A stretch of DNA of 64,000 nucleotides from Euzebya sp. Its GTDB lineage: Bacteria; Actinomycetota; Nitriliruptoria; Euzebyales; Euzebyaceae. Location: the NCBI RefSeq assembly GCF_964222135.1, contig NZ_CAXQBR010000074.1, forward strand, positions 1 through 64,000. Direction: 5' to 3'. This document shows, piece by piece, positions 1 to 64,000 of this stretch (position 1 is its first letter; each line of letters begins with the position of its first letter). The notes below the pieces were generated by a model. That model was not told where the DNA came from. It was given only the letters and a program-made list of their open reading frames with translations, and did not search any database. The position numbers and the translations under genes were made by a program.

Positions 1-226
1 TACGCCGTTCTTCAACAACTACCGTCCGCAGTTCTACTTCCGGACCACGGATGTCACGGGTGCGGTGGAGTTGCCGGGTGGGACCGAGATGGTGATGCCG
101 GGTGACAACACCGAGATGACGGTGGAGTTGATCCAGCCGATCGCGATGGACGAGGGTCTGCGCTTCGCGATCCGTGAGGGTGGCCGGACCGTGGGTGCGG
201 GCCGCGTCACCAAGATCCTGGCCTGA
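1..226 (+). CDS. tuf: Elongation factor Tu, C-terminal fragment
   Basis: This is the last 74 codons of EF-Tu, cut by the window edge. EF-Tu is the GTPase that delivers aminoacyl-tRNA to the ribosome. The visible part is domain 3: it includes the motif [14 protein letters not shown], then the conserved MVMPGDN and the terminal segment [18 protein letters not shown]. These residues belong to the beta-barrel that contacts tRNA. The stop is TGA at 224-226, and rpsJ follows after 29 bases, which matches the usual str-to-S10 operon junction. Confidence 0.98.
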
Positions 227-255
227 GCCAGCGAACCCCCAGGAGCACGTCCGAC

Positions 256-564
256 ATGGCCGAGCAGAAGATCAGGATCCGCCTGAAGGCGTACGACCAC
301 GACGTCATCGACCGCTCCGCGCGGAAGATCGTCGACACGGTCGAGCGCACGGGCGCGCGGATCACCGGACCGGTGCCGCTGCCGACGGAGAAGAACGTCG
401 TCTGCGTCATCCGGTCGCCCCACAAGTACAAGGACAGCCGCGAGCACTTCGAGATGCGCACGCACAAGCGGCTGATCGACATCCACGAGCCGACGCAGAA
501 GACGGTGGACAGCCTCATGCGGCTCGACCTGCCGGCCGGCGTCGACATCGAGATCAAGCTCTAA
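256..564 (+). CDS. rpsJ: 30S ribosomal protein S10
   Basis: This is S10 of the small-subunit head, also known as the NusE partner in transcription antitermination. The 102-residue length is standard. It begins [19 protein letters not shown] and retains the loop segment [21 protein letters not shown] Shine-Dalgarno AGGAG at 241-245 lies 10 bases before the ATG. It heads the S10 operon. The gap of 107 bases before rplC is the widest in this operon and holds no recognisable gene. Confidence 0.98.
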
Positions 565-671
565 CAGGCTGCGCCTGTTCCAAATGCGACGTGCGCCCGA
601 CGGCGCGCCCACCATCTGTTCCGCCCGACCAGGCGCTCCGCGCGGTCGGCCGGTAGGAGATCTCCCCCCTG

Positions 672-1334
672 ATGAGCCACGCGAACACCACCAAGGCGAT
701 CCTCGGCACGAAGCTGGGCATGACCCAGGTCTTCGACGACGACGGCGCGGTCGTGCCCGTCACGGTCGTGAAGGCCGGGCCGTGCCCGGTCGTGCAGGTC
801 CGCACCCCCGACCGCGACGGCTACGCCGCCGTGCAACTGGGCTTCGGCACCGTGAAGAAGGTCAACAAGCCGCTGGCCGGGCACTTCGCCCGGGCGGGCG
901 TCGAGCCGACCCGCCGGCTGATGGAGGTCACCCTCGCCGGTGACCACGAGCCGGGCGACATCGTCACCGTCGACCAGTTCACCGTCGGCGAGTACGTCGA
1001 CGTGACCGGCAAGACCAAGGGCAAGGGCTTCAGCGGCCCGATGAAGCGCCACGGCTTCGCCGGCCTCGGCGCCGGGCACGGCGTGCACAAGGTGCACCGC
1101 GCCCCGGGCGCCATCGGCGCCTGCGCCACCCCCGCCCGCGTGTTCCCCGGCACCCGCATGGCGGGCCGCTACGGGAACGTCCGCGTCACCACCCAGAGCC
1201 TGCAGCTCGTCGGCGTCGACGCCGAGCGGAACCTGCTGCTCATCAAGGGCGCCGTCCCCGGCTCGAACGGGTCGATGGTGCTGGTCCAGAACGCCGCGAA
1301 GAAGCCGGTCCCGGCCGCCGAGGGAGCTGAGTAG
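672..1334 (+). CDS. rplC: 50S ribosomal protein L3
   Basis: This is L3, a primary 23S rRNA binder needed for large-subunit assembly. It has 220 residues, the usual length. It begins after a short leader with [17 protein letters not shown]. The central extension that reaches the peptidyl transferase centre is seen as [14 protein letters not shown] followed by [16 protein letters not shown] Shine-Dalgarno AGGAGA at 655-660 serves the ATG. It is followed after two bases by rplD. Confidence 0.98.
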
Positions 1335-1336
1335 GC

Positions 1337-2083
1337 ATGCCCAGCGTTGACAAGTACGCCGCCGACGGGTCCAGCTCGGGCACCGTCGACCTCGACGACG
1401 CCCTGTTCGGCATCGAGCCGAACGTGGGCGTCATGCACCAGGTCGTCACCGCCCAGCTGGCCGCCGGCCGTCGCGCCACCTCGAAGGTCAAGACCCGCGG
1501 CGAGGTCCGCGGTGGTGGCCGCAAGCCGTGGCGCCAGAAGGGCACCGGCCGCGCCCGCCAGGGCTCCATCCGCGCCGTCCAGTGGAGCGGCGGTGGCGTC
1601 GCGCACGGCCCGACCGGCGTCGAGAACTACACCAAGCGCGTCAACAAGAAGCTGAAGCGGCTCGCGCTGCGCTCCGCGCTGAGCGACCGGACCGCCACCG
1701 GGGACCTCCGGGTCGTCGACGGCCTCGACTTCGACGTGCCGAGCACCAAGGGCGCAGCTGCGCTGCTCGACGCCATGGGCGTCGCCGGCCGCAAGGTCCT
1801 GCTCGTCCTCGCCGGGTTCGACGCGAACGTCATCAAGAGCTTCCGCAACCTGCCGCCGGTCCACATCCTGACCGTCGACCAGCTGAACACCTACGACGTG
1901 CTCGCGAGCGACGTCGTCGTCATCGAGTCCGACGCCCTCGAGCTGATCGGGACCGGTCGCCGGTCCGACCTCGCGCCGGCCACCGGCGCCGAGACGCCCG
2001 ACATGGCCGAGGCCGAGGCGATAGCCGCCGGCGACGCCGGTGCCGCCACGCGTACCTCGGACCCCGAAGGAGATGAGGCCTGA
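1337..2083 (+). CDS. rplD: 50S ribosomal protein L4
   Basis: L4 lines the peptide exit tunnel. The protein has 248 residues against the usual 205-220. The tunnel-loop region is recognisable as [20 protein letters not shown] near residues 55-75, and the C-terminal Rossmann-like part includes [20 protein letters not shown]. The extra length is an alanine- and acid-rich tail of roughly 35 residues ending DPEGDEA, with a short N-terminal extension. The stop TGA overlaps the rplW ATG, so the two are translationally coupled. In some bacteria L4 represses its own operon. No such leader structure was identified here. Confidence 0.97.
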
Positions 2084-2373
2084 TGCGCTTCGCACGTGAC
2101 GTGATCATCGCGCCGGTGGTGTCGGAGAAGAGCTACGGCCTGATCGACGAGGGCCGCTACACCTTCATCGTCCACCCCAGCGCCAACAAGACCGAGATCA
2201 AGCAGGCCGTGGAGGAGATCTTCGGCGTCCGGGTCCGCAAGGTGAACACCATGAACCGCAAGGGCAAGGCCAAGCGGTTCGGGCTGATCATGGGCCAGCG
2301 CAAGAGCTCGAAGCGGGCCGTCGTCACCCTCGCCGAGGGCGAGGAGATCGACATCTTCGCAGGAGGCCTCTAG
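2083..2373 (+). CDS. rplW: 50S ribosomal protein L23
   Basis: L23 sits at the tunnel exit and docks trigger factor and SRP. It has 96 residues, a normal bacterial length. Diagnostic segments are [17 protein letters not shown] and the loop [14 protein letters not shown]. Its ATG overlaps the rplD stop by one base. The next gene, rplB, begins two bases after its stop. Confidence 0.97.
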
Positions 2374-2375
2374 CC

Positions 2376-3203
2376 ATGGGAATCCGCAGGTACAAGCCGA
2401 CGACCGCGGCGCGTCGCGGCATGAGCGTGTCCGACTTCGACACGGTCACCACCGACAAGCCGCTGAAGTCGCTCACCGGTCCCAAGCCGGAGAAGGCCGG
2501 CCGCAACGGCCAGGGCCGCATCACGACGCGGCACCGCGGCGGCGGCCACAAGCAGAAGTACCGGATCATCGACTTCCGGCGCAACAAGGACGGCGTGCCC
2601 GCCCGCGTCGCCGAGATCGAGTACGACCCGAACCGGTCGGCCCGCATCGCGCGGCTGCACTACCTCGACGGCGAGAAGCGCTACATCCTGGCCCCCCGCG
2701 GCCTGGGCGTCGGCGACTACGTCGAGTCCGGTGAGTCCGCCGACATCAAGCCCGGCAACGCCCTGCCGCTGGTCAACATCCCGGTCGGGACCTCGGTCCA
2801 CGCCGTCGAGATGCGGCCCGGCGGCGGCGCGAAGCTCGGTCGCTCGGCCGGCACCAGCGTCCAGCTGCTCGCCAAGGAGGGCAAGACCGCCGCGCTGCGC
2901 CTGCCGTCCGGCGAGATCCGCCTGGTCCAGAACGCCTGCCGCGCCACGATCGGCGAGGTCGGCAACGCCGAGCACGACCTGATCGAGCTGGGCAAGGCCG
3001 GCCGCACCCGCTGGAAGGGACGCCGCCCGACCGTCCGCGGTGTGGTCATGAACCCCGTCGACCACCCGCACGGCGGTGGTGAGGGCCGGACGTCCGGTGG
3101 ACGCCACCCCACGAACCACAAGGGCAAGCCCGAGGGCCGGACCCGCAAGCCCAAGCAGTCCGACGCACAGATCCTCCGCCGCCGCGGCAAGCGGCGCCGC
3201 TAG
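2376..3203 (+). CDS. rplB: 50S ribosomal protein L2
   Basis: L2 is required for subunit association and peptidyl transfer. At 275 residues it is full length. It carries [17 protein letters not shown] near the N-terminus. The conserved C-terminal segment [13 protein letters not shown] contains the histidine implicated in peptidyl transferase function. The very basic C-terminus ends LRRRGKRRR. It is tightly packed between rplW and rpsS. Confidence 0.98.
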
Positions 3204-3221
3204 GGCACAGGGAGAACAGCC

Positions 3222-3509
3222 ATGCCACGCAGCCTCCGCAAGGGGCCGTTCACCGACCACCACCTCGCTCGCAAGGTGGACCAGCTGAACGAGTCCAACC
3301 AGAAGCGGGTCATCAAGACCTGGTCCCGACGCTCGGAGATCAGCCCCGACATGGTCGGGCACACGATCGCCGTGCACGACGGGCAGAAGCACGTGCCCGT
3401 GTTCATCTCGGAGTCGATGGTCGGGCACAAGCTCGGCGAGTTCGCCCCGACGCGCGCAATCAAGTGGCGCGGCGCCGGTGAGAAGCAGGCCACGAAGGGC
3501 AGGCGGTAG
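3222..3509 (+). CDS. rpsS: 30S ribosomal protein S19
   Basis: S19 is a small-subunit head protein that contacts S13 and the A-site finger. It has 95 residues, starting [15 protein letters not shown], with the family core [32 protein letters not shown] Shine-Dalgarno lies upstream of the ATG. It is followed after three bases by rplV. Confidence 0.98.
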
Positions 3510-3512
3510 GGC

Positions 3513-3926
3513 ATGCGCATCTCATCCCCCAACGAGGCCTTCGCGGTCGCGCGGCACGTCCGCGTCAGCCCGTACAAGGCCCGCCAGGTCATCCAGGGCC
3601 TGCGCGGCATGACCGTCGAGGCCGCCCAACGGCGTCTCGAGTTCATGGACAAGGGCGCGGCCCGGCCGGTCCTCAAGACCCTGAACTCGGCGATCGCCAA
3701 CGCGGAGAACAACAAGGACCTCGACTTCGACGACCTGGTGGTCCTCGAGGCGAAGGTCGACGAGGGCCCCACCCTCAAGCGGTTCCAGCCGCGCGCCATG
3801 GGCCGCGCCTACCGCATCCGCAAGCGCACCAGCCACATCACGATCACCGTCGGCCTGCCCGCCGCCGAGCGGGCCCGGGTCGGCGCGACCGCCGCCGACG
3901 CCGACACCGCGGCCGAGGAGAGCTAG
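3513..3926 (+). CDS. rplV: 50S ribosomal protein L22
   Basis: L22 spans all 23S domains and its beta-hairpin lines the exit tunnel. The core has the typical [14 protein letters not shown] and the hairpin end [18 protein letters not shown]. At 137 residues it exceeds the usual 110-115 because of an alanine-aspartate-rich tail after the core ending DADTAAEES. It lies in the S10 operon, four bases before rpsC. Confidence 0.97.
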
Positions 3927-3930
3927 GACC

Positions 3931-4992
3931 ATGGGACAGAAGATCCACCCGTACGGGTTCCGGCTCGGCGTCATCAAGGACCACAAGTCCAAGTGGTACG
4001 CCGGCAAGAAGGAGTACGCGCACTACGTCGAAGAGGACTACAAGGTCCGCATCTTCATCAAGGAGCGCGTCCGCCACGCCGGGATCAGCCGCATCGACAT
4101 CGAGCGCACCCGCGACCGGATCACCGTCGACGTCCGGGCCGCCCGGCCCGGCATCGTCATCGGCCGTCGCGGCGCGGAGGCTGACGCCATCCGCGAGACG
4201 CTCCAGAAGATGACCGGCAAGCAGATCAAGCTGAACATCAACGAGGTCAAGAGCGCCGAGCTCGACGCCCAGGTGACGGCCCACAACGTGGCCGAGCAGC
4301 TGCGCGGCCGCGTGTCGTTCCGGCGTGCGATGAAGCGCGCGGTCCAGAACGCCATCAAGGCCGGCGCCAAGGGCGTCCGCGTCCAGTGCTCGGGCCGCCT
4401 CGGCGGCTCGGAGATGAGCCGCAGCGAGTGGTACCGCGAGGGCCAGGTCCCCCTGCACACCCTCCGCGCCAACATCGACTACGGCTTCGACGAGGCGCGC
4501 ACGACCTACGGCCGCATCGGCGTCAAGGTCTGGAGCTACACCGGTGACGTCCTGCCCCAGGGCGAGGACCGCGAGGAGCGGCTCGCCCGCGCCCGGGCCC
4601 GCCGCGAGCGCGAGCGCATCGAGGCCGAGGCCCGCGCCGCGCAGGCCGCTGCCCAGCAGGCCGCCGCGGACCAGGTGTCCGCCCAGGTCGCCAAGCAGAT
4701 GGCCGCTGCCGAGGAGGAGGCCCCCGAGGGCACCACCCCGGTCGGCCCGGACCCGACCAGCGCGCCCACGCCGCTGGTGGATCCGACGGACCCGGCCCCC
4801 ATCCCCTCCCAGCAGTCCTCCGCGACGGACTCGCCCCAGAACCCCACCCCCCAGCCCGACGCCCAGGACGCCGACGCCGCGCAGCCGACCCCGGCCGCCG
4901 ACGCCACGCCCGAGCCCACCCCGTCCCAGCCCGACCAGGGCGACGAGTGGTCCGACGCCCTGGGCGACCCGGACGACGGCGACAAGGCCTAG
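3931..4992 (+). CDS. rpsC: 30S ribosomal protein S3 with long disordered C-terminal tail
   Basis: S3 forms part of the mRNA entry tunnel helicase. The conserved core covers residues 1-210: [13 protein letters not shown] at the start, a KH domain with GIVIGRRG near 74-81, and the C-terminal domain ending [17 protein letters not shown]. The protein has 353 residues, about 120-140 more than most bacterial S3. The extra part begins with a charged alanine-arginine-rich helix and then becomes a low-complexity Pro/Asp/Thr/Gln-rich acidic tail ending GDPDDGDKA. The base composition stays GC-rich and codon periodic, so the tail appears to be genuine coding sequence. Confidence 0.97.
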
Positions 4993-5000
4993 GAGAGACG

Positions 5001-5420
5001 ATGCTCGCCCCAAAGCGCGTCAAGTACCGCAAGCAGCACCGCGGCCGCAAGCGCGGCCTCGCCAAGGGCGGATCCGATGTCACCTTCGGTGAGTACGGCA
5101 TCCAGGCCCTGAGCGCCGGCTGGGTCACCGCCCGGCAGATCGAGGCCGCCCGAATCGCCATGACCCGCTACATGAAGCGCGGTGGGAAGGTGTGGATCAA
5201 CATCTTCCCGCACAAGGCCTACACCAAGAAGCCGGCCGAGACCCGCATGGGGTCCGGAAAGGGCTCGCCCGAGGGCTGGGTGGCCGTCGTGAAGCCGGGA
5301 CGCGTCATGTTCGAGATCGCCGGCGTGCCCGAGGAGGTCGCCCGCGAGGCGATCCGCCTGGCTGGCAACAAGCTGCCCGTGAAGTGGCGCTTCGTCGCAC
5401 GCGAGGGAGGTGGCTCCTAG
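5001..5420 (+). CDS. rplP: 50S ribosomal protein L16
   Basis: L16 helps position A-site tRNA. I chose the ATG at 5001, preceded by AGGAGAG. This gives 139 residues starting [16 protein letters not shown], the family-standard N-terminus, whereas an upstream in-frame start would lie inside rpsC. Diagnostic sequences include [19 protein letters not shown] and [18 protein letters not shown]. The stop codon is immediately followed by the rpmC ATG with no gap. Confidence 0.98.
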
Positions 5421-5636
5421 ATGCGAGCCGAGGAACTGCGAGAACTGTCCGACACCGAGCTCGACGAGAAGCTCGAGGAGTTCAAGTCCGAGCTCTTCAA
5501 CCTGCGCTTCGAGCTCGCCACCGGCCAGCTCGACAACTACAAGCGCCTGAAGGGCACCCGCCGCGACATCGCGCGGGTGATGACCGTCCAGCGCGAACGG
5601 GCCCTCCGGGCCACCGCCAGCGAGGAGACCAGCTGA
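5421..5636 (+). CDS. rpmC: 50S ribosomal protein L29
   Basis: This small two-helix protein lies near the tunnel exit. It has 71 residues with the signature [12 protein letters not shown]-like segment, here [18 protein letters not shown], and [13 protein letters not shown]. It starts directly after the rplP stop, and its own TGA shares a base with the rpsQ ATG, so three genes in a row are coupled. Confidence 0.97.
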
Positions 5637-5953
5637 TGTCCGACGCCACCACCAGCGCTGCCGAGACCAGCGCCGCCGCCGAGGAGGAGATGGCGGCGTC
5701 AGGCCGGAACGCCCGCAAGGTCCGTGACGGGATCGTCGTGTCCGACAAGATGGACAAGACCGTCGTGGTCCTGGTCGAGCGGCGCGTCAAGCACCCCAAG
5801 TACCACAAGTTCGTCACCAAGTCGGCCCGCTACAAGGCCCACGACGAGACCAACGACGCCGGCGTCGGCGACCGCGTCCGCATCGTCGAGACGCGTCCGC
5901 TCAGCAAGGACAAGCGCTTCCGAGTCCAGGCGATCCTCGAGCGCGCCAAGTAA
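5636..5953 (+). CDS. rpsQ: 30S ribosomal protein S17 with N-terminal extension
   Basis: S17 is an early 16S rRNA-binding OB-fold protein. The core begins around residue 22 with [20 protein letters not shown] and continues through [11 protein letters not shown] and [15 protein letters not shown]. The ATG overlaps the rpmC stop, giving 105 residues. The first 20 or so residues are Ser/Thr/Ala/Glu-rich and are not part of the usual fold. An internal ATG at the end of that stretch could be an alternative start, but the overlap argues for the upstream one. Confidence 0.95.
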
Positions 5954-5989
5954 TCCCAGGGCTTCGCCCGGACCCCAGGAGCCAATCCG

Positions 5990-6358
5990 ATGATCCAACA
6001 AGAGACACGCCTCCGCGTCGCCGACAACTCCGGCGCGCGCGAGGTGCTGTGCATCCGCGTGCTGGGCGGGTCCGGTGCGCGCTACGCCGGCGTCGGCGAC
6101 GTCATCGTCGCCACCGTCAAGCAGGCGATCCCGCAGGCGAACGTCAAGAAGGGCGACGTCGTGAAGGCGGTCGTCGTGCGCACCCGCAAGGAGCGCCGCC
6201 GCCGGGACGGGACCTACATCCGCTTCGACGACAACGCCTGCGTGCTGATCGATGCGAACAACAACCCCCGAGGGACCCGCATCTTCGGCCCGGTGGGCCG
6301 CGAGCTGCGCGACAACCGCTTCATGCGCATCGTCTCCCTCGCCCCGGAGGTGATCTGA
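5990..6358 (+). CDS. rplN: 50S ribosomal protein L14
   Basis: L14 is part of the subunit interface (bridge B8). It has 122 residues, exactly the bacterial norm, starting [19 protein letters not shown] and containing [14 protein letters not shown] and [13 protein letters not shown]. The stop TGA overlaps the rplX ATG. It begins the spc-type segment that continues to secY. Confidence 0.98.
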
Positions 6359-6678
6359 TGCAGCGCATCAAGAAGGACGACACCGTCGTGGTGATCAGCG
6401 GCAAGGACAAGGGCAAGCAGGGCCGCGTCGTCAACGTCTACCCCAAGGCCGACAAGGTCATGGTGGAGGGCGTCAACATCGCGACCAGGCACCGCCAGGT
6501 CCGCATGACCGGCCGTGGTGCCCGCGAGGGCGGGATCGAGCACGTCGAGGTGCCCGTCCACAGCTCGAACGTCATGCCCGTCTGCCCGTCCTGCGACGAG
6601 CCGACCCGCGTCGGTGCCCGCATCGTCGACGGGGAGAAGACCCGCTTCTGCCGCAAGTGCGATTCGGAGTTCAAGTAG
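6358..6678 (+). CDS. rplX: 50S ribosomal protein L24, zinc-ribbon form
   Basis: L24 is an assembly initiator protein with a KOW motif, here near residues 5-30 with [13 protein letters not shown]. It has 106 residues. In the C-terminal part four cysteines occur as CPSC and CRKC about 22 residues apart. This looks like a zinc ribbon of the kind seen in some L24 subfamilies and absent in E. coli. The zinc site is inferred from cysteine spacing. The ATG overlaps the rplN stop. Confidence 0.96.
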
Positions 6679-6680
6679 CC

Positions 6681-7343
6681 ATGTCCGACACCGAGATGAC
6701 GACCACCACCGAGGTCACCGCCGACGGTGCGCAGGTCCGCTACCGCCCCCGCCTGAAGGCCCTGTACGTCAACACGCTCCGGGCCGAGCTGATGGAGTCG
6801 CTCGGCATCGGCAACGTGATGGACGTGCCGCGGCTCGAGAAGATCGTGGTGAACGTCGGGGTCGGCGAAGCAGTCGCCGACTCGAAGGTCATCGAGAAGG
6901 TGATGGCCGAGCTCGCGACGATCACCGGCCAGAAGCCCCAGCTGCGACGCGCCCGCAAGTCGATCGCGACGTTCAAGCTGCGCGAGGGCATGCCCGTGGG
7001 CGCCCGCGTCACCCTGCGCAACGAGCGCATGTGGGACTTCCTCGACCGCCTCCTGACGGTCGCGATCCCCCGGATCCGCGACTTCCGCGGCCTGCCGTCC
7101 AAGTTCGACGGCGCCGGCAACTACACCCTCGGCATCACCGAGCAGCTGATCTTCCCCGAGATCGACTACGACGACATCGACGCGGTCCGCGGCATGGACA
7201 TCACGTTCGTGACCACCGCCCGGACCGACGAGCACGGCCGCGCCCTGCTCGACGCCTTCGGGTTCCCCTTCATCCGCCAAGAGGGCGAGCCCGCGCCCGA
7301 GGCCATGCAGCGCCTCGTCCAGGCGACCGCCGACCTGGTCTAG
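6681..7343 (+). CDS. rplE: 50S ribosomal protein L5
   Basis: L5 binds 5S rRNA in the central protuberance. I chose the ATG at 6681, two bases after the rplX stop. This gives 220 residues, of which about the first 22 are a threonine/glutamate-rich leader before [13 protein letters not shown]. Core motifs include [34 protein letters not shown] and the ending [20 protein letters not shown]. The usual next gene, rpsN for S14, is missing. A 101-base gap leads straight to rpsH. Confidence 0.96.
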
Positions 7344-7444
7344 CGGCCGCCCCACCACCCCGACCCCACCACGCACACCGACTGGGAAGTCCCGGGTCCC
7401 GCCCACCGCGGAGGATCCCGGAAACCCCGAGGAGCAGATCAACG

Positions 7445-7843
7445 ATGAGCATGACCGATCCGGTCGCTGACATGTTGACCCGCATCCGGAACGCCAACCT
7501 GGCGTACACGGAGCTGATCGACATGCCGTCGTCCAAGCTCAAGGCGTCCATCGCGGAGATCCTCAAGCAGGAGGGCTACATCCGCGACTACGTCGTCGAG
7601 CCGACGACCCCCCAGGCCACGCTGCGCCTGGCCCTCAAGTACACCAAGGACCGCGAGCGCGTGCTCACCGGCGTGCGCCGCGTGTCGAAGCCCGGCCTCC
7701 GCGTCTACGCGAAGTCCGACGAGCTGCCCCGCGTGCTGGGCGGCCTCGGCGTCGCGATCGTCTCGACCTCGAAGGGCCTCCTGACCGACCGCGACGCGCG
7801 ACGCAGCGGCGTCGGCGGCGAGGTCCTGGCCTACGTCTGGTAG
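7445..7843 (+). CDS. rpsH: 30S ribosomal protein S8
   Basis: S8 nucleates the central domain of 16S rRNA. It has 132 residues starting [20 protein letters not shown] and ending with the family signature [12 protein letters not shown] second ATG two codons downstream is an alternative start. The purine-rich GAGGAGCAG sequence upstream serves either. The gap to rplE holds neither rpsN nor any other recognisable reading frame. Confidence 0.97.
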
Positions 7844-7865
7844 GCGGGAAGGACACGAACACACC

Positions 7866-8402
7866 ATGAGTCGCATCGGCAAGGAACCGGTCCCGATCCC
7901 GAGCGGGGTCGACGTGACCCTGTCCACGGACACCATCACCGTCAAGGGCCCCCGCGGCACCCTGACCCAGGCCCTCCACGACGGCGTCGACGTCGCCGTG
8001 CAGGACGACCAGGTCGTCGTGACGCGCCCCGACGACGAGCGGCGCTCGCGCGAGCTCCACGGGCTCTACCGCACGCTGGTCGCCAACATGATCACCGGCG
8101 TCACCGACGGGTTCACCAAGTCCCTCGAGATCGTCGGCGTCGGCTACCGCGCCGCGATGCAGGGCCAGGGCCTCAGGCTGCAGCTCGGCTTCAGCCACGA
8201 CGTCAACGTGCCCGCCATCGACGGCATCACGTTCGAGACCCCGTCACAGACCCAGATCACGATCACCGGCGCGAGCAAGCAGCAGGTCGGCCAGATCGCC
8301 GCGAACATCCGGTCGCTGCGTCCGCCGGAGCCCTACAAGGGCAAGGGCATCAAGTACGCCGACGAGCACATCCTCCGCAAGGCAGGAAAGGCGGCCGGGT
8401 AA
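7866..8402 (+). CDS. rplF: 50S ribosomal protein L6
   Basis: L6 lies near the sarcin-ricin loop and GTPase centre. It has 178 residues, starting MSRIGKEPVPIPSGVDV, with VKGPRGTL in the first domain and the C-terminal signature RPPEPYKGKGIKYADE. The length is standard. It is followed after three bases by rplR. Confidence 0.98.
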   Translation: MSRIGKEPVPIPSGVDVTLSTDTITVKGPRGTLTQALHDGVDVAVQDDQVVVTRPDDERRSRELHGLYRTLVANMITGVTDGFTKSLEIVGVGYRAAMQGQGLRLQLGFSHDVNVPAIDGITFETPSQTQITITGASKQQVGQIAANIRSLRPPEPYKGKGIKYADEHILRKAGKAAG

Positions 8403-8405
8403 GCC

Positions 8406-8768
8406 ATGGCAAAGACCGACGCACGCCGGACGGGGCGGGACCGCCGCCACCTCCGGCTCCGCAAGAAGGTGCAGGGCGACGCCACGCGTCCCCGCCTCGC
8501 GGTGTACCGCTCCAACACCCACATCTACGCCCAGGTCATCGACGACCGCGCCGGCGCCACGCTGGCGGCCGCGTCCTCGACCGAGGCGTCCTTCTCGCCC
8601 GACGGCGACGGCAAGGTCGGCGAGGCGAAGGCCGTCGGCCGACTCGTCGCCGAGCGCGCGAAGGACGCGGGCATCGACCAGGTCGTCTTCGACCGCGGCG
8701 GCAACCGGTACGCCGGGCGCGTCCAGGCACTCGCCGACGCCGCCCGTGACGCCGGACTGACCTTCTAG
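8406..8768 (+). CDS. rplR: 50S ribosomal protein L18
   Basis: L18 binds 5S rRNA together with L5. It has 120 residues. The basic N-terminus is followed by [20 protein letters not shown], and the protein ends with the family segment [24 protein letters not shown]. The ATG directly follows the rplF stop region, as usual in spc operons. Confidence 0.98.
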
Positions 8769-8781
8769 AAGGACTCACATC

Positions 8782-9408
8782 ATGGCCTACAACCCCCCCA
8801 ACAACCCCCGAGGTGGCCGCGACGGCGGCCGCGGCGGCCGTGGTGGCCGCGGCGGCCGCGGCGGACGTCCCGAGGAGAAGAGCCCGTACGAGGAGAAGGT
8901 CGTCGCGATCAACCGCGTCGCCAAGGTCGTCAAGGGCGGCCGTCGGTTCTCCTTCACCGCCCTGGTGGTCGTCGGTGACGGCAACGGCACCGTCGGCGTG
9001 GGCTACGGCAAGGCCAAGGAGGTCCCCGCGGCGATCCAGAAGGGCGTCGAGATCGGGAAGAAGAACCTCTTCGCCGTGCCGATGATCCAGAAGACCATCG
9101 TGCACCCGGTCATCGGCGTGCACGGCGCGGGTCGCGTCGTCCTGAAGCCCGCCGCCCCCGGTACCGGCGTGATCGCCGGTGGCCCGGTGCGCGCCGTGCT
9201 CGAGGCGGCCGGGATCACCGACGTGCTGGCCAAGTCCCTCGGCACCCCGAACCCCATCAACGTCGTGCACGCGACCGTCGCCGGCCTGCAGAGCCTGAAG
9301 CGCCCGCAGGACGTCGCCGCCATGCGCGACCTCGAGATGGAGGAGTTCATGCCGCCGAAGATGTACGCCAACATGACCGGCAAGGCCACGTCCGGGACGG
9401 GTGCCTGA
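8782..9408 (+). CDS. rpsE: 30S ribosomal protein S5 with RGG-rich N-terminus
   Basis: S5 lies at the mRNA entry site and affects decoding accuracy. The core, from about residue 38, has [35 protein letters not shown] and [19 protein letters not shown]. Upstream of it lies a stretch of about 25 residues made almost entirely of glycine and arginine as repeated GGRGGR units. It resembles an RGG-box RNA-binding region and is longer than in most S5 proteins (208 residues against about 165-200). The start is an ATG preceded by AAGGACT. Confidence 0.97.
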
Positions 9409-9411
9409 GCC

Positions 9412-9876
9412 ATGGCGCTGCAGGTCACCCAGGTCAAGTCGTCCAACGGCGCGAAGCGCAACCAGCTCGCGACGCTGCGGTCCCTCGGGCTGCGCCGGAT
9501 CCGCCACACCGTGGTGGTCCCGGACCGCCCCGAGTTCCGCGGCATGGTCGCCACGATCAACCACCTGGTCGTCGTCGAGGAGGTCCCCGACGGGACCACC
9601 GTGCCGGCCCGGGCCGTGCGGACCGCGGTCTCCGTGGCCGACACCGGCGAGCCCGGCGTCGTCGGCGTCGTCGAGGGCCCCTCGGAGAGGACCGAGGAGC
9701 TCCTCGAGGACCAGGGCGTCGCCGGCACCGGTGCCGACAGCTCGGCGGACGTCGTCCAGAACACCCCGCAGATCGACCCGGCCCGCGGGAAGGCCGTCAA
9801 GGGCGGCACGTCGGAGAACCCCGACGTCGCGGACGCGGCGCTCGACCCCGAGCCGGCGTCCGACGAGGAGGAGTAG
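9412..9876 (+). CDS. rpmD: 50S ribosomal protein L30 with long acidic C-terminal extension
   Basis: L30 is normally about 60 residues. Here residues 1-60 form the whole domain: LQVTQVKSSNGAKRNQLATL, then LGLRRIRHTVVVPDRPEFRG and INHLVVVEE. They are followed by some 94 further residues rich in Ala, Glu, Asp, Thr and Val that match no domain I know and end EPASDEEE. There is no frameshift or second start. The reading frame continues with strong GC3 codons until six bases before rplO. Confidence 0.95.
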   Translation: MALQVTQVKSSNGAKRNQLATLRSLGLRRIRHTVVVPDRPEFRGMVATINHLVVVEEVPDGTTVPARAVRTAVSVADTGEPGVVGVVEGPSERTEELLEDQGVAGTGADSSADVVQNTPQIDPARGKAVKGGTSENPDVADAALDPEPASDEEE

Positions 9877-9882
9877 TCCACC

Positions 9883-10329
9883 ATGAAGCTCAACGACCTC
9901 AAGCCGGCTCCCGGCTCGACCCGGCGCAAGACGCGCAAGGGTCGCGGCGAGGCCGCCGGCAAGGGCAAGACCGCCGGCCGCGGCACCAAGGGCACCGGCG
10001 CGCGGAAGAACGTCCCCCTCGGGTTCGAGGGCGGGCAGATGCCGCTGCAGCGCCGCCTGCCGAAGCTGCCCGGCTTCACCCCCCGGAACCGCGTGGAGTA
10101 CGTCGGCGTGAACGTGTCGCGGCTCGAGTCGGCCTTCGAGGCCGGCGCGACCGTCGACCCCGCCGCCATGGCCGCGAAGGGCCTCCTCCGCGACGCGGAG
10201 GAGCGGGTGAAGATCCTCGGCGACGGCGAGCTGTCGACGTCGCTGACCGTGTCGGCGCACGCGTTCTCGAAGTCCGCGGAGGCGAAGATCACCGACGCCG
10301 GCGGCACCGTCCAGCGCCTGACCCGCTGA
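9883..10329 (+). CDS. rplO: 50S ribosomal protein L15
   Basis: L15 is a late-assembly large-subunit protein. It has 148 residues: MKLNDLKPAPGSTRRKTRKG, the glycine-rich segment KGKTAGRGTKGTGAR, then LGFEGGQMPLQRRLPKLPGF. The end SKSAEAKITDAGGTVQRL is also typical. It closes the ribosomal part of the spc cluster and is followed by a 74-base gap with a hairpin before secY. Confidence 0.98.
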   Translation: MKLNDLKPAPGSTRRKTRKGRGEAAGKGKTAGRGTKGTGARKNVPLGFEGGQMPLQRRLPKLPGFTPRNRVEYVGVNVSRLESAFEAGATVDPAAMAAKGLLRDAEERVKILGDGELSTSLTVSAHAFSKSAEAKITDAGGTVQRLTR

Positions 10330-10352
10330 CCCGCCGGCAGTCGTGCCAGCAT

Positions 10353-10380
10353 GGACCTGACGTGGCCCCACGTCGGGTCC
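10353..10380 (+). other. Hairpin between rplO and secY
   Basis: Two 13-base arms, 10353-10365 and 10368-10380, pair along their full length with one G-U wobble. The two-base apex means that about 12 pairs would form around a four-base loop. There is no T-run. It could attenuate transcription between the ribosomal genes and secY, or stabilise the upstream mRNA. Which of these is unknown. Confidence 0.5.
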
Positions 10381-10403
10381 CTGCCCGAACGGAGTTGACC
10401 TAG

Positions 10404-11693
10404 ATGTTCCGCGCCTTCGCGAACGCCTTCAAGATCCCGGACCTCCGGGGGAAGATCCTCTTCACCCTCGCGATCATCGCGGTGTACCGGCTGGGATCGG
10501 TCATCCCGATCCCGGGGGTCGACTACCAGGTCCTCGACGGCATCCTGCAGCAGGCCGAGGCGAGCGGCGTCGCCGCGCTCCTGAACCTCTTCAGCGGGGG
10601 CGCGCTGACCCAGCTCGCGGTCTTCGCGCTCGGGATCATGCCGTACATCACCGCCAGCATCATCATGCAGCTGCTGGCGGTGGTGATCCCGAAGCTCGAG
10701 GAGTGGCAGAAGGAGGGGGCGACCGGCACGGCGCGGATCACCCAGATCACCCGGTACGTCACCGTGGTGCTGGCGATCCTGCAGTCGACCGGCCTGATCG
10801 TGCTGATCGAATCCGGCCAGCTGTTCGGCGGGACGATCCCCACCGCGGGGCTGATCCCCGACGACTCGGTCCCGATCCGGGCGCTGATGGTCCTGACCCT
10901 CACCGCCGGCACGGCCTTCATCATGTGGCTGGGTGAGCTGATCACCCAGCGCGGCATCGGCAACGGGATGTCGCTGATCATCTACGCGGCGATCCTCGCG
11001 GCGCTGCCCGGCCAGTTCTCGGCCATCTACCAGCAGAACACCGTGCTGTTCGCCGTGTTCGTGCTGGTGGGCCTGATCCTCATCGTCGGCGTGGTGTACG
11101 TCGAGCAGGGCCAGCGCCGCATCCCCGTCCAGTACGCCAAGCGCCAGGTCGGCCGACGCCAGTACGGCGGCCAGCAGACCTACATCCCGCTGAAGGTCAA
11201 CCAGTCCGGCGTGATCCCGATCATCTTCGCGTCCTCGCTGCTGTACCTGCCGCAGCTGAGCGCCTCGATCGTGAACAACGACGGCCTGACGAACTTCGTC
11301 AACCGCTACTTCGCGACCGGCGGCCACCCCGTCTACATCGCCACCTACCTGGCGCTGACGATCTTCTTCGCCTACTTCTACACGGCCATCACGTTCAACC
11401 CGATCGACGTGGCCGACAACATGAAGAAGTACGGCGGGTTCATCCCGGGCATCCGCCCGGGTCGCCCGACGGCCGAGTACCTGGATCGCGTCCTGACCCG
11501 CATCACCCTGCCGGGGTCGCTGTACCTGGGTGCGCTCGCCATCCTGCCCCTCGTCGTGCTGGCCCTCGGCAACGTGCAGTTCCCGCTCGGCGGGGCCACG
11601 CTGCTGATCGTGGTCGGCGTCGGGCTCGAGACGATGAAGCAGCTCGAGAGCCAGCTCATGCAGCGCCACTACGAGGGCTTCATCCGCGGCTGA
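10404..11693 (+). CDS. secY: Preprotein translocase subunit SecY
   Basis: SecY is the channel of the SecYEG translocon in the plasma membrane. The 429-residue protein has the usual ten transmembrane helices. Characteristic segments are RLGSVIPIPGVDY after TM1, ALGIMPYITASIIMQLL in TM2 and GELITQRGIGNGMSLIIYA. The cytoplasmic loop QRRIPVQYAKRQVGRRQYGG binds ribosome and SecA. The C-terminal part is VADNMKKYGGFIPGIRPG. It follows rplO, as in most actinobacteria. Confidence 0.98.
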   Translation: MFRAFANAFKIPDLRGKILFTLAIIAVYRLGSVIPIPGVDYQVLDGILQQAEASGVAALLNLFSGGALTQLAVFALGIMPYITASIIMQLLAVVIPKLEEWQKEGATGTARITQITRYVTVVLAILQSTGLIVLIESGQLFGGTIPTAGLIPDDSVPIRALMVLTLTAGTAFIMWLGELITQRGIGNGMSLIIYAAILAALPGQFSAIYQQNTVLFAVFVLVGLILIVGVVYVEQGQRRIPVQYAKRQVGRRQYGGQQTYIPLKVNQSGVIPIIFASSLLYLPQLSASIVNNDGLTNFVNRYFATGGHPVYIATYLALTIFFAYFYTAITFNPIDVADNMKKYGGFIPGIRPGRPTAEYLDRVLTRITLPGSLYLGALAILPLVVLALGNVQFPLGGATLLIVVGVGLETMKQLESQLMQRHYEGFIRG

Positions 11694-11785
11694 CGGATGT
11701 GCGGCCGCCGTCGGGCAGGCCGTAGAGTGACCCGACTGTCCGTGCACGGCGCGGGGTGACGACGATCGTGGGAGGAGCACGCGAA

Positions 11786-12367
11786 GTGCGATTGGTACTG
11801 CTTGGCCCGCCGGGTGCGGGCAAGGGAACGCAGTCGGCCGCCATCGTCGAGGAGTTCGGCATCCCCCACATCTCCACGGGGGACATCTTCCGGGCGAACG
11901 TGAAGGGCGAGACGCCGCTCGGCAAGGAGGCCAAGGGCTACATGTCCCGCGGCGAGCTCGTGCCGGACACGGTCGTGAACCGGATGGTCGCCGACCGGCT
12001 GCGCCAGGCCGACGCGGAGAGCGGCTTCCTGCTGGACGGCTACCCGCGCACCGTCGGCCAGGCCTACACCCTCAGCGGGATGATGGCCATGCTCGACGTC
12101 GACCTCGACGCGGTCCTCCACTTCGAGGTGCCCGACGCCGAGCTCGAGGCCCGCATCGCCAAGCGGCAGGCCACCGACGGCCGGGACGACGACGACCACG
12201 AGGTCTTCAAGCGCCGGATGCAGGAGTACCGGGACCAGACCACCGAGCTGATCCCGCACTACCGCAGGGCCGGTCTGCTGATCGCCGTCGACGCGCTCGG
12301 CAGCATCGAGGAGGTCCGCGAGCGGGTGCTGGGCGCCTGCCGCGAGGTGCAGACCGCCGGCCGCTGA
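11786..12367 (+). CDS. adk: Adenylate kinase
   Basis: Catalyses ATP + AMP to 2 ADP in the cytoplasm. I chose the GTG at 11786 because GGAGGA at 11771-11776 sits nine bases upstream and the resulting protein starts MRLVLLGPPGAGKGTQ, the canonical N-terminus with the P-loop at residues 7-14. An ATG 30 bases earlier lacks this. The protein has 193 residues and a short LID region without zinc cysteines. Conserved elements are STGDIFRANVK, the AMP-binding LDGYPRT and the LID segment KRRMQEYRDQT. A TAGAGT hexamer at 11723-11728 could be a -10 box of a local promoter, without a clear -35. Confidence 0.97.
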   Translation: MRLVLLGPPGAGKGTQSAAIVEEFGIPHISTGDIFRANVKGETPLGKEAKGYMSRGELVPDTVVNRMVADRLRQADAESGFLLDGYPRTVGQAYTLSGMMAMLDVDLDAVLHFEVPDAELEARIAKRQATDGRDDDDHEVFKRRMQEYRDQTTELIPHYRRAGLLIAVDALGSIEEVRERVLGACREVQTAGR

Positions 12368-12391
12368 CGGTGTCGCCGCCCCGCGCGGCGC

Positions 12392-12397
12392 TACGGT
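12392..12397 (+). promoter_or_regulatory. Putative -10 box for a leaderless map transcript
   Basis: The hexamer TACGGT ends six bases before the map ATG. That would place the transcription start at or next to the start codon. There is no Shine-Dalgarno in the gap. The same arrangement recurs at several other genes of this window. No convincing -35 box is visible. Confidence 0.45.
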
Positions 12398-12403
12398 GGG
12401 GCG

Positions 12404-13243
12404 ATGATCATCCGCAAGTCGCCCTCAGAGCTCGAGGTGATGGCCCGGTCGGGCAAGATCATCGCCGACATGCACGAGATGCTCGCCGCGGCCGTGCGCC
12501 CGGGCATCTCCACCGGTGAGCTCGACGCGATGGCGGAGGACTACATCGTCCGCCACGGCGCGGTCCCGGCCTTCAAGGGCTACGGCGGCGTGGGCACGCG
12601 GATGCCGTTCCCCGGCACCCTCTGCGCCTCGGTCAACGACGAGATCGTCCACGGCATCCCGTCGCCCGAGACCGTCCTCGACGAGGGCGACCTGATCAAG
12701 ATCGACGCCGGCTGCGTGCTGGAGGGGTACTACTCCGACTCGGCGTGCACCTGGATCGTCGGCGGCGAGGACGCCGTCGCGCCCGAGGTGGCCGAGCTGG
12801 TCCGCGTCACCCGCGAGGGCCTCTGGGCCGGTCTCCTCGCCGCGCGCGCCAAGCAGCGGATCGGGGACATCTCCGCCGCGGTCGAGGCCGTGGGCGTCCG
12901 CCACGGCTACGGGATCGTGCGGGAGTACGTGGGCCACGGCGTGGGTCGCGCCCTCCACGAGGACCCGCAGGTCCCGAACCACGGCCGCGCCGGTCGCGGG
13001 CCGAAGCTCGCCACCGGCCGGGTCCTGGCGATCGAGCCGATGTTCAACCTCGGGACCGAGGAGACGGTGACCCTCGACGACGAGTGGACCGTCGTGACCG
13101 CCGACCAGCACCTGAGCGCCCACTGGGAGCACACCGTCGCGATCACCCCCGACGGTCCCTGGGTGCTGACCGCGCGCAGCGACGAGACCGCCCACCCGCT
13201 CGCCGAACCGGACCGGATCCCCGTCCAGCTCGTCGGCGCGTAG
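12404..13243 (+). CDS. map: Methionine aminopeptidase, type I
   Basis: Removes the initiator methionine from nascent proteins. The pita-bread fold metalloenzyme has 279 residues. Metal ligands are recognisable: Asp in IKIDAGCVLEGYYSDSAC (two aspartates), His in GHGVGRALHEDP, Glu in AIEPMFNLG and Glu in HWEHTVAI. The start is the ATG at 12404. No ribosome-binding site precedes it, and a possible leaderless promoter does. The normal successors infA and rpmJ do not follow. The next gene is convergent, and the palindrome TAGGGCCCTA at 13241-13250 supplies the stop codon of both. Confidence 0.97.
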   Translation: MIIRKSPSELEVMARSGKIIADMHEMLAAAVRPGISTGELDAMAEDYIVRHGAVPAFKGYGGVGTRMPFPGTLCASVNDEIVHGIPSPETVLDEGDLIKIDAGCVLEGYYSDSACTWIVGGEDAVAPEVAELVRVTREGLWAGLLAARAKQRIGDISAAVEAVGVRHGYGIVREYVGHGVGRALHEDPQVPNHGRAGRGPKLATGRVLAIEPMFNLGTEETVTLDDEWTVVTADQHLSAHWEHTVAITPDGPWVLTARSDETAHPLAEPDRIPVQLVGA

Positions 13244-13247
13244 GGCC

Positions 13248-13811
13248 CTACCGGCGGGGGAGGGGCTCGACCACCTGGAGCAGCCCCCAGGTGAACGTCG
13301 CGCGCCAGCGCGTCCCGCCCTCGTCCAGGTCGAGCGCCCACCGGCTGGTGACCAGCGGGTCGGCCTGGCGGACATCGGGGTGGGCGGCCATGACCTCGCC
13401 CAGCACCGCCGACCACGGGGGCATGTCGGAGAACCGGCCGATCGCCGGCGCCGGCCGCCCCGCCGCCCGGACGAGGCCCTCGGTGACGACCTCGCCCGTC
13501 TCGAGGCCGACGACCTGCCACTCGAGGTCCGGCCACGGTTCGCCGAGCGCCCAGCGGCTCGCGACCAGGTCGATGCCCGTGCCGCGGACCGTCGAGGTGG
13601 CGTCCGGCGCCCCCAGGACGGCGGCGTAGCGGCGGACGCCGCCGGGGAACCGCCCCGACCGCAGCATCGCCTGCCACCGCCGGTTGGCGTCGCGCTGCTC
13701 GACGACGCCCGCCCCCATGCGGGAGCGGGCGTCGGCGACCAGGTCCGGCTGCAGGTCCGCCATGCGGCGCAGCAGCACGAGGACGAGCTCGCGGGGGCCG
13801 AAGCCCCGCAC
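13248..13811 (-). CDS. Hypothetical protein downstream of the ABC exporter
   Basis: I do not recognise this 187-residue soluble protein. It begins with a GTG four bases after the stop of the ABC permease, so it is probably co-translated with it. It is rich in Arg, Trp and Val. Its visible features are an N-terminal helix (ELVLVLLRRMADLQPDLV) and two similar SRWAL segments roughly 75 residues apart, each within a beta-rich context. This hints at an internal duplication. It has no signal peptide or membrane segment. Codon use is normal, so it is likely real. Confidence 0.75.
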   Translation of the reverse strand: MRGFGPRELVLVLLRRMADLQPDLVADARSRMGAGVVEQRDANRRWQAMLRSGRFPGGVRRYAAVLGAPDATSTVRGTGIDLVASRWALGEPWPDLEWQVVGLETGEVVTEGLVRAAGRPAPAIGRFSDMPPWSAVLGEVMAAHPDVRQADPLVTSRWALDLDEGGTRWRATFTWGLLQVVEPLPRR

Positions 13812-13814
13812 GCG

Positions 13815-15029
13815 TCAGCGCGCCTCGGCGGACCGCCAGGCCTGGCGCAGGCTCAGGCGCCGCCCGAAGTGCAGGAGCCCACCGGCGTAGATGCGCCCGG
13901 CGATCCGGACCAGCACCGCCGTGACGGCCGCGGTGACCGCGACGGCTGCCAGGTGCTCGGCGATGCCGATCTCGGCGTACGCCACACGGATGGGGACGAC
14001 GAACGGTGCGGTGAAGGGCACGAAGCTCATGATCCGCCCGAGCGCCCCGGAGGGGTCGTCGAGCACCTGGAAGCTGACCAGGAAGCCGACGACGGCGATC
14101 ACGGCGACCGGACCGGCGACGGACTGGGCGTCCTCCATCCGGCTGACCAGCGCGCCGACCCCTGCGTAGAGCACCGCGTAGAGCGCGTAGCCGAGGATGA
14201 ACCACACGATCAGCGAGACGGCGGAGTCGATCGGGATCGCCGGCAGCTCGAAGGTGTCGGTGACCCTGATCAGCGCGAGGATCCAGAGGACCGTCACCAC
14301 GAACTGCGCCAGGCCGAGCAGGCCGACGCCGATGACCTTCCCGGCCAGCAGCTGCCACGGCTTCAACGTCGCCAGCAGGACCTCGACGACCCGGCTGGCC
14401 TTCTCCTCGGCGATCGTGCTGAGGGTCCACTGGCCGTACAGCAGGATCGCCATGTAGAGGAGGAACATGCCGCCGTAGGCGATCAGGCTGCGGGCGAGCT
14501 CGAGGTCCGCGTCCGCCTCGCCCTGGACGGTGCGGACCGGCAGGGGATCGCCGCTCAGCGCCGCGGTCACGTCGGCGACGCTGGTGCCGGTGCCCTCCAG
14601 GCGGTCCTCGAGGGTCGACACGCCCGCCGCCTCCTGGATGGTGTCCTGCAGGTCCGAGCCGCCGAAGCCGGCCGAGCCCTGGCGCAGGATCGACTCGCCG
14701 TCGACGAGGACGAGCTCGATCTCACCCTCGGCCAGGGCGGCACGCGCGTCGTCCTCGCTGTCGAAGGTCGTGACCTCGAAGGTGAGCTCGCGATCGGGGT
14801 CGCTCCGCTCGCGGAGGAGGGACTCGGTGGCGCCGAGGATCGCGTCGTTGCCCTCGCCGAGGGATCCGACGTGCTCCTCCACCGGGCCGCCGCCGAGCGC
14901 CTGGGGCAACAGGATGGCCGCGCCGAGCAGGACCAGGGTGAACACCGCGCCCAGCACGTAGGACTTGGAGCGCCCGCGCTGGGTCAGCTCCCGCATCGTG
15001 ACGAGCTTGAGGGCTTCGAACGAGGTCAT
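13815..15029 (-). CDS. ABC-2 type exporter, permease subunit
   Basis: This 404-residue membrane protein is of the NatB/YhaP type. It has a cytoplasmic N-terminus (KLVTMRELTQRGRSKSY) and TM1 near residues 26-45. An extracellular domain of about 135 residues follows, and then about five helices in the C-terminal half. The ATG overlaps the stop of its ATPase, so the two form one exporter. The substrate is unknown. NatAB-like systems export sodium or peptides. A two-component system is encoded divergently upstream and may control it. Confidence 0.9.
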   Translation of the reverse strand: MTSFEALKLVTMRELTQRGRSKSYVLGAVFTLVLLGAAILLPQALGGGPVEEHVGSLGEGNDAILGATESLLRERSDPDRELTFEVTTFDSEDDARAALAEGEIELVLVDGESILRQGSAGFGGSDLQDTIQEAAGVSTLEDRLEGTGTSVADVTAALSGDPLPVRTVQGEADADLELARSLIAYGGMFLLYMAILLYGQWTLSTIAEEKASRVVEVLLATLKPWQLLAGKVIGVGLLGLAQFVVTVLWILALIRVTDTFELPAIPIDSAVSLIVWFILGYALYAVLYAGVGALVSRMEDAQSVAGPVAVIAVVGFLVSFQVLDDPSGALGRIMSFVPFTAPFVVPIRVAYAEIGIAEHLAAVAVTAAVTAVLVRIAGRIYAGGLLHFGRRLSLRQAWRSAEAR

Positions 15030-15913
15030 GCGACGGCCTCCTTGAACAGGTCGGTGAGCGACGGGGTGGTGAAGACGAAGTGCTCGACGCCCTCGGCTGA
15101 GTCGACGGTGGCGAGCAGCCGGCGGATGTCGATGTCCCGCTTGACGCGCAGGACGTGGCGGCCGGCCTCGTAGCGCGTCTCGAGCACCCCGTCGAGGTCG
15201 CCGAGCACCGCGGCCTGGGCGTCGGTCAGGTCCAGCTCGACGATGCGGTACGACGACGCGGACTTGAGGGACTCCACCTCGCCGGTGCGGACGATCCGCC
15301 CGCGGTCGATGATCGCGACGTCCTCGCAGAGGTCCTCGACGACGTCGAGCTGGTGGCTCGAGAACACGACCGCCGTGCCGGCGGCTGCCCGGTCCCGCAG
15401 GACCCGGGCCATCGTGCCGGCGCCGATCGGGTCGAGGCCGTTGAACGGCTCGTCGAGCACCAGCACGTCCGGGTCGTGGATCAGCGCCGCGGCCAGCTGC
15501 ACGCGCTGCTGGTTGCCCTGGGAGAGGTCCTCGAGGGGGTCCTCGAGGCGATCGCCCAGGTCCAGGTCGGTCAGCCAGCGCTCCGCCGCGGCCCGCGCGG
15601 CGTCCTTGGCCATGCCGTGGATGCGGCCGAAGTAGGTGAGCTGCTCGGCGATCTTCATCTTCGGGTACAGCCCGCGCTCCTCGGGCATGTAGCCGAAGCG
15701 CACGCGGTCGGCGTCGGTCACCACGTGGCCGTCCCAGCGGACCTCACCCCGATCGGGGGTGAGCAGCCCGAAGACCGCGCGCATCGTCGTGGTCTTGCCG
15801 GCGCCGTTCTTGCCGAGGAAGCCGAGCATGCGCCCTGGGGTGACGGCGAACGAGCAGCCGTCCAGGGCGACGATGTCGCCGTAGCGCTTGTGGAGGTCGT
15901 CGATCTCCAGCAT
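15026..15913 (-). CDS. ABC-2 type exporter, ATP-binding subunit
   Basis: This 295-residue ATPase starts MLEIDDLHKRYGDIVALDG. It carries Walker A GKNGAGKTTT, a Q-loop region PEERGLYPKM, the signature LSQGNQQRVQLA, Walker B VLVLDEPFNGLDP and the switch-histidine segment FSSHQLDVVEDLC. Asn in the signature in place of Gly-Gly-Gln is the variant common in NatA/YhaQ-type ATPases. The C-terminal 80 residues form the usual DrrA-like extension. The ATG at 15913 was chosen because longer frames run into intergenic, low-similarity sequence. Confidence 0.93.
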   Translation of the reverse strand: MLEIDDLHKRYGDIVALDGCSFAVTPGRMLGFLGKNGAGKTTTMRAVFGLLTPDRGEVRWDGHVVTDADRVRFGYMPEERGLYPKMKIAEQLTYFGRIHGMAKDAARAAAERWLTDLDLGDRLEDPLEDLSQGNQQRVQLAAALIHDPDVLVLDEPFNGLDPIGAGTMARVLRDRAAAGTAVVFSSHQLDVVEDLCEDVAIIDRGRIVRTGEVESLKSASSYRIVELDLTDAQAAVLGDLDGVLETRYEAGRHVLRVKRDIDIRRLLATVDSAEGVEHFVFTTPSLTDLFKEAVA

Positions 15914-16041
15914 GGGTGGTGATCTCCTGGGTCGTGGGGTCGTGCTGGGCACGGTAGGGCCGACGGCGGGGGAGGGGATCCGACCGTCGGCGGAACCGGA
16001 TCTCCCCCGGGAGGGGGAGGGTCGCGACGCCGTCGCCGTCG

Positions 16042-16047
16042 TAGCCT
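16042..16047 (+). promoter_or_regulatory. Putative -10 box for a leaderless kinase transcript
   Basis: TAGCCT ends seven bases before the GTG start at 16055. It lies in the 141-base divergent gap between the ABC exporter and the two-component genes. No ribosome-binding site lies in between. The upstream part of the gap is GC-rich with several G-runs but no clear -35 or operator. Confidence 0.45.
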
Positions 16048-16054
16048 TCCGGCC

Positions 16055-17317
16055 GTGACCGCCCCACCCGTCGCACGCCTCCCCGGTCGGCTGGACCGCC
16101 CGGACCGCCGTGACCTCGGGATCCTCGGCCTCATGCTGGTCCTCGGCGGCCTGAACCTCTTCATCGCGCAGGGGTTCGACGACGAGGACGCGATGTTCAT
16201 CAGCCACCTCCCGGCGTGGGGGGACTGGGTGGCGTTCCTCCTCCTCATCGTCCCCGTCGCCTGGCGGCGGGTCGCCCCCGCCTGGGTCTGCGCCTGGGTG
16301 GGCCTCGGGTTTGTCGCCTTCCGGTTGCTGCAGGTGCCGGAGGGCCTGATGTCGTCGGTCGCCGTGTACCTCACCATCCACGCCGCGGGGGCCTACGAGG
16401 CCGACAAGGGCCGGCGGGACCTGGCGCGCGGACTGGCGCTCGCCGGCGGGCTGGTCGCCGTCGTGGTGGCCCTGGTGCAGGAGGCGCAGGCCGTCGACTT
16501 CGACGCCGCGCTGGCCCTCACCTTCACCATCGGCATCAACGTCGCCTTCTACGTCACCGCCTGGGCGCTCGGCGACTCGACGCGCAAGCGCGCGGAGGCC
16601 GAGCTCGAGCTGACCCGCCGCGCCGAGCAGCTGGCCACCGAGCGGGAGGCGCGGGCGCAGCAGGCCGTCACCGAGGAGCGGGTCCGGATCGCCCGGGAGC
16701 TCCACGACGTCGTGGCCCACCACGTCAGCGTGATGGGCGTCCAGGCCGCCGCGGCCCGCCACGTCATGGCCCGCGACGCCGAGGCCGCCACCGGCGCCCT
16801 CGCGAACGTCGAGGAGTCGGGCCGCCAGGCCGTGGCCGAGCTCCAGCGCCTGGTCGGCATCCTCCGCAGCGAGCACGCCGGCGGGGTGGACGAGCCCCAA
16901 CCCACCCTCGACGGCCTCGACGCGCTGGTGGGGTCGATGCGGGGCGCCGGGCTGGGGGTCGACCTGCGGGTGATCGGCCGTGAGCGGCCCGTCCCGTCGT
17001 CGGTGGAGCTGTCCGCCTACCGGATCATCCAGGAGGCGCTGACCAACGTGCTGCGCCACGCGCCCGGCGCCGCGACGACCGTGGTGCTCAGCTACCTGTC
17101 CGAGGCGCTGCAGGTCGAGGTCGTCAACGGCACGCCGACCAGCCACGGCGAGGCGACGGGGCCAGGCGGCGGGCGCGGGCTGCTCGGCATGCGCGAGCGG
17201 GTCGCCATGCTGGGCGGCACCTTCGACCACGGGCCGGCGCCCCGCGGCGGCTACCGGGTCGCGGCCCTGCTGCCGATCGCCCCGGTCCCAGCCCCCGAGC
17301 CGGCGGCGCGCGCGTGA
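16055..17317 (+). CDS. Sensor histidine kinase, NarL/DesK (HisKA_3) family
   Basis: This membrane kinase has 420 residues. The N-terminal part to about residue 170 has five or six hydrophobic helices with short loops and no large sensor domain, as in DesK-like intramembrane sensors. The dimerisation domain carries the phospho-acceptor His217 in RIARELHDVVAHHVSVM. The ATPase domain has the N-box IIQEALTNVLRHAP and a glycine box GRGLLGMRERVAMLGG. The start is a GTG without a Shine-Dalgarno. It overlaps the response regulator gene by four bases. The signal is unknown. Divergence from an ABC exporter suggests envelope or drug stress control. Confidence 0.92.
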   Translation: MTAPPVARLPGRLDRPDRRDLGILGLMLVLGGLNLFIAQGFDDEDAMFISHLPAWGDWVAFLLLIVPVAWRRVAPAWVCAWVGLGFVAFRLLQVPEGLMSSVAVYLTIHAAGAYEADKGRRDLARGLALAGGLVAVVVALVQEAQAVDFDAALALTFTIGINVAFYVTAWALGDSTRKRAEAELELTRRAEQLATEREARAQQAVTEERVRIARELHDVVAHHVSVMGVQAAAARHVMARDAEAATGALANVEESGRQAVAELQRLVGILRSEHAGGVDEPQPTLDGLDALVGSMRGAGLGVDLRVIGRERPVPSSVELSAYRIIQEALTNVLRHAPGAATTVVLSYLSEALQVEVVNGTPTSHGEATGPGGGRGLLGMRERVAMLGGTFDHGPAPRGGYRVAALLPIAPVPAPEPAARA

Positions 17318-17994
17318 CAGGTGCGGGCACGGGCTCGGATCCGGGCGACCTGATCGAGGTGGTGCTGGTCGATGACCAGCACCTCGTGCGCTCGGGCTTC
17401 CGGATGATCCTCGAGTCCGAGCCGGACATCACCATCGTCGGCGAGGCCGGTGACGGGCGTGAGGCGGTCAGGCTGGCCCGGGCGCTGAACCCCCACGTCA
17501 TGCTGATGGACATCCAGATGCCCGAGGTCGACGGGCTGCAGGCCACCGAGCAGGTGATGGCCCTGCCGTCACCCCCGAAGGTGCTGGTGCTGACCACGTT
17601 CGACCGCGAGGACTACGTCTTCAGCGCCCTCCGCCTCGGTGCGAGCGGCTTCCTCCTGAAGAACGCCCCCCCGGCCCAGCTCGTCGACGCCGTCCGGGTC
17701 GTCGCCGCGGGGGACTCGCTGCTGAGCCCGTCGGTGACCCGGCGGATCGTCGAGGCGTTCGCCGCCGGCCCCGCGCTGTCGGTCCCGGACCCGGCGCTCC
17801 AGCGGCTCACCGAGCGGGAGGTCGAGGTGCTGCGGCTGATGGCGACCGGCCAGTCGAACACCGAGATCGCCGCCGAGCTCGTCGTCGGCGAGGCCACGGT
17901 CAAGACCCACGTGTCCAACGTGTTCTCGAAGCTGGGGGTCCGCGACCGCGTCCAGGCGGTCGTCTGGGCGTTCGAGCACGGCGTCGCCCGGTAG
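17314..17994 (+). CDS. Response regulator, NarL/LuxR family
   Basis: This DNA-binding partner of the preceding kinase has 226 residues. The receiver domain shows the acidic pair in VLVDDQHLVRSGF and the phosphorylation site Asp66 in MLMDIQMPEVDG. It also has the conserved Thr in VLVLTTFDREDYVF and Lys in GASGFLLKNAPP. The C-terminal LuxR helix-turn-helix is LTEREVEVLRLMATGQSNTE followed by ATVKTHVSNVFSKL. The GTG start overlaps the kinase stop (GTGA). The likely target is the divergent ABC exporter, by context only. Confidence 0.93.
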   Translation: MTGAGTGSDPGDLIEVVLVDDQHLVRSGFRMILESEPDITIVGEAGDGREAVRLARALNPHVMLMDIQMPEVDGLQATEQVMALPSPPKVLVLTTFDREDYVFSALRLGASGFLLKNAPPAQLVDAVRVVAAGDSLLSPSVTRRIVEAFAAGPALSVPDPALQRLTEREVEVLRLMATGQSNTEIAAELVVGEATVKTHVSNVFSKLGVRDRVQAVVWAFEHGVAR

Positions 17995-18024
17995 CTGCCC
18001 CTCCCACCACCCGGTCGGCGGGGG

Positions 18025-18053
18025 TTGGCGACCCGCAGGGGCCGCGCTACACT
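18025..18053 (+). promoter_or_regulatory. Promoter of the rpsM-rplQ operon
   Basis: TTGGCG at 18025-18030 and TACACT at 18048-18053 are separated by 17 bases, a good sigma-70-type promoter. It is followed by an untranslated leader of about 150 bases before rpsM. It restarts transcription after the inserted exporter and two-component block. The leader is GC-rich and could fold for ribosomal-protein autoregulation, which was not established. Confidence 0.7.
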
Positions 18054-18212
18054 GCCGGGTCCCCGCGTTCGCGCGGATGTTTCTGCTGTTCGGCGACACC
18101 CTGGTGCTGACGCGCTCAGCGCACCCGCGCCGACCCGACGAGCAGCACGGTACACGACCGCATGGTCGTGGTGCCCCAACCGCCTCCGTCAATCGACAGG
18201 ATCGCATCCGAT

Positions 18213-18587
18213 ATGGCCAGAATCGCCGGTGTCGATCTGCCGCGAAACAAGCGTGCAGCGATCGGCCTCACCTACATCTTCGGCGTGGGTCGCACCCGTG
18301 CCCTCGAGGCGCTCGCAGCAACCGAGGTGAACCCCGACACCCGCATCGGTGAGCTGAGCGACTCCGAGGTGCAGGCGCTGCGGACCTACATCGAGAACGA
18401 GTACCAGATCGAGGGTGACCTCCGCCGGGAGGTCGCGCAGAACATCAAGCGCAAGGTGGAGATCGGGTCCTACCAGGGCATCCGCCACCGTCGCGGGCTC
18501 CCCGTCCGCGGGCAGCGCACCCACACCAACGCCCGCACCCGGAAGGGCCCCAAGCGCACCGTCGCGGGCAAGAAGAAGGCGAAGTAG
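18213..18587 (+). CDS. rpsM: 30S ribosomal protein S13
   Basis: S13 is a head protein that forms inter-subunit bridges and touches P-site tRNA. The ATG at 18213 gives the canonical [20 protein letters not shown] and 124 residues. An in-frame ATG 51 bases upstream would add a proline-rich leader with no counterpart in the family. The C-terminal signature is [20 protein letters not shown]. The ribosome-binding site is weak (AGGA at 18198). It is the first gene of the alpha operon here, since infA and rpmJ are absent. Confidence 0.97.
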
Positions 18588-18718
18588 CGGGCGACCGCAC
18601 CGGACCTCCGATCAGCCGGTCGGGTCGGGGGTCGACCGCTTCCCGCCGCAGGCGGGTGAAGGCCGGGGCGGGTCACGCAACCGCATGACCCAACGAGAAG
18701 ACCAGGAGAACCACACCC

Positions 18719-19120
18719 ATGGCTCAGGGGAAGAAGGCCCGCCAGCGCGGGAAGAAGAAGGAACGTCGGACAGTCCCGCACGGGGTCGCCCACATCACCT
18801 CGTCGTTCAACAACACGATCATCTCGATCACCGACATGCAGGGGAACGTCGTCTCCTGGGCGTCGGCGGGGAACGTCGGGTTCAAGGGCTCCCGCAAGTC
18901 GACGCCGTACGCGGCGCAGCAGGCCGCCGAGAAGGCCGCCCGCCAGGCCGTCGACACCTTCGGGATGCGCAAGGTCGACGTCCGCGTCAAGGGTCCGGGC
19001 TCCGGCCGCGAGACCGCGATCCGCTCGCTGCAGGCCAACGGCCTCGAGGTGAACGGCATCCGCGACGTCACGCCGATCCCGCACAACGGCTGCCGCCCTC
19101 CCAAGCGGCGCCGGGTCTGA
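18719..19120 (+). CDS. rpsK: 30S ribosomal protein S11
   Basis: S11 forms the platform next to the E-site mRNA. It has 133 residues. Diagnostic stretches are [39 protein letters not shown] and the ending [18 protein letters not shown]. The 131-base gap after rpsM is longer than usual and holds no recognisable gene, only GC-rich sequence. The Shine-Dalgarno is AGGAGAA. Confidence 0.98.
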
Positions 19121-19158
19121 CGCCCCGCCGCTCCTGGTAGAGAGAAGAGGTTCCCACC

Positions 19159-19776
19159 ATGGCCCGCTACACCGGCCCCATCGCGAAGCAGTCGCGCCGT
19201 GAGCGCACCGTCCTGCACGCGAACGTCAAGTCCGCCCGCGCGCTCGAGAAGCGCCCCTACCCGCCTGGCGAGCACGGCCGCGGCCGCATCAAGGAGAGCG
19301 AGTACCTCCTGCAGCTGCGCGAGAAGCAGAAGGCGAAGCGCATCTACGGCGTGCTCGAGCGGCAGTTCCGCAACTACTACGAGCGCGCCAACTCCTCCCA
19401 GACGGGTCTGACGGGTGAGAACCTGCTGATCTACCTCGAGAAGCGCCTCGACAACGTGGTGTTCCGCGGGGGCCTGGCGCGGACGCGCCGCGAGGCCCGC
19501 CAGCTGGTGAACCACAAGCACTTCAAGGTCAACGGCCGGACCGTGAACATCCCGTCCTACGAGGTCCGGGTCGGCGACGTCATCACCCTGCGGGACCGCT
19601 CCCGCGAGATCGTCCCGGTGATCGGCGCCCTCGAGCTGCTGGGCAACCGCAACCAGCCCGGCTGGGTCTCGCTCGACCAGGACAAGCGGCAGATCAGCGT
19701 CCTGAACGACCCCACGCGCGACCAGATCGACGTGCCGGTCCAGGAGCCGCTCATCGTCGAGCTGTACTCGAAGTAG
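19159..19776 (+). CDS. rpsD: 30S ribosomal protein S4
   Basis: S4 nucleates 30S assembly and binds 16S domain I. It is often the repressor of its own operon. It has 205 residues, starting [15 protein letters not shown], with the S4 RNA-binding fold at [20 protein letters not shown] and [17 protein letters not shown]. The N-terminal zinc-cysteine cluster of some S4 proteins is missing, so this is the zinc-free type. GAGAAGAGG precedes the ATG. Confidence 0.98.
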
Positions 19777-19837
19777 CCCCGCCACCCCTCCACCCCTCCA
19801 CACCCCAGTCGCGACGCCCCGGGAGGCGACCACCACC

Positions 19838-20800
19838 GTGCTGATCGTTCAGCGCCCCACGATCGTCGAAGACGTCCAGATCGACGGTCTGCGCTCCCTG
19901 TTCACCATCGATCCCCTCGAGCCCGGCTTCGGCTACACCCTGGGCAACAGCCTGCGCCGGACCCTGCTGTCGAGCATCCCCGGCGCGGCGGTCACCAGCG
20001 TGCGCATCGAGGGCGTCCTCCACGAGTTCTCCTCCGTCGAGGGGGTCAAGGAGGACGTCACCGACATCGTCCTGAACCTGAAGGACCTGGTGCTGCGCTG
20101 CCACTCCGACGAGCCGGTCGAGATCTTCCTCGGCGGTGAGGGCCCCGGTGAGATCACCGCGGACTTCATCACCGCGCCGAGCGAGGTCGAGATCCTCAAC
20201 CGCGACCTGCACATCGCCACGCTGAACCGCAAGGGCCGCGTGGAGATGTACCTGACCGTCGAGCGGGGCCGCGGCTACGTGACCGCCGAGCGGAACAAGA
20301 AGACCGACATGCCGATCGGCGTGATCCCGGTCGACTCGATCTACTCGCCGGTGACCCGCGTGACCTACCGCGTCGAGGCCACCCGCGTCGAGCAGATGAC
20401 CAACTACGACAAGCTGATCCTCGACGTCGAGACCAACGGGTCGGTCAGCCCGTCCGAGGCGCTGTCCTCGGCCGGCGAGACCCTGAAGGACCTCTTCGAC
20501 CTGTTCAGCGACTTCGAGGAGGGCGGCCCCGGCGGCCTGTCCATCGGCGCCGGCGCGGTCGAGCCGGTCGGGCCGATGTCGCCGAACCTGGCGCTCCCCA
20601 TCGAGGACATGGACCTGAGCGTCCGGTCCTACAACTGCCTCAAGCGCGAGGGCGTCTCGACCGTCGGCGAGCTGGTCCAGAAGACCGAGCAGGACCTGCT
20701 CGACATCCGGAACTTCGGCCAGAAGTCCATCGAGGAGGTCAAGGCGAAGCTCAACGACATGGGCCTCAGCCTGGCCGACTACGGCGGCTACAGCGGCTAG
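19838..20800 (+). CDS. rpoA: DNA-directed RNA polymerase subunit alpha
   Basis: Alpha dimerises to start RNA polymerase assembly and contacts promoters and activators through its C-terminal domain. It has 320 residues with a GTG start. The N-terminal domain has [20 protein letters not shown] and the segment [16 protein letters not shown] at its end. An acidic, glycine-rich linker follows. The C-terminal domain is [20 protein letters not shown] through [16 protein letters not shown]. It lies within the alpha operon, between rpsD and rplQ. Confidence 0.98.
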
Positions 20801-20842
20801 CCGAGCGCCCCACCTGGCCGCCACCACGGAGCCTGATCTGAC

Positions 20843-21598
20843 ATGCCCAAGCCCAAGAAGGGCCCCCGCTACGGCGGGTCGGCCAAGCACCACAACATGA
20901 TGGTGGCGAACCTCGCCACCGAGCTGTTCCGCCACGGCCGCATCCGGACCACCAAGTCCAAGGCCAAGACGATGCAGCCCGTCGCCGAGCGGATGATCAC
21001 GTTCGCCAAGCGCGGCGATCTGCATGCCCGCCGCCAGGTCCTGACGGTCATCCGCGACAAGGACGTCGTCCACAAGCTGTTCGCCGACATCGGTCCCGCC
21101 GCGGCGGACCGCAACGGCGGGTACACGCGGATCACGCCGATCGGGCCCCGCAAGGGCGACAACGCCCCGATGGCCGTGATCGAGCTGGTCGACGCCGTCG
21201 TGGGCGAGGAGGGCGAGAACGCCCTGACCGAGGCACCGCGACGTCGCTGGAGCCTGCGCCGCCAGCGCGGCAACATGTCCCGGACGACCCGTGAGCGCGA
21301 GGAGGCCATCATGGCCGCCGAGGACGCGGGCGCGGACACCTACGAGGTGCCCGAGGACGACGTCGACGACACCGAGGCCGACGCGGTCGAGGCCGGCCGG
21401 ATCACCGAGCGGAACCTCGCCGCCTCCGCGGCGGCGGACGCCGACGACGACGAGGACGGTCCTGAGGTCCGCCCCGAGGACGTCGAGGCGCGCCTTGCTG
21501 AGGACGAGTCAGCTGAGGACGAGGCTCCCGAGGACGAGGACGCGTCGGACGACGCGTCTGGCGACGACCCGAAGGCCGACGCGGACGAGGAGGAGTAG
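20843..21598 (+). CDS. rplQ: 50S ribosomal protein L17 with a long acidic tail
   Basis: L17 lies near the tunnel exit. The 115-residue core is clear: [18 protein letters not shown], the basic [16 protein letters not shown] and the ending [20 protein letters not shown]. The protein runs to 251 residues. After about residue 135 it becomes strongly acidic (mostly Asp, Glu and Ala) until DADEEE. L17 extensions exist in actinobacteria, but this one doubles the protein. Codon bias is continuous through the tail. Confidence 0.96.
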
Positions 21599-21631
21599 GC
21601 CCCCTCGTCCCCGTGCGGGGAGGAGGATCGC

Positions 21632-22441
21632 GTGCGCGAGCCCACCACCCGCCTGCGGATCGACCTGGCCTACGACGGCGAGCCCTTCGCGGGCTTCGCC
21701 GCACAACCTGATCAGCACACCGTGCAGGGCGTCCTCGAGGACGCCCTGTCGCGTGTCCTGACCCGGGGGGAGGTCGCGGTCAGCACGGTCGTGGCCGGGC
21801 GGACCGACCGGGGCGTCCACGCCGAGGCCCAGACCGTCCACGCCGACGTCCCCGCGGACGCCGGGTGGCTGGCCGACCTGCCGAAGCTGACGCGGATCCT
21901 CGACCGGATGGTCGGCCCCGCGATCACGGTCCACCGGATCCGCCGGGTGCCGGCGAGCTTCGACGCCCGCTTCTCAGCGACCCTGCGCCGCTACCGCTAC
22001 CGGCTGTGCGACGCGCGGGCGATGCCGCCGCTGTGGCGCCACGACACATGGCACATCGGGCGACACGACACCGAGCCCGTCGACGTCGACGCCATGGACG
22101 CGGCCGGTCAGTCGCTGGTGGGCGAGCACGACTTCGCCAGCTTCTGCCGCCGGCGGGAGATCCGCCTGTCCGACGGGCGCCGGGTGGAGGGCACGACCAT
22201 GCGGACCGTCACCCGCCTCGCGGTGCGGCGGTCCCGACCCGCCGGCCTCGTGCTCGTCCGCATCGACGGGACCGCGTTCTGCCACCAGATGGTCCGCTCG
22301 ATCACGGGGACCCTCGTCGAGGTCGGTCGCGGTCGCCGTCCCGTCGACTGGGTCGGCGAGGTGCTCGACGCCCGCGACCGGTCCGTCGCCGGACCGGTCG
22401 CCCCACCCCAGGGTCTGTCCCTGGTCGGCGTCCGCTACTGA
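21632..22441 (+). CDS. truA: tRNA pseudouridine synthase A
   Basis: Converts U38-U40 of tRNA anticodon stems to pseudouridine. It has 269 residues with a GTG start preceded by GGAGGA. The catalytic Asp59 is in AGRTDRGVHAEAQ. Other family segments are LAYDGEPFAGFAAQP, FDARFSATLRRYRYRL and RIDGTAFCHQMVRSITGT. It follows rplQ, as in actinobacteria and many Firmicutes. Its stop interlocks with that of the convergent gene downstream (7-base overlap). Confidence 0.97.
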   Translation: MREPTTRLRIDLAYDGEPFAGFAAQPDQHTVQGVLEDALSRVLTRGEVAVSTVVAGRTDRGVHAEAQTVHADVPADAGWLADLPKLTRILDRMVGPAITVHRIRRVPASFDARFSATLRRYRYRLCDARAMPPLWRHDTWHIGRHDTEPVDVDAMDAAGQSLVGEHDFASFCRRREIRLSDGRRVEGTTMRTVTRLAVRRSRPAGLVLVRIDGTAFCHQMVRSITGTLVEVGRGRRPVDWVGEVLDARDRSVAGPVAPPQGLSLVGVRY

Positions 22442-23126
22442 GGCGGCGCCGGCGGGCCGACGACGCCCGGGGGCAGGTCGATCGATCCCGTCAGGACCAC
22501 GTGGCGGCTGCCGGCGTCGCTGAACGCCATGTGGACCGTGGCCCGGCCGGAGGTGTCGACGGCCACGGTGCAGGGGCCGGTCGACGGCTCCCAGAAGAAG
22601 TGCTCGTCCTCGAGGTCCAGGACGAGGGCGAACCACAGCGGGTCCCAGTCGTCGTCGTGGGCCGCCCGGAGGTCGTAGGTGCCCGGGCCGCGGTACCCGG
22701 GGATGGCGAGGGACAGCGCGCGCGGAACGGCACGGCTCCCTCGTCGACGTCCGGCTCGACGGTCACCAGCAGCAGGTCGTCCGCTCGCTCGGCGTCGACC
22801 CGCAGGGTGGCGGCGAGCGGCCCGGACAGGTCGCCCGCCACGACGAGCGCGCAGCCGTGGGAGACGTGGAGCGCCGCCCGGCGCTCGGCCTCCTCCGCGG
22901 CCTCACGGGCCTCGCGACGGGCCTCCTGCTCGTCGAGCCGACGCCGCAGGCCCGGCAGCAGCAGGTCACCGACCTGGCGCTCGGACTCCCGGCGGGCCTC
23001 GTACTCGATGGCGTCGATGCGCTCATCGGCGCCGCGCGACCCTGCGCGCCTTTCGGCGCGACGGTCAGTGCTGAGCTGCTCGGTCAGCCAGCGCTTCGCC
23101 AGGCCCATGAGGGGGTTCGATGACAC
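22435..23126 (-). pseudogene. Hypothetical protein, interrupted by a frameshift in a GC repeat
   Basis: I do not recognise a named family. Reading starts at the GTG at 23124-23126, preceded by GGAGAG. The N-terminal half is a charged coiled-coil helix (about residues 10-80, Arg/Glu-rich), followed by a beta-rich segment. After about residue 130 the sensible reading moves to another frame at the alternating GC run at 22716-22724. From there it continues as GYRGPGTYDLRA and DWDPLWFALVLD to a TAG at 22435-22437. That second frame has nearly all third positions G or C. The other frame does not. Removing two bases restores a 229-residue protein. This is either a true pseudogene, phase variation or an assembly error. 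Confidence 0.65.
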
Positions 23127-23297
23127 GGCTCTCTCCGGGGTCGGGGTCGATCTCGCCGCGACGGTACGGGGCGGAGGGCCGGCCGGGCCCGGCCCGTGGG
23201 GTCCTGCAACGCCCGTGCAACGCTCGTCGGTCGCCATCCCCACGTCGTCCGGCGCCCGCCCTCGACTGACCGCACGTTCTCCCGGAGGGTGCCCGGG

Positions 23298-23391
23298 GAC
23301 GTGCAGTTGGCCGGACCCCGCGACCGGACGACGTGCAGTTGGCCGGGACCGCGACCGGACACCGTGGCGATGACCCGGGACCGCGACCGGA
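23298..23391 (+). repeat. Three tandem 31-32-base repeats upstream of rplM
   Basis: Three imperfect copies of a unit end in GCGACCGGA at 23328, 23359 and 23391. The first two share GACGTGCAGTTGGCCGG (starting 23298 and 23330). A fourth partial start, GAGGTGCAGATG, follows. They lie in the 486-base region between the frameshifted gene and rplM, just ahead of the promoter. The rest of this region, 23127-23297 and 23392-23433, shows no gene or other signal. Confidence 0.8.
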
Positions 23392-23433
23392 CGAGGTGCA
23401 GATGAGGGCCGTCCGCCCCTGCCGCCGGGTCGG

Positions 23434-23463
23434 TTGCAGCCCTTCCGGACCCCCGAGTACAGT
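23434..23463 (+). promoter_or_regulatory. Promoter of rplM-rpsI
   Basis: TTGCAG (23434-23439) and TACAGT (23458-23463) lie 18 bases apart. A leader of about 140 bases follows before the rplM ATG. It is the only good promoter-like pair in the intergenic region and lies immediately downstream of the tandem repeats. Confidence 0.65.
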
Positions 23464-23612
23464 GTGCTGTCCGCGCCGAGGCGTGGCGGTGGGCTCTGCG
23501 TCCACACCCGCCCACCGACGGCGCCGCGCCGGGCCCCGCGCCAGATGCACCCGCAGACGCACGCGAGCGCGCCCGACCCAGCCGCCCACCTCCGATCCCA
23601 GCGGACCGATCC

Positions 23613-24044
23613 ATGCGCACGTTCTCCCCAACCCCTGCCGACATCGACCCGAAGTGGCACGTCGTCGACGCCGACGGCATGGTCCTCGGCCGTCTCGCCA
23701 CGCAGGTCGCCCACATCCTGCGCGGCAAGCACAAGCCCACCTTCGCGCCCCACATGGACATGGGCGACTTCGTGATCGTGGTCAACGCCTCGAAGATCCG
23801 GCTGACCGGCAACAAGGGTCGCGACAAGTGGACCTGGACCCACTCCGGCTACCCGGGCGGCATCAAGGGCAAGCCGATCGGCGAGGTCCTGGCGGACAAC
23901 CCCCAGCGCCTGGTCGAGGACGCGGTCAAGGGGATGCTCCCGAAGAACACGATCGGCCGCAAGCAGCTGCGCAAGCTCAAGGTCTACGCCGGCCCCGAGC
24001 ACCCGCACGACGCCCAGAACCCGCAGCCCCTGGCCGCGCAGTAA
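23613..24044 (+). CDS. rplM: 50S ribosomal protein L13
   Basis: An early-assembly large-subunit protein. It has 143 residues with [19 protein letters not shown], the loop [18 protein letters not shown] and the family segment [20 protein letters not shown]. It forms a two-gene operon with rpsI 16 bases downstream, the universal arrangement. Confidence 0.98.
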
Positions 24045-24060
24045 CTAGAGGACCCCACCG

Positions 24061-24510
24061 ATGAGCAGCCTCGAATCCCTGGAATCCTTCGAGCCGACGG
24101 CCGAGGACGCCCCCGTCGCCGGCCGCAGCCGCGAGATCCACACCGGCCGCCGCAAGCGGTCCGTGGCCCGCGTGCGCCTCGTCCGCGGCACCGGCCAGTT
24201 CACGATCAACGGCCGCAGCCTCGACGACTACTTCCCCACCGAGATCCTGCAGATGACGATCAACGAGCCCTTCAAGGTCACCGAGACCATGGGTGAGTGG
24301 GACGTCATCGCGCGGATCCACGGCGGCGGCATCTCCGGCCAGGCCGGTGCGCTGCGCCACGGGATCGCCCGTGCGCTCGAGGCTCAGGACCCCGAGTGGC
24401 GCCCGCCGCTGAAGAAGGCCGGTCTGCTGACCCGAGACGACCGCCAGGTCGAGCGGAAGAAGTACGGCCTCAAGAAGGCCCGCAAGGCCCCCCAGTACTC
24501 CAAGCGCTAG
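24061..24510 (+). CDS. rpsI: 30S ribosomal protein S9
   Basis: S9 reaches into the P site with its C-terminal tail. It has 149 residues, of which about the first 22 are a variable leader. Core segments are [38 protein letters not shown] and the terminal [14 protein letters not shown], whose final Lys-Arg contacts P-site tRNA. A strong hairpin follows 10 bases after the stop. Confidence 0.98.
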
Positions 24511-24520
24511 CCCTCACTCG

Positions 24521-24550
24521 ACGGCCGCACCGCTCCGCCGGTGCGGCCGT
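24521..24550 (+). terminator. Hairpin terminator after rpsI
   Basis: The 12-base arms ACGGCCGCACCG (24521-24532) and 24539-24550 pair perfectly around a six-base loop. There is no T-run, which is usual for very GC-rich genomes. It separates rpsI from glmM. Confidence 0.7.
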
Positions 24551-24590
24551 CGTGCCGTCCAGGGGCCTGGAGGAGGTAGAAGGGAGACCC

Positions 24591-25931
24591 ATGGGCCAGT
24601 TCTTCGGCACCGATGGCGTCCGCGGGGTCGCCAACGACGAGATCACGCCCGAGCTCGCGCTGGGGATCGGCCGGGCGCTGGTCCGCACCCTCCGGGAGGA
24701 GGGGGCGCCCCGGCCGCGCGTCGTCATCGGACGCGATCCGCGGGCGAGCGGGGAGATGCTCGAATCCGCCGTCGCCGCGGGGATCTGCTCCGCCGGCGGG
24801 GACGCCGTCGTCCTCGACGTGGTGCCGACGCCCGGCGTGGCGTTCCTGACCGCAGCGCTCGGGGCGACGGCGGGGGTCGTGATCTCGGCCAGCCACAACC
24901 CGGTGGCCGACAACGGCATCAAGCTGATCGGCGCGACCGGCCACAAGCTGACCGACGCCGAGGAGGCCCGCGTCGAGGAGCTGCTGCAGCGCTTCGACTC
25001 CGACCGCCCGACCGGCACCGCGATCGGCCGGAAGACCCACGTGCCGGGAGCGGTCGAGACCTACATCGCCCACCTGGTCGCCGCCGCCGGGGGCATCGAC
25101 CTCCGCGGCCTGCACGTCGTGGTCGACTGCGCGAACGGGGCGGCCAGCCACGTCGCGCCCACCGTCCTGCGCCGGTTGGGCGCCGAGGTCACCGCGATCG
25201 CCGCGATCCCGGACGGCACGAACATCAACGACGGGGTCGGGTCGAACCACCCCGAGCACGTCGCGAAGGCTGTCGTCGCCGAGGGTGCCGACCTGGGCCT
25301 CGCCCACGACGGCGACGCCGACCGGGTGGTGGCCTGCACCGCGGACGGCGACATCGTCGACGGGGACATGATCCTCGCGGTCCTGGCTGCCCACCGCGCG
25401 CGGACCACGGGGCTGGAGGGGGTCGTCACCACGGTGATGACCAACCTCGGGTTCAAGCGCTGCATGGCCGAGCTCGGCATCGACGTCGTCGAGACCAAGG
25501 TCGGTGACCGCTACGTCCTCGAGCACATGCTCTCGTCCGGCTACCCGCTCGGCGGCGAGCAGTCGGGGCACCTGATCTCCACGGACCACGCGACCACGGG
25601 CGACGGGGTGCTGTCCGCCGTGCTGCTGCTGAGCGCGATGGTCGACCAGGGCGCGTCGCTCGCGGACCTCGCCACGATCATGACCCGCCTCCCGCAGGTG
25701 CTGGTCAACGTCGCGGGGGTCGACAAGCGCGCCCTCGACGACGCCGCGGGGGTGTGGGACGCCGTGAGCGCCGTCGAAGCCGAGTTGGGTGACGGCGGGC
25801 GCGTCCTCCTGCGGCCGTCCGGCACCGAGCCGATCGTCCGGGTGATGGTCGAGGCCCTGACGATGGACGACGCGCGTCGCCACGCGGACGACCTCGCCGA
25901 CGTGGTCAGGCGCCTGCTCCCCGCCGCCTGA
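24591..25931 (+). CDS. glmM: Phosphoglucosamine mutase
   Basis: Converts glucosamine-6-phosphate to glucosamine-1-phosphate for UDP-GlcNAc and peptidoglycan synthesis. The product of glmS, encoded 10 kb downstream, is its substrate. It has 446 residues. The phosphoserine is Ser101 in VVISASHNPVADNGIK, magnesium is held by HDGDADR, and the sugar loop GGEQSGHL and phosphate loop RPSGTEPIVRV are present. The ATG is preceded by GGAGGTAGAAGGGAG. Confidence 0.97.
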   Translation: MGQFFGTDGVRGVANDEITPELALGIGRALVRTLREEGAPRPRVVIGRDPRASGEMLESAVAAGICSAGGDAVVLDVVPTPGVAFLTAALGATAGVVISASHNPVADNGIKLIGATGHKLTDAEEARVEELLQRFDSDRPTGTAIGRKTHVPGAVETYIAHLVAAAGGIDLRGLHVVVDCANGAASHVAPTVLRRLGAEVTAIAAIPDGTNINDGVGSNHPEHVAKAVVAEGADLGLAHDGDADRVVACTADGDIVDGDMILAVLAAHRARTTGLEGVVTTVMTNLGFKRCMAELGIDVVETKVGDRYVLEHMLSSGYPLGGEQSGHLISTDHATTGDGVLSAVLLLSAMVDQGASLADLATIMTRLPQVLVNVAGVDKRALDDAAGVWDAVSAVEAELGDGGRVLLRPSGTEPIVRVMVEALTMDDARRHADDLADVVRRLLPAA

Positions 25932-25948
25932 GGGACCGGCGATCTGGC

Positions 25949-27211
25949 TCAGGCCGTCGGCTCGCGGGGGGCGATGATGCGCGGCAGGACCGCCGCGACC
26001 AGGAGGGACCCGACAGCCGTCAACCCCACGGCTGCGATGAGGCCCACGGCCGAGGCCACCGCGCCGATCACCACCGGCAGGACCAGGATCCCGAGGCGCG
26101 GGGCGGTGCCGACGATGCTGGCCCCCATGCCCTGGGGGAGGCCGAGGGTCGCGGCGATCCGGTCGCCGGCGCCGAACAGGAGCGGGAAGTTGCCGGCGAC
26201 GCCGGCTCCGGCGATGGCCAGCGCCACCAGGGCGGGCCACGCGGTGGCGGTCGTCCCCGCTGCCAGCAGGCCGACGGCCATCGCGACGGCCGCGGCGCCG
26301 TTCCCGAACCGGATGACCGTGCGGGGGCCGAGCCGGTCGATGAGGGGGTCCACGACGGCGCGGCCGGCCAGGATGCCCGCGCTGAACACGACCGGGCCCA
26401 TCCCGGCCAGGCCTGCGGGGGCGTCCAGCGCGCGTCGCAGCATCAGCGCCGACCAGTCCTGTGGCGACTGCTCCGCCAGGACCGTGGCGATGGTGGCGAA
26501 GACGAGCCCGCCGACGACCAGCCACCCGTGCCCGCTGAGCCGGATCCGGCGTGGGCTCGCGGGGGCGATCCCGGGAGCGGGGGGCGTCACCTCCGCACGT
26601 CCCGTGCGACCGTTCGCGTCGACGCTGGTCCGCTCCCGCATGCGGCTCGCAGCCCACAGCTGCAGCGCCACCGCGATCACCGCGACGCCAGCCATGTGCG
26701 CGCCGACGGGGACGCCCAGCCCGGCCATCGCGGCGCCGACGGCTCCGCCTCCGGTCGACCCGACCGACCAGATGCCGTGCAGGCGTCCCATGATCGACCG
26801 GTCCCGCCGGGACTGCTCGCCGAGCGCGGCCTCGTTCATCGAGATGTCGTGGCCGGCGTCGGCGAACCCGGCGAGGCTGAGCGCAGTCGCCAGCGCCAGC
26901 ACGCCGGGGGCCAGGGCCACGGCGATGACGGATGCGGCGGTGAGGACGCCCATCAGCGCCGTGGCGCGCACGACCCCGGCCGACCGAGCCACGAGGGGGG
27001 CGCCCAGGCCGCCCACGAGCCCGCCGATACCCGCACCGGCCAGGGCCAGGCCGAACGCCGCCTCGTCCGCGCCGGTCTGCGCGGCGACCTGGGGGTAGCG
27101 GGGCAGCAGGCTCGAGATGAGGATCCCGTTCACGAAGAACGAGACCGCGACGGCGCGGAGGGCACGTCGGTCGACGACGGCCGACCCGACCGGCGACGAC
27201 TCGGTGGGCAT
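25949..27211 (-). CDS. MFS transporter, unknown substrate
   Basis: This membrane protein of 420 residues has about twelve hydrophobic helices. Transport motifs include the arginine-rich loop segments after TM2 (APLVARSAGVVRATAL) and the mid-loop between TM6 and TM7, which is charged. Residues such as LSLAGFADAGHDISMNEAAL resemble YbjJ/fucose-permease-like MFS members. I chose the ATG at 27211, because longer frames run into the divergent promoter region. It converges with glmM and diverges from the M3 peptidase with 61 bases between starts. The substrate cannot be told. Confidence 0.88.
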   Translation of the reverse strand: MPTESSPVGSAVVDRRALRAVAVSFFVNGILISSLLPRYPQVAAQTGADEAAFGLALAGAGIGGLVGGLGAPLVARSAGVVRATALMGVLTAASVIAVALAPGVLALATALSLAGFADAGHDISMNEAALGEQSRRDRSIMGRLHGIWSVGSTGGGAVGAAMAGLGVPVGAHMAGVAVIAVALQLWAASRMRERTSVDANGRTGRAEVTPPAPGIAPASPRRIRLSGHGWLVVGGLVFATIATVLAEQSPQDWSALMLRRALDAPAGLAGMGPVVFSAGILAGRAVVDPLIDRLGPRTVIRFGNGAAAVAMAVGLLAAGTTATAWPALVALAIAGAGVAGNFPLLFGAGDRIAATLGLPQGMGASIVGTAPRLGILVLPVVIGAVASAVGLIAAVGLTAVGSLLVAAVLPRIIAPREPTA

Positions 27212-27272
27212 CGCACCGAGGTTGCCAGCGGCGGCGTGGCCGGCAACGGGCCCGACGTGGCAGCCTGACCAG

Positions 27273-29330
27273 ATGCTGTCCGACGACAACCCGTTCGCCG
27301 ACCCGAGCGACCTGCCCTACGGCCTGCCGCCGTTCGACCGGATCCGCGCCGAGCACGTCATGCCGGCGTTCGAGGCGGGGATCGCCGCCCAGCGGGAGGA
27401 GTGGGAGGCCATCGCCACCGACCCGGAGCCCCCGACGGTCGGGAACACCCTCGAGGCTCTGCAGCGGTCCGGCCAGCTGCTCGACCGGGTCCTGACCGTC
27501 CACTTCACCCGGTCGAGCTCGGTCATCGACGACGACGTCCGCGCCCACGACGAGGCGATCGCCCCCGCCCTGGCCGCCCACGCCGACGCGCTACGCCTGG
27601 ACGGGCGGATCTTCGCTCGGGTCGACGCGCTGCACGACCGCATCGACGAGCTCGGCCTCGACGCCGAGCAGCGCCGCCTGCTCGAGCGGACCCACCTCGA
27701 CTTCACCCTGGCCGGCGCCGACCTGGACGACGATGACAAGGCGCGGCTGGCCGCGATGAACGAGCGGCTGTCGACGTTGACGACCGCGTTCAAGACCACG
27801 CTGGTGGACGCGACCACCGCCAACGCGCTGCACGTCACCGACCCCGCCGACCTGGCGGGGCTGTCCGCCGGCGCGATGGCCTCCGCCGCGGCCACCGCCG
27901 AGGCCCGCGGACTCGACGGCTGGCTGCTGACCCTCGTCCTGCCGACCGGCCAGCCAGCCCTCGCCTCCCTCACCGACCGCCGCACCCGCGAGCGGCTGCA
28001 CCGGGCCGCGACCACCCGCGGCCTCGGCGGCGACCACGACACCCGCGGGCTCCTGGTCGAGATCGCGGCGCTCCGCGCTGAGCGGGCCGCCCTGCTCGGC
28101 TTCGCCACACACGCCGACCACGTCCTCGCCGACCAGACCGCCGATGACGTGGACGCGGTCATGGCCACCCTCGGCGGGCTGGTCGGACCCGCGGTGGCCA
28201 ACGCCGCCGTGGAGGCAGCCGAGCTCGAGGCGCTGCTGCACGCCGACGGGCACGAGGGCCCGCTGGAGCCGTGGGACTGGGCGTTCTACGCCGAGCGGGT
28301 CCGCCGCGAGCGCTTCGGCGTCGACGAGTCCGAGCTCAGCGCGTACTTCGAGCTCGAGCGCGTCCTGGTCGACGGGATCCTGGCGGCGGCGACCCGGCTG
28401 TACGGCATCACCTTCCAGCCCCGCCCCGACCTGCCGACCTACCACCCCGACATCACCACCTACGAGGTGTTCGACGCCGACGGCTCGGGGATCGGCTTGG
28501 CGCTGGTCGACCCGTTCGCGCGGGACTCCAAGCGCGGCGGCGCGTGGATGACCACCCTCAGCGACCAGAGCCACCTGCTCGACGCCCGTCCGGTCGTGAC
28601 CCTGACCCTGAACGCCCCCAGACCCGGCGCTGGACAGCCGCCTCTCCTCACCGTCGACGAGGTGGAGACGGCCTTCCACGAGTTCGGCCACGCCCTCCAC
28701 GGGCTGTTCAGCGACGTGACCTACCCGCGGTTCTCGGGTACCTCGGTCCCGCGCGACTTCGTCGAGTTCCCCTCCCAGGTCAACGAGATGTGGGCGTTCG
28801 ACCCGGAGATCCTGCGCGGCTACGCGGTCCACCACGAGACCGGTGAGCCGCTCGACCCCGCGGCGATCGAGCGGTTGCAGGCGTCGAGGCGCTACGGCGA
28901 GGGGTTCGCCACGACCGAGTACCTGGCCGCCACCCTCCTCGACCTGGCCTGGCACCGGCTGCCCGCGGGGACCGCGATCGCCCCAGAGGACGTCGAGTCG
29001 TTCGAGGCGAGCGCCCTGCGCGACGCCGGCGTCGACGTCCACGCCATCCCGCCGCGCTACCGCTCGACCTACTTCGCCCACATCTTCGCCGGGGGGTACG
29101 CCGCGGCGTACTACTCCTACCTCTGGTCGGAGATCCTCGACGCGGAGCTGGTCGAGTGGTTCGGCGAGCGCGGCGGCCTCCGCCGCGAGAACGGCGACAT
29201 CTTCCGCGAGCGGCTCCTGGCCCGCGGCGGCTCGGTCGACCCGATGCAGGCCTTCGCCGACGTCCGAGGCCGCCCGCCGACGCTCGACCCGCTGCTCGAC
29301 CGGCGAGGTCTGCGCCCGCGCGAGCCGTAG
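27273..29330 (+). CDS. M3 family oligopeptidase (Dcp/OpdA-like)
   Basis: This zinc metallopeptidase has 685 residues, the standard length for oligopeptidase A / dipeptidyl carboxypeptidase. It degrades short peptides in the cytoplasm. The zinc motif HEFGH is at residues 469-473 in ETAFHEFGHALHGLFSD. Substrate-binding segments include RFSGTSVPRDFVEFPSQVNE, the Tyr/His-rich IPPRYRSTYFAHIFAGGYAA and WSEILDAE. It has no signal peptide. The ATG at 27273 has no Shine-Dalgarno, and CAGCCT six bases upstream may be another leaderless -10. Confidence 0.95.
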   Translation: MLSDDNPFADPSDLPYGLPPFDRIRAEHVMPAFEAGIAAQREEWEAIATDPEPPTVGNTLEALQRSGQLLDRVLTVHFTRSSSVIDDDVRAHDEAIAPALAAHADALRLDGRIFARVDALHDRIDELGLDAEQRRLLERTHLDFTLAGADLDDDDKARLAAMNERLSTLTTAFKTTLVDATTANALHVTDPADLAGLSAGAMASAAATAEARGLDGWLLTLVLPTGQPALASLTDRRTRERLHRAATTRGLGGDHDTRGLLVEIAALRAERAALLGFATHADHVLADQTADDVDAVMATLGGLVGPAVANAAVEAAELEALLHADGHEGPLEPWDWAFYAERVRRERFGVDESELSAYFELERVLVDGILAAATRLYGITFQPRPDLPTYHPDITTYEVFDADGSGIGLALVDPFARDSKRGGAWMTTLSDQSHLLDARPVVTLTLNAPRPGAGQPPLLTVDEVETAFHEFGHALHGLFSDVTYPRFSGTSVPRDFVEFPSQVNEMWAFDPEILRGYAVHHETGEPLDPAAIERLQASRRYGEGFATTEYLAATLLDLAWHRLPAGTAIAPEDVESFEASALRDAGVDVHAIPPRYRSTYFAHIFAGGYAAAYYSYLWSEILDAELVEWFGERGGLRRENGDIFRERLLARGGSVDPMQAFADVRGRPPTLDPLLDRRGLRPREP

Positions 29331-29362
29331 GGGCTCCGCCCGCGCGACGTGTGCCGACGTTC

Positions 29363-29408
29363 GGCGCGATCGGGGCCTGCCTCGCCTGACGGCGAGGTTC
29401 GGCGCGAT
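29363..29408 (+). repeat. 46-base palindromic element, copy 1
   Basis: This stretch begins and ends with the direct repeat GGCGCGAT and has the stem-loop CCTCGCCTGACGGCGAGG in its middle. It is repeated at 29446-29491 and again, in inverse orientation with a single mismatch, at 52859-52904, more than 23 kb away. Confidence 0.85.
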
Positions 29409-29445
29409 CCCACGCCCAGCCCAGCTCGCACGTGTGCCGACGTTC

Positions 29446-29491
29446 GGCGCGATCGGGGCCTACCTCGCCTGACGGCGAGGTTCGGCGCGAT
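29446..29491 (+). repeat. 46-base palindromic element, copy 2
   Basis: This is the second copy of the element, identical to copy 1 except for one G-to-A change before the stem. It lies one 83-base period downstream. Confidence 0.85.
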
Positions 29492-29556
29492 CCCACGCCC
29501 AGCCCAGCTCGCACGTGTGCCGACGTTCAGCGCGATCGGGGCCTATCTCGCCTCAC

Positions 29557-29590
29557 GGCGACGTAGGCCCCGCTCGGGGCCTACGTCGCC
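29557..29590. terminator. Perfect 15-bp hairpin between convergent M3 peptidase and fbiC
   Basis: Arms at 29557-29571 (GGCGACGTAGGCCCC) and 29576-29590 pair perfectly around the four-base loop GCTC. It lies downstream of both genes and probably works as a bidirectional terminator. Confidence 0.75.
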
Positions 29591-29654
29591 CCGCGCCCGG
29601 ACCGCCCCGCGCCTGGACCGCCCCGCGCCTGGACCACCCCGCGCCCGGACCGCC
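29591..29654 (+). repeat. Four tandem 16-base repeats
   Basis: Four copies of CCGCGCCCGGACCGCC with at most two substitutions each run end to end from 29591 and finish five bases before the fbiC stop codon. They may be slippage-prone. No function is known. Confidence 0.85.
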
Positions 29655-29658
29655 CCCG

Positions 29659-32202
29659 TCAGGCCACCGGCGCCGGCGGGGTCCTGATCCCCTCCGGGGC
29701 GATGACCCGGTAGTCCGTCGAGCGCTCCGCCACCGGGCGGCCCGCGGCGGCCGCGAGGGCGCGCAGCTCCGACGGGTCCTTCTTCACCCCGTGGTCCGCC
29801 CCGGCCATGCGGCTGATCGTCTCCTCCATCAACGTCCCGCCGAGGTCGTTCACGCCGGCGCGGAGCAGCTCGACCGCCCGCTCGACGCCGAGCTTCACCC
29901 AGCTCAGCTGCACGTTGTCGATCTGGCCCTGCAGCACGAGGCGGGCGACCGCGTGGACGCGCAGCGAGTCCTCCCACGCCGGACCCGGGCGGGCGACACC
30001 GGCCAGGTAGATCGGCGACTGGGCGTGGACGAAGGGGAGGGGGACGAACTCGGTGAACCCGCCGGTCTCGGACTGCAGCCGTCGGAGCAGCCACAGGTGC
30101 GCGGCCCAGTGGCGGGGCTCGTCGACGTGGCCGAACATCATCGTCGACGTGGACGGGATCCCCAGCCGGTGCGCGGTGCTGATGACCTCGACCCACGCGT
30201 CGGCGGGCAGCTTGCCCTTGGTCAGGACCCAGCGGACCTCGTCGTCCAGGATCTCGGCAGCCGTCCCCGGGATCGAGTCCAGCCCGGCGTCCCGCAGCGA
30301 CCCGAGGAAGGCCTCGATCGAGACACCCGCCCGCGTGGCCCCGGTGACGACCTCCATCGGGCTGAACGCGTGCACGTGGATGTCCGGGACCCGGTCCTTC
30401 ACGGCCCGGATGATCCGGGCGTAGTGGTCCGCTGGCAGGTCGGGGTGGATGCCGCCCTGGATGCACACCTCGGTCGCGCCGACCGCCCACGCCTCCGCCG
30501 CCCGGTCCGCGACCTCGTCGAGGGAGAGGGTGTAGGCGTCGGGGTCGTCGCGGCGCTGGGCGAACGCGCAGAACCGGCAGCCGACGTAGCAGACGTTCGT
30601 GAAGTTGATGTTCCGGTTGACGACGTAGGTCACCACGTCCCCCACCCGGTCGGCGCGCACGGCGTCGGCCGCCTCGCACAGCGCCGCGAGGTCAGGCCCC
30701 TCGGCACCGAACAGCACGAGCGCCTCGGCCTCGGTGGGCGGTGTCCCGTCGACCGCCCGGTCGAGGATGCCCTCGACGTCCCCGTCGACCCGGACCCGCG
30801 GTGCCGGCGTGGACCGCTGCCGGCGCGACGACAGCTCCTCCGCCGCGATCAGCGCCGTGTCGCCGGACACGTCGGCGGCGTCGGCCCGCAGGACCCCCTC
30901 ACCCCGTGACCAGCCGGTGACCCCGTCCCCCGCCGCCGCGTCGGTCCAGCGGCCGTCGTCGCCGACGGCCTCGAGCGCGTCGGGGGCCTGCCAGCGCTGC
31001 GGGGTGGGCACCCGTCCCTCCACCGCCAGCCCGTCGGGACCGGCGAGGGCCCGCACGACGTGGCGCATCGGCCCCGCCAGCCACGGGTCGGGGGTGCGGA
31101 CGTAGCTCGGGTACGCGCACAGCCGCTCGACCAGGCGCTTCCCCGCGGCTGCGGTCCGGGCCGCCAGCTCGTCGAGGTGGGGCCAGGGCGCCTCGGGGTT
31201 GACGTGGTCCGGCGTGACCGGCGAGACGCCGCCCCAGTCGTCGATGCCGGCGCCGACGATCTGCTCGACGTCGGCGGGGGAGAGGTTCGGCGGCGCCTGC
31301 AGGTGCACCTTCGTCGGCAGCAGCAGCCGGGCGACGGCGATCGTCGCGAGCAGCTCGTCGCGGTCGGGCTCCGGCGCGTGGCGCATCGCGGTGTCCGGCT
31401 TGGCCCGGAAGTTCTGGACGATGACCTCCTGCAGGTGGCCGTACCGCTTCGCGGTGGCCGCCAGCGCCATCAGCGCGTCGACCCGCTCGGCGTGGGTCTC
31501 GCCGATCCCGATCAGGATCCCGGAGGTGAACGGGACCGCGTGCTTGCCGGCGTCCTCGATCGTCCGCAGCCGGACGGCCGGCACCTTGTCGGGCGACCCG
31601 TGGTGCGGCATCCCCCTCTCGCCGAGCCGGTCGGCGGCCGTCTCGAGCATCATCCCCATCGACCCGGACACCGGCTTCAGCGCGGCGATCTCCGTCCAGC
31701 TCATCACCCCGGGGTTGAGGTGGGGGATCAACCCCGTCGCCTCGATCACCGCGATCGCGGCGGCGCGCAGGTAGGCGAGGGTCGAGTCGTAGCCCCGCTC
31801 GTCGAGCCACCGCCGCGCCGCCGAGTACCGCGCCTCGGGGCGGTCGCCCAAGGTGAACAGCGCCTCCTTGCACCCCGCCCGCCGGCCCTGCTCGGCCACC
31901 TCGACCACCTGGTCGATCGACATGAACGCCGGGATGTCGCCCTTGGGCGGCCAGGCGAACGTGCAGTACCCGCAGGTGTCGCGGCACAGGTGGGTGAGGG
32001 GGATGAACACCTTGCGGCTGTAGGTGACGGTGTCGCCGAACGCGCCGTCCCGGACCCGTGCGGCGACGCCCATCAGCGCGATCAGGTCCTCGCCCCGCGC
32101 GCCGACGAGCGTGGTCGCCTCGTCCGCGTTGAGGACCTTTCCGGCGTCGGCGCGGGCCAGCGCCCGCCGCATGGCGTGGGTGCGGGCGGGGGCCTGGGTC
32201 AT
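29659..32202 (-). CDS. fbiC: 7,8-didemethyl-8-hydroxy-5-deazariboflavin (FO) synthase, fused CofG-CofH
   Basis: Makes the FO chromophore of coenzyme F420 from tyrosine and the flavin precursor 5-amino-6-ribitylaminouracil. The 847-residue length fits the actinobacterial fusion. Two radical-SAM domains are present. The CofG half has Cys73, Cys77 and Cys80 in LCRDTCGYCTF. The CofH half has Cys538, Cys542 and Cys545 in NVCYVGCRFCAF. Each has the CX3CX2C iron-sulfur motif. The later segment GVNDLGGTLMEETISRMAG is typical of CofH. A TAGCCT -10 box eight bases before the ATG suggests a leaderless mRNA. Confidence 0.97.
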   Translation of the reverse strand: MTQAPARTHAMRRALARADAGKVLNADEATTLVGARGEDLIALMGVAARVRDGAFGDTVTYSRKVFIPLTHLCRDTCGYCTFAWPPKGDIPAFMSIDQVVEVAEQGRRAGCKEALFTLGDRPEARYSAARRWLDERGYDSTLAYLRAAAIAVIEATGLIPHLNPGVMSWTEIAALKPVSGSMGMMLETAADRLGERGMPHHGSPDKVPAVRLRTIEDAGKHAVPFTSGILIGIGETHAERVDALMALAATAKRYGHLQEVIVQNFRAKPDTAMRHAPEPDRDELLATIAVARLLLPTKVHLQAPPNLSPADVEQIVGAGIDDWGGVSPVTPDHVNPEAPWPHLDELAARTAAAGKRLVERLCAYPSYVRTPDPWLAGPMRHVVRALAGPDGLAVEGRVPTPQRWQAPDALEAVGDDGRWTDAAAGDGVTGWSRGEGVLRADAADVSGDTALIAAEELSSRRQRSTPAPRVRVDGDVEGILDRAVDGTPPTEAEALVLFGAEGPDLAALCEAADAVRADRVGDVVTYVVNRNINFTNVCYVGCRFCAFAQRRDDPDAYTLSLDEVADRAAEAWAVGATEVCIQGGIHPDLPADHYARIIRAVKDRVPDIHVHAFSPMEVVTGATRAGVSIEAFLGSLRDAGLDSIPGTAAEILDDEVRWVLTKGKLPADAWVEVISTAHRLGIPSTSTMMFGHVDEPRHWAAHLWLLRRLQSETGGFTEFVPLPFVHAQSPIYLAGVARPGPAWEDSLRVHAVARLVLQGQIDNVQLSWVKLGVERAVELLRAGVNDLGGTLMEETISRMAGADHGVKKDPSELRALAAAAGRPVAERSTDYRVIAPEGIRTPPAPVA

Positions 32203-32210
32203 GGGCGGTC

Positions 32211-32216
32211 AGGCTA
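32211..32216 (-). promoter_or_regulatory. Putative -10 box for a leaderless fbiC transcript
   Basis: On the minus strand TAGCCT ends eight bases before the fbiC ATG, without a Shine-Dalgarno in between. It is identical to the boxes before the kinase, fbiA and glmS. Confidence 0.5.
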
Positions 32217-32241
32217 GCGCCGCCGCCCGGCGACCCACCAG

Positions 32242-33165
32242 CTAGCGCAGGCGACCCATGAGCTCGACCATGTCGAGGTCGTCGTGGAGCTGGTGCTGCA
32301 GCATGAACCGGCTGACGCCGGCCTCGCGGTAGGCGTCGAGCCGCTCCTGGGCCTGGTCGACGGTGCCGACGACCCACTCGTGGCGGAGCCCGTCCAGCCA
32401 CCCCTCGACATCACCCTCGGCCTGCGAGATCTGCATGAGCCGCTCGGCGCGGCGGCGCACGTCGGCGTCGTCCTCGCCGAGGATGCAGCCGGTCATGATC
32501 GAGAGGGGGAGGGGGTCGCGTCCCGCCTCCTCACAGGCCGCGTCCAGCCGTCCACGCCGCTCGGTGACGGCGTCGATCGAGGGGAACGTGGTGTTGTACT
32601 CGTCGGCGTACGTGGCGGCGAGGCGGGCCCCCCGCGGTCCGGCGGCACCGCCCATGATCAGGTGGATGTGCCCGAGGGGCTTGGGCAGCGCCCCGCAGGA
32701 CTCGAGGGTGTAGTGGGTGCCGCTGAAGTCGACGGCGTCCTCGGTCCACTGGCGGGTGATGATCTCGAGCTGCTCGGCCAGCACGTCGTAGCGGGTCGAC
32801 GTGTCGTGGAAGTCGAAGCCGTACATCCGGTGCTCGAGCTCGTTCCACCCTGCCCCGATCCCGAGCTGCACGCGACCGCCGGACACGTGGTCGGCCGTGA
32901 CCACCTGCTTGGCCAGCACCGAGGGGTGGCGGAAGGACGTCGGCGACACCATCGTCCCGAGCAGGATGTCCTCGGTGACGGCGGCCAGCGCCGACAGCGT
33001 CGCCCACGCGTCGAGGGACCCGCGCTCGGTCCGGCCCTGCACGCTCGCGTAGTGGTCGCTGCGGAACAGGCCCTCCAACCCGGCGTCCTCCGCCGCGTCG
33101 GCCAGCGCCAGCCACTGCGCCCAGGTGACGTCCTCTTGCCCTTCGATCATCAGGTTGATGCCCAT
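32242..33165 (-). CDS. LLM-class F420-dependent oxidoreductase
   Basis: This luciferase-like monooxygenase fold protein has 307 residues. Visible family elements are the N-terminal GINLMIEGQEDVTWAQWLAL, LGTMVSPTSFRHPSVLAKQV with the following DHVSGGRVQLGIGAGW, and MGGAAGPRGARLAATYADEY. The F420 rather than FMN cofactor is inferred from its place inside the F420 gene group and from the actinobacterial subfamily. The substrate is unknown. The ATG at 33165 gives the family-typical start. An upstream frame would overlap the divergent promoter. The 3' end lies 39 bases before fbiC. Confidence 0.9.
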   Translation of the reverse strand: MGINLMIEGQEDVTWAQWLALADAAEDAGLEGLFRSDHYASVQGRTERGSLDAWATLSALAAVTEDILLGTMVSPTSFRHPSVLAKQVVTADHVSGGRVQLGIGAGWNELEHRMYGFDFHDTSTRYDVLAEQLEIITRQWTEDAVDFSGTHYTLESCGALPKPLGHIHLIMGGAAGPRGARLAATYADEYNTTFPSIDAVTERRGRLDAACEEAGRDPLPLSIMTGCILGEDDADVRRRAERLMQISQAEGDVEGWLDGLRHEWVVGTVDQAQERLDAYREAGVSRFMLQHQLHDDLDMVELMGRLR

Positions 33166-33207
33166 GGCCCCAACCCTGCCCGTGGAGGGGTGGGGGGACA
33201 CCGTGGC

Positions 33208-33213
33208 TAGCCT
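33208..33213 (+). promoter_or_regulatory. Putative -10 box for a leaderless fbiA transcript
   Basis: TAGCCT ends eight bases before the ATG at 33222. The gap GTCCCGCC has no ribosome-binding site. The region is the 56-base divergent gap with the LLM oxidoreductase. Confidence 0.5.
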
Positions 33214-33221
33214 GTCCCGCC

Positions 33222-34148
33222 ATGGACGTGGTGGCTCTGGCAGGGGGGATCGGCGCGGCGCGGTTCCTGCGCGGGCTCGTCCGCGCCGTCGACCCGGCGC
33301 GGTTGACCGTCGTCGCGAACACCGGCGACGACATCACCGTCCACGGGCTCCACGTCTCGCCGGACCTCGACACGATCACCTACACCCTCGGCGGCGGGGT
33401 GCACCCCGCGCAGGGCTGGGGGCGTGCCGACGAGGCCTTCGCGGTCGCCACCGAGCTGCGGGATCGCTACGGCCGTCCGGACTGGTTCACCCTCGGGGAC
33501 CGGGACATCGCCACCCACCTGGTGCGCACCGAGGTGCTCAGCCGCGGCGGGCGGCTCAGCGACGCCACGCGGGTGATCACCGACGCGTGGGCGATCCCCT
33601 TCCGCCTCCTGCCGATGACCGACGACGACGTCACCACGATGATCGAGACGGTCGACGGCCACCGCCTGCACTTCCAGCGCTGGTGGGTCGGCGAGCGCGC
33701 GGAGCCCCCCGTGGCGCAGGTCCGATTCGACGGCGCCGAGCGAGCCCGGCCAGCCCCCGGCGTGATCGCGGCGATCCAGCGCGCCGACGTCGTCGTGCTC
33801 TGCCCCTCCAACCCGGTGGTGTCGATCGGGACGATCCTCGCCGTCCCCGGCATCCGGGAGGAGCTGGCCGCGAAGCCGGTCGTGGGGGTCAGCCCGATCG
33901 TGGGCGGGCGGGTCGTGCGCGGGATGGCCGACAAGCTGCTCGGGGTCGTGGGCGCCGAGACCTCCGCGGCCGGCGTCGCGGGGCTGTACGCCGACCTGCT
34001 CGACGCCTGGGTCATCGACGACGCCGACGCGGACGCCGCGGACGGGCTGCGCGCCGGCGGGCTCGCCGTCGCGGTCACCGACACGATCATGTCCGACGTC
34101 GACGTCACCACCGCCCTGGCCCGCACGGCCCTCGGCCTGGTCACCTGA
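33222..34148 (+). CDS. fbiA: 2-phospho-L-lactate / EPPG transferase (CofD, FbiA)
   Basis: Transfers a phospholactyl-type group to FO to give (dehydro-)F420-0. It has 308 residues, typical of the family. It starts MDVVALAGGIGAARFLRGL, the nucleotide-binding glycine loop, and has VVANTGDDITVHGLHVSPDL, TLGDRDIATHLVR and LCPSNPVVSIGTIL. Whether the donor precursor is phospholactate or phosphoenolpyruvate cannot be read from the sequence. It is divergent from the LLM oxidoreductase and lies 314 bases before cofE. Confidence 0.96.
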   Translation: MDVVALAGGIGAARFLRGLVRAVDPARLTVVANTGDDITVHGLHVSPDLDTITYTLGGGVHPAQGWGRADEAFAVATELRDRYGRPDWFTLGDRDIATHLVRTEVLSRGGRLSDATRVITDAWAIPFRLLPMTDDDVTTMIETVDGHRLHFQRWWVGERAEPPVAQVRFDGAERARPAPGVIAAIQRADVVVLCPSNPVVSIGTILAVPGIREELAAKPVVGVSPIVGGRVVRGMADKLLGVVGAETSAAGVAGLYADLLDAWVIDDADADAADGLRAGGLAVAVTDTIMSDVDVTTALARTALGLVT

Positions 34149-34193
34149 TGGGCGGCGGGGTGGCGCACGTGGGGGGAGTCCGCTCCCCGCAGC

Positions 34194-34400
34194 GGATGGA
34201 ATCGACATCTCTGAGGGGGAGGGGTGGGGACCCCCCGTGGAGGGATTCGACACCTTCGAGGGGGAGGGGTGGGGGTGCTGATGGCTACTGGTGCGGAAGA
34301 GCGGTGGAGTGCACGGGAGATCAGCGCCCGGATGTCGAATCCATCCACGGGCCGGTCTGCACGGACACCCTCCGGAACCGCGACGGTGTCGATTCCATCC
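34194..34400. repeat. Four-copy inverted motif array between fbiA and cofE
   Basis: A 16-base motif close to GGATGGAATCGACACC occurs twice on the plus strand (34194 and 34239, period 45, each followed by GAGGGGGAGGGGTGGGG). It occurs twice on the minus strand (34331-34346 and 34385-34400). The two halves can pair as a large inverted structure. The array fills the 314-base gap, in which no gene is visible. Confidence 0.75.
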
Positions 34401-34462
34401 GGGTGGCCAGCACTCCCCACCCCACCCCCCACCCCGCGCCGCACCCGGCTCGCGGGCCCGCG

Positions 34463-35407
34463 ATGACCGGGGAGGTCGTGGTCACCCCGGTCCAGGGGGT
34501 CGGGGAGGTCACCGCGGGCGCCCCGCTCGCCCGACTCATCGCCGACGCGGTCGACCTGGTCGACGGCGACATCGTGGTGGTGGCCTCCAAGGTCGTCGCC
34601 AAGGCGGAGGGGCGGGTCATGCCGCTCGGCGACGGCGAGACCCCCGAGGACGCGCGCCGACGTCTGGCCCTGGCCGACGAGGTCGTGGCGGAGACCCCCC
34701 ACGTGGTGATCGTCCGGACCGCCCACGGGCACGTCTGCGCGAACGCCGGCATCGACGCCTCCAACGTCCCCGGCGGCGGGGTGCTCCTCCTCCCCGCCGA
34801 TCCCGACGCGAGCGCGGCCGCCCTGCGCCGCGACCTGGCCGCCACCGCCGACGTCGGCGTGGTCGTGGGCGACCCCTTCGGGCGGGCGTGGCGGCAGGGC
34901 CAGACCGACGTGGCGCTCGGCGTGGCGGGTCTCGCCGCCCTCCGCGACGAGCGCGGCACCGTCGACCGGGAGGGGCGGCCGCTGTCGGTGACCCTGGTCG
35001 CCGTCGCCGACCAGCTCGCGGGCGCCGCGGACCTGGTGCGCGACAAGGCCGCCGGCGTACCGGTCGTCCGCATCCGCGGCCTCGGCCACCTGCTCGGCGC
35101 CGCGGGGACCGGCGCGGACCTGATCCGCGCACCCGCGGAGGACCTCTTCCCCCACGGCCGTGGCTGGCTGGCCCGACGGCTCGCGACGGGGGAGGGCGCG
35201 CCGGTCCGCGACACGAGCCCCGCGGCCTGGGAGTGGGACCTGGTCCTCCGCGCGGCCGGCGGCGGGACGCGGGACGGCGACCGGCTGGTCACCGACGACG
35301 GGTTGGTCGCCGGGCGGGCGGAGGCGTGCCTCCTCGACCTGGGCTACCCCGTCGACCTGGTCCACGGTCCGGAGGGCTACGCCGTGGTGGTCCGCCCCTC
35401 GCCGTAG
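34463..35407 (+). CDS. cofE: Coenzyme F420-0:L-glutamate ligase (CofE), single-domain FbiB
   Basis: Adds glutamates to F420-0. The CofE domain covers about residues 1-240: VDGDIVVVASKVVAKAEGR, HGHVCANAGIDASNVPGGG, VGDPFGRAWRQGQTDVALG and AGTGADLIRAPAEDLF. It has 314 residues. Mycobacterial FbiB has about 450, with a C-terminal nitroreductase domain that reduces dehydro-F420-0. That domain is not present. Instead there is a tail of about 70 residues without recognised similarity. The ATG at 34463 is preceded by no strong ribosome-binding site. Confidence 0.93.
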   Translation: MTGEVVVTPVQGVGEVTAGAPLARLIADAVDLVDGDIVVVASKVVAKAEGRVMPLGDGETPEDARRRLALADEVVAETPHVVIVRTAHGHVCANAGIDASNVPGGGVLLLPADPDASAAALRRDLAATADVGVVVGDPFGRAWRQGQTDVALGVAGLAALRDERGTVDREGRPLSVTLVAVADQLAGAADLVRDKAAGVPVVRIRGLGHLLGAAGTGADLIRAPAEDLFPHGRGWLARRLATGEGAPVRDTSPAAWEWDLVLRAAGGGTRDGDRLVTDDGLVAGRAEACLLDLGYPVDLVHGPEGYAVVVRPSP

Positions 35408-35410
35408 CCT
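35405..35410 (+). promoter_or_regulatory. Putative -10 box for a leaderless glmS transcript
   Basis: TAGCCT overlaps the cofE stop codon and ends six bases before the glmS ATG. A transcript from it would start on the ATG itself. Confidence 0.5.
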
Positions 35411-35416
35411 GGCCCC

Positions 35417-37249
<1,833 letters not shown>

Positions 37250-37261
37250 CCGGGGCCCGCT

Positions 37262-37624
37262 GTGATCGTCGGGGTCGGCATCGACCTGATCGAGATCGAC
37301 CGGATCCGTGCCGCGCTGTCGCGGACCCCGTCGCTCCGGCGGCGCATCTGGACGTCCGCGGAGTGGGAGGGGTGCGCCGACCGCGTCGAGCGGCTCGCAG
37401 CGAGGTTCGCGGCCAAGGAGGCCGTCGCGAAGGCCATCGGCACCGGCGTGCGCGGGTTCTCCCTCGTCGACGTCGAGGTGATCAGCGACGGCGTCGGCCG
37501 CCCCTCCGTCGTCCTGCGCGGCCCGGCCATCGCCGTCGCCGAGGCGCGCGGTGTGGCCGTCGTCCACCTCTCCCTCACCACCTCCGACGCGGTCGCCGCT
37601 GCCTACGCCGTCGCCGAGGGCTGA
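37262..37624 (+). CDS. acpS: Holo-[acyl-carrier-protein] synthase
   Basis: Transfers phosphopantetheine from CoA to ACP. The trimeric AcpS type has 120 residues. Asp8 in GVGIDLIEIDRI and Glu in FAAKEAVAKAIGTG bind magnesium. The end is VHLSLTTSDAVAAAYAVAE. The GTG start comes 12 bases after the glmS stop. The order glmS-acpS-nnr-alr is the actinobacterial one. Confidence 0.96.
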   Translation: MIVGVGIDLIEIDRIRAALSRTPSLRRRIWTSAEWEGCADRVERLAARFAAKEAVAKAIGTGVRGFSLVDVEVISDGVGRPSVVLRGPAIAVAEARGVAVVHLSLTTSDAVAAAYAVAEG

Positions 37625-37660
37625 CCGGAGGGGACCGACACCTGACAGGATGGGTCGGCG

Positions 37661-39178
37661 ATGATCCCGCTCTTCCTCCCCTCCCAGGTCCAGGCCATGG
37701 ACGCCCGCGCGTTCGAGCGGGGGGTCGACCCTGCGGCGCTGATGGACCTGGCCGCCGGGCACCTCGCACGAGGCGTGCTGCGGGTGGCGGACCGACGCCA
37801 CGGCCTGCGCGTGGCCCTCGTGTGCGGGAAGGGCAACAACGGGGGGGACGGGATCGCGGCCGCACGGCACCTCGCCGCTCGCGGGGCCAGCCCGACCGTG
37901 GTGCTCGTCACGGCGCCCGAGGAGCTCGGCGACGACGCCGCGCGGGAGCTGGTCGCGTGGCGCCGGCAGGCCGGCCGGGTCGTCGTGGCGACCGACGGGT
38001 CCGCCATCGGCGCGGCCCTGGTCGGCGCGGACGTGGCCGTCGACTGCCTGCTCGGCACCGGGGCCACCGGCGAGCCCCGCGGGGTCTACGGCATCGCGGT
38101 GGCCGCCCTCAACGGCTTCGACGGGCCGGTCGTCGCCTGCGACATCCCGACCGGGGTCGACGGCGCCACGGGGCGGGTGCCGGGTGTGGCCGTCGACGCG
38201 CAGCTCACCGTCACCCTCGGCGCGCACAAGCGGGGGCTGTGGCTGCCCCCCGGCGCCGAGCTCGTCGGCGAGCTCGTCCTCGGCGAGATCGGGGTGCAGG
38301 ACGGCCAGGACGCACCGGCGGCTCGGGTGCTCGAGCCCGCCGACCTGCCGCGGGTGGCGCCCGTCGCCGCCGCGCGGGCCCACAAGCGCAGCCGCGGGGT
38401 CGTGACGGTCTACGCCGGCGCACCGGGCACGGCCGGCGCGGCGATCCTCTGCGCCCGGGCGGCCCTCGCGGGCGGGGCCGGTCTGGTGACGGTCGCGACG
38501 CCGCAGGCCGTGGCCCCGATCGTCGCGGGCGCGGTGCCGGAGGCCATGACCCTCGGCCTGCCCGACGACGTCGATGGGATCATCGACGCCATCGGCTCGG
38601 CGATGGAGCGCGCGGACGTGCTCGCGATGGGGCCCGGGCTCGGGTTGGCGCCCGGCACCCAGCACGCCGTGCGCCGGCTGGTGGCGACCGTCGAGCGGCC
38701 GATCGTGCTGGACGCCGACGGCCTGAACGCCTTCCGCGACCACCGGGACCAGATCGGCGCGCACGCCTGCGAGGCGCTGGTCATGACGCCCCACGCCCAG
38801 GAGCTCGGCCGGCTCACCGGCCTGAGCGGCCACGGCGTGCACGCCCGACGGGCGGACCTGGCCGCCGAGAAGGCCGCGGAGTGGGGGGCGACCGTCGTCG
38901 CCAAGGGACCCGGCACGGTCATCGCCGCGCCGGACGGCCGGGTCTGGATCAACGCGACGGGGAGCCCTGCGCTCGCCACCGGCGGCACCGGCGACGTGCT
39001 GACGGGCGTGACGGCCGCGCTGGTCGCCCAGCAGCCCGGACCGCCGAGCGTCGCCGCCGCGGTCCACCTGCACGGCCTGGCCGGCGACCTCGCCGGCCGG
39101 GCGGTGTCGATCCGCGCGACCACGGCGGGCACGGTCATCGAGCACCTCGGCGCCGCCGCCCTCGAGCGGGGCATCTGA
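37661..39178 (+). CDS. nnr: Bifunctional NAD(P)HX epimerase / ADP-dependent NAD(P)HX dehydratase
   Basis: Repairs hydrated NADH and NADPH. It has 505 residues in two domains. The N-terminal epimerase (YjeF_N) has GKGNNGGDGIAAARHL and DCLLGTGATGEPRG with ACDIPTGVDGATG. The C-terminal dehydratase (carbohydrate-kinase fold) has MGPGLGLAPGT, VMTPHAQELGRL and the ADP-site LATGGTGDVLTGVTAAL. It lies between acpS and alr. A CAGGAT hexamer nine bases before the ATG might be a -10. Confidence 0.96.
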   Translation: MIPLFLPSQVQAMDARAFERGVDPAALMDLAAGHLARGVLRVADRRHGLRVALVCGKGNNGGDGIAAARHLAARGASPTVVLVTAPEELGDDAARELVAWRRQAGRVVVATDGSAIGAALVGADVAVDCLLGTGATGEPRGVYGIAVAALNGFDGPVVACDIPTGVDGATGRVPGVAVDAQLTVTLGAHKRGLWLPPGAELVGELVLGEIGVQDGQDAPAARVLEPADLPRVAPVAAARAHKRSRGVVTVYAGAPGTAGAAILCARAALAGGAGLVTVATPQAVAPIVAGAVPEAMTLGLPDDVDGIIDAIGSAMERADVLAMGPGLGLAPGTQHAVRRLVATVERPIVLDADGLNAFRDHRDQIGAHACEALVMTPHAQELGRLTGLSGHGVHARRADLAAEKAAEWGATVVAKGPGTVIAAPDGRVWINATGSPALATGGTGDVLTGVTAALVAQQPGPPSVAAAVHLHGLAGDLAGRAVSIRATTAGTVIEHLGAAALERGI

Positions 39179-39180
39179 CC

Positions 39181-40320
39181 GTGGCGCCCGAACCCTCCCC
39201 GACGCCACCTCGCCACCGGCCGGTCTGGGCGGAGATCGACCTCGACGCGATCCGCCACAACGCCGGCGTCCTGCGCCACCACGCCGGCGGGGTCGACCTG
39301 ATGGCCGTGGTCAAGGCCGACGGCTACGGCCACGGCGCCGTCCCGGTCGCCCGCGCGGCCCTCGAGGGCGGCGCGACCTGGCTGGGGGTGGCCCTGGTGG
39401 AGGAGGGGGAGGAGCTGCGAGACGCCGGGATCACGGCGCCGATCCTCGTCCTCAGCGAACCGCCGCCCGCCGCCGCCGGCGCGCTGCTCCACGCGGGGCT
39501 GACCCCGACGGTCTACACCCACGTCTTCACCCAGGCCCTGATCGCGGCGGCCGGCGACCGGGTGGTGGACGTGCACCTGAAGATCGACACCGGCATGCAC
39601 CGCGTCGGCCTGCCGGAGCCGGCGTGGGACGAGGCCTTCGCGCATCTGGCCGCGTCGCCCCGGCTCCGCGTCGCAGGGCTGTGGTCCCACCTCGCCGTCG
39701 GGGACGTCCCGGACGCCGGCTACACCCGCGCGCAGGCCGAGCGGTTCGCCGACGGGGTCCGTCGCGCGCGGGCGGCCGGCCTGGCCCCGGATCTGCTGCA
39801 CCTCGCCAACTCGGGCGGGACGACCCTCACCCCGGACGTGCACCTCGACCTGGTCCGCCCCGGCATCGCGCTGTACGGCAACGAGGCCGCACCCGGGATC
39901 CTGCTCGACGAGCTCCGCCCGGCGATGGCCCTCCGGTCGCGCCTCACCTTCGTCAAGCCGCTGGCCGCCGGGGAGTCGGTGTCCTACGGCCTCCGCTGGA
40001 CCGCGGCGCGCGACACCGTCGTCGGCACGGTGGCCGGGGGCTACGCCGACGGGATCCGCCGGGGCCTGACGAACGTCGGCGAGGTCGTCGTCGGCGGCCG
40101 TCGCTGCCCGATCGCCGGCACCGTGTGCATGGACCAGTTCCTCGTCGACCTCGGGCCGGGGGCCACCGACGCGAGCGGTGACGACGTGTGGCTGATCGGC
40201 GGTCCCGACGCGGTCGCGGTCACCACGGCGGACTGGGCGCGCTGGCTCGACACCATCACCTACGAGGTCACCTGCGGCATCTCGGCCCGCGTCCCGCGCG
40301 TGCACACCAGCCGCAGATGA
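39181..40320 (+). CDS. alr: Alanine racemase
   Basis: Makes D-alanine for peptidoglycan. It has 379 residues, with a GTG start two bases after the nnr stop. The PLP-binding Lys45 is in AVVKADGYGHGA. The opposite catalytic Tyr lies in the C-terminal barrel after VKPLAAGESVSYGLRW, where GTVCMDQFLVDLG is also diagnostic. Other signatures are HLKIDTGMHRVGL and HLANSGGTTL. Its stop codon TGA forms the first bases of a LacI-type operator belonging to the next operon. In many actinobacteria tsaE comes close behind alr. Here it is 14.8 kb away. Confidence 0.97.
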   Translation: MAPEPSPTPPRHRPVWAEIDLDAIRHNAGVLRHHAGGVDLMAVVKADGYGHGAVPVARAALEGGATWLGVALVEEGEELRDAGITAPILVLSEPPPAAAGALLHAGLTPTVYTHVFTQALIAAAGDRVVDVHLKIDTGMHRVGLPEPAWDEAFAHLAASPRLRVAGLWSHLAVGDVPDAGYTRAQAERFADGVRRARAAGLAPDLLHLANSGGTTLTPDVHLDLVRPGIALYGNEAAPGILLDELRPAMALRSRLTFVKPLAAGESVSYGLRWTAARDTVVGTVAGGYADGIRRGLTNVGEVVVGGRRCPIAGTVCMDQFLVDLGPGATDASGDDVWLIGGPDAVAVTTADWARWLDTITYEVTCGISARVPRVHTSRR

Positions 40321-40331
40321 TAGCGTTTGCA
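40318..40331. promoter_or_regulatory. LacI/GalR-family operator upstream of the sugar ABC operon
   Basis: TGATAGCGTTTGCA matches nine of ten fixed positions of the general LacI-family palindrome TGnAAnCGnTTnCA. It overlaps the alr stop codon and lies about 125 bases before the binding-protein gene. A second weaker GGCGTTTGACC lies at 40364-40374. The regulator gene itself is not in the window. Confidence 0.55.
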
Positions 40332-40397
40332 GCCGATGGGGCCGAACGACCTCGCCCGTTGAGGGCGTTTGACCTTCCATCGCGGTAGTAGGCCGTC

Positions 40398-40403
40398 TAA
40401 CCT
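40398..40403 (+). promoter_or_regulatory. Possible -10 box of the sugar ABC operon
   Basis: TAACCT lies 52 bases before the ATG. A poor -35, TTCCAT at 40375-40380, is 17 bases upstream. A better TTGACC at 40369-40374 is too far (23 bases). The assignment is tentative. Confidence 0.35.
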
Positions 40404-40455
40404 ACGACCCCGCTCGGCGAATGACGTCGAGCCCACGAGCTGATAGAGGTGACCG

Positions 40456-41877
40456 ATGATTGCAACGAAGCGCTGGCTGGTGCTGCTCGTCGTCCTCGCC
40501 ATGGGACTCGCCGCGTGCGGCGGCGGCGACGGCGACGAGGAGGGCACCGACACGGGGACCGAGGAGGCCGGTGATGACGCGGCGGCCGACGAGGAGACCG
40601 ACGCGCCGGCCGACGACGCAGCCGAGGAGACCGAGGGCGGGGACGACGCAGCTGCCGACAGCGGCGGCGGAGAGGACATCTCCGGGACCGAGGTGACCGT
40701 GTTCGGCGCCCCGACCAGCGTCGAGGCGGACGCGATCAACGCCGTCATCGACGAGACGTTCGACGCCAACACCGGCGCCAGCGCCACCTACGAGGGCTCG
40801 GACAGCTTCGAGGAGCAGATCCAGATCCGCGTCGAGGGCGGCAACCCGCCGGACATCGCGCTGTACCCCCAGCCCGGTGCGGTGATCGAGCAGGCGGAGG
40901 CCGGCAACGCCGTCTCCCTCGAGACCCTCGGCTTCGACATCGCCGACCTGGAGGCGCGCTTCGGCGAGTACCTCCTGTCCCTCGGCGAGTACGAGGGCGA
41001 GCACTACGGCCTGCCGACCAACGTCAACTTCAAGAGCCTGGTCTGGTACAACCTGCCGGTCTTCGAGGAGCAGGGCTACGAGATCCCCGAGACCTACGAG
41101 GACATGCTCGCCCTGACCGAGCAGATGGTCTCCGACGGCTTCGAGACGCCGTGGTGCATCGGCACCGGTTCCGACGCGGCCACCGGCTGGCCGGCGACGG
41201 ACTTCATGGAGGACATCGTCCTGCGCCAGGCAGGCCCGGACGTCTACGACCAGTGGGTCACCCACGAGATCCCCTTCGACGACCCGGCGATCGTGTCCGC
41301 CGGTGAGACGATGGCGGAGATCACCCACTCCGACTACGTCCTCGGTGGCACCGCCGCCATCCCGGACATCGACTTCCGCGACGCCATGGACCCGATGGTC
41401 GCCGAGGAGCCCGGTTGCCTGATGCACCGCCAGGCCTCCTTCGCCGCCACCTTCTTCCCCGAGGGCACCGAGCTCGGGACCGACATCGACACCTTCCCGT
41501 TCCCGTCGATCGACGGCAACGAGGGCGCGCTGATCGCCGGTGAGATGGGCGTGATCTTCCGGGACGCCCCGGAGGTCCGTGAGTTCATCGACGTCTTCAG
41601 CGGCCAGGAGGCGCAGTGCCTCCAGGGCAGCCAGGAGGGCATCAGCCGCATCTCGCCGAACCTCGAGGTCGGCCCCGACTGCTACTCCGACCCGCTGACC
41701 GCACAGTCGGCCGAGGCCGTGGTCAACGCCCTCAGCGAGGGCACGGCGCGCTTCGACGCGTCGGACCTCATGCCGCCTGAGGTCGGCTCCGGCTCGTTCT
41801 GGACCGCCATGAACGAGTGGATGCGCGGTTCGGACCTCGAGTCCGTCCTCGCCGACGTCGAGGCGAGCTGGCCGTAG
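40456..41877 (+). CDS. Sugar ABC transporter, substrate-binding lipoprotein (alpha-glucoside type)
   Basis: This 473-residue extracellular lipoprotein has a signal peptide with lipobox LAAC and lipidated Cys21. It then has an acidic low-complexity linker (about residues 22-70) and a bacterial solute-binding family 1 domain. Segments such as GGNPPDIALYPQPG, GLPTNVNFKSLVWYN and EEPGCLMHRQASFAA resemble AglE-like alpha-glucoside binders. The sugar specificity is inferred from this resemblance. The gene is preceded by GAGGTGA and a LacI-type operator, and is followed by a hairpin that probably lowers expression of the permease genes. Confidence 0.9.
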   Translation: MIATKRWLVLLVVLAMGLAACGGGDGDEEGTDTGTEEAGDDAAADEETDAPADDAAEETEGGDDAAADSGGGEDISGTEVTVFGAPTSVEADAINAVIDETFDANTGASATYEGSDSFEEQIQIRVEGGNPPDIALYPQPGAVIEQAEAGNAVSLETLGFDIADLEARFGEYLLSLGEYEGEHYGLPTNVNFKSLVWYNLPVFEEQGYEIPETYEDMLALTEQMVSDGFETPWCIGTGSDAATGWPATDFMEDIVLRQAGPDVYDQWVTHEIPFDDPAIVSAGETMAEITHSDYVLGGTAAIPDIDFRDAMDPMVAEEPGCLMHRQASFAATFFPEGTELGTDIDTFPFPSIDGNEGALIAGEMGVIFRDAPEVREFIDVFSGQEAQCLQGSQEGISRISPNLEVGPDCYSDPLTAQSAEAVVNALSEGTARFDASDLMPPEVGSGSFWTAMNEWMRGSDLESVLADVEASWP

Positions 41878-41899
41878 GAGTGGTTGACTGAGACGGCAG

Positions 41900-41930
41900 G
41901 GCCGGGAGCGCGACCGCTGCGCTCCCGGCC
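41900..41930 (+). terminator. Hairpin between binding protein and permease genes
   Basis: The 12-base arms GGCCGGGAGCGC (41900-41911) and 41919-41930 pair perfectly around seven bases, followed by a pyrimidine-rich TTCTCCGTCTCC. It is positioned as a partial terminator or 3' stabiliser, so that the binding protein is made in excess over the membrane subunits. Confidence 0.7.
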
Positions 41931-41957
41931 TTCTCCGTCTCCAGGGAGGTACACGTC

Positions 41958-43091
41958 TTGAGCCAGACCGAAGCCCCTCCAGCTCCAGAGCGGGCGCCCG
42001 CGCCCGAACCACCTGACCGATCCTCCGGGCGGCGGGCCGTCGAGGGCATCGTCGCCCTGCTCGTCATCATCGCGGTGCTCGGCATCGTCGCCTGGGCCTT
42101 CGTGTGGATGCGCGACACCGAGGCGAACCGCGCGCTGGTCGCCCTCGTCGCGGTGGTGACCGGCGTGGGCGGTGTGATCATCGCCTTCCTCGGCGCCGAC
42201 CGGATCGTCGACCTGCTCCCCGTGGGCATGCGCGAGTCCGTCCGGCCGTGGGTGTTCGTCGGGCCGGCGCTGCTGCTGCTCGGCATCTTCCTCGTCTACC
42301 CGGCCATCAACACCGTCGTCACGGCATTCCAGGGACCGACCGGCGAGGAGTTCATCGGGCTCGAGAACTTCGAGTTCGTGTTCACCGACCCGTCCATGCT
42401 CCGGAGCATCCGCAACACGATCGCCTGGATCGTCGTCGTCACGGCGCTCGCGGTGGGGGTCGGCCTGATCTTCGCGGTGCTCGCCGACCGCCTCGACCGC
42501 GGGGAGGCCACGGCCAAGTCGCTGATCTTCCTGCCGATGGCGATCTCGTTCGTCGGCGCCAGCGTCGTGTGGGGGTTCATCTACGACTTCCAGGTGTTCG
42601 GCGAGCAGCGCGGGCTGCTCAACGGCATCCTCACCGGCCTCGGGATGGATCCGGTCTCGTGGTTGTCGATCGAGCCGTGGAACAACCTGTTCCTGATGGT
42701 GATCATGGTCTGGATGCAGACGGGCTTCGCCATGGTGATCCTGTCCGCGGCCATCAAGTCGGTCCCCGCCGACCTGCTCGAGGCGGGCCGCATCGACGGG
42801 GCCAGCGAGCTCCAGATCTTCTTCCGGATCATCATCCCGTCGATCCAGTCCTCGATCGTCGTCGTGACCACGACGATGATCATCAACGTCCTGAAGGTCT
42901 TCGACATCGTGTTCGTGATGACCAACGGGGGGTCGGGGACCGAGGTCATCGCCGAGCGCATGATCCGGTGGTTCTTCCGCAACAGGGACTACGGCAAGGG
43001 CGCCGCGATCGCCGCGGTCCTGTTCGTCGCGGTCATCCCCGTCATGGTCTGGAACGTGCGGAGGTTCCGCGAGGAAGAGGCCATCCGATGA
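41958..43091 (+). CDS. Sugar ABC transporter permease 1 (MalF/AglF type)
   Basis: This membrane subunit has 377 residues. A proline-rich cytoplasmic N-terminus precedes two helices (about 30-50 and 60-80) that most family members lack. The typical six-helix permease core follows. The coupling EAA loop reads EAGRIDGASELQIFFRIIIP, contacting the ATPase. The only plausible start is TTG at 41958, preceded by GGGAGGT. The stop overlaps the ATG of the second permease. Confidence 0.9.
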   Translation: MSQTEAPPAPERAPAPEPPDRSSGRRAVEGIVALLVIIAVLGIVAWAFVWMRDTEANRALVALVAVVTGVGGVIIAFLGADRIVDLLPVGMRESVRPWVFVGPALLLLGIFLVYPAINTVVTAFQGPTGEEFIGLENFEFVFTDPSMLRSIRNTIAWIVVVTALAVGVGLIFAVLADRLDRGEATAKSLIFLPMAISFVGASVVWGFIYDFQVFGEQRGLLNGILTGLGMDPVSWLSIEPWNNLFLMVIMVWMQTGFAMVILSAAIKSVPADLLEAGRIDGASELQIFFRIIIPSIQSSIVVVTTTMIINVLKVFDIVFVMTNGGSGTEVIAERMIRWFFRNRDYGKGAAIAAVLFVAVIPVMVWNVRRFREEEAIR

Positions 43092-44062
43092 GCACCACAC
43101 CCCCCGCACCGACCGCGCCGGCACCCGAGTCCGAGCAGGAGCCGCGCGAGGTCCACGACGCCGGCGGCGGCAAGGGCCGTTGGGCGGCGCTCTGGGATCG
43201 CTGGCCGGTCAAGGTCGCGGTCCTCCTCATCGTCATCCTGTGGCTGATCCCGACCCTGGGCCTGCTCATCAACTCCTTCCGCGTCCGGGGGGAGATCGAG
43301 TCGAGCGGCTGGTGGACGGCCAACCCGTTCGACACCGCGCAGTGGACCCTCGCCCACTACCGCGAGGTGCTGAGCGCCTCGCGCGGGTTCGGCAACGCCT
43401 TCCTGAACAGCCTGGCGGTCTCCGTCCCGGCCGTGGCCATCCCGCTCGGCGTGGCCGCGTTCGCGGCGTACGCGTTCAGCTGGATGGAGTTCAAGGGCCG
43501 TCAGGTCCTGTTCGTGCTCGTGGTCGCGCTCCTCGTGGTGCCGCTCCACCTGGCGCTGATCCCGATCCTCCGGCTGTACACCGGCGGGGCGCACATCGGG
43601 ACCTTCACCATCTTCCCCGACCTCGACCTGGTCGGGTCGTTCCCCGCGCTGTGGCTGGCCCACACGGGCTTCGGCCTGCCGTTGGCCGTGTACCTGCTGC
43701 GCAACTACATCGGCTCGCTGCCCTCGGAGGTGATCGAGTCGGCGAAGGTCGACGGCGCCAGCCACATGCAGATCTTCACCCGGCTCATCGTCCCGCTGTC
43801 GGTGCCGGCGCTGGCGGCGTTCGCCACCCTCCAGTTCCTGTGGGTGTGGAACGACTTCCTCGTCGCGCTCGTCTTCCTGGGCGGGACGCCGGAGGTGCGG
43901 GTCCTCACCGTCGCGCTGGCTGACCTGCAAGGGGCCAGAGGGCAGTTCGAGTACATCCTCCCCGCCGCCGCGTTCGTCTCCATGGCGTTGCCGATGGTGG
44001 TGTTCTTCGCCCTCCAGCGGTTCTTCGTCCGCGGACTGACCGCCGGAGCTGTCAAGGGGTGA
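43088..44062 (+). CDS. Sugar ABC transporter permease 2 (MalG/AglG type)
   Basis: The second membrane subunit has 324 residues. It has six helices after a proline/glutamate-rich N-terminus. The EAA motif is ESAKVDGASHMQIFTRLIVP. The C-terminus ends FVRGLTAGAVKG, the MalG-type ending. No ATPase gene lies in this operon, so a shared multi-sugar ATPase (MsiK-like) encoded elsewhere probably energises it. The ATG overlaps the previous stop. Confidence 0.92.
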   Translation: MSTTPPAPTAPAPESEQEPREVHDAGGGKGRWAALWDRWPVKVAVLLIVILWLIPTLGLLINSFRVRGEIESSGWWTANPFDTAQWTLAHYREVLSASRGFGNAFLNSLAVSVPAVAIPLGVAAFAAYAFSWMEFKGRQVLFVLVVALLVVPLHLALIPILRLYTGGAHIGTFTIFPDLDLVGSFPALWLAHTGFGLPLAVYLLRNYIGSLPSEVIESAKVDGASHMQIFTRLIVPLSVPALAAFATLQFLWVWNDFLVALVFLGGTPEVRVLTVALADLQGARGQFEYILPAAAFVSMALPMVVFFALQRFFVRGLTAGAVKG

Positions 44063-44598
44063 CGACCCACCCCGGTGGTCAGCCGCTGAGCCTGCGGGCT
44101 CGGTGGCTGACCATCGCCGCCGGCACGGTGGCGCTGCAGTTCAGCTTCTGGCCGGTCGTCGGCGCCGTGGCCGCGGCGGCCGACCAGGGGTCGGACATCG
44201 GCGGCCCGCTCGCGCTGGGCCTGGCGCTCGTCCCGCTCGTGCTCGGTGTGGTCGCCTTCGGATCACGTCGTCACGCCGCTGCCGGGGCGCTGCTCAAGGC
44301 GATGGGCGTGTTCCTCGTGATCGGGTTGCCGCTGTGCCTGCTCGACGTGGCCCTCGGGATGCTCGTCGGCTACGGCGCGGCGGGGATCGTCGCGCTGCGG
44401 CCGTCGGATCCGCCGTCGACCCGCTGGCGCTGGATCGCCCTCGGCGGGGTGGCGCTGTACGTCCTGGTCCTCCTCGCGTTCGTGCCGGGGCTGGCGCTGC
44501 TGACGGCGTCGATCGTCCCGTTCACGGTCCTCGGGTTGGTCGACCAGGCGTGGGAGGCGAAGGCCGCCGAGGAGGCGGCCGTCACGGTGGACAGCTGA
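44059..44598 (+). CDS. Small multi-helix membrane protein
   Basis: I do not recognise this 179-residue protein. It has about five hydrophobic helices spanning nearly the whole length (around residues 18-40, 48-66, 80-108, 120-140 and 143-165) with short loops. The GTG start overlaps the permease stop by four bases, so it is co-translated with the sugar transporter. A role in that system is possible but unproved. Confidence 0.75.
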   Translation: MTTHPGGQPLSLRARWLTIAAGTVALQFSFWPVVGAVAAAADQGSDIGGPLALGLALVPLVLGVVAFGSRRHAAAGALLKAMGVFLVIGLPLCLLDVALGMLVGYGAAGIVALRPSDPPSTRWRWIALGGVALYVLVLLAFVPGLALLTASIVPFTVLGLVDQAWEAKAAEEAAVTVDS

Positions 44599-44612
44599 GC
44601 GGAGGCGATGAC

Positions 44613-45386
44613 GTGGACGACACACTGGTCCGGACCGAGCGCCGCGACGCGGTGGCGACGATCACGCTGACCAACGCGCGGCGCCGCAACGCGCTGTCCC
44701 TGGCCGTGTTGAGCGCGCTCGGCCAGGCGGTCGAGGCGGTCGCCGCGACCGATGCCGCCGGGCTGGTGATCACGGGGGAGGGGCCGGTGTTCTCGAGCGG
44801 ACACGACTTCGGCGACATGGCGGGACGGCCGCTGTCGGAGATGCGGGCGCTGCTGCGCACCTGCACCGACGTGATGCTCGCCCTCCAGGAGATCCCCCAG
44901 GTCGTCGTCGCCCGGGTGCAGGGCCCGGCCCTGGCGGCTGGCTGCCAGCTCGTGGCGGCATGCGATCTGGCCGTCGCCGTCGACACCGCCACCTTCAGCG
45001 CCCCGGGTGGCAAGGCCGGGTGGTTCTGCCACACCCCGATGGTCGCGATCGCCCGGAACGTCGGGCGGAAGCAGGCGCTCGAGATGGCGCTGACCGGCGA
45101 CGCGATCGACGCCGCCACCGCGCTGCGCTGGGGGTTGATCAACGCCGCCGTCCCCGCCGAGCAGCTCGATGACGCCACCCTCGACCTGCTCGGCCGGGCC
45201 ACCCGCGGGTCGCGCATGTCGAAGGCGCTCGGCAAGCAGACGCTGTACGCCCAGATGCGCCTCGAGGAGCGCCAGGCCTACGACCTCGCGATCGAGGTCA
45301 TGGCCGCCGCCTCCCAGACCGCGGACGGGCAGGAGTCGATGGCCAGCTTCGTCGAGCGCCGTCCCGCCGAGTACGTCGACCGGTAG
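44613..45386 (+). CDS. Enoyl-CoA hydratase/isomerase family protein, ECHDC3-like
   Basis: This crotonase-fold protein has 257 residues. The GTG at 44613 was chosen because GGAGG at 44601-44605 is well placed. Oxyanion-hole segments FSSGHDFGDM and VQGPALAAGCQLVAACDLA are present. The stretch APGGKAGWFCHTPMVAIARN resembles the ECHDC3 branch. The two catalytic glutamates of true hydratases are not in place, so hydratase activity is doubtful. It follows the sugar transporter operon by 14 bases. Confidence 0.88.
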   Translation: MDDTLVRTERRDAVATITLTNARRRNALSLAVLSALGQAVEAVAATDAAGLVITGEGPVFSSGHDFGDMAGRPLSEMRALLRTCTDVMLALQEIPQVVVARVQGPALAAGCQLVAACDLAVAVDTATFSAPGGKAGWFCHTPMVAIARNVGRKQALEMALTGDAIDAATALRWGLINAAVPAEQLDDATLDLLGRATRGSRMSKALGKQTLYAQMRLEERQAYDLAIEVMAAASQTADGQESMASFVERRPAEYVDR

Positions 45387-45422
45387 CGGTCGGTCGGTTC
45401 GGGCGCCCCGCGGACCCTCCCG

Positions 45423-45428
45423 TAGTCT
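45423..45428 (+). promoter_or_regulatory. Putative -10 box for a leaderless P1 peptidase transcript
   Basis: TAGTCT ends eight bases before the ATG at 45437. There is no Shine-Dalgarno in between. Confidence 0.45.
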
Positions 45429-45436
45429 CGTCCGCC

Positions 45437-46396
45437 ATGGCCCTCGGATTCGACGACGTGCTGGTCGGCACGTGGACCCACCCCGACGCCCACACCGGGT
45501 GCACCGTGGTGCTGCCGCCGAAGGGGTCGATGGGCGCGTGCAGCGTGCGGGGTGGCGCGCCGGGAACCCGCGAGGCCGCGGCGCTCGGCCCCACCGGACA
45601 GGGGACGGAGTGTCACGCGGTGTTCCTGTCCGGCGGGTCCGCGTTCGGGCTGGCCGTCGGTGACGGGGTCGCATCGTGGTGTGAGGAGCAGGGCCGCGGC
45701 TACGACCGGTTCGTCACCCCCGTCCCGGTCGTCGGGGGCGCGATCGTGTTCGACCTCCGCGTCGCCGGCGCACCCCGGCCCGACGCGGCGAGCGGACGGG
45801 CGGCGTGCGAGGCGGCGATGGTCGACGACCCGCCGATGGGACGGGTCGGGGTGGGCGCCGGGTGCACCGTCGCGAAGGTCGCGGGCTTCGAGCACCTCGC
45901 CGCCGGCGGGCAGGGGTGGGCGGTCGCCAGCGGGGGAGGGGTCACCGTCGGCGCCCTGATGGCGGTGAACGCCCTCGGGAACGTGCTCGCCGAGGACGGG
46001 TCGCTGCTGGCCGGCGTGGACACCCAGGACGCCTACCCGTACACCGAGATGCGGCCACCGCCGCACCCCTCGGCCAACACCGTGATCGGGTGCCTGGTCA
46101 CCGACGTGCGGCTGACGAAGGCGCAGGCCTCGCGCGCCGTGGACCTGGCCCACACCGGCATCGCCCGCACCATCGAGCCCGCGCACACCACCTTCGACGG
46201 CGACGCGCTGTTCCTGCTGACCGGCCAGCGCGTCCACGTCGACGCCCCCGTCGACCTGGTCGCCACCCTCGGCGCCAGGGCGATCGCCGCCGCCATCCGC
46301 GCGTCGGTGCGCGCCGCGGCGGACGGTCCGCCGATCATCCCCGACGATCTGGTGGCGGGGCTCCAGACCACGACGACCCAGATGGAGGAACCATGA
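45437..46396 (+). CDS. P1 family (DmpA-like) peptidase
   Basis: This protein of the L-aminopeptidase D-esterase/DmpA superfamily, an autoprocessed Ntn-like hydrolase, has 319 residues. It has HTGCTVVLPPKGSMGACSVR, the glycine-rich FLSGGSAFGLAVGDGV and GVTVGALMAVNALGNV, where the family is usually cleaved or has its nucleophile. The serine expected after the Gly-Gly region is not obvious here, so autoprocessing is uncertain. The physiological substrate is unknown. It is followed directly by a small membrane protein gene. Confidence 0.88.
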   Translation: MALGFDDVLVGTWTHPDAHTGCTVVLPPKGSMGACSVRGGAPGTREAAALGPTGQGTECHAVFLSGGSAFGLAVGDGVASWCEEQGRGYDRFVTPVPVVGGAIVFDLRVAGAPRPDAASGRAACEAAMVDDPPMGRVGVGAGCTVAKVAGFEHLAAGGQGWAVASGGGVTVGALMAVNALGNVLAEDGSLLAGVDTQDAYPYTEMRPPPHPSANTVIGCLVTDVRLTKAQASRAVDLAHTGIARTIEPAHTTFDGDALFLLTGQRVHVDAPVDLVATLGARAIAAAIRASVRAAADGPPIIPDDLVAGLQTTTTQMEEP

Positions 46397-46683
46397 GCGC
46401 GTCAGACCCGACCGACGGACCCGACGACCACGCGGTCCCCCCGGGTCTCGAGGGCTATCCGTACGCGAGCGAGCAGGCCGAGCGCCGCATCCGCCTGGTC
46501 ACGACGGTGATGTCGTTCCTCGCGGTCGGGATGCTCCTGGCCGGCCTGTACCTCGCGCTGTTCACGCCGCAGGTGGCGCTCGGCGCGATCCTCACCCTGG
46601 TCGGCTTCGTCGACCTCATGGTCGTGCCGTTCCTGTCCAAGTCGCTGCGCCGACAGGCCCTGCAGCGCGAGGGGCGGGGGTAG
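46393..46683 (+). CDS. Small two-helix membrane protein
   Basis: A 96-residue protein. After a polar N-terminus of about 30 residues come two hydrophobic helices (about 36-57 and 62-82) and a basic C-terminus (SKSLRRQALQREGRG), which suggests that both ends face the cytoplasm. The ATG overlaps the P1 peptidase stop. No family is recognised. Confidence 0.75.
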   Translation: MSASDPTDGPDDHAVPPGLEGYPYASEQAERRIRLVTTVMSFLAVGMLLAGLYLALFTPQVALGAILTLVGFVDLMVVPFLSKSLRRQALQREGRG

Positions 46684-46687
46684 CTCG

Positions 46688-47440
46688 GTGGACATCCCCG
46701 ACCTGCCGGCGGGCCTGTCGATCCACCGCCTCGCCGACCGCCCCGAGCTGATCGAGGGGGTCAGGGTCCTCGGGGGCCAGGTGTGGCCGCGGTTCATGAT
46801 GCAGTCGAGCGCCGGGGGCTCGTTCTACGTCCACATGGCCACCCGGTGGGCCGACTGCGCCCTCGTCGTCACCGACCCCACCGGTGACGTGGTGTGCCGC
46901 TGCCTGTTCGTGCCGTTCCCCTCGTCCGCCGGCCTCGACGATCGCGGCTGGGACTGGGTGATCGAAACCGGCATCGCGGCGCGGGAGTCCGGGACTGCCT
47001 GCGACGTGGCGTCGGCCCTCGAGATCGGCATCCGCCCGGACCTGCGCGGCGGGGGGTTGAGCGGGATCCTGCTCGCGCACATGCGCACGACCGTCGCCGC
47101 GATGGGGATGCGCGACCTCTACGCCCCGGTCCGCCCGTCGGCCAAGCACGAGGTGCCGGAGGAGTCCATGGCGGCGTACCTGCTGCGGGTGCGTGACGAC
47201 GGGCTGCCGGAGGACCCGTGGCTGCGCGTCCACGTCCGCGCCGGCGGTGAGGTCATCGGGCCGTGCGAGCAGTCGATGCACATCGAGGGCTCGGTGGGGG
47301 ACTGGCGGGAGTGGACCGGCCTGGACCTGTCCGAACCCGGCCCGCACATCGTGCCGCTCGCGCTCGCACCCGTCGTGAGCGACGGCGAGCGCGTCGTCTA
47401 CGTCGAACCCAACGTGTGGGTGCGCCACCGCCTGGGCTGA
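46688..47440 (+). CDS. GNAT-fold acetyltransferase-like protein
   Basis: A 250-residue protein with a GTG start five bases after the previous gene. The segment EIGIRPDLRGGGLSGILLAH has the acetyl-CoA-binding R-x-x-G-x-G/A pattern of the GNAT superfamily, and AMGMRDLYAPVRPSAKHE follows. The larger-than-usual C-terminal part (VRAGGEVIGPCEQSMHIEGS) is typical of a subgroup of uncharacterised actinobacterial N-acetyltransferases. The substrate is unknown. Confidence 0.7.
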   Translation: MDIPDLPAGLSIHRLADRPELIEGVRVLGGQVWPRFMMQSSAGGSFYVHMATRWADCALVVTDPTGDVVCRCLFVPFPSSAGLDDRGWDWVIETGIAARESGTACDVASALEIGIRPDLRGGGLSGILLAHMRTTVAAMGMRDLYAPVRPSAKHEVPEESMAAYLLRVRDDGLPEDPWLRVHVRAGGEVIGPCEQSMHIEGSVGDWREWTGLDLSEPGPHIVPLALAPVVSDGERVVYVEPNVWVRHRLG

Positions 47441-47483
47441 GCGTCAGGAACCCTCTGTTCATCTGGTCGAGCCGCTGGTGAGG

Positions 47484-47555
47484 CGCCCGTCATCGACCCG
47501 TGGGTGGCTGGCGGGCTCGCGGGACCGGGCGACGCGCCCGTCACCGACCCGTGGG
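47484..47555 (+). repeat. Pair of 21-base direct repeats before the paaK-like gene
   Basis: CGCCCGTCATCGACCCGTGG begins at 47484 and recurs at 47535 with one substitution, 51 bases apart. It lies in the 216-base gap between the acetyltransferase and the ligase gene, which contains no other recognisable signal. Confidence 0.6.
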
Positions 47556-47656
47556 CTTCTCGCGGCACTGCGGCCCCGGCACCACGCGGCCCCGCCCTCC
47601 TCCGTCGCACGATGTGGAAGGCTCCCCCACGAGCCCGCCAGGAGGGAGAGCCGCCG

Positions 47657-48961
47657 ATGATGTTCCAGCCCGACCTCGAGACCATGCCGGTCGACGAGCG
47701 CCGTCGCCTCCAGGATCGCCGCCTGGCCGACCTCGTCCGGCGCCTGCAGCGGGTCGACACCGCCTGGTGGCGGGCCAAGCTCGACGGCGTCGGCGAGGTC
47801 ACCGGCGTCGACGACCTGCCGTCCCTCCCCTTCACCACCAAGGCCGAGCTGCGCGACGCCTACCCGTACGGCACCCTCACCGTCCCCATCGGGGACTGCG
47901 CGCGGGTGCACGCCTCGTCGGGCACCTCGGGCAAGCCGACCATCGTCGCCTACACCGCTGCTGACCTGCGCCTGTTCGCCGAGGTCAACGCCCGCTGCAT
48001 CGCCGCCGCGGGCGGCCGGCCCGACGACGTCTTCCACATCGCCTACGGGTACGGCCTGTTCACCGGTCGGCTCGGGCTGCACGGCGGGGCGGAGGCGCTC
48101 GGCGTCACGGTCGTCCCGGCCTCGGGCGGGAACACCGCCCTGCAGGCCCAGCTGCTGGCGGACCTCGGCGCCCGCGGGTTCTGCTGCACCCCCTCCTTCG
48201 CCCTGCGCCTCGGCGAGACGGCGATCGAGATGGGGCTGATGGACGACATCCGCGCCGAGTACGCCGTGCTCGGCGCAGAGCCCTGGTCGAACGAGATGCG
48301 CGACCGCATCGAGGCGCTGTGGGGCATCGACGCGGTCGACATCTACGGGCTGAGCGAGATCATCGGCCCCGGCGTGATGGTGGAGTCCGTCGAGGGGAAG
48401 GGCGCCCCGTTCATCTTCGACGACCACTTCCTGCCGGAGATCATCGACCCTGACGGCACCGACCCGGTCCCGCCCGGCGAGCCCGGTGAGCTGGTCATCA
48501 CCACCCTCACCAAGGAGGCCCAGCCGATGATCCGCTACCGGACCGGCGACATCACCCGGCTGGTCGACGAGCCGTCACCCTGCGGGCGGACGTTCACGCG
48601 GCTCGATCGGATCTCCGGCAGGGCGGACGACATGCTCATCATCCGAGGCGTGAACGTCTTCCCCTCCGCCATCGAGTCGGTGCTGCTGGCCGAGGAGGCC
48701 CTCGCCGGCCACTACGCGATCGTCGTCGACCGCCGGCAGGTGATGGCCGACCTGACCGTGCACTGCGAGCTCGCGTCCGAGGACCACCTGACCGCGACCG
48801 ACGTGATCCGGGACCGCCTGGAGCGGCGGCTCCACTCGACCCTGCGCATCCGTGTGGGGGTCGACCTCGGATCGCCGGGGACCGTGCCGCGGCCCGAGGG
48901 GGGCAAGGCCCAGCGGGTGTTCGAGCGGACCGGTGACGATCACCCGCTGGCGGGCGGCTGA
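47657..48961 (+). CDS. Phenylacetate-CoA ligase-like AMP-forming enzyme
   Basis: An adenylate-forming enzyme of the PaaK family, 434 residues. Motifs present are the AMP loop HASSGTSGKPTIVAYT, DIYGLSEIIGPG, the hinge-region RYRTGDITRL and RGVNVFPSAIE. The C-terminal Lys region PRPEGGKAQRVFE is also present. The start is the first ATG of an ATGATG pair, with GGAGGG 10 bases upstream. No other phenylacetate-degradation genes are near, so another aromatic or aryl acid may be the substrate. Confidence 0.92.
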   Translation: MMFQPDLETMPVDERRRLQDRRLADLVRRLQRVDTAWWRAKLDGVGEVTGVDDLPSLPFTTKAELRDAYPYGTLTVPIGDCARVHASSGTSGKPTIVAYTAADLRLFAEVNARCIAAAGGRPDDVFHIAYGYGLFTGRLGLHGGAEALGVTVVPASGGNTALQAQLLADLGARGFCCTPSFALRLGETAIEMGLMDDIRAEYAVLGAEPWSNEMRDRIEALWGIDAVDIYGLSEIIGPGVMVESVEGKGAPFIFDDHFLPEIIDPDGTDPVPPGEPGELVITTLTKEAQPMIRYRTGDITRLVDEPSPCGRTFTRLDRISGRADDMLIIRGVNVFPSAIESVLLAEEALAGHYAIVVDRRQVMADLTVHCELASEDHLTATDVIRDRLERRLHSTLRIRVGVDLGSPGTVPRPEGGKAQRVFERTGDDHPLAGG

Positions 48962-48962
48962 G

Positions 48963-49313
48963 GTGGCGAGCTACGACGTCAACCCGGCGGGCGTCGAGAG
49001 GGCGCGGGACCTGATCGCGAACCGGCAGTACGTCCTCGACTCGGAGTGGGGCGACGCCCAGCCGGACGCCGCCAAGGAGAACACCTACCTCGAGCGCCAC
49101 AGCTGGGAGGAGTACGCGGCCTGGCACCTGGGTTTGACCGCCGGCGCGACCGACGGGACGAAGGCCCGGTACGCCTTCGTCTTCGGGGACTTCCGCCGCC
49201 TCCACCGCTCCGGCCTGATCGCCTGCCGCTTCCGCGCCGCCCAGTGGCGCCACAAGGCCGTCGAGCTGGCCGCCCACGACCTGCTGCAGGAGCTCGACGA
49301 CCTGAGCGGCTGA
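48963..49313 (+). CDS. Conserved small protein of unknown function
   Basis: A 116-residue soluble protein with a GTG start one base after the ligase stop. It is rich in aromatic and charged residues with segments such as RQYVLDSEWGDAQPDA, SWEEYAAWHLGL and TKARYAFVFGDFRRLHRSG. I recall similar conserved proteins in many actinobacteria, without known function. Its coupling to the PaaK-like gene suggests a joint role, by context only. Confidence 0.8.
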   Translation: MASYDVNPAGVERARDLIANRQYVLDSEWGDAQPDAAKENTYLERHSWEEYAAWHLGLTAGATDGTKARYAFVFGDFRRLHRSGLIACRFRAAQWRHKAVELAAHDLLQELDDLSG

Positions 49314-49325
49314 CCCACACCGTCG

Positions 49326-49354
49326 TTGCACCGGCTCCGGGGGACCGCCATACT
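49326..49354 (+). promoter_or_regulatory. Promoter of the ABC-F gene
   Basis: TTGCAC (49326-49331) and CATACT (49349-49354) are 17 bases apart. The leader to the ATG is about 100 bases. It contains a tiny reading frame, ATG CGC CAC TGA at 49380-49391 (or six codons from GTG at 49371), which might be a regulatory leader peptide. Confidence 0.55.
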
Positions 49355-49463
49355 CCGCACCGCACGCACAGTGCGACCTATGCGCCACTGACCATCGACT
49401 CCGCTCCCGCGACCGCGGCCTCCACGGCCCGGCGGGTCCGCTCCCGTCCCCTCCGGAGCATCG

Positions 49464-51071
49464 ATGTTCGCAGTGCACTCCCTCGTGGTGTCCTTCCGAG
49501 CCGCCGTCGTCCTCGACGACCTCGACCTGACCGTCGCCGACGGCCACCGCATCGTCCTGGTCGGCGAGAACGGCTCGGGGAAGTCGACCGTCCTCGGCGT
49601 CCTCGCCGGCACGATCACCCCGGACGCCGGGACGGTGACCCGTCCGCCGGGTCGCCTCGGCGTGCAGACCCAGGTCCCGCCCTGGCCCCCGGCGACGGCC
49701 GTCGCCGAGGCCGTCGCCGCGGCGACCGCCTGGGCCGAGCGGCTCACGTCCGCCGTCACCGACGCCGGGACCCGGCTCGCAGGACATCCCGACGACCCCG
49801 CCGCCCAGCAGGCGCTGTCCGATGCGATCGCCGCCGCGGACGCCGCGCAGGCGTGGGATGCGGCGGGACGGGCCGACGTGCTGGCGGCCGAGCTCGGCGT
49901 CGACGCCCTGGACCCGGACCGGGTGGTCGGCCACCTGTCCGGGGGGCAGCGCGGCCGCCTCCAGCTGCTCGGCCTGTTCGCCGCCGAGCCGGCCGGGCTG
50001 CTCCTCGACGAGCCGACCAACCACCTGGACGACGAGGCCGTGGCCTGGCTCACCGAGCGGCTGAGGGGGTTCGCCGGCCCCGTCGTCGTCGCCTCCCACG
50101 ACCGCCAGCTCATCGACGACGTCGCCACCGGCGTGCTCGACCTCGATCCGCTCCGGGGCCGGCCCGCCGTCGTCCCGGGCGGCTGGTCGGCCTACCGCGC
50201 CCACCGGGAGCTCGTCCGTCGGCAGTGGGAGGAGGCCTTCGCCGCCCACCGCGCGGCCGAGCACGCCGTCGCGGCGCGGGTCCGGGAGGTCAGGCGCGCC
50301 AAGCGCACCGTCACCGCGACCGACGGCGACAAGTTCATCCCCTTCTTCGGCGCCCGGACCGCCGAGCGGACGGCCGCCGGGACGTTGCGCCGCGCCCGGA
50401 CGGACCAGGCCCGTCTGGCCGCCGACCGCGTGCCCAAGCCGCCGGCGACGCTGCACCTGCGCGCCGATCGGCTGGCCGCCGCCGGCCCGACCGGCATCCT
50501 CCTCAGCGCCCAGGACGTGGCGGTCGACGGCAGGCTCGCCCCGACCCGGCTGGACGTCCCCGCCGGCGCGCGGATCCTCGTCACCGGCCCGAACGGGGTC
50601 GGCAAGTCGACGCTCCTCGCCGTGCTCGAGGGGTCGCTGCACCCGACGGCCGGCGAGGTCCTGCGCCAGCCCGGCGTCCGCATCGCCCGCCTGGCCCAGG
50701 ACGTCCGGCCCGCCGACCCGAGCGACACGCCCCGCGCCTGGTACGCCCGGGCGACCGCCGACCTGCCCGACGCACCAGACCTCGTGGCGCTCGGCCTGAT
50801 CCGGCCGAGGGACCTCGGGCGGCCCGTCCTCGAGCTGTCCGTCGGCCAGCGCCGGCGCCTCGCGCTCGCCGTCGTCCTGGCGACCGCCCCGCACGTCCTG
50901 TTGCTGGACGAGCCGACCGACCACCTCTCCCTCACCCTCACCGATGAGCTCGAGGCCGCGCTGGACCGCTCGCCCGGGGCGGTCGTGGTGGCCAGCCACG
51001 ACCGCTGGCTGCGGCGGCGGTGGGAGGGGGACGTGCACGCGCTGCGACCGGCCCGCGACTCCGAGGTGTGA
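49464..51071 (+). CDS. ABC-F family ATPase (ribosome-associated, antibiotic-resistance-like)
   Basis: This protein has two ABC domains and no membrane part, 535 residues. Domain 1 has GENGSGKST at residues 34-42, LSGGQRGRLQLL and LLLDEPTNHLDDEA. A linker of about 80 basic residues follows, the part that reaches the peptidyl transferase centre in ABC-F factors. Domain 2 has GPNGVGKST, LSVGQRRRLALA and LLLDEPTDHLS. The layout resembles the macrolide/lincosamide-resistance group, but housekeeping EttA/Uup roles cannot be excluded. Confidence 0.9.
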   Translation: MFAVHSLVVSFRAAVVLDDLDLTVADGHRIVLVGENGSGKSTVLGVLAGTITPDAGTVTRPPGRLGVQTQVPPWPPATAVAEAVAAATAWAERLTSAVTDAGTRLAGHPDDPAAQQALSDAIAAADAAQAWDAAGRADVLAAELGVDALDPDRVVGHLSGGQRGRLQLLGLFAAEPAGLLLDEPTNHLDDEAVAWLTERLRGFAGPVVVASHDRQLIDDVATGVLDLDPLRGRPAVVPGGWSAYRAHRELVRRQWEEAFAAHRAAEHAVAARVREVRRAKRTVTATDGDKFIPFFGARTAERTAAGTLRRARTDQARLAADRVPKPPATLHLRADRLAAAGPTGILLSAQDVAVDGRLAPTRLDVPAGARILVTGPNGVGKSTLLAVLEGSLHPTAGEVLRQPGVRIARLAQDVRPADPSDTPRAWYARATADLPDAPDLVALGLIRPRDLGRPVLELSVGQRRRLALAVVLATAPHVLLLDEPTDHLSLTLTDELEAALDRSPGAVVVASHDRWLRRRWEGDVHALRPARDSEV

Positions 51072-51134
51072 AACCCGTCCGACCGGGAGAGGAACCGGGT
51101 GCCCCAGCAGAGCCGGAGGGGCAGGAGGCAGGTC

Positions 51135-52853
51135 ATGGAGGCGAACCTGGCGGCCCTGGACTGGGCCATCATCGGGCTGTACTTCGTCGGGGTCTTCGGC
51201 GTCGCCGTGTGGGCGTACCGCAGCGAGGCGAGCAAGGACACCGCGGCGGGCTACTTCCTCGGCGGGCGCAACATCGGGTGGTTCGTCGTCGGCGCGTCGC
51301 TGTTCGTGTCGAACATCGGGTCCGAGCACCTCGTCGGGCTGAGCGGCACGGGGGCGGACTCGGGTGTCGCCACGGCCCAGTTCGAGCTGCTCGCGTCCCT
51401 GATCCTGCTGCTGCTCGGCTGGGTCTTCGTGCCGTTCTACGTCAAGAGCGGCGTGTTCACGATGCCGGAGTTCCTCGAGAAGCGGTACTCCCCGGGCGCG
51501 CGCCGGTACCTCTCCTACATCTCCATCGTCGGGTACGTGCTGACGAAGATCACCGTGTCGTTGTACGCCGGCGGCATCGTCTTCGAGACGCTGATGGGGG
51601 TCAGCTTCTGGACCGGCGCGATCGTCACCGTCCTGTTCACCGGCCTCTACACCGTGATCGGGGGGCTCCGCGCGGTCGTCTACACCGACATGCTGCAGAT
51701 GTTCGTGCTGATCATCGGGTCGGTGCTGGTCACCGTCCTGGGGCTGGCCGAGCTGGGCGGCTGGGGCGTCATGACCGAGACGGTCCCCGAGGGGTTCATG
51801 AGCGTGTGGCAGCCGCTCGGCGAGTCGGACTTCCCCTGGACCGGCATCCTGCTCGGCGCGCCGATCACCGGCATCTGGTACTGGTGCACCGACCAGTACA
51901 TCGTCCAGCGGACCCTGGCGGCGCGGAACATCGACAACGCCCGACGCGGGACGATCTTCGGCGGCTACCTGAAGCTCCTCCCCCTCTTCATCTTCGTGAT
52001 CCCCGGGCTCATCGCCTACGCCCTGACCCAGACCGGTGCGCTCGAGCTCGAGAGCTCCGACCAGGCCCTCCCCGCGCTGGTCGGCGCGATCCTGCCGGCC
52101 GGCATCCGCGGCATCGTCGTCGCCGGGCTGCTCGCCGCGCTGATGAGCTCGCTGTCGAGCGTCTTCAACGCCACCTCGACGCTCGTGACCTGGGACGTGT
52201 ACCGCGAGTGGAAGCCCGATGCCTCGGAGGGGCAGCTCGTGTGGGTCGGCCGGGCGTCCACCGCCGCGCTGACCGTCGTCGGGCTGGCGTTCATCCCGCT
52301 GATGGAGAACATCTCGAACACCCTCTACGCCTACCTGCAGAGCGTGCAGTCCTACATCGCCCCGCCGATCGCCGCGGTGTTCATCCTCGGGCTCGCCTGG
52401 AAGCGGATCAACGCGAAGGGGGCGCTCGCGTCGCTGTGGGCCGGGTTCGTCGTCGGGTTCGGCCGCCTCGCCCTCGAGCTCTACAACGGCGCGGAGAACG
52501 ACCGGCTCCCCTCCGGCTCGTGGCTCGAGGCGTTCGCCGAGTTCAACTTCCTGCACTTCGCCTTCGTGCTGTTCCTCTTCTGCGTCATGGTCCTCGTCGG
52601 CGTCAGCGCGGTCACCCAGGAGCCGGCCACCGAGGACGTGGAGGGGCTCACCTACGGCACGGCGGAGGCGGGCACCGGGTCAGCCGGGCGGCACGGGGGC
52701 GGTGGGACGGCCACGGAGACCGAGACCGAGACCGAGGCGGACGTGGACCTCACAGACGATCCGGCCTGGCGACGTCGCGACCTGCTCCTCTCCGGTGGTG
52801 TGATCGCCGGTGTGGTGGCCTGCTGGATCTACTTCTCCCCGCTGGTCTTCTGA
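51135..52853 (+). CDS. Sodium:solute symporter (SSS family, SGLT-like)
   Basis: This membrane protein has 572 residues and about 14 helices. It starts MEANLAALDWAIIGLYFVG. The ATG at 51135 has AGGAGG six bases upstream. A GTG 36 bases earlier is a weaker alternative. Diagnostic stretches are YFLGGRNIGWFVVGASLFVS, SNIGSEHLVGLSG, TVIGGLRAVVYTDMLQ and WYWCTDQYIVQRTLAA, which resemble vSGLT-type sugar symporters. A cytoplasmic Thr/Glu-rich loop precedes the last helix. A sugar substrate is likely but unproved. The 46-base repeat element begins five bases after the stop. Confidence 0.93.
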   Translation: MEANLAALDWAIIGLYFVGVFGVAVWAYRSEASKDTAAGYFLGGRNIGWFVVGASLFVSNIGSEHLVGLSGTGADSGVATAQFELLASLILLLLGWVFVPFYVKSGVFTMPEFLEKRYSPGARRYLSYISIVGYVLTKITVSLYAGGIVFETLMGVSFWTGAIVTVLFTGLYTVIGGLRAVVYTDMLQMFVLIIGSVLVTVLGLAELGGWGVMTETVPEGFMSVWQPLGESDFPWTGILLGAPITGIWYWCTDQYIVQRTLAARNIDNARRGTIFGGYLKLLPLFIFVIPGLIAYALTQTGALELESSDQALPALVGAILPAGIRGIVVAGLLAALMSSLSSVFNATSTLVTWDVYREWKPDASEGQLVWVGRASTAALTVVGLAFIPLMENISNTLYAYLQSVQSYIAPPIAAVFILGLAWKRINAKGALASLWAGFVVGFGRLALELYNGAENDRLPSGSWLEAFAEFNFLHFAFVLFLFCVMVLVGVSAVTQEPATEDVEGLTYGTAEAGTGSAGRHGGGGTATETETETEADVDLTDDPAWRRRDLLLSGGVIAGVVACWIYFSPLVF

Positions 52854-52858
52854 TCAGG

Positions 52859-52904
52859 ATCGCGCCGATCCTCGCCGTCAGGCGAGGCAGGCCCCGATCG
52901 CGCC
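52859..52904 (-). repeat. 46-base palindromic element, copy 3 (inverted)
   Basis: This stretch is the reverse complement of the element at 29363-29408 with one mismatch. It sits between the convergent symporter gene and the following minus-strand gene, as the other copies sit between convergent genes. The CCTCGCC/GGCGAGG stem is retained. Confidence 0.85.
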
Positions 52905-52940
52905 CGACCTCGTCGCCCCGACCGACCTCACCGCCCGTCC

Positions 52941-53531
52941 TCACCGCCCGTCCTCGAGGGCCGCGAGCACCGCGCGACCCCGGGGTGACAGCTCGTAGCC
53001 GACCCGGTGGCTGACGGTCAGGCCGAGGGCCTTCAGCTTGCGGACGTTGGCCTTGAAGGCCTGCCGCTCCTGGTCGAGCAGCGGCGCGAGCTCGGTCGAG
53101 ACGACCTCGGGGTGGTCCGCGATCACGCGCAGCGTCGCCCGGGTCCAGGGCGAGGGGGCGGCGCGGTCCATCCGGTCCATGCGCACCCGCACGGCGGCCA
53201 GCTCGGCGGGCCCCAGGCGGTCGTCGGCGCGGAGCGCGTCCCGCGGGTCCGCACCCGCGGGGTGGAAGGCGATGCGGTACAGCTGCCGGCCCTCCTCGGC
53301 GGGGCGCAGGGCGGCGATCAGCTCCTCGAGGGAGTCGTGACCTGCTCGGGCCACGTCGTCGGGGTCGATGTCGTCGACGGAGTCGAGCACCTCGACGGCG
53401 TCGATCGCCAGGTAGCCGGCGCCGCTGCGCAGCGTGCCGCCGGCCTTGACCGTGGGGCGGCGCCACCGCCTGAACGCCACGGTGATGCGGCCGTCCGCGA
53501 CCGCCTGCCACTGCGCGCCGCCGAACAGCAC
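52941..53531 (-). CDS. Hypothetical protein, possible ASCH-like domain plus winged helix
   Basis: A 196-residue protein with a GTG start. The N-terminal part (MLFGGAQWQAVADGRITVAF, then RRPTVKAGGTLRSGAGYLAI) resembles an ASCH/PUA-like RNA- or nucleotide-binding fold. The C-terminal 70 residues (WTRATLRVIADHPEVVSTEL to LSPRGRAVLAALE) look like a winged-helix DNA-binding domain. The domain guesses rest on pattern only. A 13-base duplication (CACCGCCCGTCCT) covers its 3' end. It starts four bases after the methyltransferase gene. Confidence 0.7.
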   Translation of the reverse strand: MLFGGAQWQAVADGRITVAFRRWRRPTVKAGGTLRSGAGYLAIDAVEVLDSVDDIDPDDVARAGHDSLEELIAALRPAEEGRQLYRIAFHPAGADPRDALRADDRLGPAELAAVRVRMDRMDRAAPSPWTRATLRVIADHPEVVSTELAPLLDQERQAFKANVRKLKALGLTVSHRVGYELSPRGRAVLAALEDGR

Positions 53532-53534
53532 GGC

Positions 53535-54311
53535 TCAGCCGTCCCGTCGGAGGACGAGGAAGGCGTAGCCGACCGCCTCCGCCCCTCCGCCGTCGAAGGC
53601 CGCCAGCTCGGCCTCGGTGGCAGCGATCGCGTCGGCCAGAGCCGGACCGATCCGGGCCGGGTCCTCGCGCAGCTCGGCCAGCCGCGCGCGGACGGGCTCG
53701 TAGTAGGCGTCCCAGTCCTCGCGGGGCAGCACGAAGTCGCCGATGCGCCGGTAGCCGGCGTGCAGCGCCTGCGCGCGACGGACCTGGAGGGGTTGGAGGG
53801 CCGGGTAGGCCTCGTCCCAGAAGTCCCGCACGGCCTGCGGCACGGTGGGGGCGAGCCACACCGGCTCGGTCAGCGCCAGCACGCCGCCGGGGCCCAGGAC
53901 CGGGTGCCAGGTGCGGAGGGCCGCCTCGAAGCCCATCACGTAGGCGGCGCCCTCGGACCAGATCAGGTCGACCGGTCCGCCCACGTGGCGGTCCACCACG
54001 GACCCCAGGTCGGCCATGTCCCCGACGACCGCGGTCACGCGGTCGGCGACCCCGGCGTCGGCCGCCCGGCGGCGCACCTCCGCGACGAAGGGTTCGTGGG
54101 CGTCCACGGCGAGGATCTCCGCATCTGGCATGGCCTCGGCGAGCACCAGCGACTGGGGGCCCGGTCCGCAACCGACGTCGACGACGCGGGCGCGTCCGCC
54201 GATCCCGGACAGGTCCAGGGCGCGCCTGGTCGAGGCCGGCGAGCCGGGTCCCTCGCGCGGGAGCCCGTCGTGGATCCGCCAGAACCCGTCGGCCGCGGTG
54301 TCGTCGGCCAT
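53535..54311 (-). CDS. SAM-dependent methyltransferase
   Basis: This class I methyltransferase has 258 residues. Motif I is ARVVDVGCGPGPQSLVLAE. The acidic motif II is ILAVDAHEPF, and motif III/IV reads GPVDLIWSEGAAYVMG. The ATG overlaps the stop of the crotonase gene, so both are co-transcribed. The methyl acceptor is unknown. Confidence 0.9.
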   Translation of the reverse strand: MADDTAADGFWRIHDGLPREGPGSPASTRRALDLSGIGGRARVVDVGCGPGPQSLVLAEAMPDAEILAVDAHEPFVAEVRRRAADAGVADRVTAVVGDMADLGSVVDRHVGGPVDLIWSEGAAYVMGFEAALRTWHPVLGPGGVLALTEPVWLAPTVPQAVRDFWDEAYPALQPLQVRRAQALHAGYRRIGDFVLPREDWDAYYEPVRARLAELREDPARIGPALADAIAATEAELAAFDGGGAEAVGYAFLVLRRDG

Positions 54312-55063
54312 CAGCTGAACTTGGCCACCCAGCGGCGCAGCTCGTCGGACTGGGCGGAGGCGGCCTGGGCCCACGACTCGTACTCGAGGACCGCCCCGAG
54401 GTCGTCGGTCTCGACCGCGAGCGCGACCGACCGCTTGATGTGGCGGGCGAGCTGCGGATCCACCTGGGCGAACCGGTGGGCCAGGTCCGTGGCCACGCCG
54501 ACGCAGTCCTCCTCCGGCCCCTCGGCGAGGCCGAGCTCGACGCAGCGCTCCGCGTCCAGCAGGTCGCCGAGCAGCAGGGTGGTGAGGGCGCGGGAGGGCC
54601 CCATGGCCTTCACGAGGAACCAGGTGCACCCGCCCCCCGGGTGCAGGCCGATCTTCGCGAACGTCGCGCCCATCGTCGCGTGGGTGCCCGCGATGCGGAC
54701 GTCGCAGGCCATCGCCAGGTTCAACCCGGCCCCGACCGCTGCGCCGTTGACCGCCGCGATCGTGGGGAACGACAGGTCGCGGATGGCGAGGAACGCCCGG
54801 TAGTAGCCCTGCAGCTCGGCGCGCAGCTCGGCGACCGGGCGGTCCGGCCGCCCGAACAGCTGGGGCAGGTCCGCGCCGGCGCAGAACCCCTTGCCCTCGC
54901 CGGTGACCACCAGGGCGCGGACGTCCGGGTCGCCGGCGAGGTCACCGGCGGCCGCGATCATCTCAGCCGCCATCTCGTACCCCATCGCGTTGCGGCGATC
55001 GGGATCGGTCAGGGTCATGGTCGCCACGCCGTCGTCGGCCACGGCGACCGTCAGCTTGCTCAT
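54311..55063 (-). CDS. Enoyl-CoA hydratase/isomerase family protein
   Basis: A crotonase with 250 residues. The start MSKLTVAVADDGVATMTL at 55063 was preferred over a longer frame. Oxyanion-hole segments are KGFCAGADLPQLF and NGAAVGAGLNLAMACDVR. Where hydratases have the catalytic Glu, this protein has Asn in GAGLNLAM, and KIGLHPGGGCTWFL has Pro-Gly at the second position. It is therefore probably an isomerase or a dehalogenase-like member. It lies divergent from tsaE. Confidence 0.9.
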   Translation of the reverse strand: MSKLTVAVADDGVATMTLTDPDRRNAMGYEMAAEMIAAAGDLAGDPDVRALVVTGEGKGFCAGADLPQLFGRPDRPVAELRAELQGYYRAFLAIRDLSFPTIAAVNGAAVGAGLNLAMACDVRIAGTHATMGATFAKIGLHPGGGCTWFLVKAMGPSRALTTLLLGDLLDAERCVELGLAEGPEEDCVGVATDLAHRFAQVDPQLARHIKRSVALAVETDDLGAVLEYESWAQAASAQSDELRRWVAKFS

Positions 55064-55101
55064 CGACTCACCAGTCAGGGGGAGGCAGGGGACCACAGGA
55101 C

Positions 55102-55107
55102 TACACT
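55102..55107 (+). promoter_or_regulatory. Putative -10 box for the tsaE operon
   Basis: TACACT ends nine bases before the GTG at 55117 and twelve before the ATG at 55120. This fits a leaderless or nearly leaderless mRNA. Confidence 0.45.
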
Positions 55108-55116
55108 GACGCCTCC

Positions 55117-55689
55117 GTGATGCGCAACCAGGCGAGGATCACCATCGGTCACAAGCTGGAGCTGATCACCACGACGCCGGAGGAGACGAAGCTCCTCGCG
55201 GGTCGGCTCGCCGCCGTCCTGCAGCCGGGCGACGTCGTGGCGCTGACCGGTGAGATCGGTGCCGGCAAGACCTGCTTCGTGCAGGGCGCGGCGGCGGCGC
55301 TGGGCGTGACCGCTCGGGTGACCAGCCCGTCGTTCATCCTGCGCAAGGAGTACCGGGGGGGCCGCGTCGACGTGCGCCACCTCGACGTCTACCGGCTGGA
55401 GAGCCTGCAGGAGGTGCTCGACGTCGGCTTCGCCGAGTCCGGCGACGACCACGCCGTCACGTTCGTCGAGTGGGGGGATGCGATGGCGCCCCTCCTGCCC
55501 GCCGAGCACCTCGAGGTCGAGCTGCGCCTGCCGCCCCTCGACGGCGACGGAGCCGCCTCGGCCGCCGCAGCCGGCGGCTGGACGGCCGAGCCGCGGACCG
55601 TGCTGCTGACTCCGCACGGCCACGACTGGGCGCGGCGGTTGGTGGAGGTCCTGGGGGACCTGCGCCCGTGGCTCGCGGAGCGGAGCTGA
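55117..55689 (+). CDS. tsaE: tRNA N6-adenosine threonylcarbamoyltransferase ATPase TsaE
   Basis: The ATPase of the TsaBDE complex that makes t6A37 in ANN-decoding tRNAs. It has 190 residues, with start GTG 55117 or the adjacent ATG 55120. Walker A is [14 protein letters not shown], followed by [26 protein letters not shown] and [10 protein letters not shown]. The C-terminal portion is alanine-rich. It is first in the order tsaE-tsaB-rimI-tsaD. Confidence 0.96.
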
Positions 55690-55690
55690 C

Positions 55691-56422
55691 GTGCTGGTCC
55701 TCGGCATCGAGACCTCCACCCCGGCGGCCAGCGTCTGCCTCGGGACCGACAAGGGCGTCGTCGCCTCCGCGGCGATCGGCCCCGGCCTGCCCGAGCTGGC
55801 CCGCGCCCACGGCGCGTTCGTGGCCCCCGCGATCCGCTACTGCCTCGACACCGCCGGCGTCGACGCCTCGGCGGTGAACGGCGTGGCCGTCTCCCTCGGC
55901 CCCGGCCTGTTCACCGGCATGCGGGTGGGGATCACCACCGCCCAGGCGTTCGCCCACGCGCGCAGCCTGCCGATGGTCGGTCTCGCATCCCTCGACCTGC
56001 TCGCCTTCCCCCACCGCCACGTCCGTCGGCAGCTGTGCAGCGTCATCGACGCGCGGCGCGGCGAGCTGTTCTGGGCGACGTACAAGTCGGTCCACGGCGG
56101 CGTGCAGCGCCTGGGCGAGTTCCGGCGCGGCCGTCCCGACGTGCTGGCGGCCGAGCTCGAGGCCACGACGGAGGACACGCTGTGCGTCGGGGAGGGCGCC
56201 GTGCAGCACCGGGGGCTCCTCGAGAGCGCCGGCGCGGACGTCGCCGAGGGATCGGTCCACCCCGACGCGCGGGCCCTGGTCGCGCTCGCGATGGGCCGGT
56301 TCATCCGGGAGGAGACCCGACGTCCCGAGGAGCTGACGCCGATCTACCTCCGCCAGGCCGACGCCCAGATCGGCTGGGCCAAGCGGGGCGCGCTGCACGG
56401 CGGGACGGCGGGCCCCCCATGA
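55691..56422 (+). CDS. tsaB: tRNA t6A modification protein TsaB
   Basis: The non-catalytic partner that dimerises with TsaD. It has 243 residues with a GTG start one base after the tsaE stop. The ASKHA-fold starts MLVLGIETSTPAASVCLG. The SLGPGLFTGMRVGITTAQAF segment is characteristic, then the conserved ARRGELFWATY. Its stop overlaps the rimI start by four bases. Confidence 0.95.
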   Translation: MLVLGIETSTPAASVCLGTDKGVVASAAIGPGLPELARAHGAFVAPAIRYCLDTAGVDASAVNGVAVSLGPGLFTGMRVGITTAQAFAHARSLPMVGLASLDLLAFPHRHVRRQLCSVIDARRGELFWATYKSVHGGVQRLGEFRRGRPDVLAAELEATTEDTLCVGEGAVQHRGLLESAGADVAEGSVHPDARALVALAMGRFIREETRRPEELTPIYLRQADAQIGWAKRGALHGGTAGPP

Positions 56423-56988
56423 CGGTGTCCGCGGTCACGGGACAGGCCGGGGCGCGGGCGCGCACGGCCCCGCGCATCGCGACGATGCGCGCCGCGCACC
56501 TGGACCGGGTCGTCGCGCTCGAGCAGTCGGTGCACGACCGGCCGTGGTCGCCCGCGCTGTTCGCGTCCGAGCTGGCCGCCGAGGGACGGCGGTACCTGAC
56601 CGCGTGGGCGGGGGAGGAGGATGACGACCTCCTCGGCTACGGCGGGGTGATGCGCGCGCTCGACGAGGCCCACATCACCACGGTCGCGGTCGCGCCGACC
56701 GCACGGCGCCGGGGCATCGCCACGCGGCTGGTGCTCGCGCTGCTGGACGCCGCCGTCGCCCTCGGGACGACCGCGGCGACCCTCGAGGTGCGGGCATCGA
56801 ACACCGCCGCCCAGCGCCTGTACGCGCGCGTCGGCTTCGCGCCGGTGGGAGTGCGGCGGGGCTACTACGGCGGCGAGGAGGACGCGATCATCATGTGGGT
56901 GCACGACATCGCCGGACCGCGTGAGACGGCGCGCCGCGCGCACATCGCCGGTGTCGCCGGGGACCGGGAGCGGGGAGGGGACACCTAG
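56419..56988 (+). CDS. rimI: Ribosomal-protein-alanine N-acetyltransferase-like GNAT
   Basis: A GNAT acetyltransferase of 189 residues. The core runs from about residue 20: VVALEQSVHDRPWSPALFAS, HITTVAVAPTARRRGIATRL (acetyl-CoA loop) and LEVRASNTAAQRLYARVGF. The final YYGGEEDAIIMW is typical of RimI. In E. coli it acetylates S18, but in this operon a broader N-terminal acetylation role is equally possible. The N- and C-terminal tails are longer than usual. Confidence 0.93.
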   Translation: MTVSAVTGQAGARARTAPRIATMRAAHLDRVVALEQSVHDRPWSPALFASELAAEGRRYLTAWAGEEDDDLLGYGGVMRALDEAHITTVAVAPTARRRGIATRLVLALLDAAVALGTTAATLEVRASNTAAQRLYARVGFAPVGVRRGYYGGEEDAIIMWVHDIAGPRETARRAHIAGVAGDRERGGDT

Positions 56989-58008
56989 GTGCTGGTGCTC
57001 GGGATCGAGACGTCGTGTGACGAGACCGCCGTCGCCCTGGTCGAGGACGGCGTGCGGGTCCGGTCGAACGTGATCGGATCCCAGGTCGACGTCCACCGCC
57101 CCTTCGGCGGGGTCGTCCCCGAGATCGCGGCGCGCGCGCACCTCGAGATGCTGCTGCCCGCCGTCGACCGCGCGCTGGTCGAGGCGGGTGCGACCTACGC
57201 CGACCTGGAGGGCGTCGCCGTCACCGCCGGCCCGGGGCTGGTCGGCGCCCTGCTCGTCGGCGTCGCCGGCGCCAAGTCGATCGCGCTGGCCCACGACCTG
57301 CCGTTCATCGGGGTCAACCACCTCGAGGGCCACGTGTGCGCGACCCAGCTCGAGTACGGGCTGCTCGACCCCCCGCTGCTGGCGCTGATCGTGTCCGGCG
57401 GGCACACCAGCCTGGTCCGCCTCGACGCGTCCGGGACGTTCTCCACGATCGGCGCGACGATCGACGACGCGGCCGGCGAGGCCTTCGACAAGGTCGCGCG
57501 CTTCCTCGGCCTCCCCTACCCCGGCGGCCCCGAGATCGACCAGCTCAGCCGGACGGGCGACCCGACCGCGATCGCGTTCCCGCGGGCGATGCTGGGCGAC
57601 GGCACCTACGACTTCTCGATGTCCGGCCTCAAGACGGCCGTGATCCGCGAGCTCCGCCGCCGTGACGCCGCGGACGAGGAGATCGTGCTCAGCGACGTCG
57701 CCGCCTCCTTCACCGAGGCGATCGTCGACGTGCTGGTCGCGAAGACCCTCGACGCCGCGGCCGCCGAGGACATCGGCACGGTCACCCTCGTGGGTGGGGT
57801 GGCCGCGAACACCCGCCTGCGGGAGGCGATGACCGACGGCTGCGCCCGCACCGGGCGGCGCCTCCTGCTGCCCCAGCCGGTGCTCTGCACCGACAACGGG
57901 GCGATGATCGCGGCGGCCGGCTTCAACCGGCTGGTCGCGGGGCAGCGCACGCCGCTGGACCTGGACGCCGACCCCGGCCTGGGGTTCTCGCCGCTCGCCC
58001 GCACATGA
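56989..58008 (+). CDS. tsaD: tRNA threonylcarbamoyladenosine transferase TsaD
   Basis: Catalytic subunit that transfers the threonylcarbamoyl group to A37. It has 339 residues with a GTG start directly after the rimI stop. The iron/zinc ligands His111 and His115 are in VNHLEGHVCA. The ATP site is IVSGGHTSLVRL and the C-terminal GGVAANTRLRE. It starts MLVLGIETSCDETAVALVED. The start of the next gene overlaps its end by four bases. Confidence 0.97.
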   Translation: MLVLGIETSCDETAVALVEDGVRVRSNVIGSQVDVHRPFGGVVPEIAARAHLEMLLPAVDRALVEAGATYADLEGVAVTAGPGLVGALLVGVAGAKSIALAHDLPFIGVNHLEGHVCATQLEYGLLDPPLLALIVSGGHTSLVRLDASGTFSTIGATIDDAAGEAFDKVARFLGLPYPGGPEIDQLSRTGDPTAIAFPRAMLGDGTYDFSMSGLKTAVIRELRRRDAADEEIVLSDVAASFTEAIVDVLVAKTLDAAAAEDIGTVTLVGGVAANTRLREAMTDGCARTGRRLLLPQPVLCTDNGAMIAAAGFNRLVAGQRTPLDLDADPGLGFSPLART

Positions 58009-58868
58009 CGACGACCCCCGCCCGCGCGACGGCGCAGCGGCTGCGCCCCGACGACGTCCCCCGCGTGACCGCGGCCCTCGAGTCGGACTTCGGCCGGCTG
58101 GGCGCCGGCATGTGGGACCCGCGTCACCACTACCTGCTCGACGCGCTCGACCGCGGTGAGGTCGACCGGTTCGTCGTCTTCGGCGACGACCGCCCCCGCG
58201 CCGTGGTCCACCTGGGCCTGACGGGCACCGTCGTCCCGGCCGGCGACCCGGCGGCGGCGGAGGCCCTCGCGCCGTCCATCGACCGGGCCCGCTGGCGGAT
58301 CCTGATCGGCGACGAGCCCCTCGCCCGCGCTCTGGTCGAGGCGAGCAGCCGGTCGTGGTGGCGGCGCCGGCCGAGCACCCGGGTCCAGCGGCTGATGACG
58401 ACCGACGCGGCCGGCGTGGCGCCGGGTGCGCCCATCGAGGGCTTCCGCCGCGCCTCCCGGGCGGACCTCGACCTCCTCGAGGACTTCGCCTGCCGCCTCC
58501 ACGTCGAGGACCGGATGGGCCCGCCGCTGGTCGGCGGGGCGCGCCAGGGCGTCCGCCACCGCATGGCCGAGAGCGTGGACCGCGGCATGACCTGGGTCGT
58601 GCAGCGCCACGGGCGGCCGGTGGCGAAGGTCGACCTGTCGCTGCACTCGCTGCGGCGGGGGGCCCAGATCGCCGGCGTCTACGTGCAGCGCGACGTGCGG
58701 GGCCGCGGCATCGCCACAGGCATGATCGCGACCCTCGCCCGCGAGCTGCTCGACGGGGGGCTGCCCGTCGTCAGCCTCCACGTCCGCGACGACAACGTCG
58801 CGGCCATCGCCGCCTACCGCCGCGCCGGCTTCACCGAGCGCGGCAACTGGATCCTCGCCCTCCGCTGA
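58005..58868 (+). CDS. GNAT acetyltransferase with N-terminal DUF4081-like domain
   Basis: A two-part protein of 287 residues. The first 140 residues resemble the domain that precedes GNAT modules in actinobacterial proteins such as Rv2867c. The C-terminal GNAT part has QIAGVYVQRDVRGRGIATGM and LHVRDDNVAAIAAYRRAGF. Function unknown. It overlaps the tsaD end (ATGA) and converges with bldD with only three bases between stops. Confidence 0.88.
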   Translation: MTTTPARATAQRLRPDDVPRVTAALESDFGRLGAGMWDPRHHYLLDALDRGEVDRFVVFGDDRPRAVVHLGLTGTVVPAGDPAAAEALAPSIDRARWRILIGDEPLARALVEASSRSWWRRRPSTRVQRLMTTDAAGVAPGAPIEGFRRASRADLDLLEDFACRLHVEDRMGPPLVGGARQGVRHRMAESVDRGMTWVVQRHGRPVAKVDLSLHSLRRGAQIAGVYVQRDVRGRGIATGMIATLARELLDGGLPVVSLHVRDDNVAAIAAYRRAGFTERGNWILALR

Positions 58869-58871
58869 CCG

Positions 58872-59348
58872 TCAGACCTGTGCCAGGACGCCCTCGTCCT
58901 CGAGGCGGATGACGAGGTCCTCGGGGTCGGTGCCGTAGATGACGCTGAGGGCGCGGAGGTCCTCACCCCGTATCGTCAGGACGTTGCCGTTGAAGTCGCC
59001 GCGCTGCAGCTGGATCGTGTGCGCGAACCGCGAGACCGGGCGGAGGTCGGGATCGAGATCGGCGCGGGACAGCTTGCGCAGGTCGAGCATGATCTTCGAC
59101 GCCGCGGAGCTGGCGGTCGACGGCAGGTCCTCCTTCGGCAGCAGCTCGGAGACCGGCACGTTGTAGAACTCGCTGAGCTCGGCCAGCTTGGCGACGCTGA
59201 CCGCGCGATCCCCGCGCTCGTAGGACCCGACCACGACCGCCTTCCAGCGGCCCCCCGAGACCTCCTCCACCTGCTGCAGCGTCAACCCCTGCTGCTGGCG
59301 GATGGCCCTCAGCCGCGCCCCGAGGCGCTTCTGGTAGTCAGTGGCCAC
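58872..59348 (-). CDS. bldD: BldD-type developmental regulator with c-di-GMP motif
   Basis: This transcription factor has 158 residues. The GTG at 59348 is preferred since AGGAGGA lies nine bases before it and the product [20 protein letters not shown] aligns with BldD from its first residue. A GTG two codons upstream is too close to the Shine-Dalgarno. The N-terminal helix-turn-helix contains [19 protein letters not shown]. The C-terminal domain has the c-di-GMP signature: Arg116 and Asp118, then eight residues, then Arg127 and Asp130 ([15 protein letters not shown]). In Streptomyces BldD is dimerised by tetrameric c-di-GMP and represses sporulation genes. Whether this organism differentiates is unknown. 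A BldD box overlaps its own promoter. Confidence 0.95.
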
Positions 59349-59429
59349 GTTCACTTCTCCTCCTGCCGCAGCCCCCGTCGAGGGCTGTGACGATCACGGA
59401 CCGTGTCGGTCGGTCTCTCTCAGCGTTCA

Positions 59430-59458
59430 ACTCTAACACAGAGTCACGTCCGACAGAA
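59430..59458 (-). promoter_or_regulatory. bldD promoter
   Basis: On the minus strand TTCTGT (59458-59453) and TAGAGT (59435-59430) lie 17 bases apart. The leader to bldD is about 75 bases, with a Shine-Dalgarno. Nothing else is seen at 59460-59570. Confidence 0.6.
59434..59446. promoter_or_regulatory. BldD box, autoregulatory operator
   Basis: TAACACAGAGTCA matches every fixed position of the Streptomyces BldD consensus TnACnC(A/T)GnGTnA, on both strands. It touches the -10 box and fills the spacer of the bldD promoter, so BldD should repress its own transcription. The consensus is known, and the binding here is inferred. Confidence 0.75.
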
Positions 59459-59572
59459 ACACGTTCCGTACAGGGTTCTGCGCGCTGGGGGTGGTCGACC
59501 GCCCCCTGTCCGGGCGGACGAGGGGCACGGAGGGAACCTGAGCCCGATGCGCTCAAGACGGGGGGACGGCGT

Positions 59573-61704
<2,132 letters not shown>

Positions 61705-61731
61705 GTCCAGCCACCCAGGCACGCACACCTC

Positions 61732-61758
61732 GAAGGGGCGCCCACCGGGCGCCCCTTC
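61732..61758 (+). terminator. Hairpin terminator after groEL
   Basis: The 12-base arms GAAGGGGCGCCC (61732-61743) and 61747-61758 pair perfectly around a three-base loop ACC. It lies 28 bases after the groEL stop. Confidence 0.85.
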
Positions 61759-61871
61759 GTCATGTCCGCGAACAGAACCGGAACACGTCATCGACAGGGG
61801 GGCGGCCGAGCCGTACCGTCACGCGCTCCGCACGCCGCCCGGCGGCGGACCCTACGCAGTTGGAGGTCCGG

Positions 61872-63749
61872 TTGAAGCTGTTCAGAACCCTCGCGATCGC
61901 GTGCCTGGTGGTGTCCCTCATCACGCCGGCCGCCGCCGCGGACCCCGAGTACCAGATCGTCGACGGCGAGCCGGCCGCCGACGGCGCCTACCCCTGGATG
62001 GCCGCGTTCCTCTTCGACGGCGGACAGGGCTGCGGAGCATCGGTCATCGCACCCCAGTGGATCCTCACCGCAGCGCACTGCGTCCTCGACGACCGCGGCC
62101 AGCCGGCGGTCTCCGTCGACCAGGTCTCCTTCGCCGTCGACACGACGAACTGGACCGAGGGCGGCCAGGTGCTGACCGCTGCCGAGATCATCGCCCACCC
62201 CTCCTACGACCCCCTCACGACCAACAACGACGTCGCGCTGGTCCGGACCAACGAGGCGGCGCAGGTCACCCCGGTCGCCCTGGCGGGCACCGGCGAGGCG
62301 GCCCTGGAGGCGCCCCCCACCGTCGCCCGGGTCATCGGCTACGGCGCCCTCGGCACCGACCGCGAGGGGTCCGAGCAGCTGCTCCAGGTCGACGTCGACG
62401 TCCGCGACGATGCCGTCTGCGCGCCGTTCTGGCCCCAGTGGGAGGACCTGACCATGCTGTGCGCCGGCAACCCGACCGAGGACTCGGCCGACCCCGGCCG
62501 CGACTCCTGCCAGGGCGACTCAGGCGGCCCGCTCTTCGTCGAGCGCGACAGCGGCCCGGTCCAGATCGGCATCGTCTCCTACGGCGGCGAGTGCGGCGTC
62601 GGCTCACCCGGCGTCTACGCCCAGGTGTCGACCTTCAGGCAGTGGATCGACGGCATCGTCGGCGGCCAGGTCCAACCCGACCAACCCGACCCCGGCCCGG
62701 CCGGCGAGCAGCCCGACGGCGCGGCCGCCGACCCCCTCCGCGTCGGCGGGGACGACCCGGTCGCCAACGCCATCGCCATGTCCCAGCTGATCTTCCAGGG
62801 CGACGCGTCCTTCGGCGTGCTCGCCGCCTCGGCGAACTTCCCCGACGCCCTCGGCGGCTCGGCGCTGGCGTCCTACCACGGGCCGCTCCTGTACGTCGAC
62901 GCCGCCGGGCAGCTCGGACCGGCGACGCTCGCCGAGTTCCAGCGCACCGTCCCCGCCGGCGGGGTCATCTACATCCTCGGGGGCGTGGCCGCGGTCAGCG
63001 CCGAGGCCGAGCAGCAGCTCATCGCCGACGGCTTCGAGGTCGTCCGGCTGGGCGGCTCCGGACGCCAGGAGACCGCCCGGCTGGTCGCCGAGGAGGTCAT
63101 CGCCACCGTCAACGGGGGCGAGGTGCCGCCGTTCGACTCCGTCATCGTCGCCTACGAGGGCAACTGGCCCGACGCGGTAGCCGTCGGCCAGATCTCGGCG
63201 TGGTTCGGCATCCCCGTGCTGCTGACCCCGACCGACACCCTCGGCGGCCCCGCCGCGGAGTACCTGTCCACCTACCAGCCGACCACCGTGATGGTCCTCG
63301 GCGGCGACGCCGTGATCGGCCAGGCGGTGCGCGACGAGATCGAGGCCATCACCGGCCCCGACACCCTCATCGAGCTGCAGGGCCCGAGCCGGATCGCCAC
63401 GAGCGCCGACATCACGGTGTTCAACCGCTACGAGCTGTTCCCGCTGAACGCGGAGATCTTCGAGTTCAGCGGCGAGCCGATCACCGAGCCGGAGGTCGTC
63501 CTCGCCGTGAACCTGCGGCGCGACGACGCGTTCGCGCACGTGCTCGCCGCCTCCCAGGTCGTCGGCAACGTCGGTGGGGTGTTCGCCCCGCTCGAGGGTG
63601 ACGGCAGCGCGGTCGAGCAGTCGGTCCTCGACTCCATCTGCGGCCTCGACGCCGAGGTCATCGCCATCGGGAGCACGAGCCTGGTGGCCGACGCCGCCCT
63701 CGCGCCGCTCCAGGCCGCCTCCGCCGGCCAGGGGTGCGCCGCGGGCTGA
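61872..63749 (+). CDS. Secreted trypsin-like serine protease with cell-wall-binding repeats
   Basis: A 625-residue exoprotein. The start is the TTG at 61872, since GGAGG at 61862-61866 is well placed and the product begins with a clear signal peptide (MKLFRTLAIACLVVSLIT, cleavage after Ala). The S1 protease domain has the triad His69 in LTAAHC, Asp120 in NNDVALV and Ser217 in GDSGGP. Asp211, six residues before the serine, predicts trypsin-like specificity for Arg/Lys. From about residue 265 come three cell-wall-binding type 2 repeats (RVGGDDPVANAIAMSQ, FPDALGGSALASYHGPLLYV and VIYILGGVAAVS mark the first). It is probably surface-retained. Confidence 0.93.
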   Translation: MKLFRTLAIACLVVSLITPAAAADPEYQIVDGEPAADGAYPWMAAFLFDGGQGCGASVIAPQWILTAAHCVLDDRGQPAVSVDQVSFAVDTTNWTEGGQVLTAAEIIAHPSYDPLTTNNDVALVRTNEAAQVTPVALAGTGEAALEAPPTVARVIGYGALGTDREGSEQLLQVDVDVRDDAVCAPFWPQWEDLTMLCAGNPTEDSADPGRDSCQGDSGGPLFVERDSGPVQIGIVSYGGECGVGSPGVYAQVSTFRQWIDGIVGGQVQPDQPDPGPAGEQPDGAAADPLRVGGDDPVANAIAMSQLIFQGDASFGVLAASANFPDALGGSALASYHGPLLYVDAAGQLGPATLAEFQRTVPAGGVIYILGGVAAVSAEAEQQLIADGFEVVRLGGSGRQETARLVAEEVIATVNGGEVPPFDSVIVAYEGNWPDAVAVGQISAWFGIPVLLTPTDTLGGPAAEYLSTYQPTTVMVLGGDAVIGQAVRDEIEAITGPDTLIELQGPSRIATSADITVFNRYELFPLNAEIFEFSGEPITEPEVVLAVNLRRDDAFAHVLAASQVVGNVGGVFAPLEGDGSAVEQSVLDSICGLDAEVIAIGSTSLVADAALAPLQAASAGQGCAAG

Positions 63750-63768
63750 CAGGAGCACACGACCCGCT

Positions 63769-63791
63769 GGGGGCGTCCGCCGGACGCCCCC
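63769..63791. terminator. Hairpin terminator after the protease gene
   Basis: GGGGGCGTCC (63769-63778) pairs with 63782-63791 around the loop GCC. It lies between the protease and the convergent NUDIX-like gene and can serve both directions. Confidence 0.75.
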
Positions 63792-63803
63792 GGCGCGGTC
63801 CTG

Positions 63804-64000
63804 CTAGGGCAGGCGGCCGACGTGCGCCATCGCGCGGCGGATCAGGATGTCCTGGCCCCCGGACATCTCGGTCGCCACGAGCGGCGACGTGGCGTCCTCG
63901 ACGGTCAGCCAGGAGAACTCGAGGGCGTCCTGGGAGGGGGCGCACTCCCCGGTGACCGGGACGATGAACACCAGGCTCACCGCGTGCTGGCGGATGTCGC
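63804..64000 (-). CDS. NUDIX-like protein, C-terminal fragment
   Basis: The last 65 codons of a minus-strand gene whose beginning lies beyond the window. The readable part, DIRQHAVSLVFIVPVTGEC then SQDALEFSWLTVEDA and MSGGQDILIRRAMAHVGRLP, resembles the C-terminus of actinobacterial NUDIX-fold proteins of the DUF4916 group. The Nudix box itself is not in view. Function cannot be told. Confidence 0.65.
   Translation of the reverse strand, partial: DIRQHAVSLVFIVPVTGECAPSQDALEFSWLTVEDATSPLVATEMSGGQDILIRRAMAHVGRLP

Follow-up and report, generated by a model that had tools for sequence, protein, structure and literature searches.

The window, by which we mean the whole 64-kb stretch of Euzebya DNA analysed here, carries on its reverse strand an open reading frame that encodes an orthologue of BldD (Table 1). 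Translation from the GTG at 59354 gives a product of 160 amino acids, although a product of 158 amino acids beginning at the GTG at 59348 (VATDYQ) is equally likely because relatives begin at that GTG. Residues 4-73 of the N-terminal part are identical to the DNA-binding domain of Streptomyces coelicolor BldD (2ewt) at 51 of 70 positions; this part has a helix-turn-helix of the BldD type, and its 17-residue DNA-recognition segment is identical to that of the S. coelicolor protein. When residues 86-157 of the C-terminal part were aligned with the c-di-GMP-binding domain (4oaz, 5khd), 34 of 72 columns were identical, and the Pfam profile BldD-like_C (PF21179) matched the protein with 80.1 bits against a cut-off of 27. 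The NCBIfam equivalog model for BldD (NF050110) matched residues 4-158 with 213.6 bits, which is under its cut-off of 250, a value presumably set on Actinomycetia sequences. We therefore name the protein a BldD orthologue by its domains and motif, and not as an NCBI equivalog. It is the only BldD match in this genome, whose nearest named relatives are Euzebyaceae, Egibacteraceae and 'Nitriliruptorales' MAGs; on this basis the host belongs in Euzebyales, class Nitriliruptoria. The preliminary description had taken the reading frame for a BldD homologue outside Streptomyces-like bacteria, and both the identity in the DNA-binding domain and the placement of the host in Euzebyales agree with that assignment.

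The gene diverges from groES, which also adjoins bldD in the relatives G001, G002, G003, G006 and G010, and the CIRCE-like element in front of groES-groEL lies outside the BldD switch. In Streptomyces the neighbours of bldD are pyrR/nusB, unlike the groES-groEL setting seen in several Euzebyales. Elsewhere in the window, positions 61860-63749 encode a predicted secreted protein in which, as judged by eye, a trypsin-like serine protease part is followed by repeats of a cell-wall-binding type.

Table 1. Features at and around the bldD locus, in window coordinates.
Feature	Position	Strand	Basis or remark
bldD orthologue	58872..59354	-	ORF and translation; both domains compared with solved BldD structures
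Predicted ribosome-binding site of bldD, AGGAGG	59359..59364	-	
Predicted extended -10 TGTTAGAGT	59430..59438	-	hexamer TAGAGT at 59435-59430; fused to right half-site of box
Predicted BldD box TGACTCTGTGTTA (TAACACAGAGTCA on the + strand)	59434..59446	-	conserved core box in Euzebyales bldD promoters
CIRCE-like element GCACTC-N9-GAGTGC	59613..59633	.	before divergent groES-groEL
groES	59744..60052	+	divergent neighbour of bldD

The c-di-GMP signature of BldD

The RxD-X8-RxxD signature was described earlier as intact, and it is: the focal protein has it as RGD-X8-RGED, and this form recurs in 28/28 Euzebyales BldD orthologues examined. In addition, Lys84 of Streptomyces BldD aligns to a lysine in the focal protein. 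A lack of c-di-GMP metabolism genes would have spoken against such a switch, but the genome has 51 GGDEF matches and so encodes diguanylate cyclases.

Most Euzebyales have a single BldD, whereas genomes of two sister families of the class (f4 and f5) contain two to six BldD-like matches each (several in G030, G032, G034, G036, G037, G039 and G040; loci L228-L247). Since RxD-X8-RxxD is retained in all 15 of the f4/f5 paralogues that could be scored, the family appears to have grown with its c-di-GMP signature in place; few of these paralogues have a box at their own promoter. An alternative account of the focal protein is that it binds its box and regulates its own gene but is no longer dependent on c-di-GMP, the motif being kept for folding. 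Such a history would fit the lower similarity of the C-terminal domain to Streptomyces (34/72) than of the DNA-binding domain (51/70), but it sits poorly with the constancy of the four specifying residues throughout the Euzebyales orthologues and the scored sister-family paralogues while neighbouring positions vary, with the Lys84 equivalent and with a genome rich in GGDEF genes. We regard it as quite unlikely and retain c-di-GMP dependence as the preferred reading.

The predicted bldD operator

The published consensus for the BldD box is TNAC(N)5GTNA (PMC4151990). An autoregulatory box fitting the Streptomyces consensus had been proposed in the bldD promoter, and TAACACAGAGTCA at 59434-59446 does agree with that consensus at every fixed position. 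It is also the sole perfect TNACNCWGNGTNA within the window; as dinucleotide shuffles yield a mean of 0.20 perfect matches per 64 kb, one match by itself is no more than mildly unexpected. What makes the predicted box convincing is instead its position and its conservation. Of 28 bldD promoters from Euzebyales, 26 have the TNAC(N)5GTNA core, compared with 0.45 in shuffles. The stricter TNACNCWGNGTNA, with at most one mismatch, is found in 22/28; shuffles give about 0.6 and the reversed pattern gives 0. The free positions of the box vary among the Euzebyales genomes, as would be predicted for a maintained operator.

No promoter emerged at bldD from a generic sigma-70 scan, and the extended -10 came only from comparing relatives. 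An element of the form TGnTAnnnT is located 8 or 18 bp (once 19) from the start of the box in 22 of the 28 promoters (0.54 in shuffles). With an offset of 8, the right half-site GTNA forms part of the TGnTA element, and with an offset of 18 the box is placed one helical turn farther upstream of the extended -10; both boxes, one helical turn apart, occur in L010, L011, L014, L015 and L021. In the window itself, the TAGAGT hexamer and the end of the box overlap. The core promoter would lie under bound BldD, making autorepression the natural reading of a layout that is what autorepression predicts. A competing notion, in which the box arose by chance and bldD is not autoregulated, could draw on the background rate in shuffles. 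It is very improbable, and sequence comparison has for practical purposes refuted it through the shared core box and the constant spacing to the -10 element. No report of a conserved bldD operator architecture was found in the literature, and the order-wide architecture, with the partial target list given below, appears to be new here.

Box placement and candidate targets in Euzebyales

Box scans of the focal genome were conducted by pattern and by region, and the survey covered four genomes of its genus and ten more Euzebyales genomes, with genes predicted by a simple codon-usage caller. The four genomes of the genus contain 10, 14, 18 and 14 perfect boxes. The total per genome is not above that predicted from permuted patterns, so that part of the sites must be background; only their placement is unusual. 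In the genus, 33/56 perfect boxes are intergenic, compared with 18.6% when 179 palindromes permuted at constant composition are used (p = 3e-11), an excess of about threefold, and across all 14 Euzebyales genomes the figure is 62/121 against the same 18.6% (p = 6e-16). Over-representation by raw count was considered and rejected, as permuted palindromes are equally frequent (2.6 per Mb). Boxes outnumber a spacing-shifted pattern six-fold (56 versus 9); this apparent excess may reflect frequent CAG/CTG triplets. A scrambled palindrome could not serve for comparing counts, since it also matches codon strings that are common.

We defined near targets as downstream genes no more than 200 nt from a box, leaving out bldD and groES. 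GGDEF proteins make up 6/47 of these near targets and 4/325 of the other genes in the same stretches (p = 4e-4, in a test that was sharpened after the first genomes had been seen). They span three genera, with L105, L119, L123 and L128 in the focal genus (G001, G002 and G003), L203 in G006 and L266 in G010. L096, its orthologue L109, and L112 also encode GGDEF proteins and are preceded by a box at a greater distance, 238-409 nt. Among direct targets of BldD in Streptomyces are cdgA and cdgB (PMC4151990). Of the 31 GGDEF genes checked in the focal genome, none has a box within 200-250 nt upstream, and GGDEF genes were found at only 1/37 box sites in six replication genomes. We therefore rate feedback of BldD onto cyclase genes as likely at the level of the order, but as no more than possible in the focal genome. 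The predicted targets point to c-di-GMP turnover, through relatives more than through the focal genome, and weakly to motility and surface proteins. As a class, secreted proteins account for 11/47 near targets and 44/325 other genes, which is suggestive only (p = 0.06).

Several individual genes near boxes may be recorded. L131, L196 and L265, from three genera, encode secreted proteins that by eye contain a CAP-like (SCP-like) domain, and each lies 17-37 nt 3' of a perfect box. The HDOD-domain genes L103 (G003) and L111 (G001), apparently orthologous, have perfect boxes 60 and 41 nt upstream, respectively, that differ in their letters. In G001, L122 starts 23 nt after a perfect box; by eye it resembles a Flp-type pilin gene and is followed by a TadE-like gene, and it has no NCBIfam match.

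The clearest second target in the focal genome (G000) is motAB: a perfect box precedes motA by 54 nt, and this candidate is common to one congener only. In that congener (G003) a perfect box is found 156 nt before motA, in an intergenic region that also serves a divergent GGDEF-EAL gene. BldD might accordingly be a repressor that binds c-di-GMP, regulates its own gene and serves motility above all, through the flagellar stator genes motAB. The two motA boxes differ in position and sequence, and Nitriliruptoria belong to basal actinobacterial classes that are often flagellated (PMC10746217), both of which suit such a duty; but 9/11 scored regions upstream of motA, including that of the near relative G001, are without a box, and G002 retains bldD and its box yet has no MotB_plug match. 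A primary role in motility is therefore unlikely. An order-wide motility regulon was rejected, the motA box being present only in G000 and G003, and motAB would be at most a local target.

Relation to Streptomyces BldD and the age of the switch

In Streptomyces, BldD uses c-di-GMP to hold back spore formation and is known as a sporulation brake. A published survey describes the basal actinobacterial classes, Nitriliruptoria among them, as unicellular throughout and forming no spores (PMC10746217), and it follows that BldD should have a role other than sporulation in this class. To this extent the older role for the switch that was proposed in the preliminary description stands, but the idea is not new: Chandra and Chater (2013) considered bldD to be ancient, with an orthologue in Acidimicrobium and repeated loss, and suggested a role in growth or stationary phase in simpler actinomycetes (PMC4255298). 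Within the library of papers searched, none named both Nitriliruptor and BldD. A search for SsgA as a sporulation marker gave no match, but control genomes gave none either.

The Euzebya protein resembles BldD of S. venezuelae and S. coelicolor in its two-domain layout, identical recognition segment and RxD-X8-RxxD signature, in a TNAC(N)5GTNA box at its own promoter and, in Euzebya's relatives, in having GGDEF genes among the likely targets. It is unlike Streptomyces BldD in the lifestyle of its host class, in its position beside groES-groEL, in its score under the NCBI equivalog cut-off, and in the small number of perfect boxes, with no evident sporulation gene at any site that was examined. 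Fusion of the box to the extended -10, or its placement one helical turn above, is a candidate further difference, seen in the Euzebyales promoters that were compared.

We consider the best reading, with a probability of roughly 0.75, to be that Euzebya BldD is ancestral, represses its own gene in a c-di-GMP-dependent way and is wired into the turnover of c-di-GMP. At the sequence level this reading is built on homology, the motif, the box, its promoter register, the intergenic bias and the GGDEF enrichment, from which we infer c-di-GMP binding, DNA binding, repression and a physiological role. The protein would work as Streptomyces BldD does at the molecular level. Its C-terminal domain would bind a c-di-GMP tetramer via RxD-X8-RxxD; this would allow two BldD subunits to form a dimer that recognises TNAC(N)5GTNA boxes. 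At the box fused with the extended -10, c-di-GMP-loaded BldD would block RNA polymerase and repress bldD, and boxes at some Euzebyales diguanylate cyclase genes would couple BldD and the c-di-GMP pool in a feedback; scattered genes for surface proteins, regulators and stators may also be subject to control through their boxes. Because Euzebyales are non-sporulating and have boxes at cyclase genes and a scatter of others, BldD probably served at first to control lifestyle or to keep c-di-GMP in homeostasis, and its link to sporulation would have been acquired afterwards, in Actinomycetia.

As the site at bldD itself is conserved across the order and the same site occurs at c-di-GMP-making genes in several relatives, the BldD switch probably predates sporulation. 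A fuller history can be proposed only tentatively, at somewhat less than even odds: the switch would be ancestral to the split between Nitriliruptoria and Actinomycetia, the autorepression register (in some promoters with two boxes) and the cyclase feedback would have been preserved, sporulation would have been grafted on later, and duplication to 2-6 paralogues in the sister families would have kept the signature. The original function of BldD is a question raised in PMC4255298. It can be tested directly in a group that forms no spores and has a single BldD, a clear site for its self-control and diguanylate cyclases by the dozen. If the cyclase feedback is true, the switch behind Streptomyces development would have at its core a c-di-GMP homeostasis loop that was inherited. 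A parallel is offered by WhiG-RsiG, another c-di-GMP switch of Streptomyces development that is also present in actinobacteria other than Streptomyces; it belongs to a different protein family and operates through an anti-sigma factor in place of a dimerised repressor, and outside Streptomyces it has been suggested to control GGDEF/EAL genes (PMC8325347).
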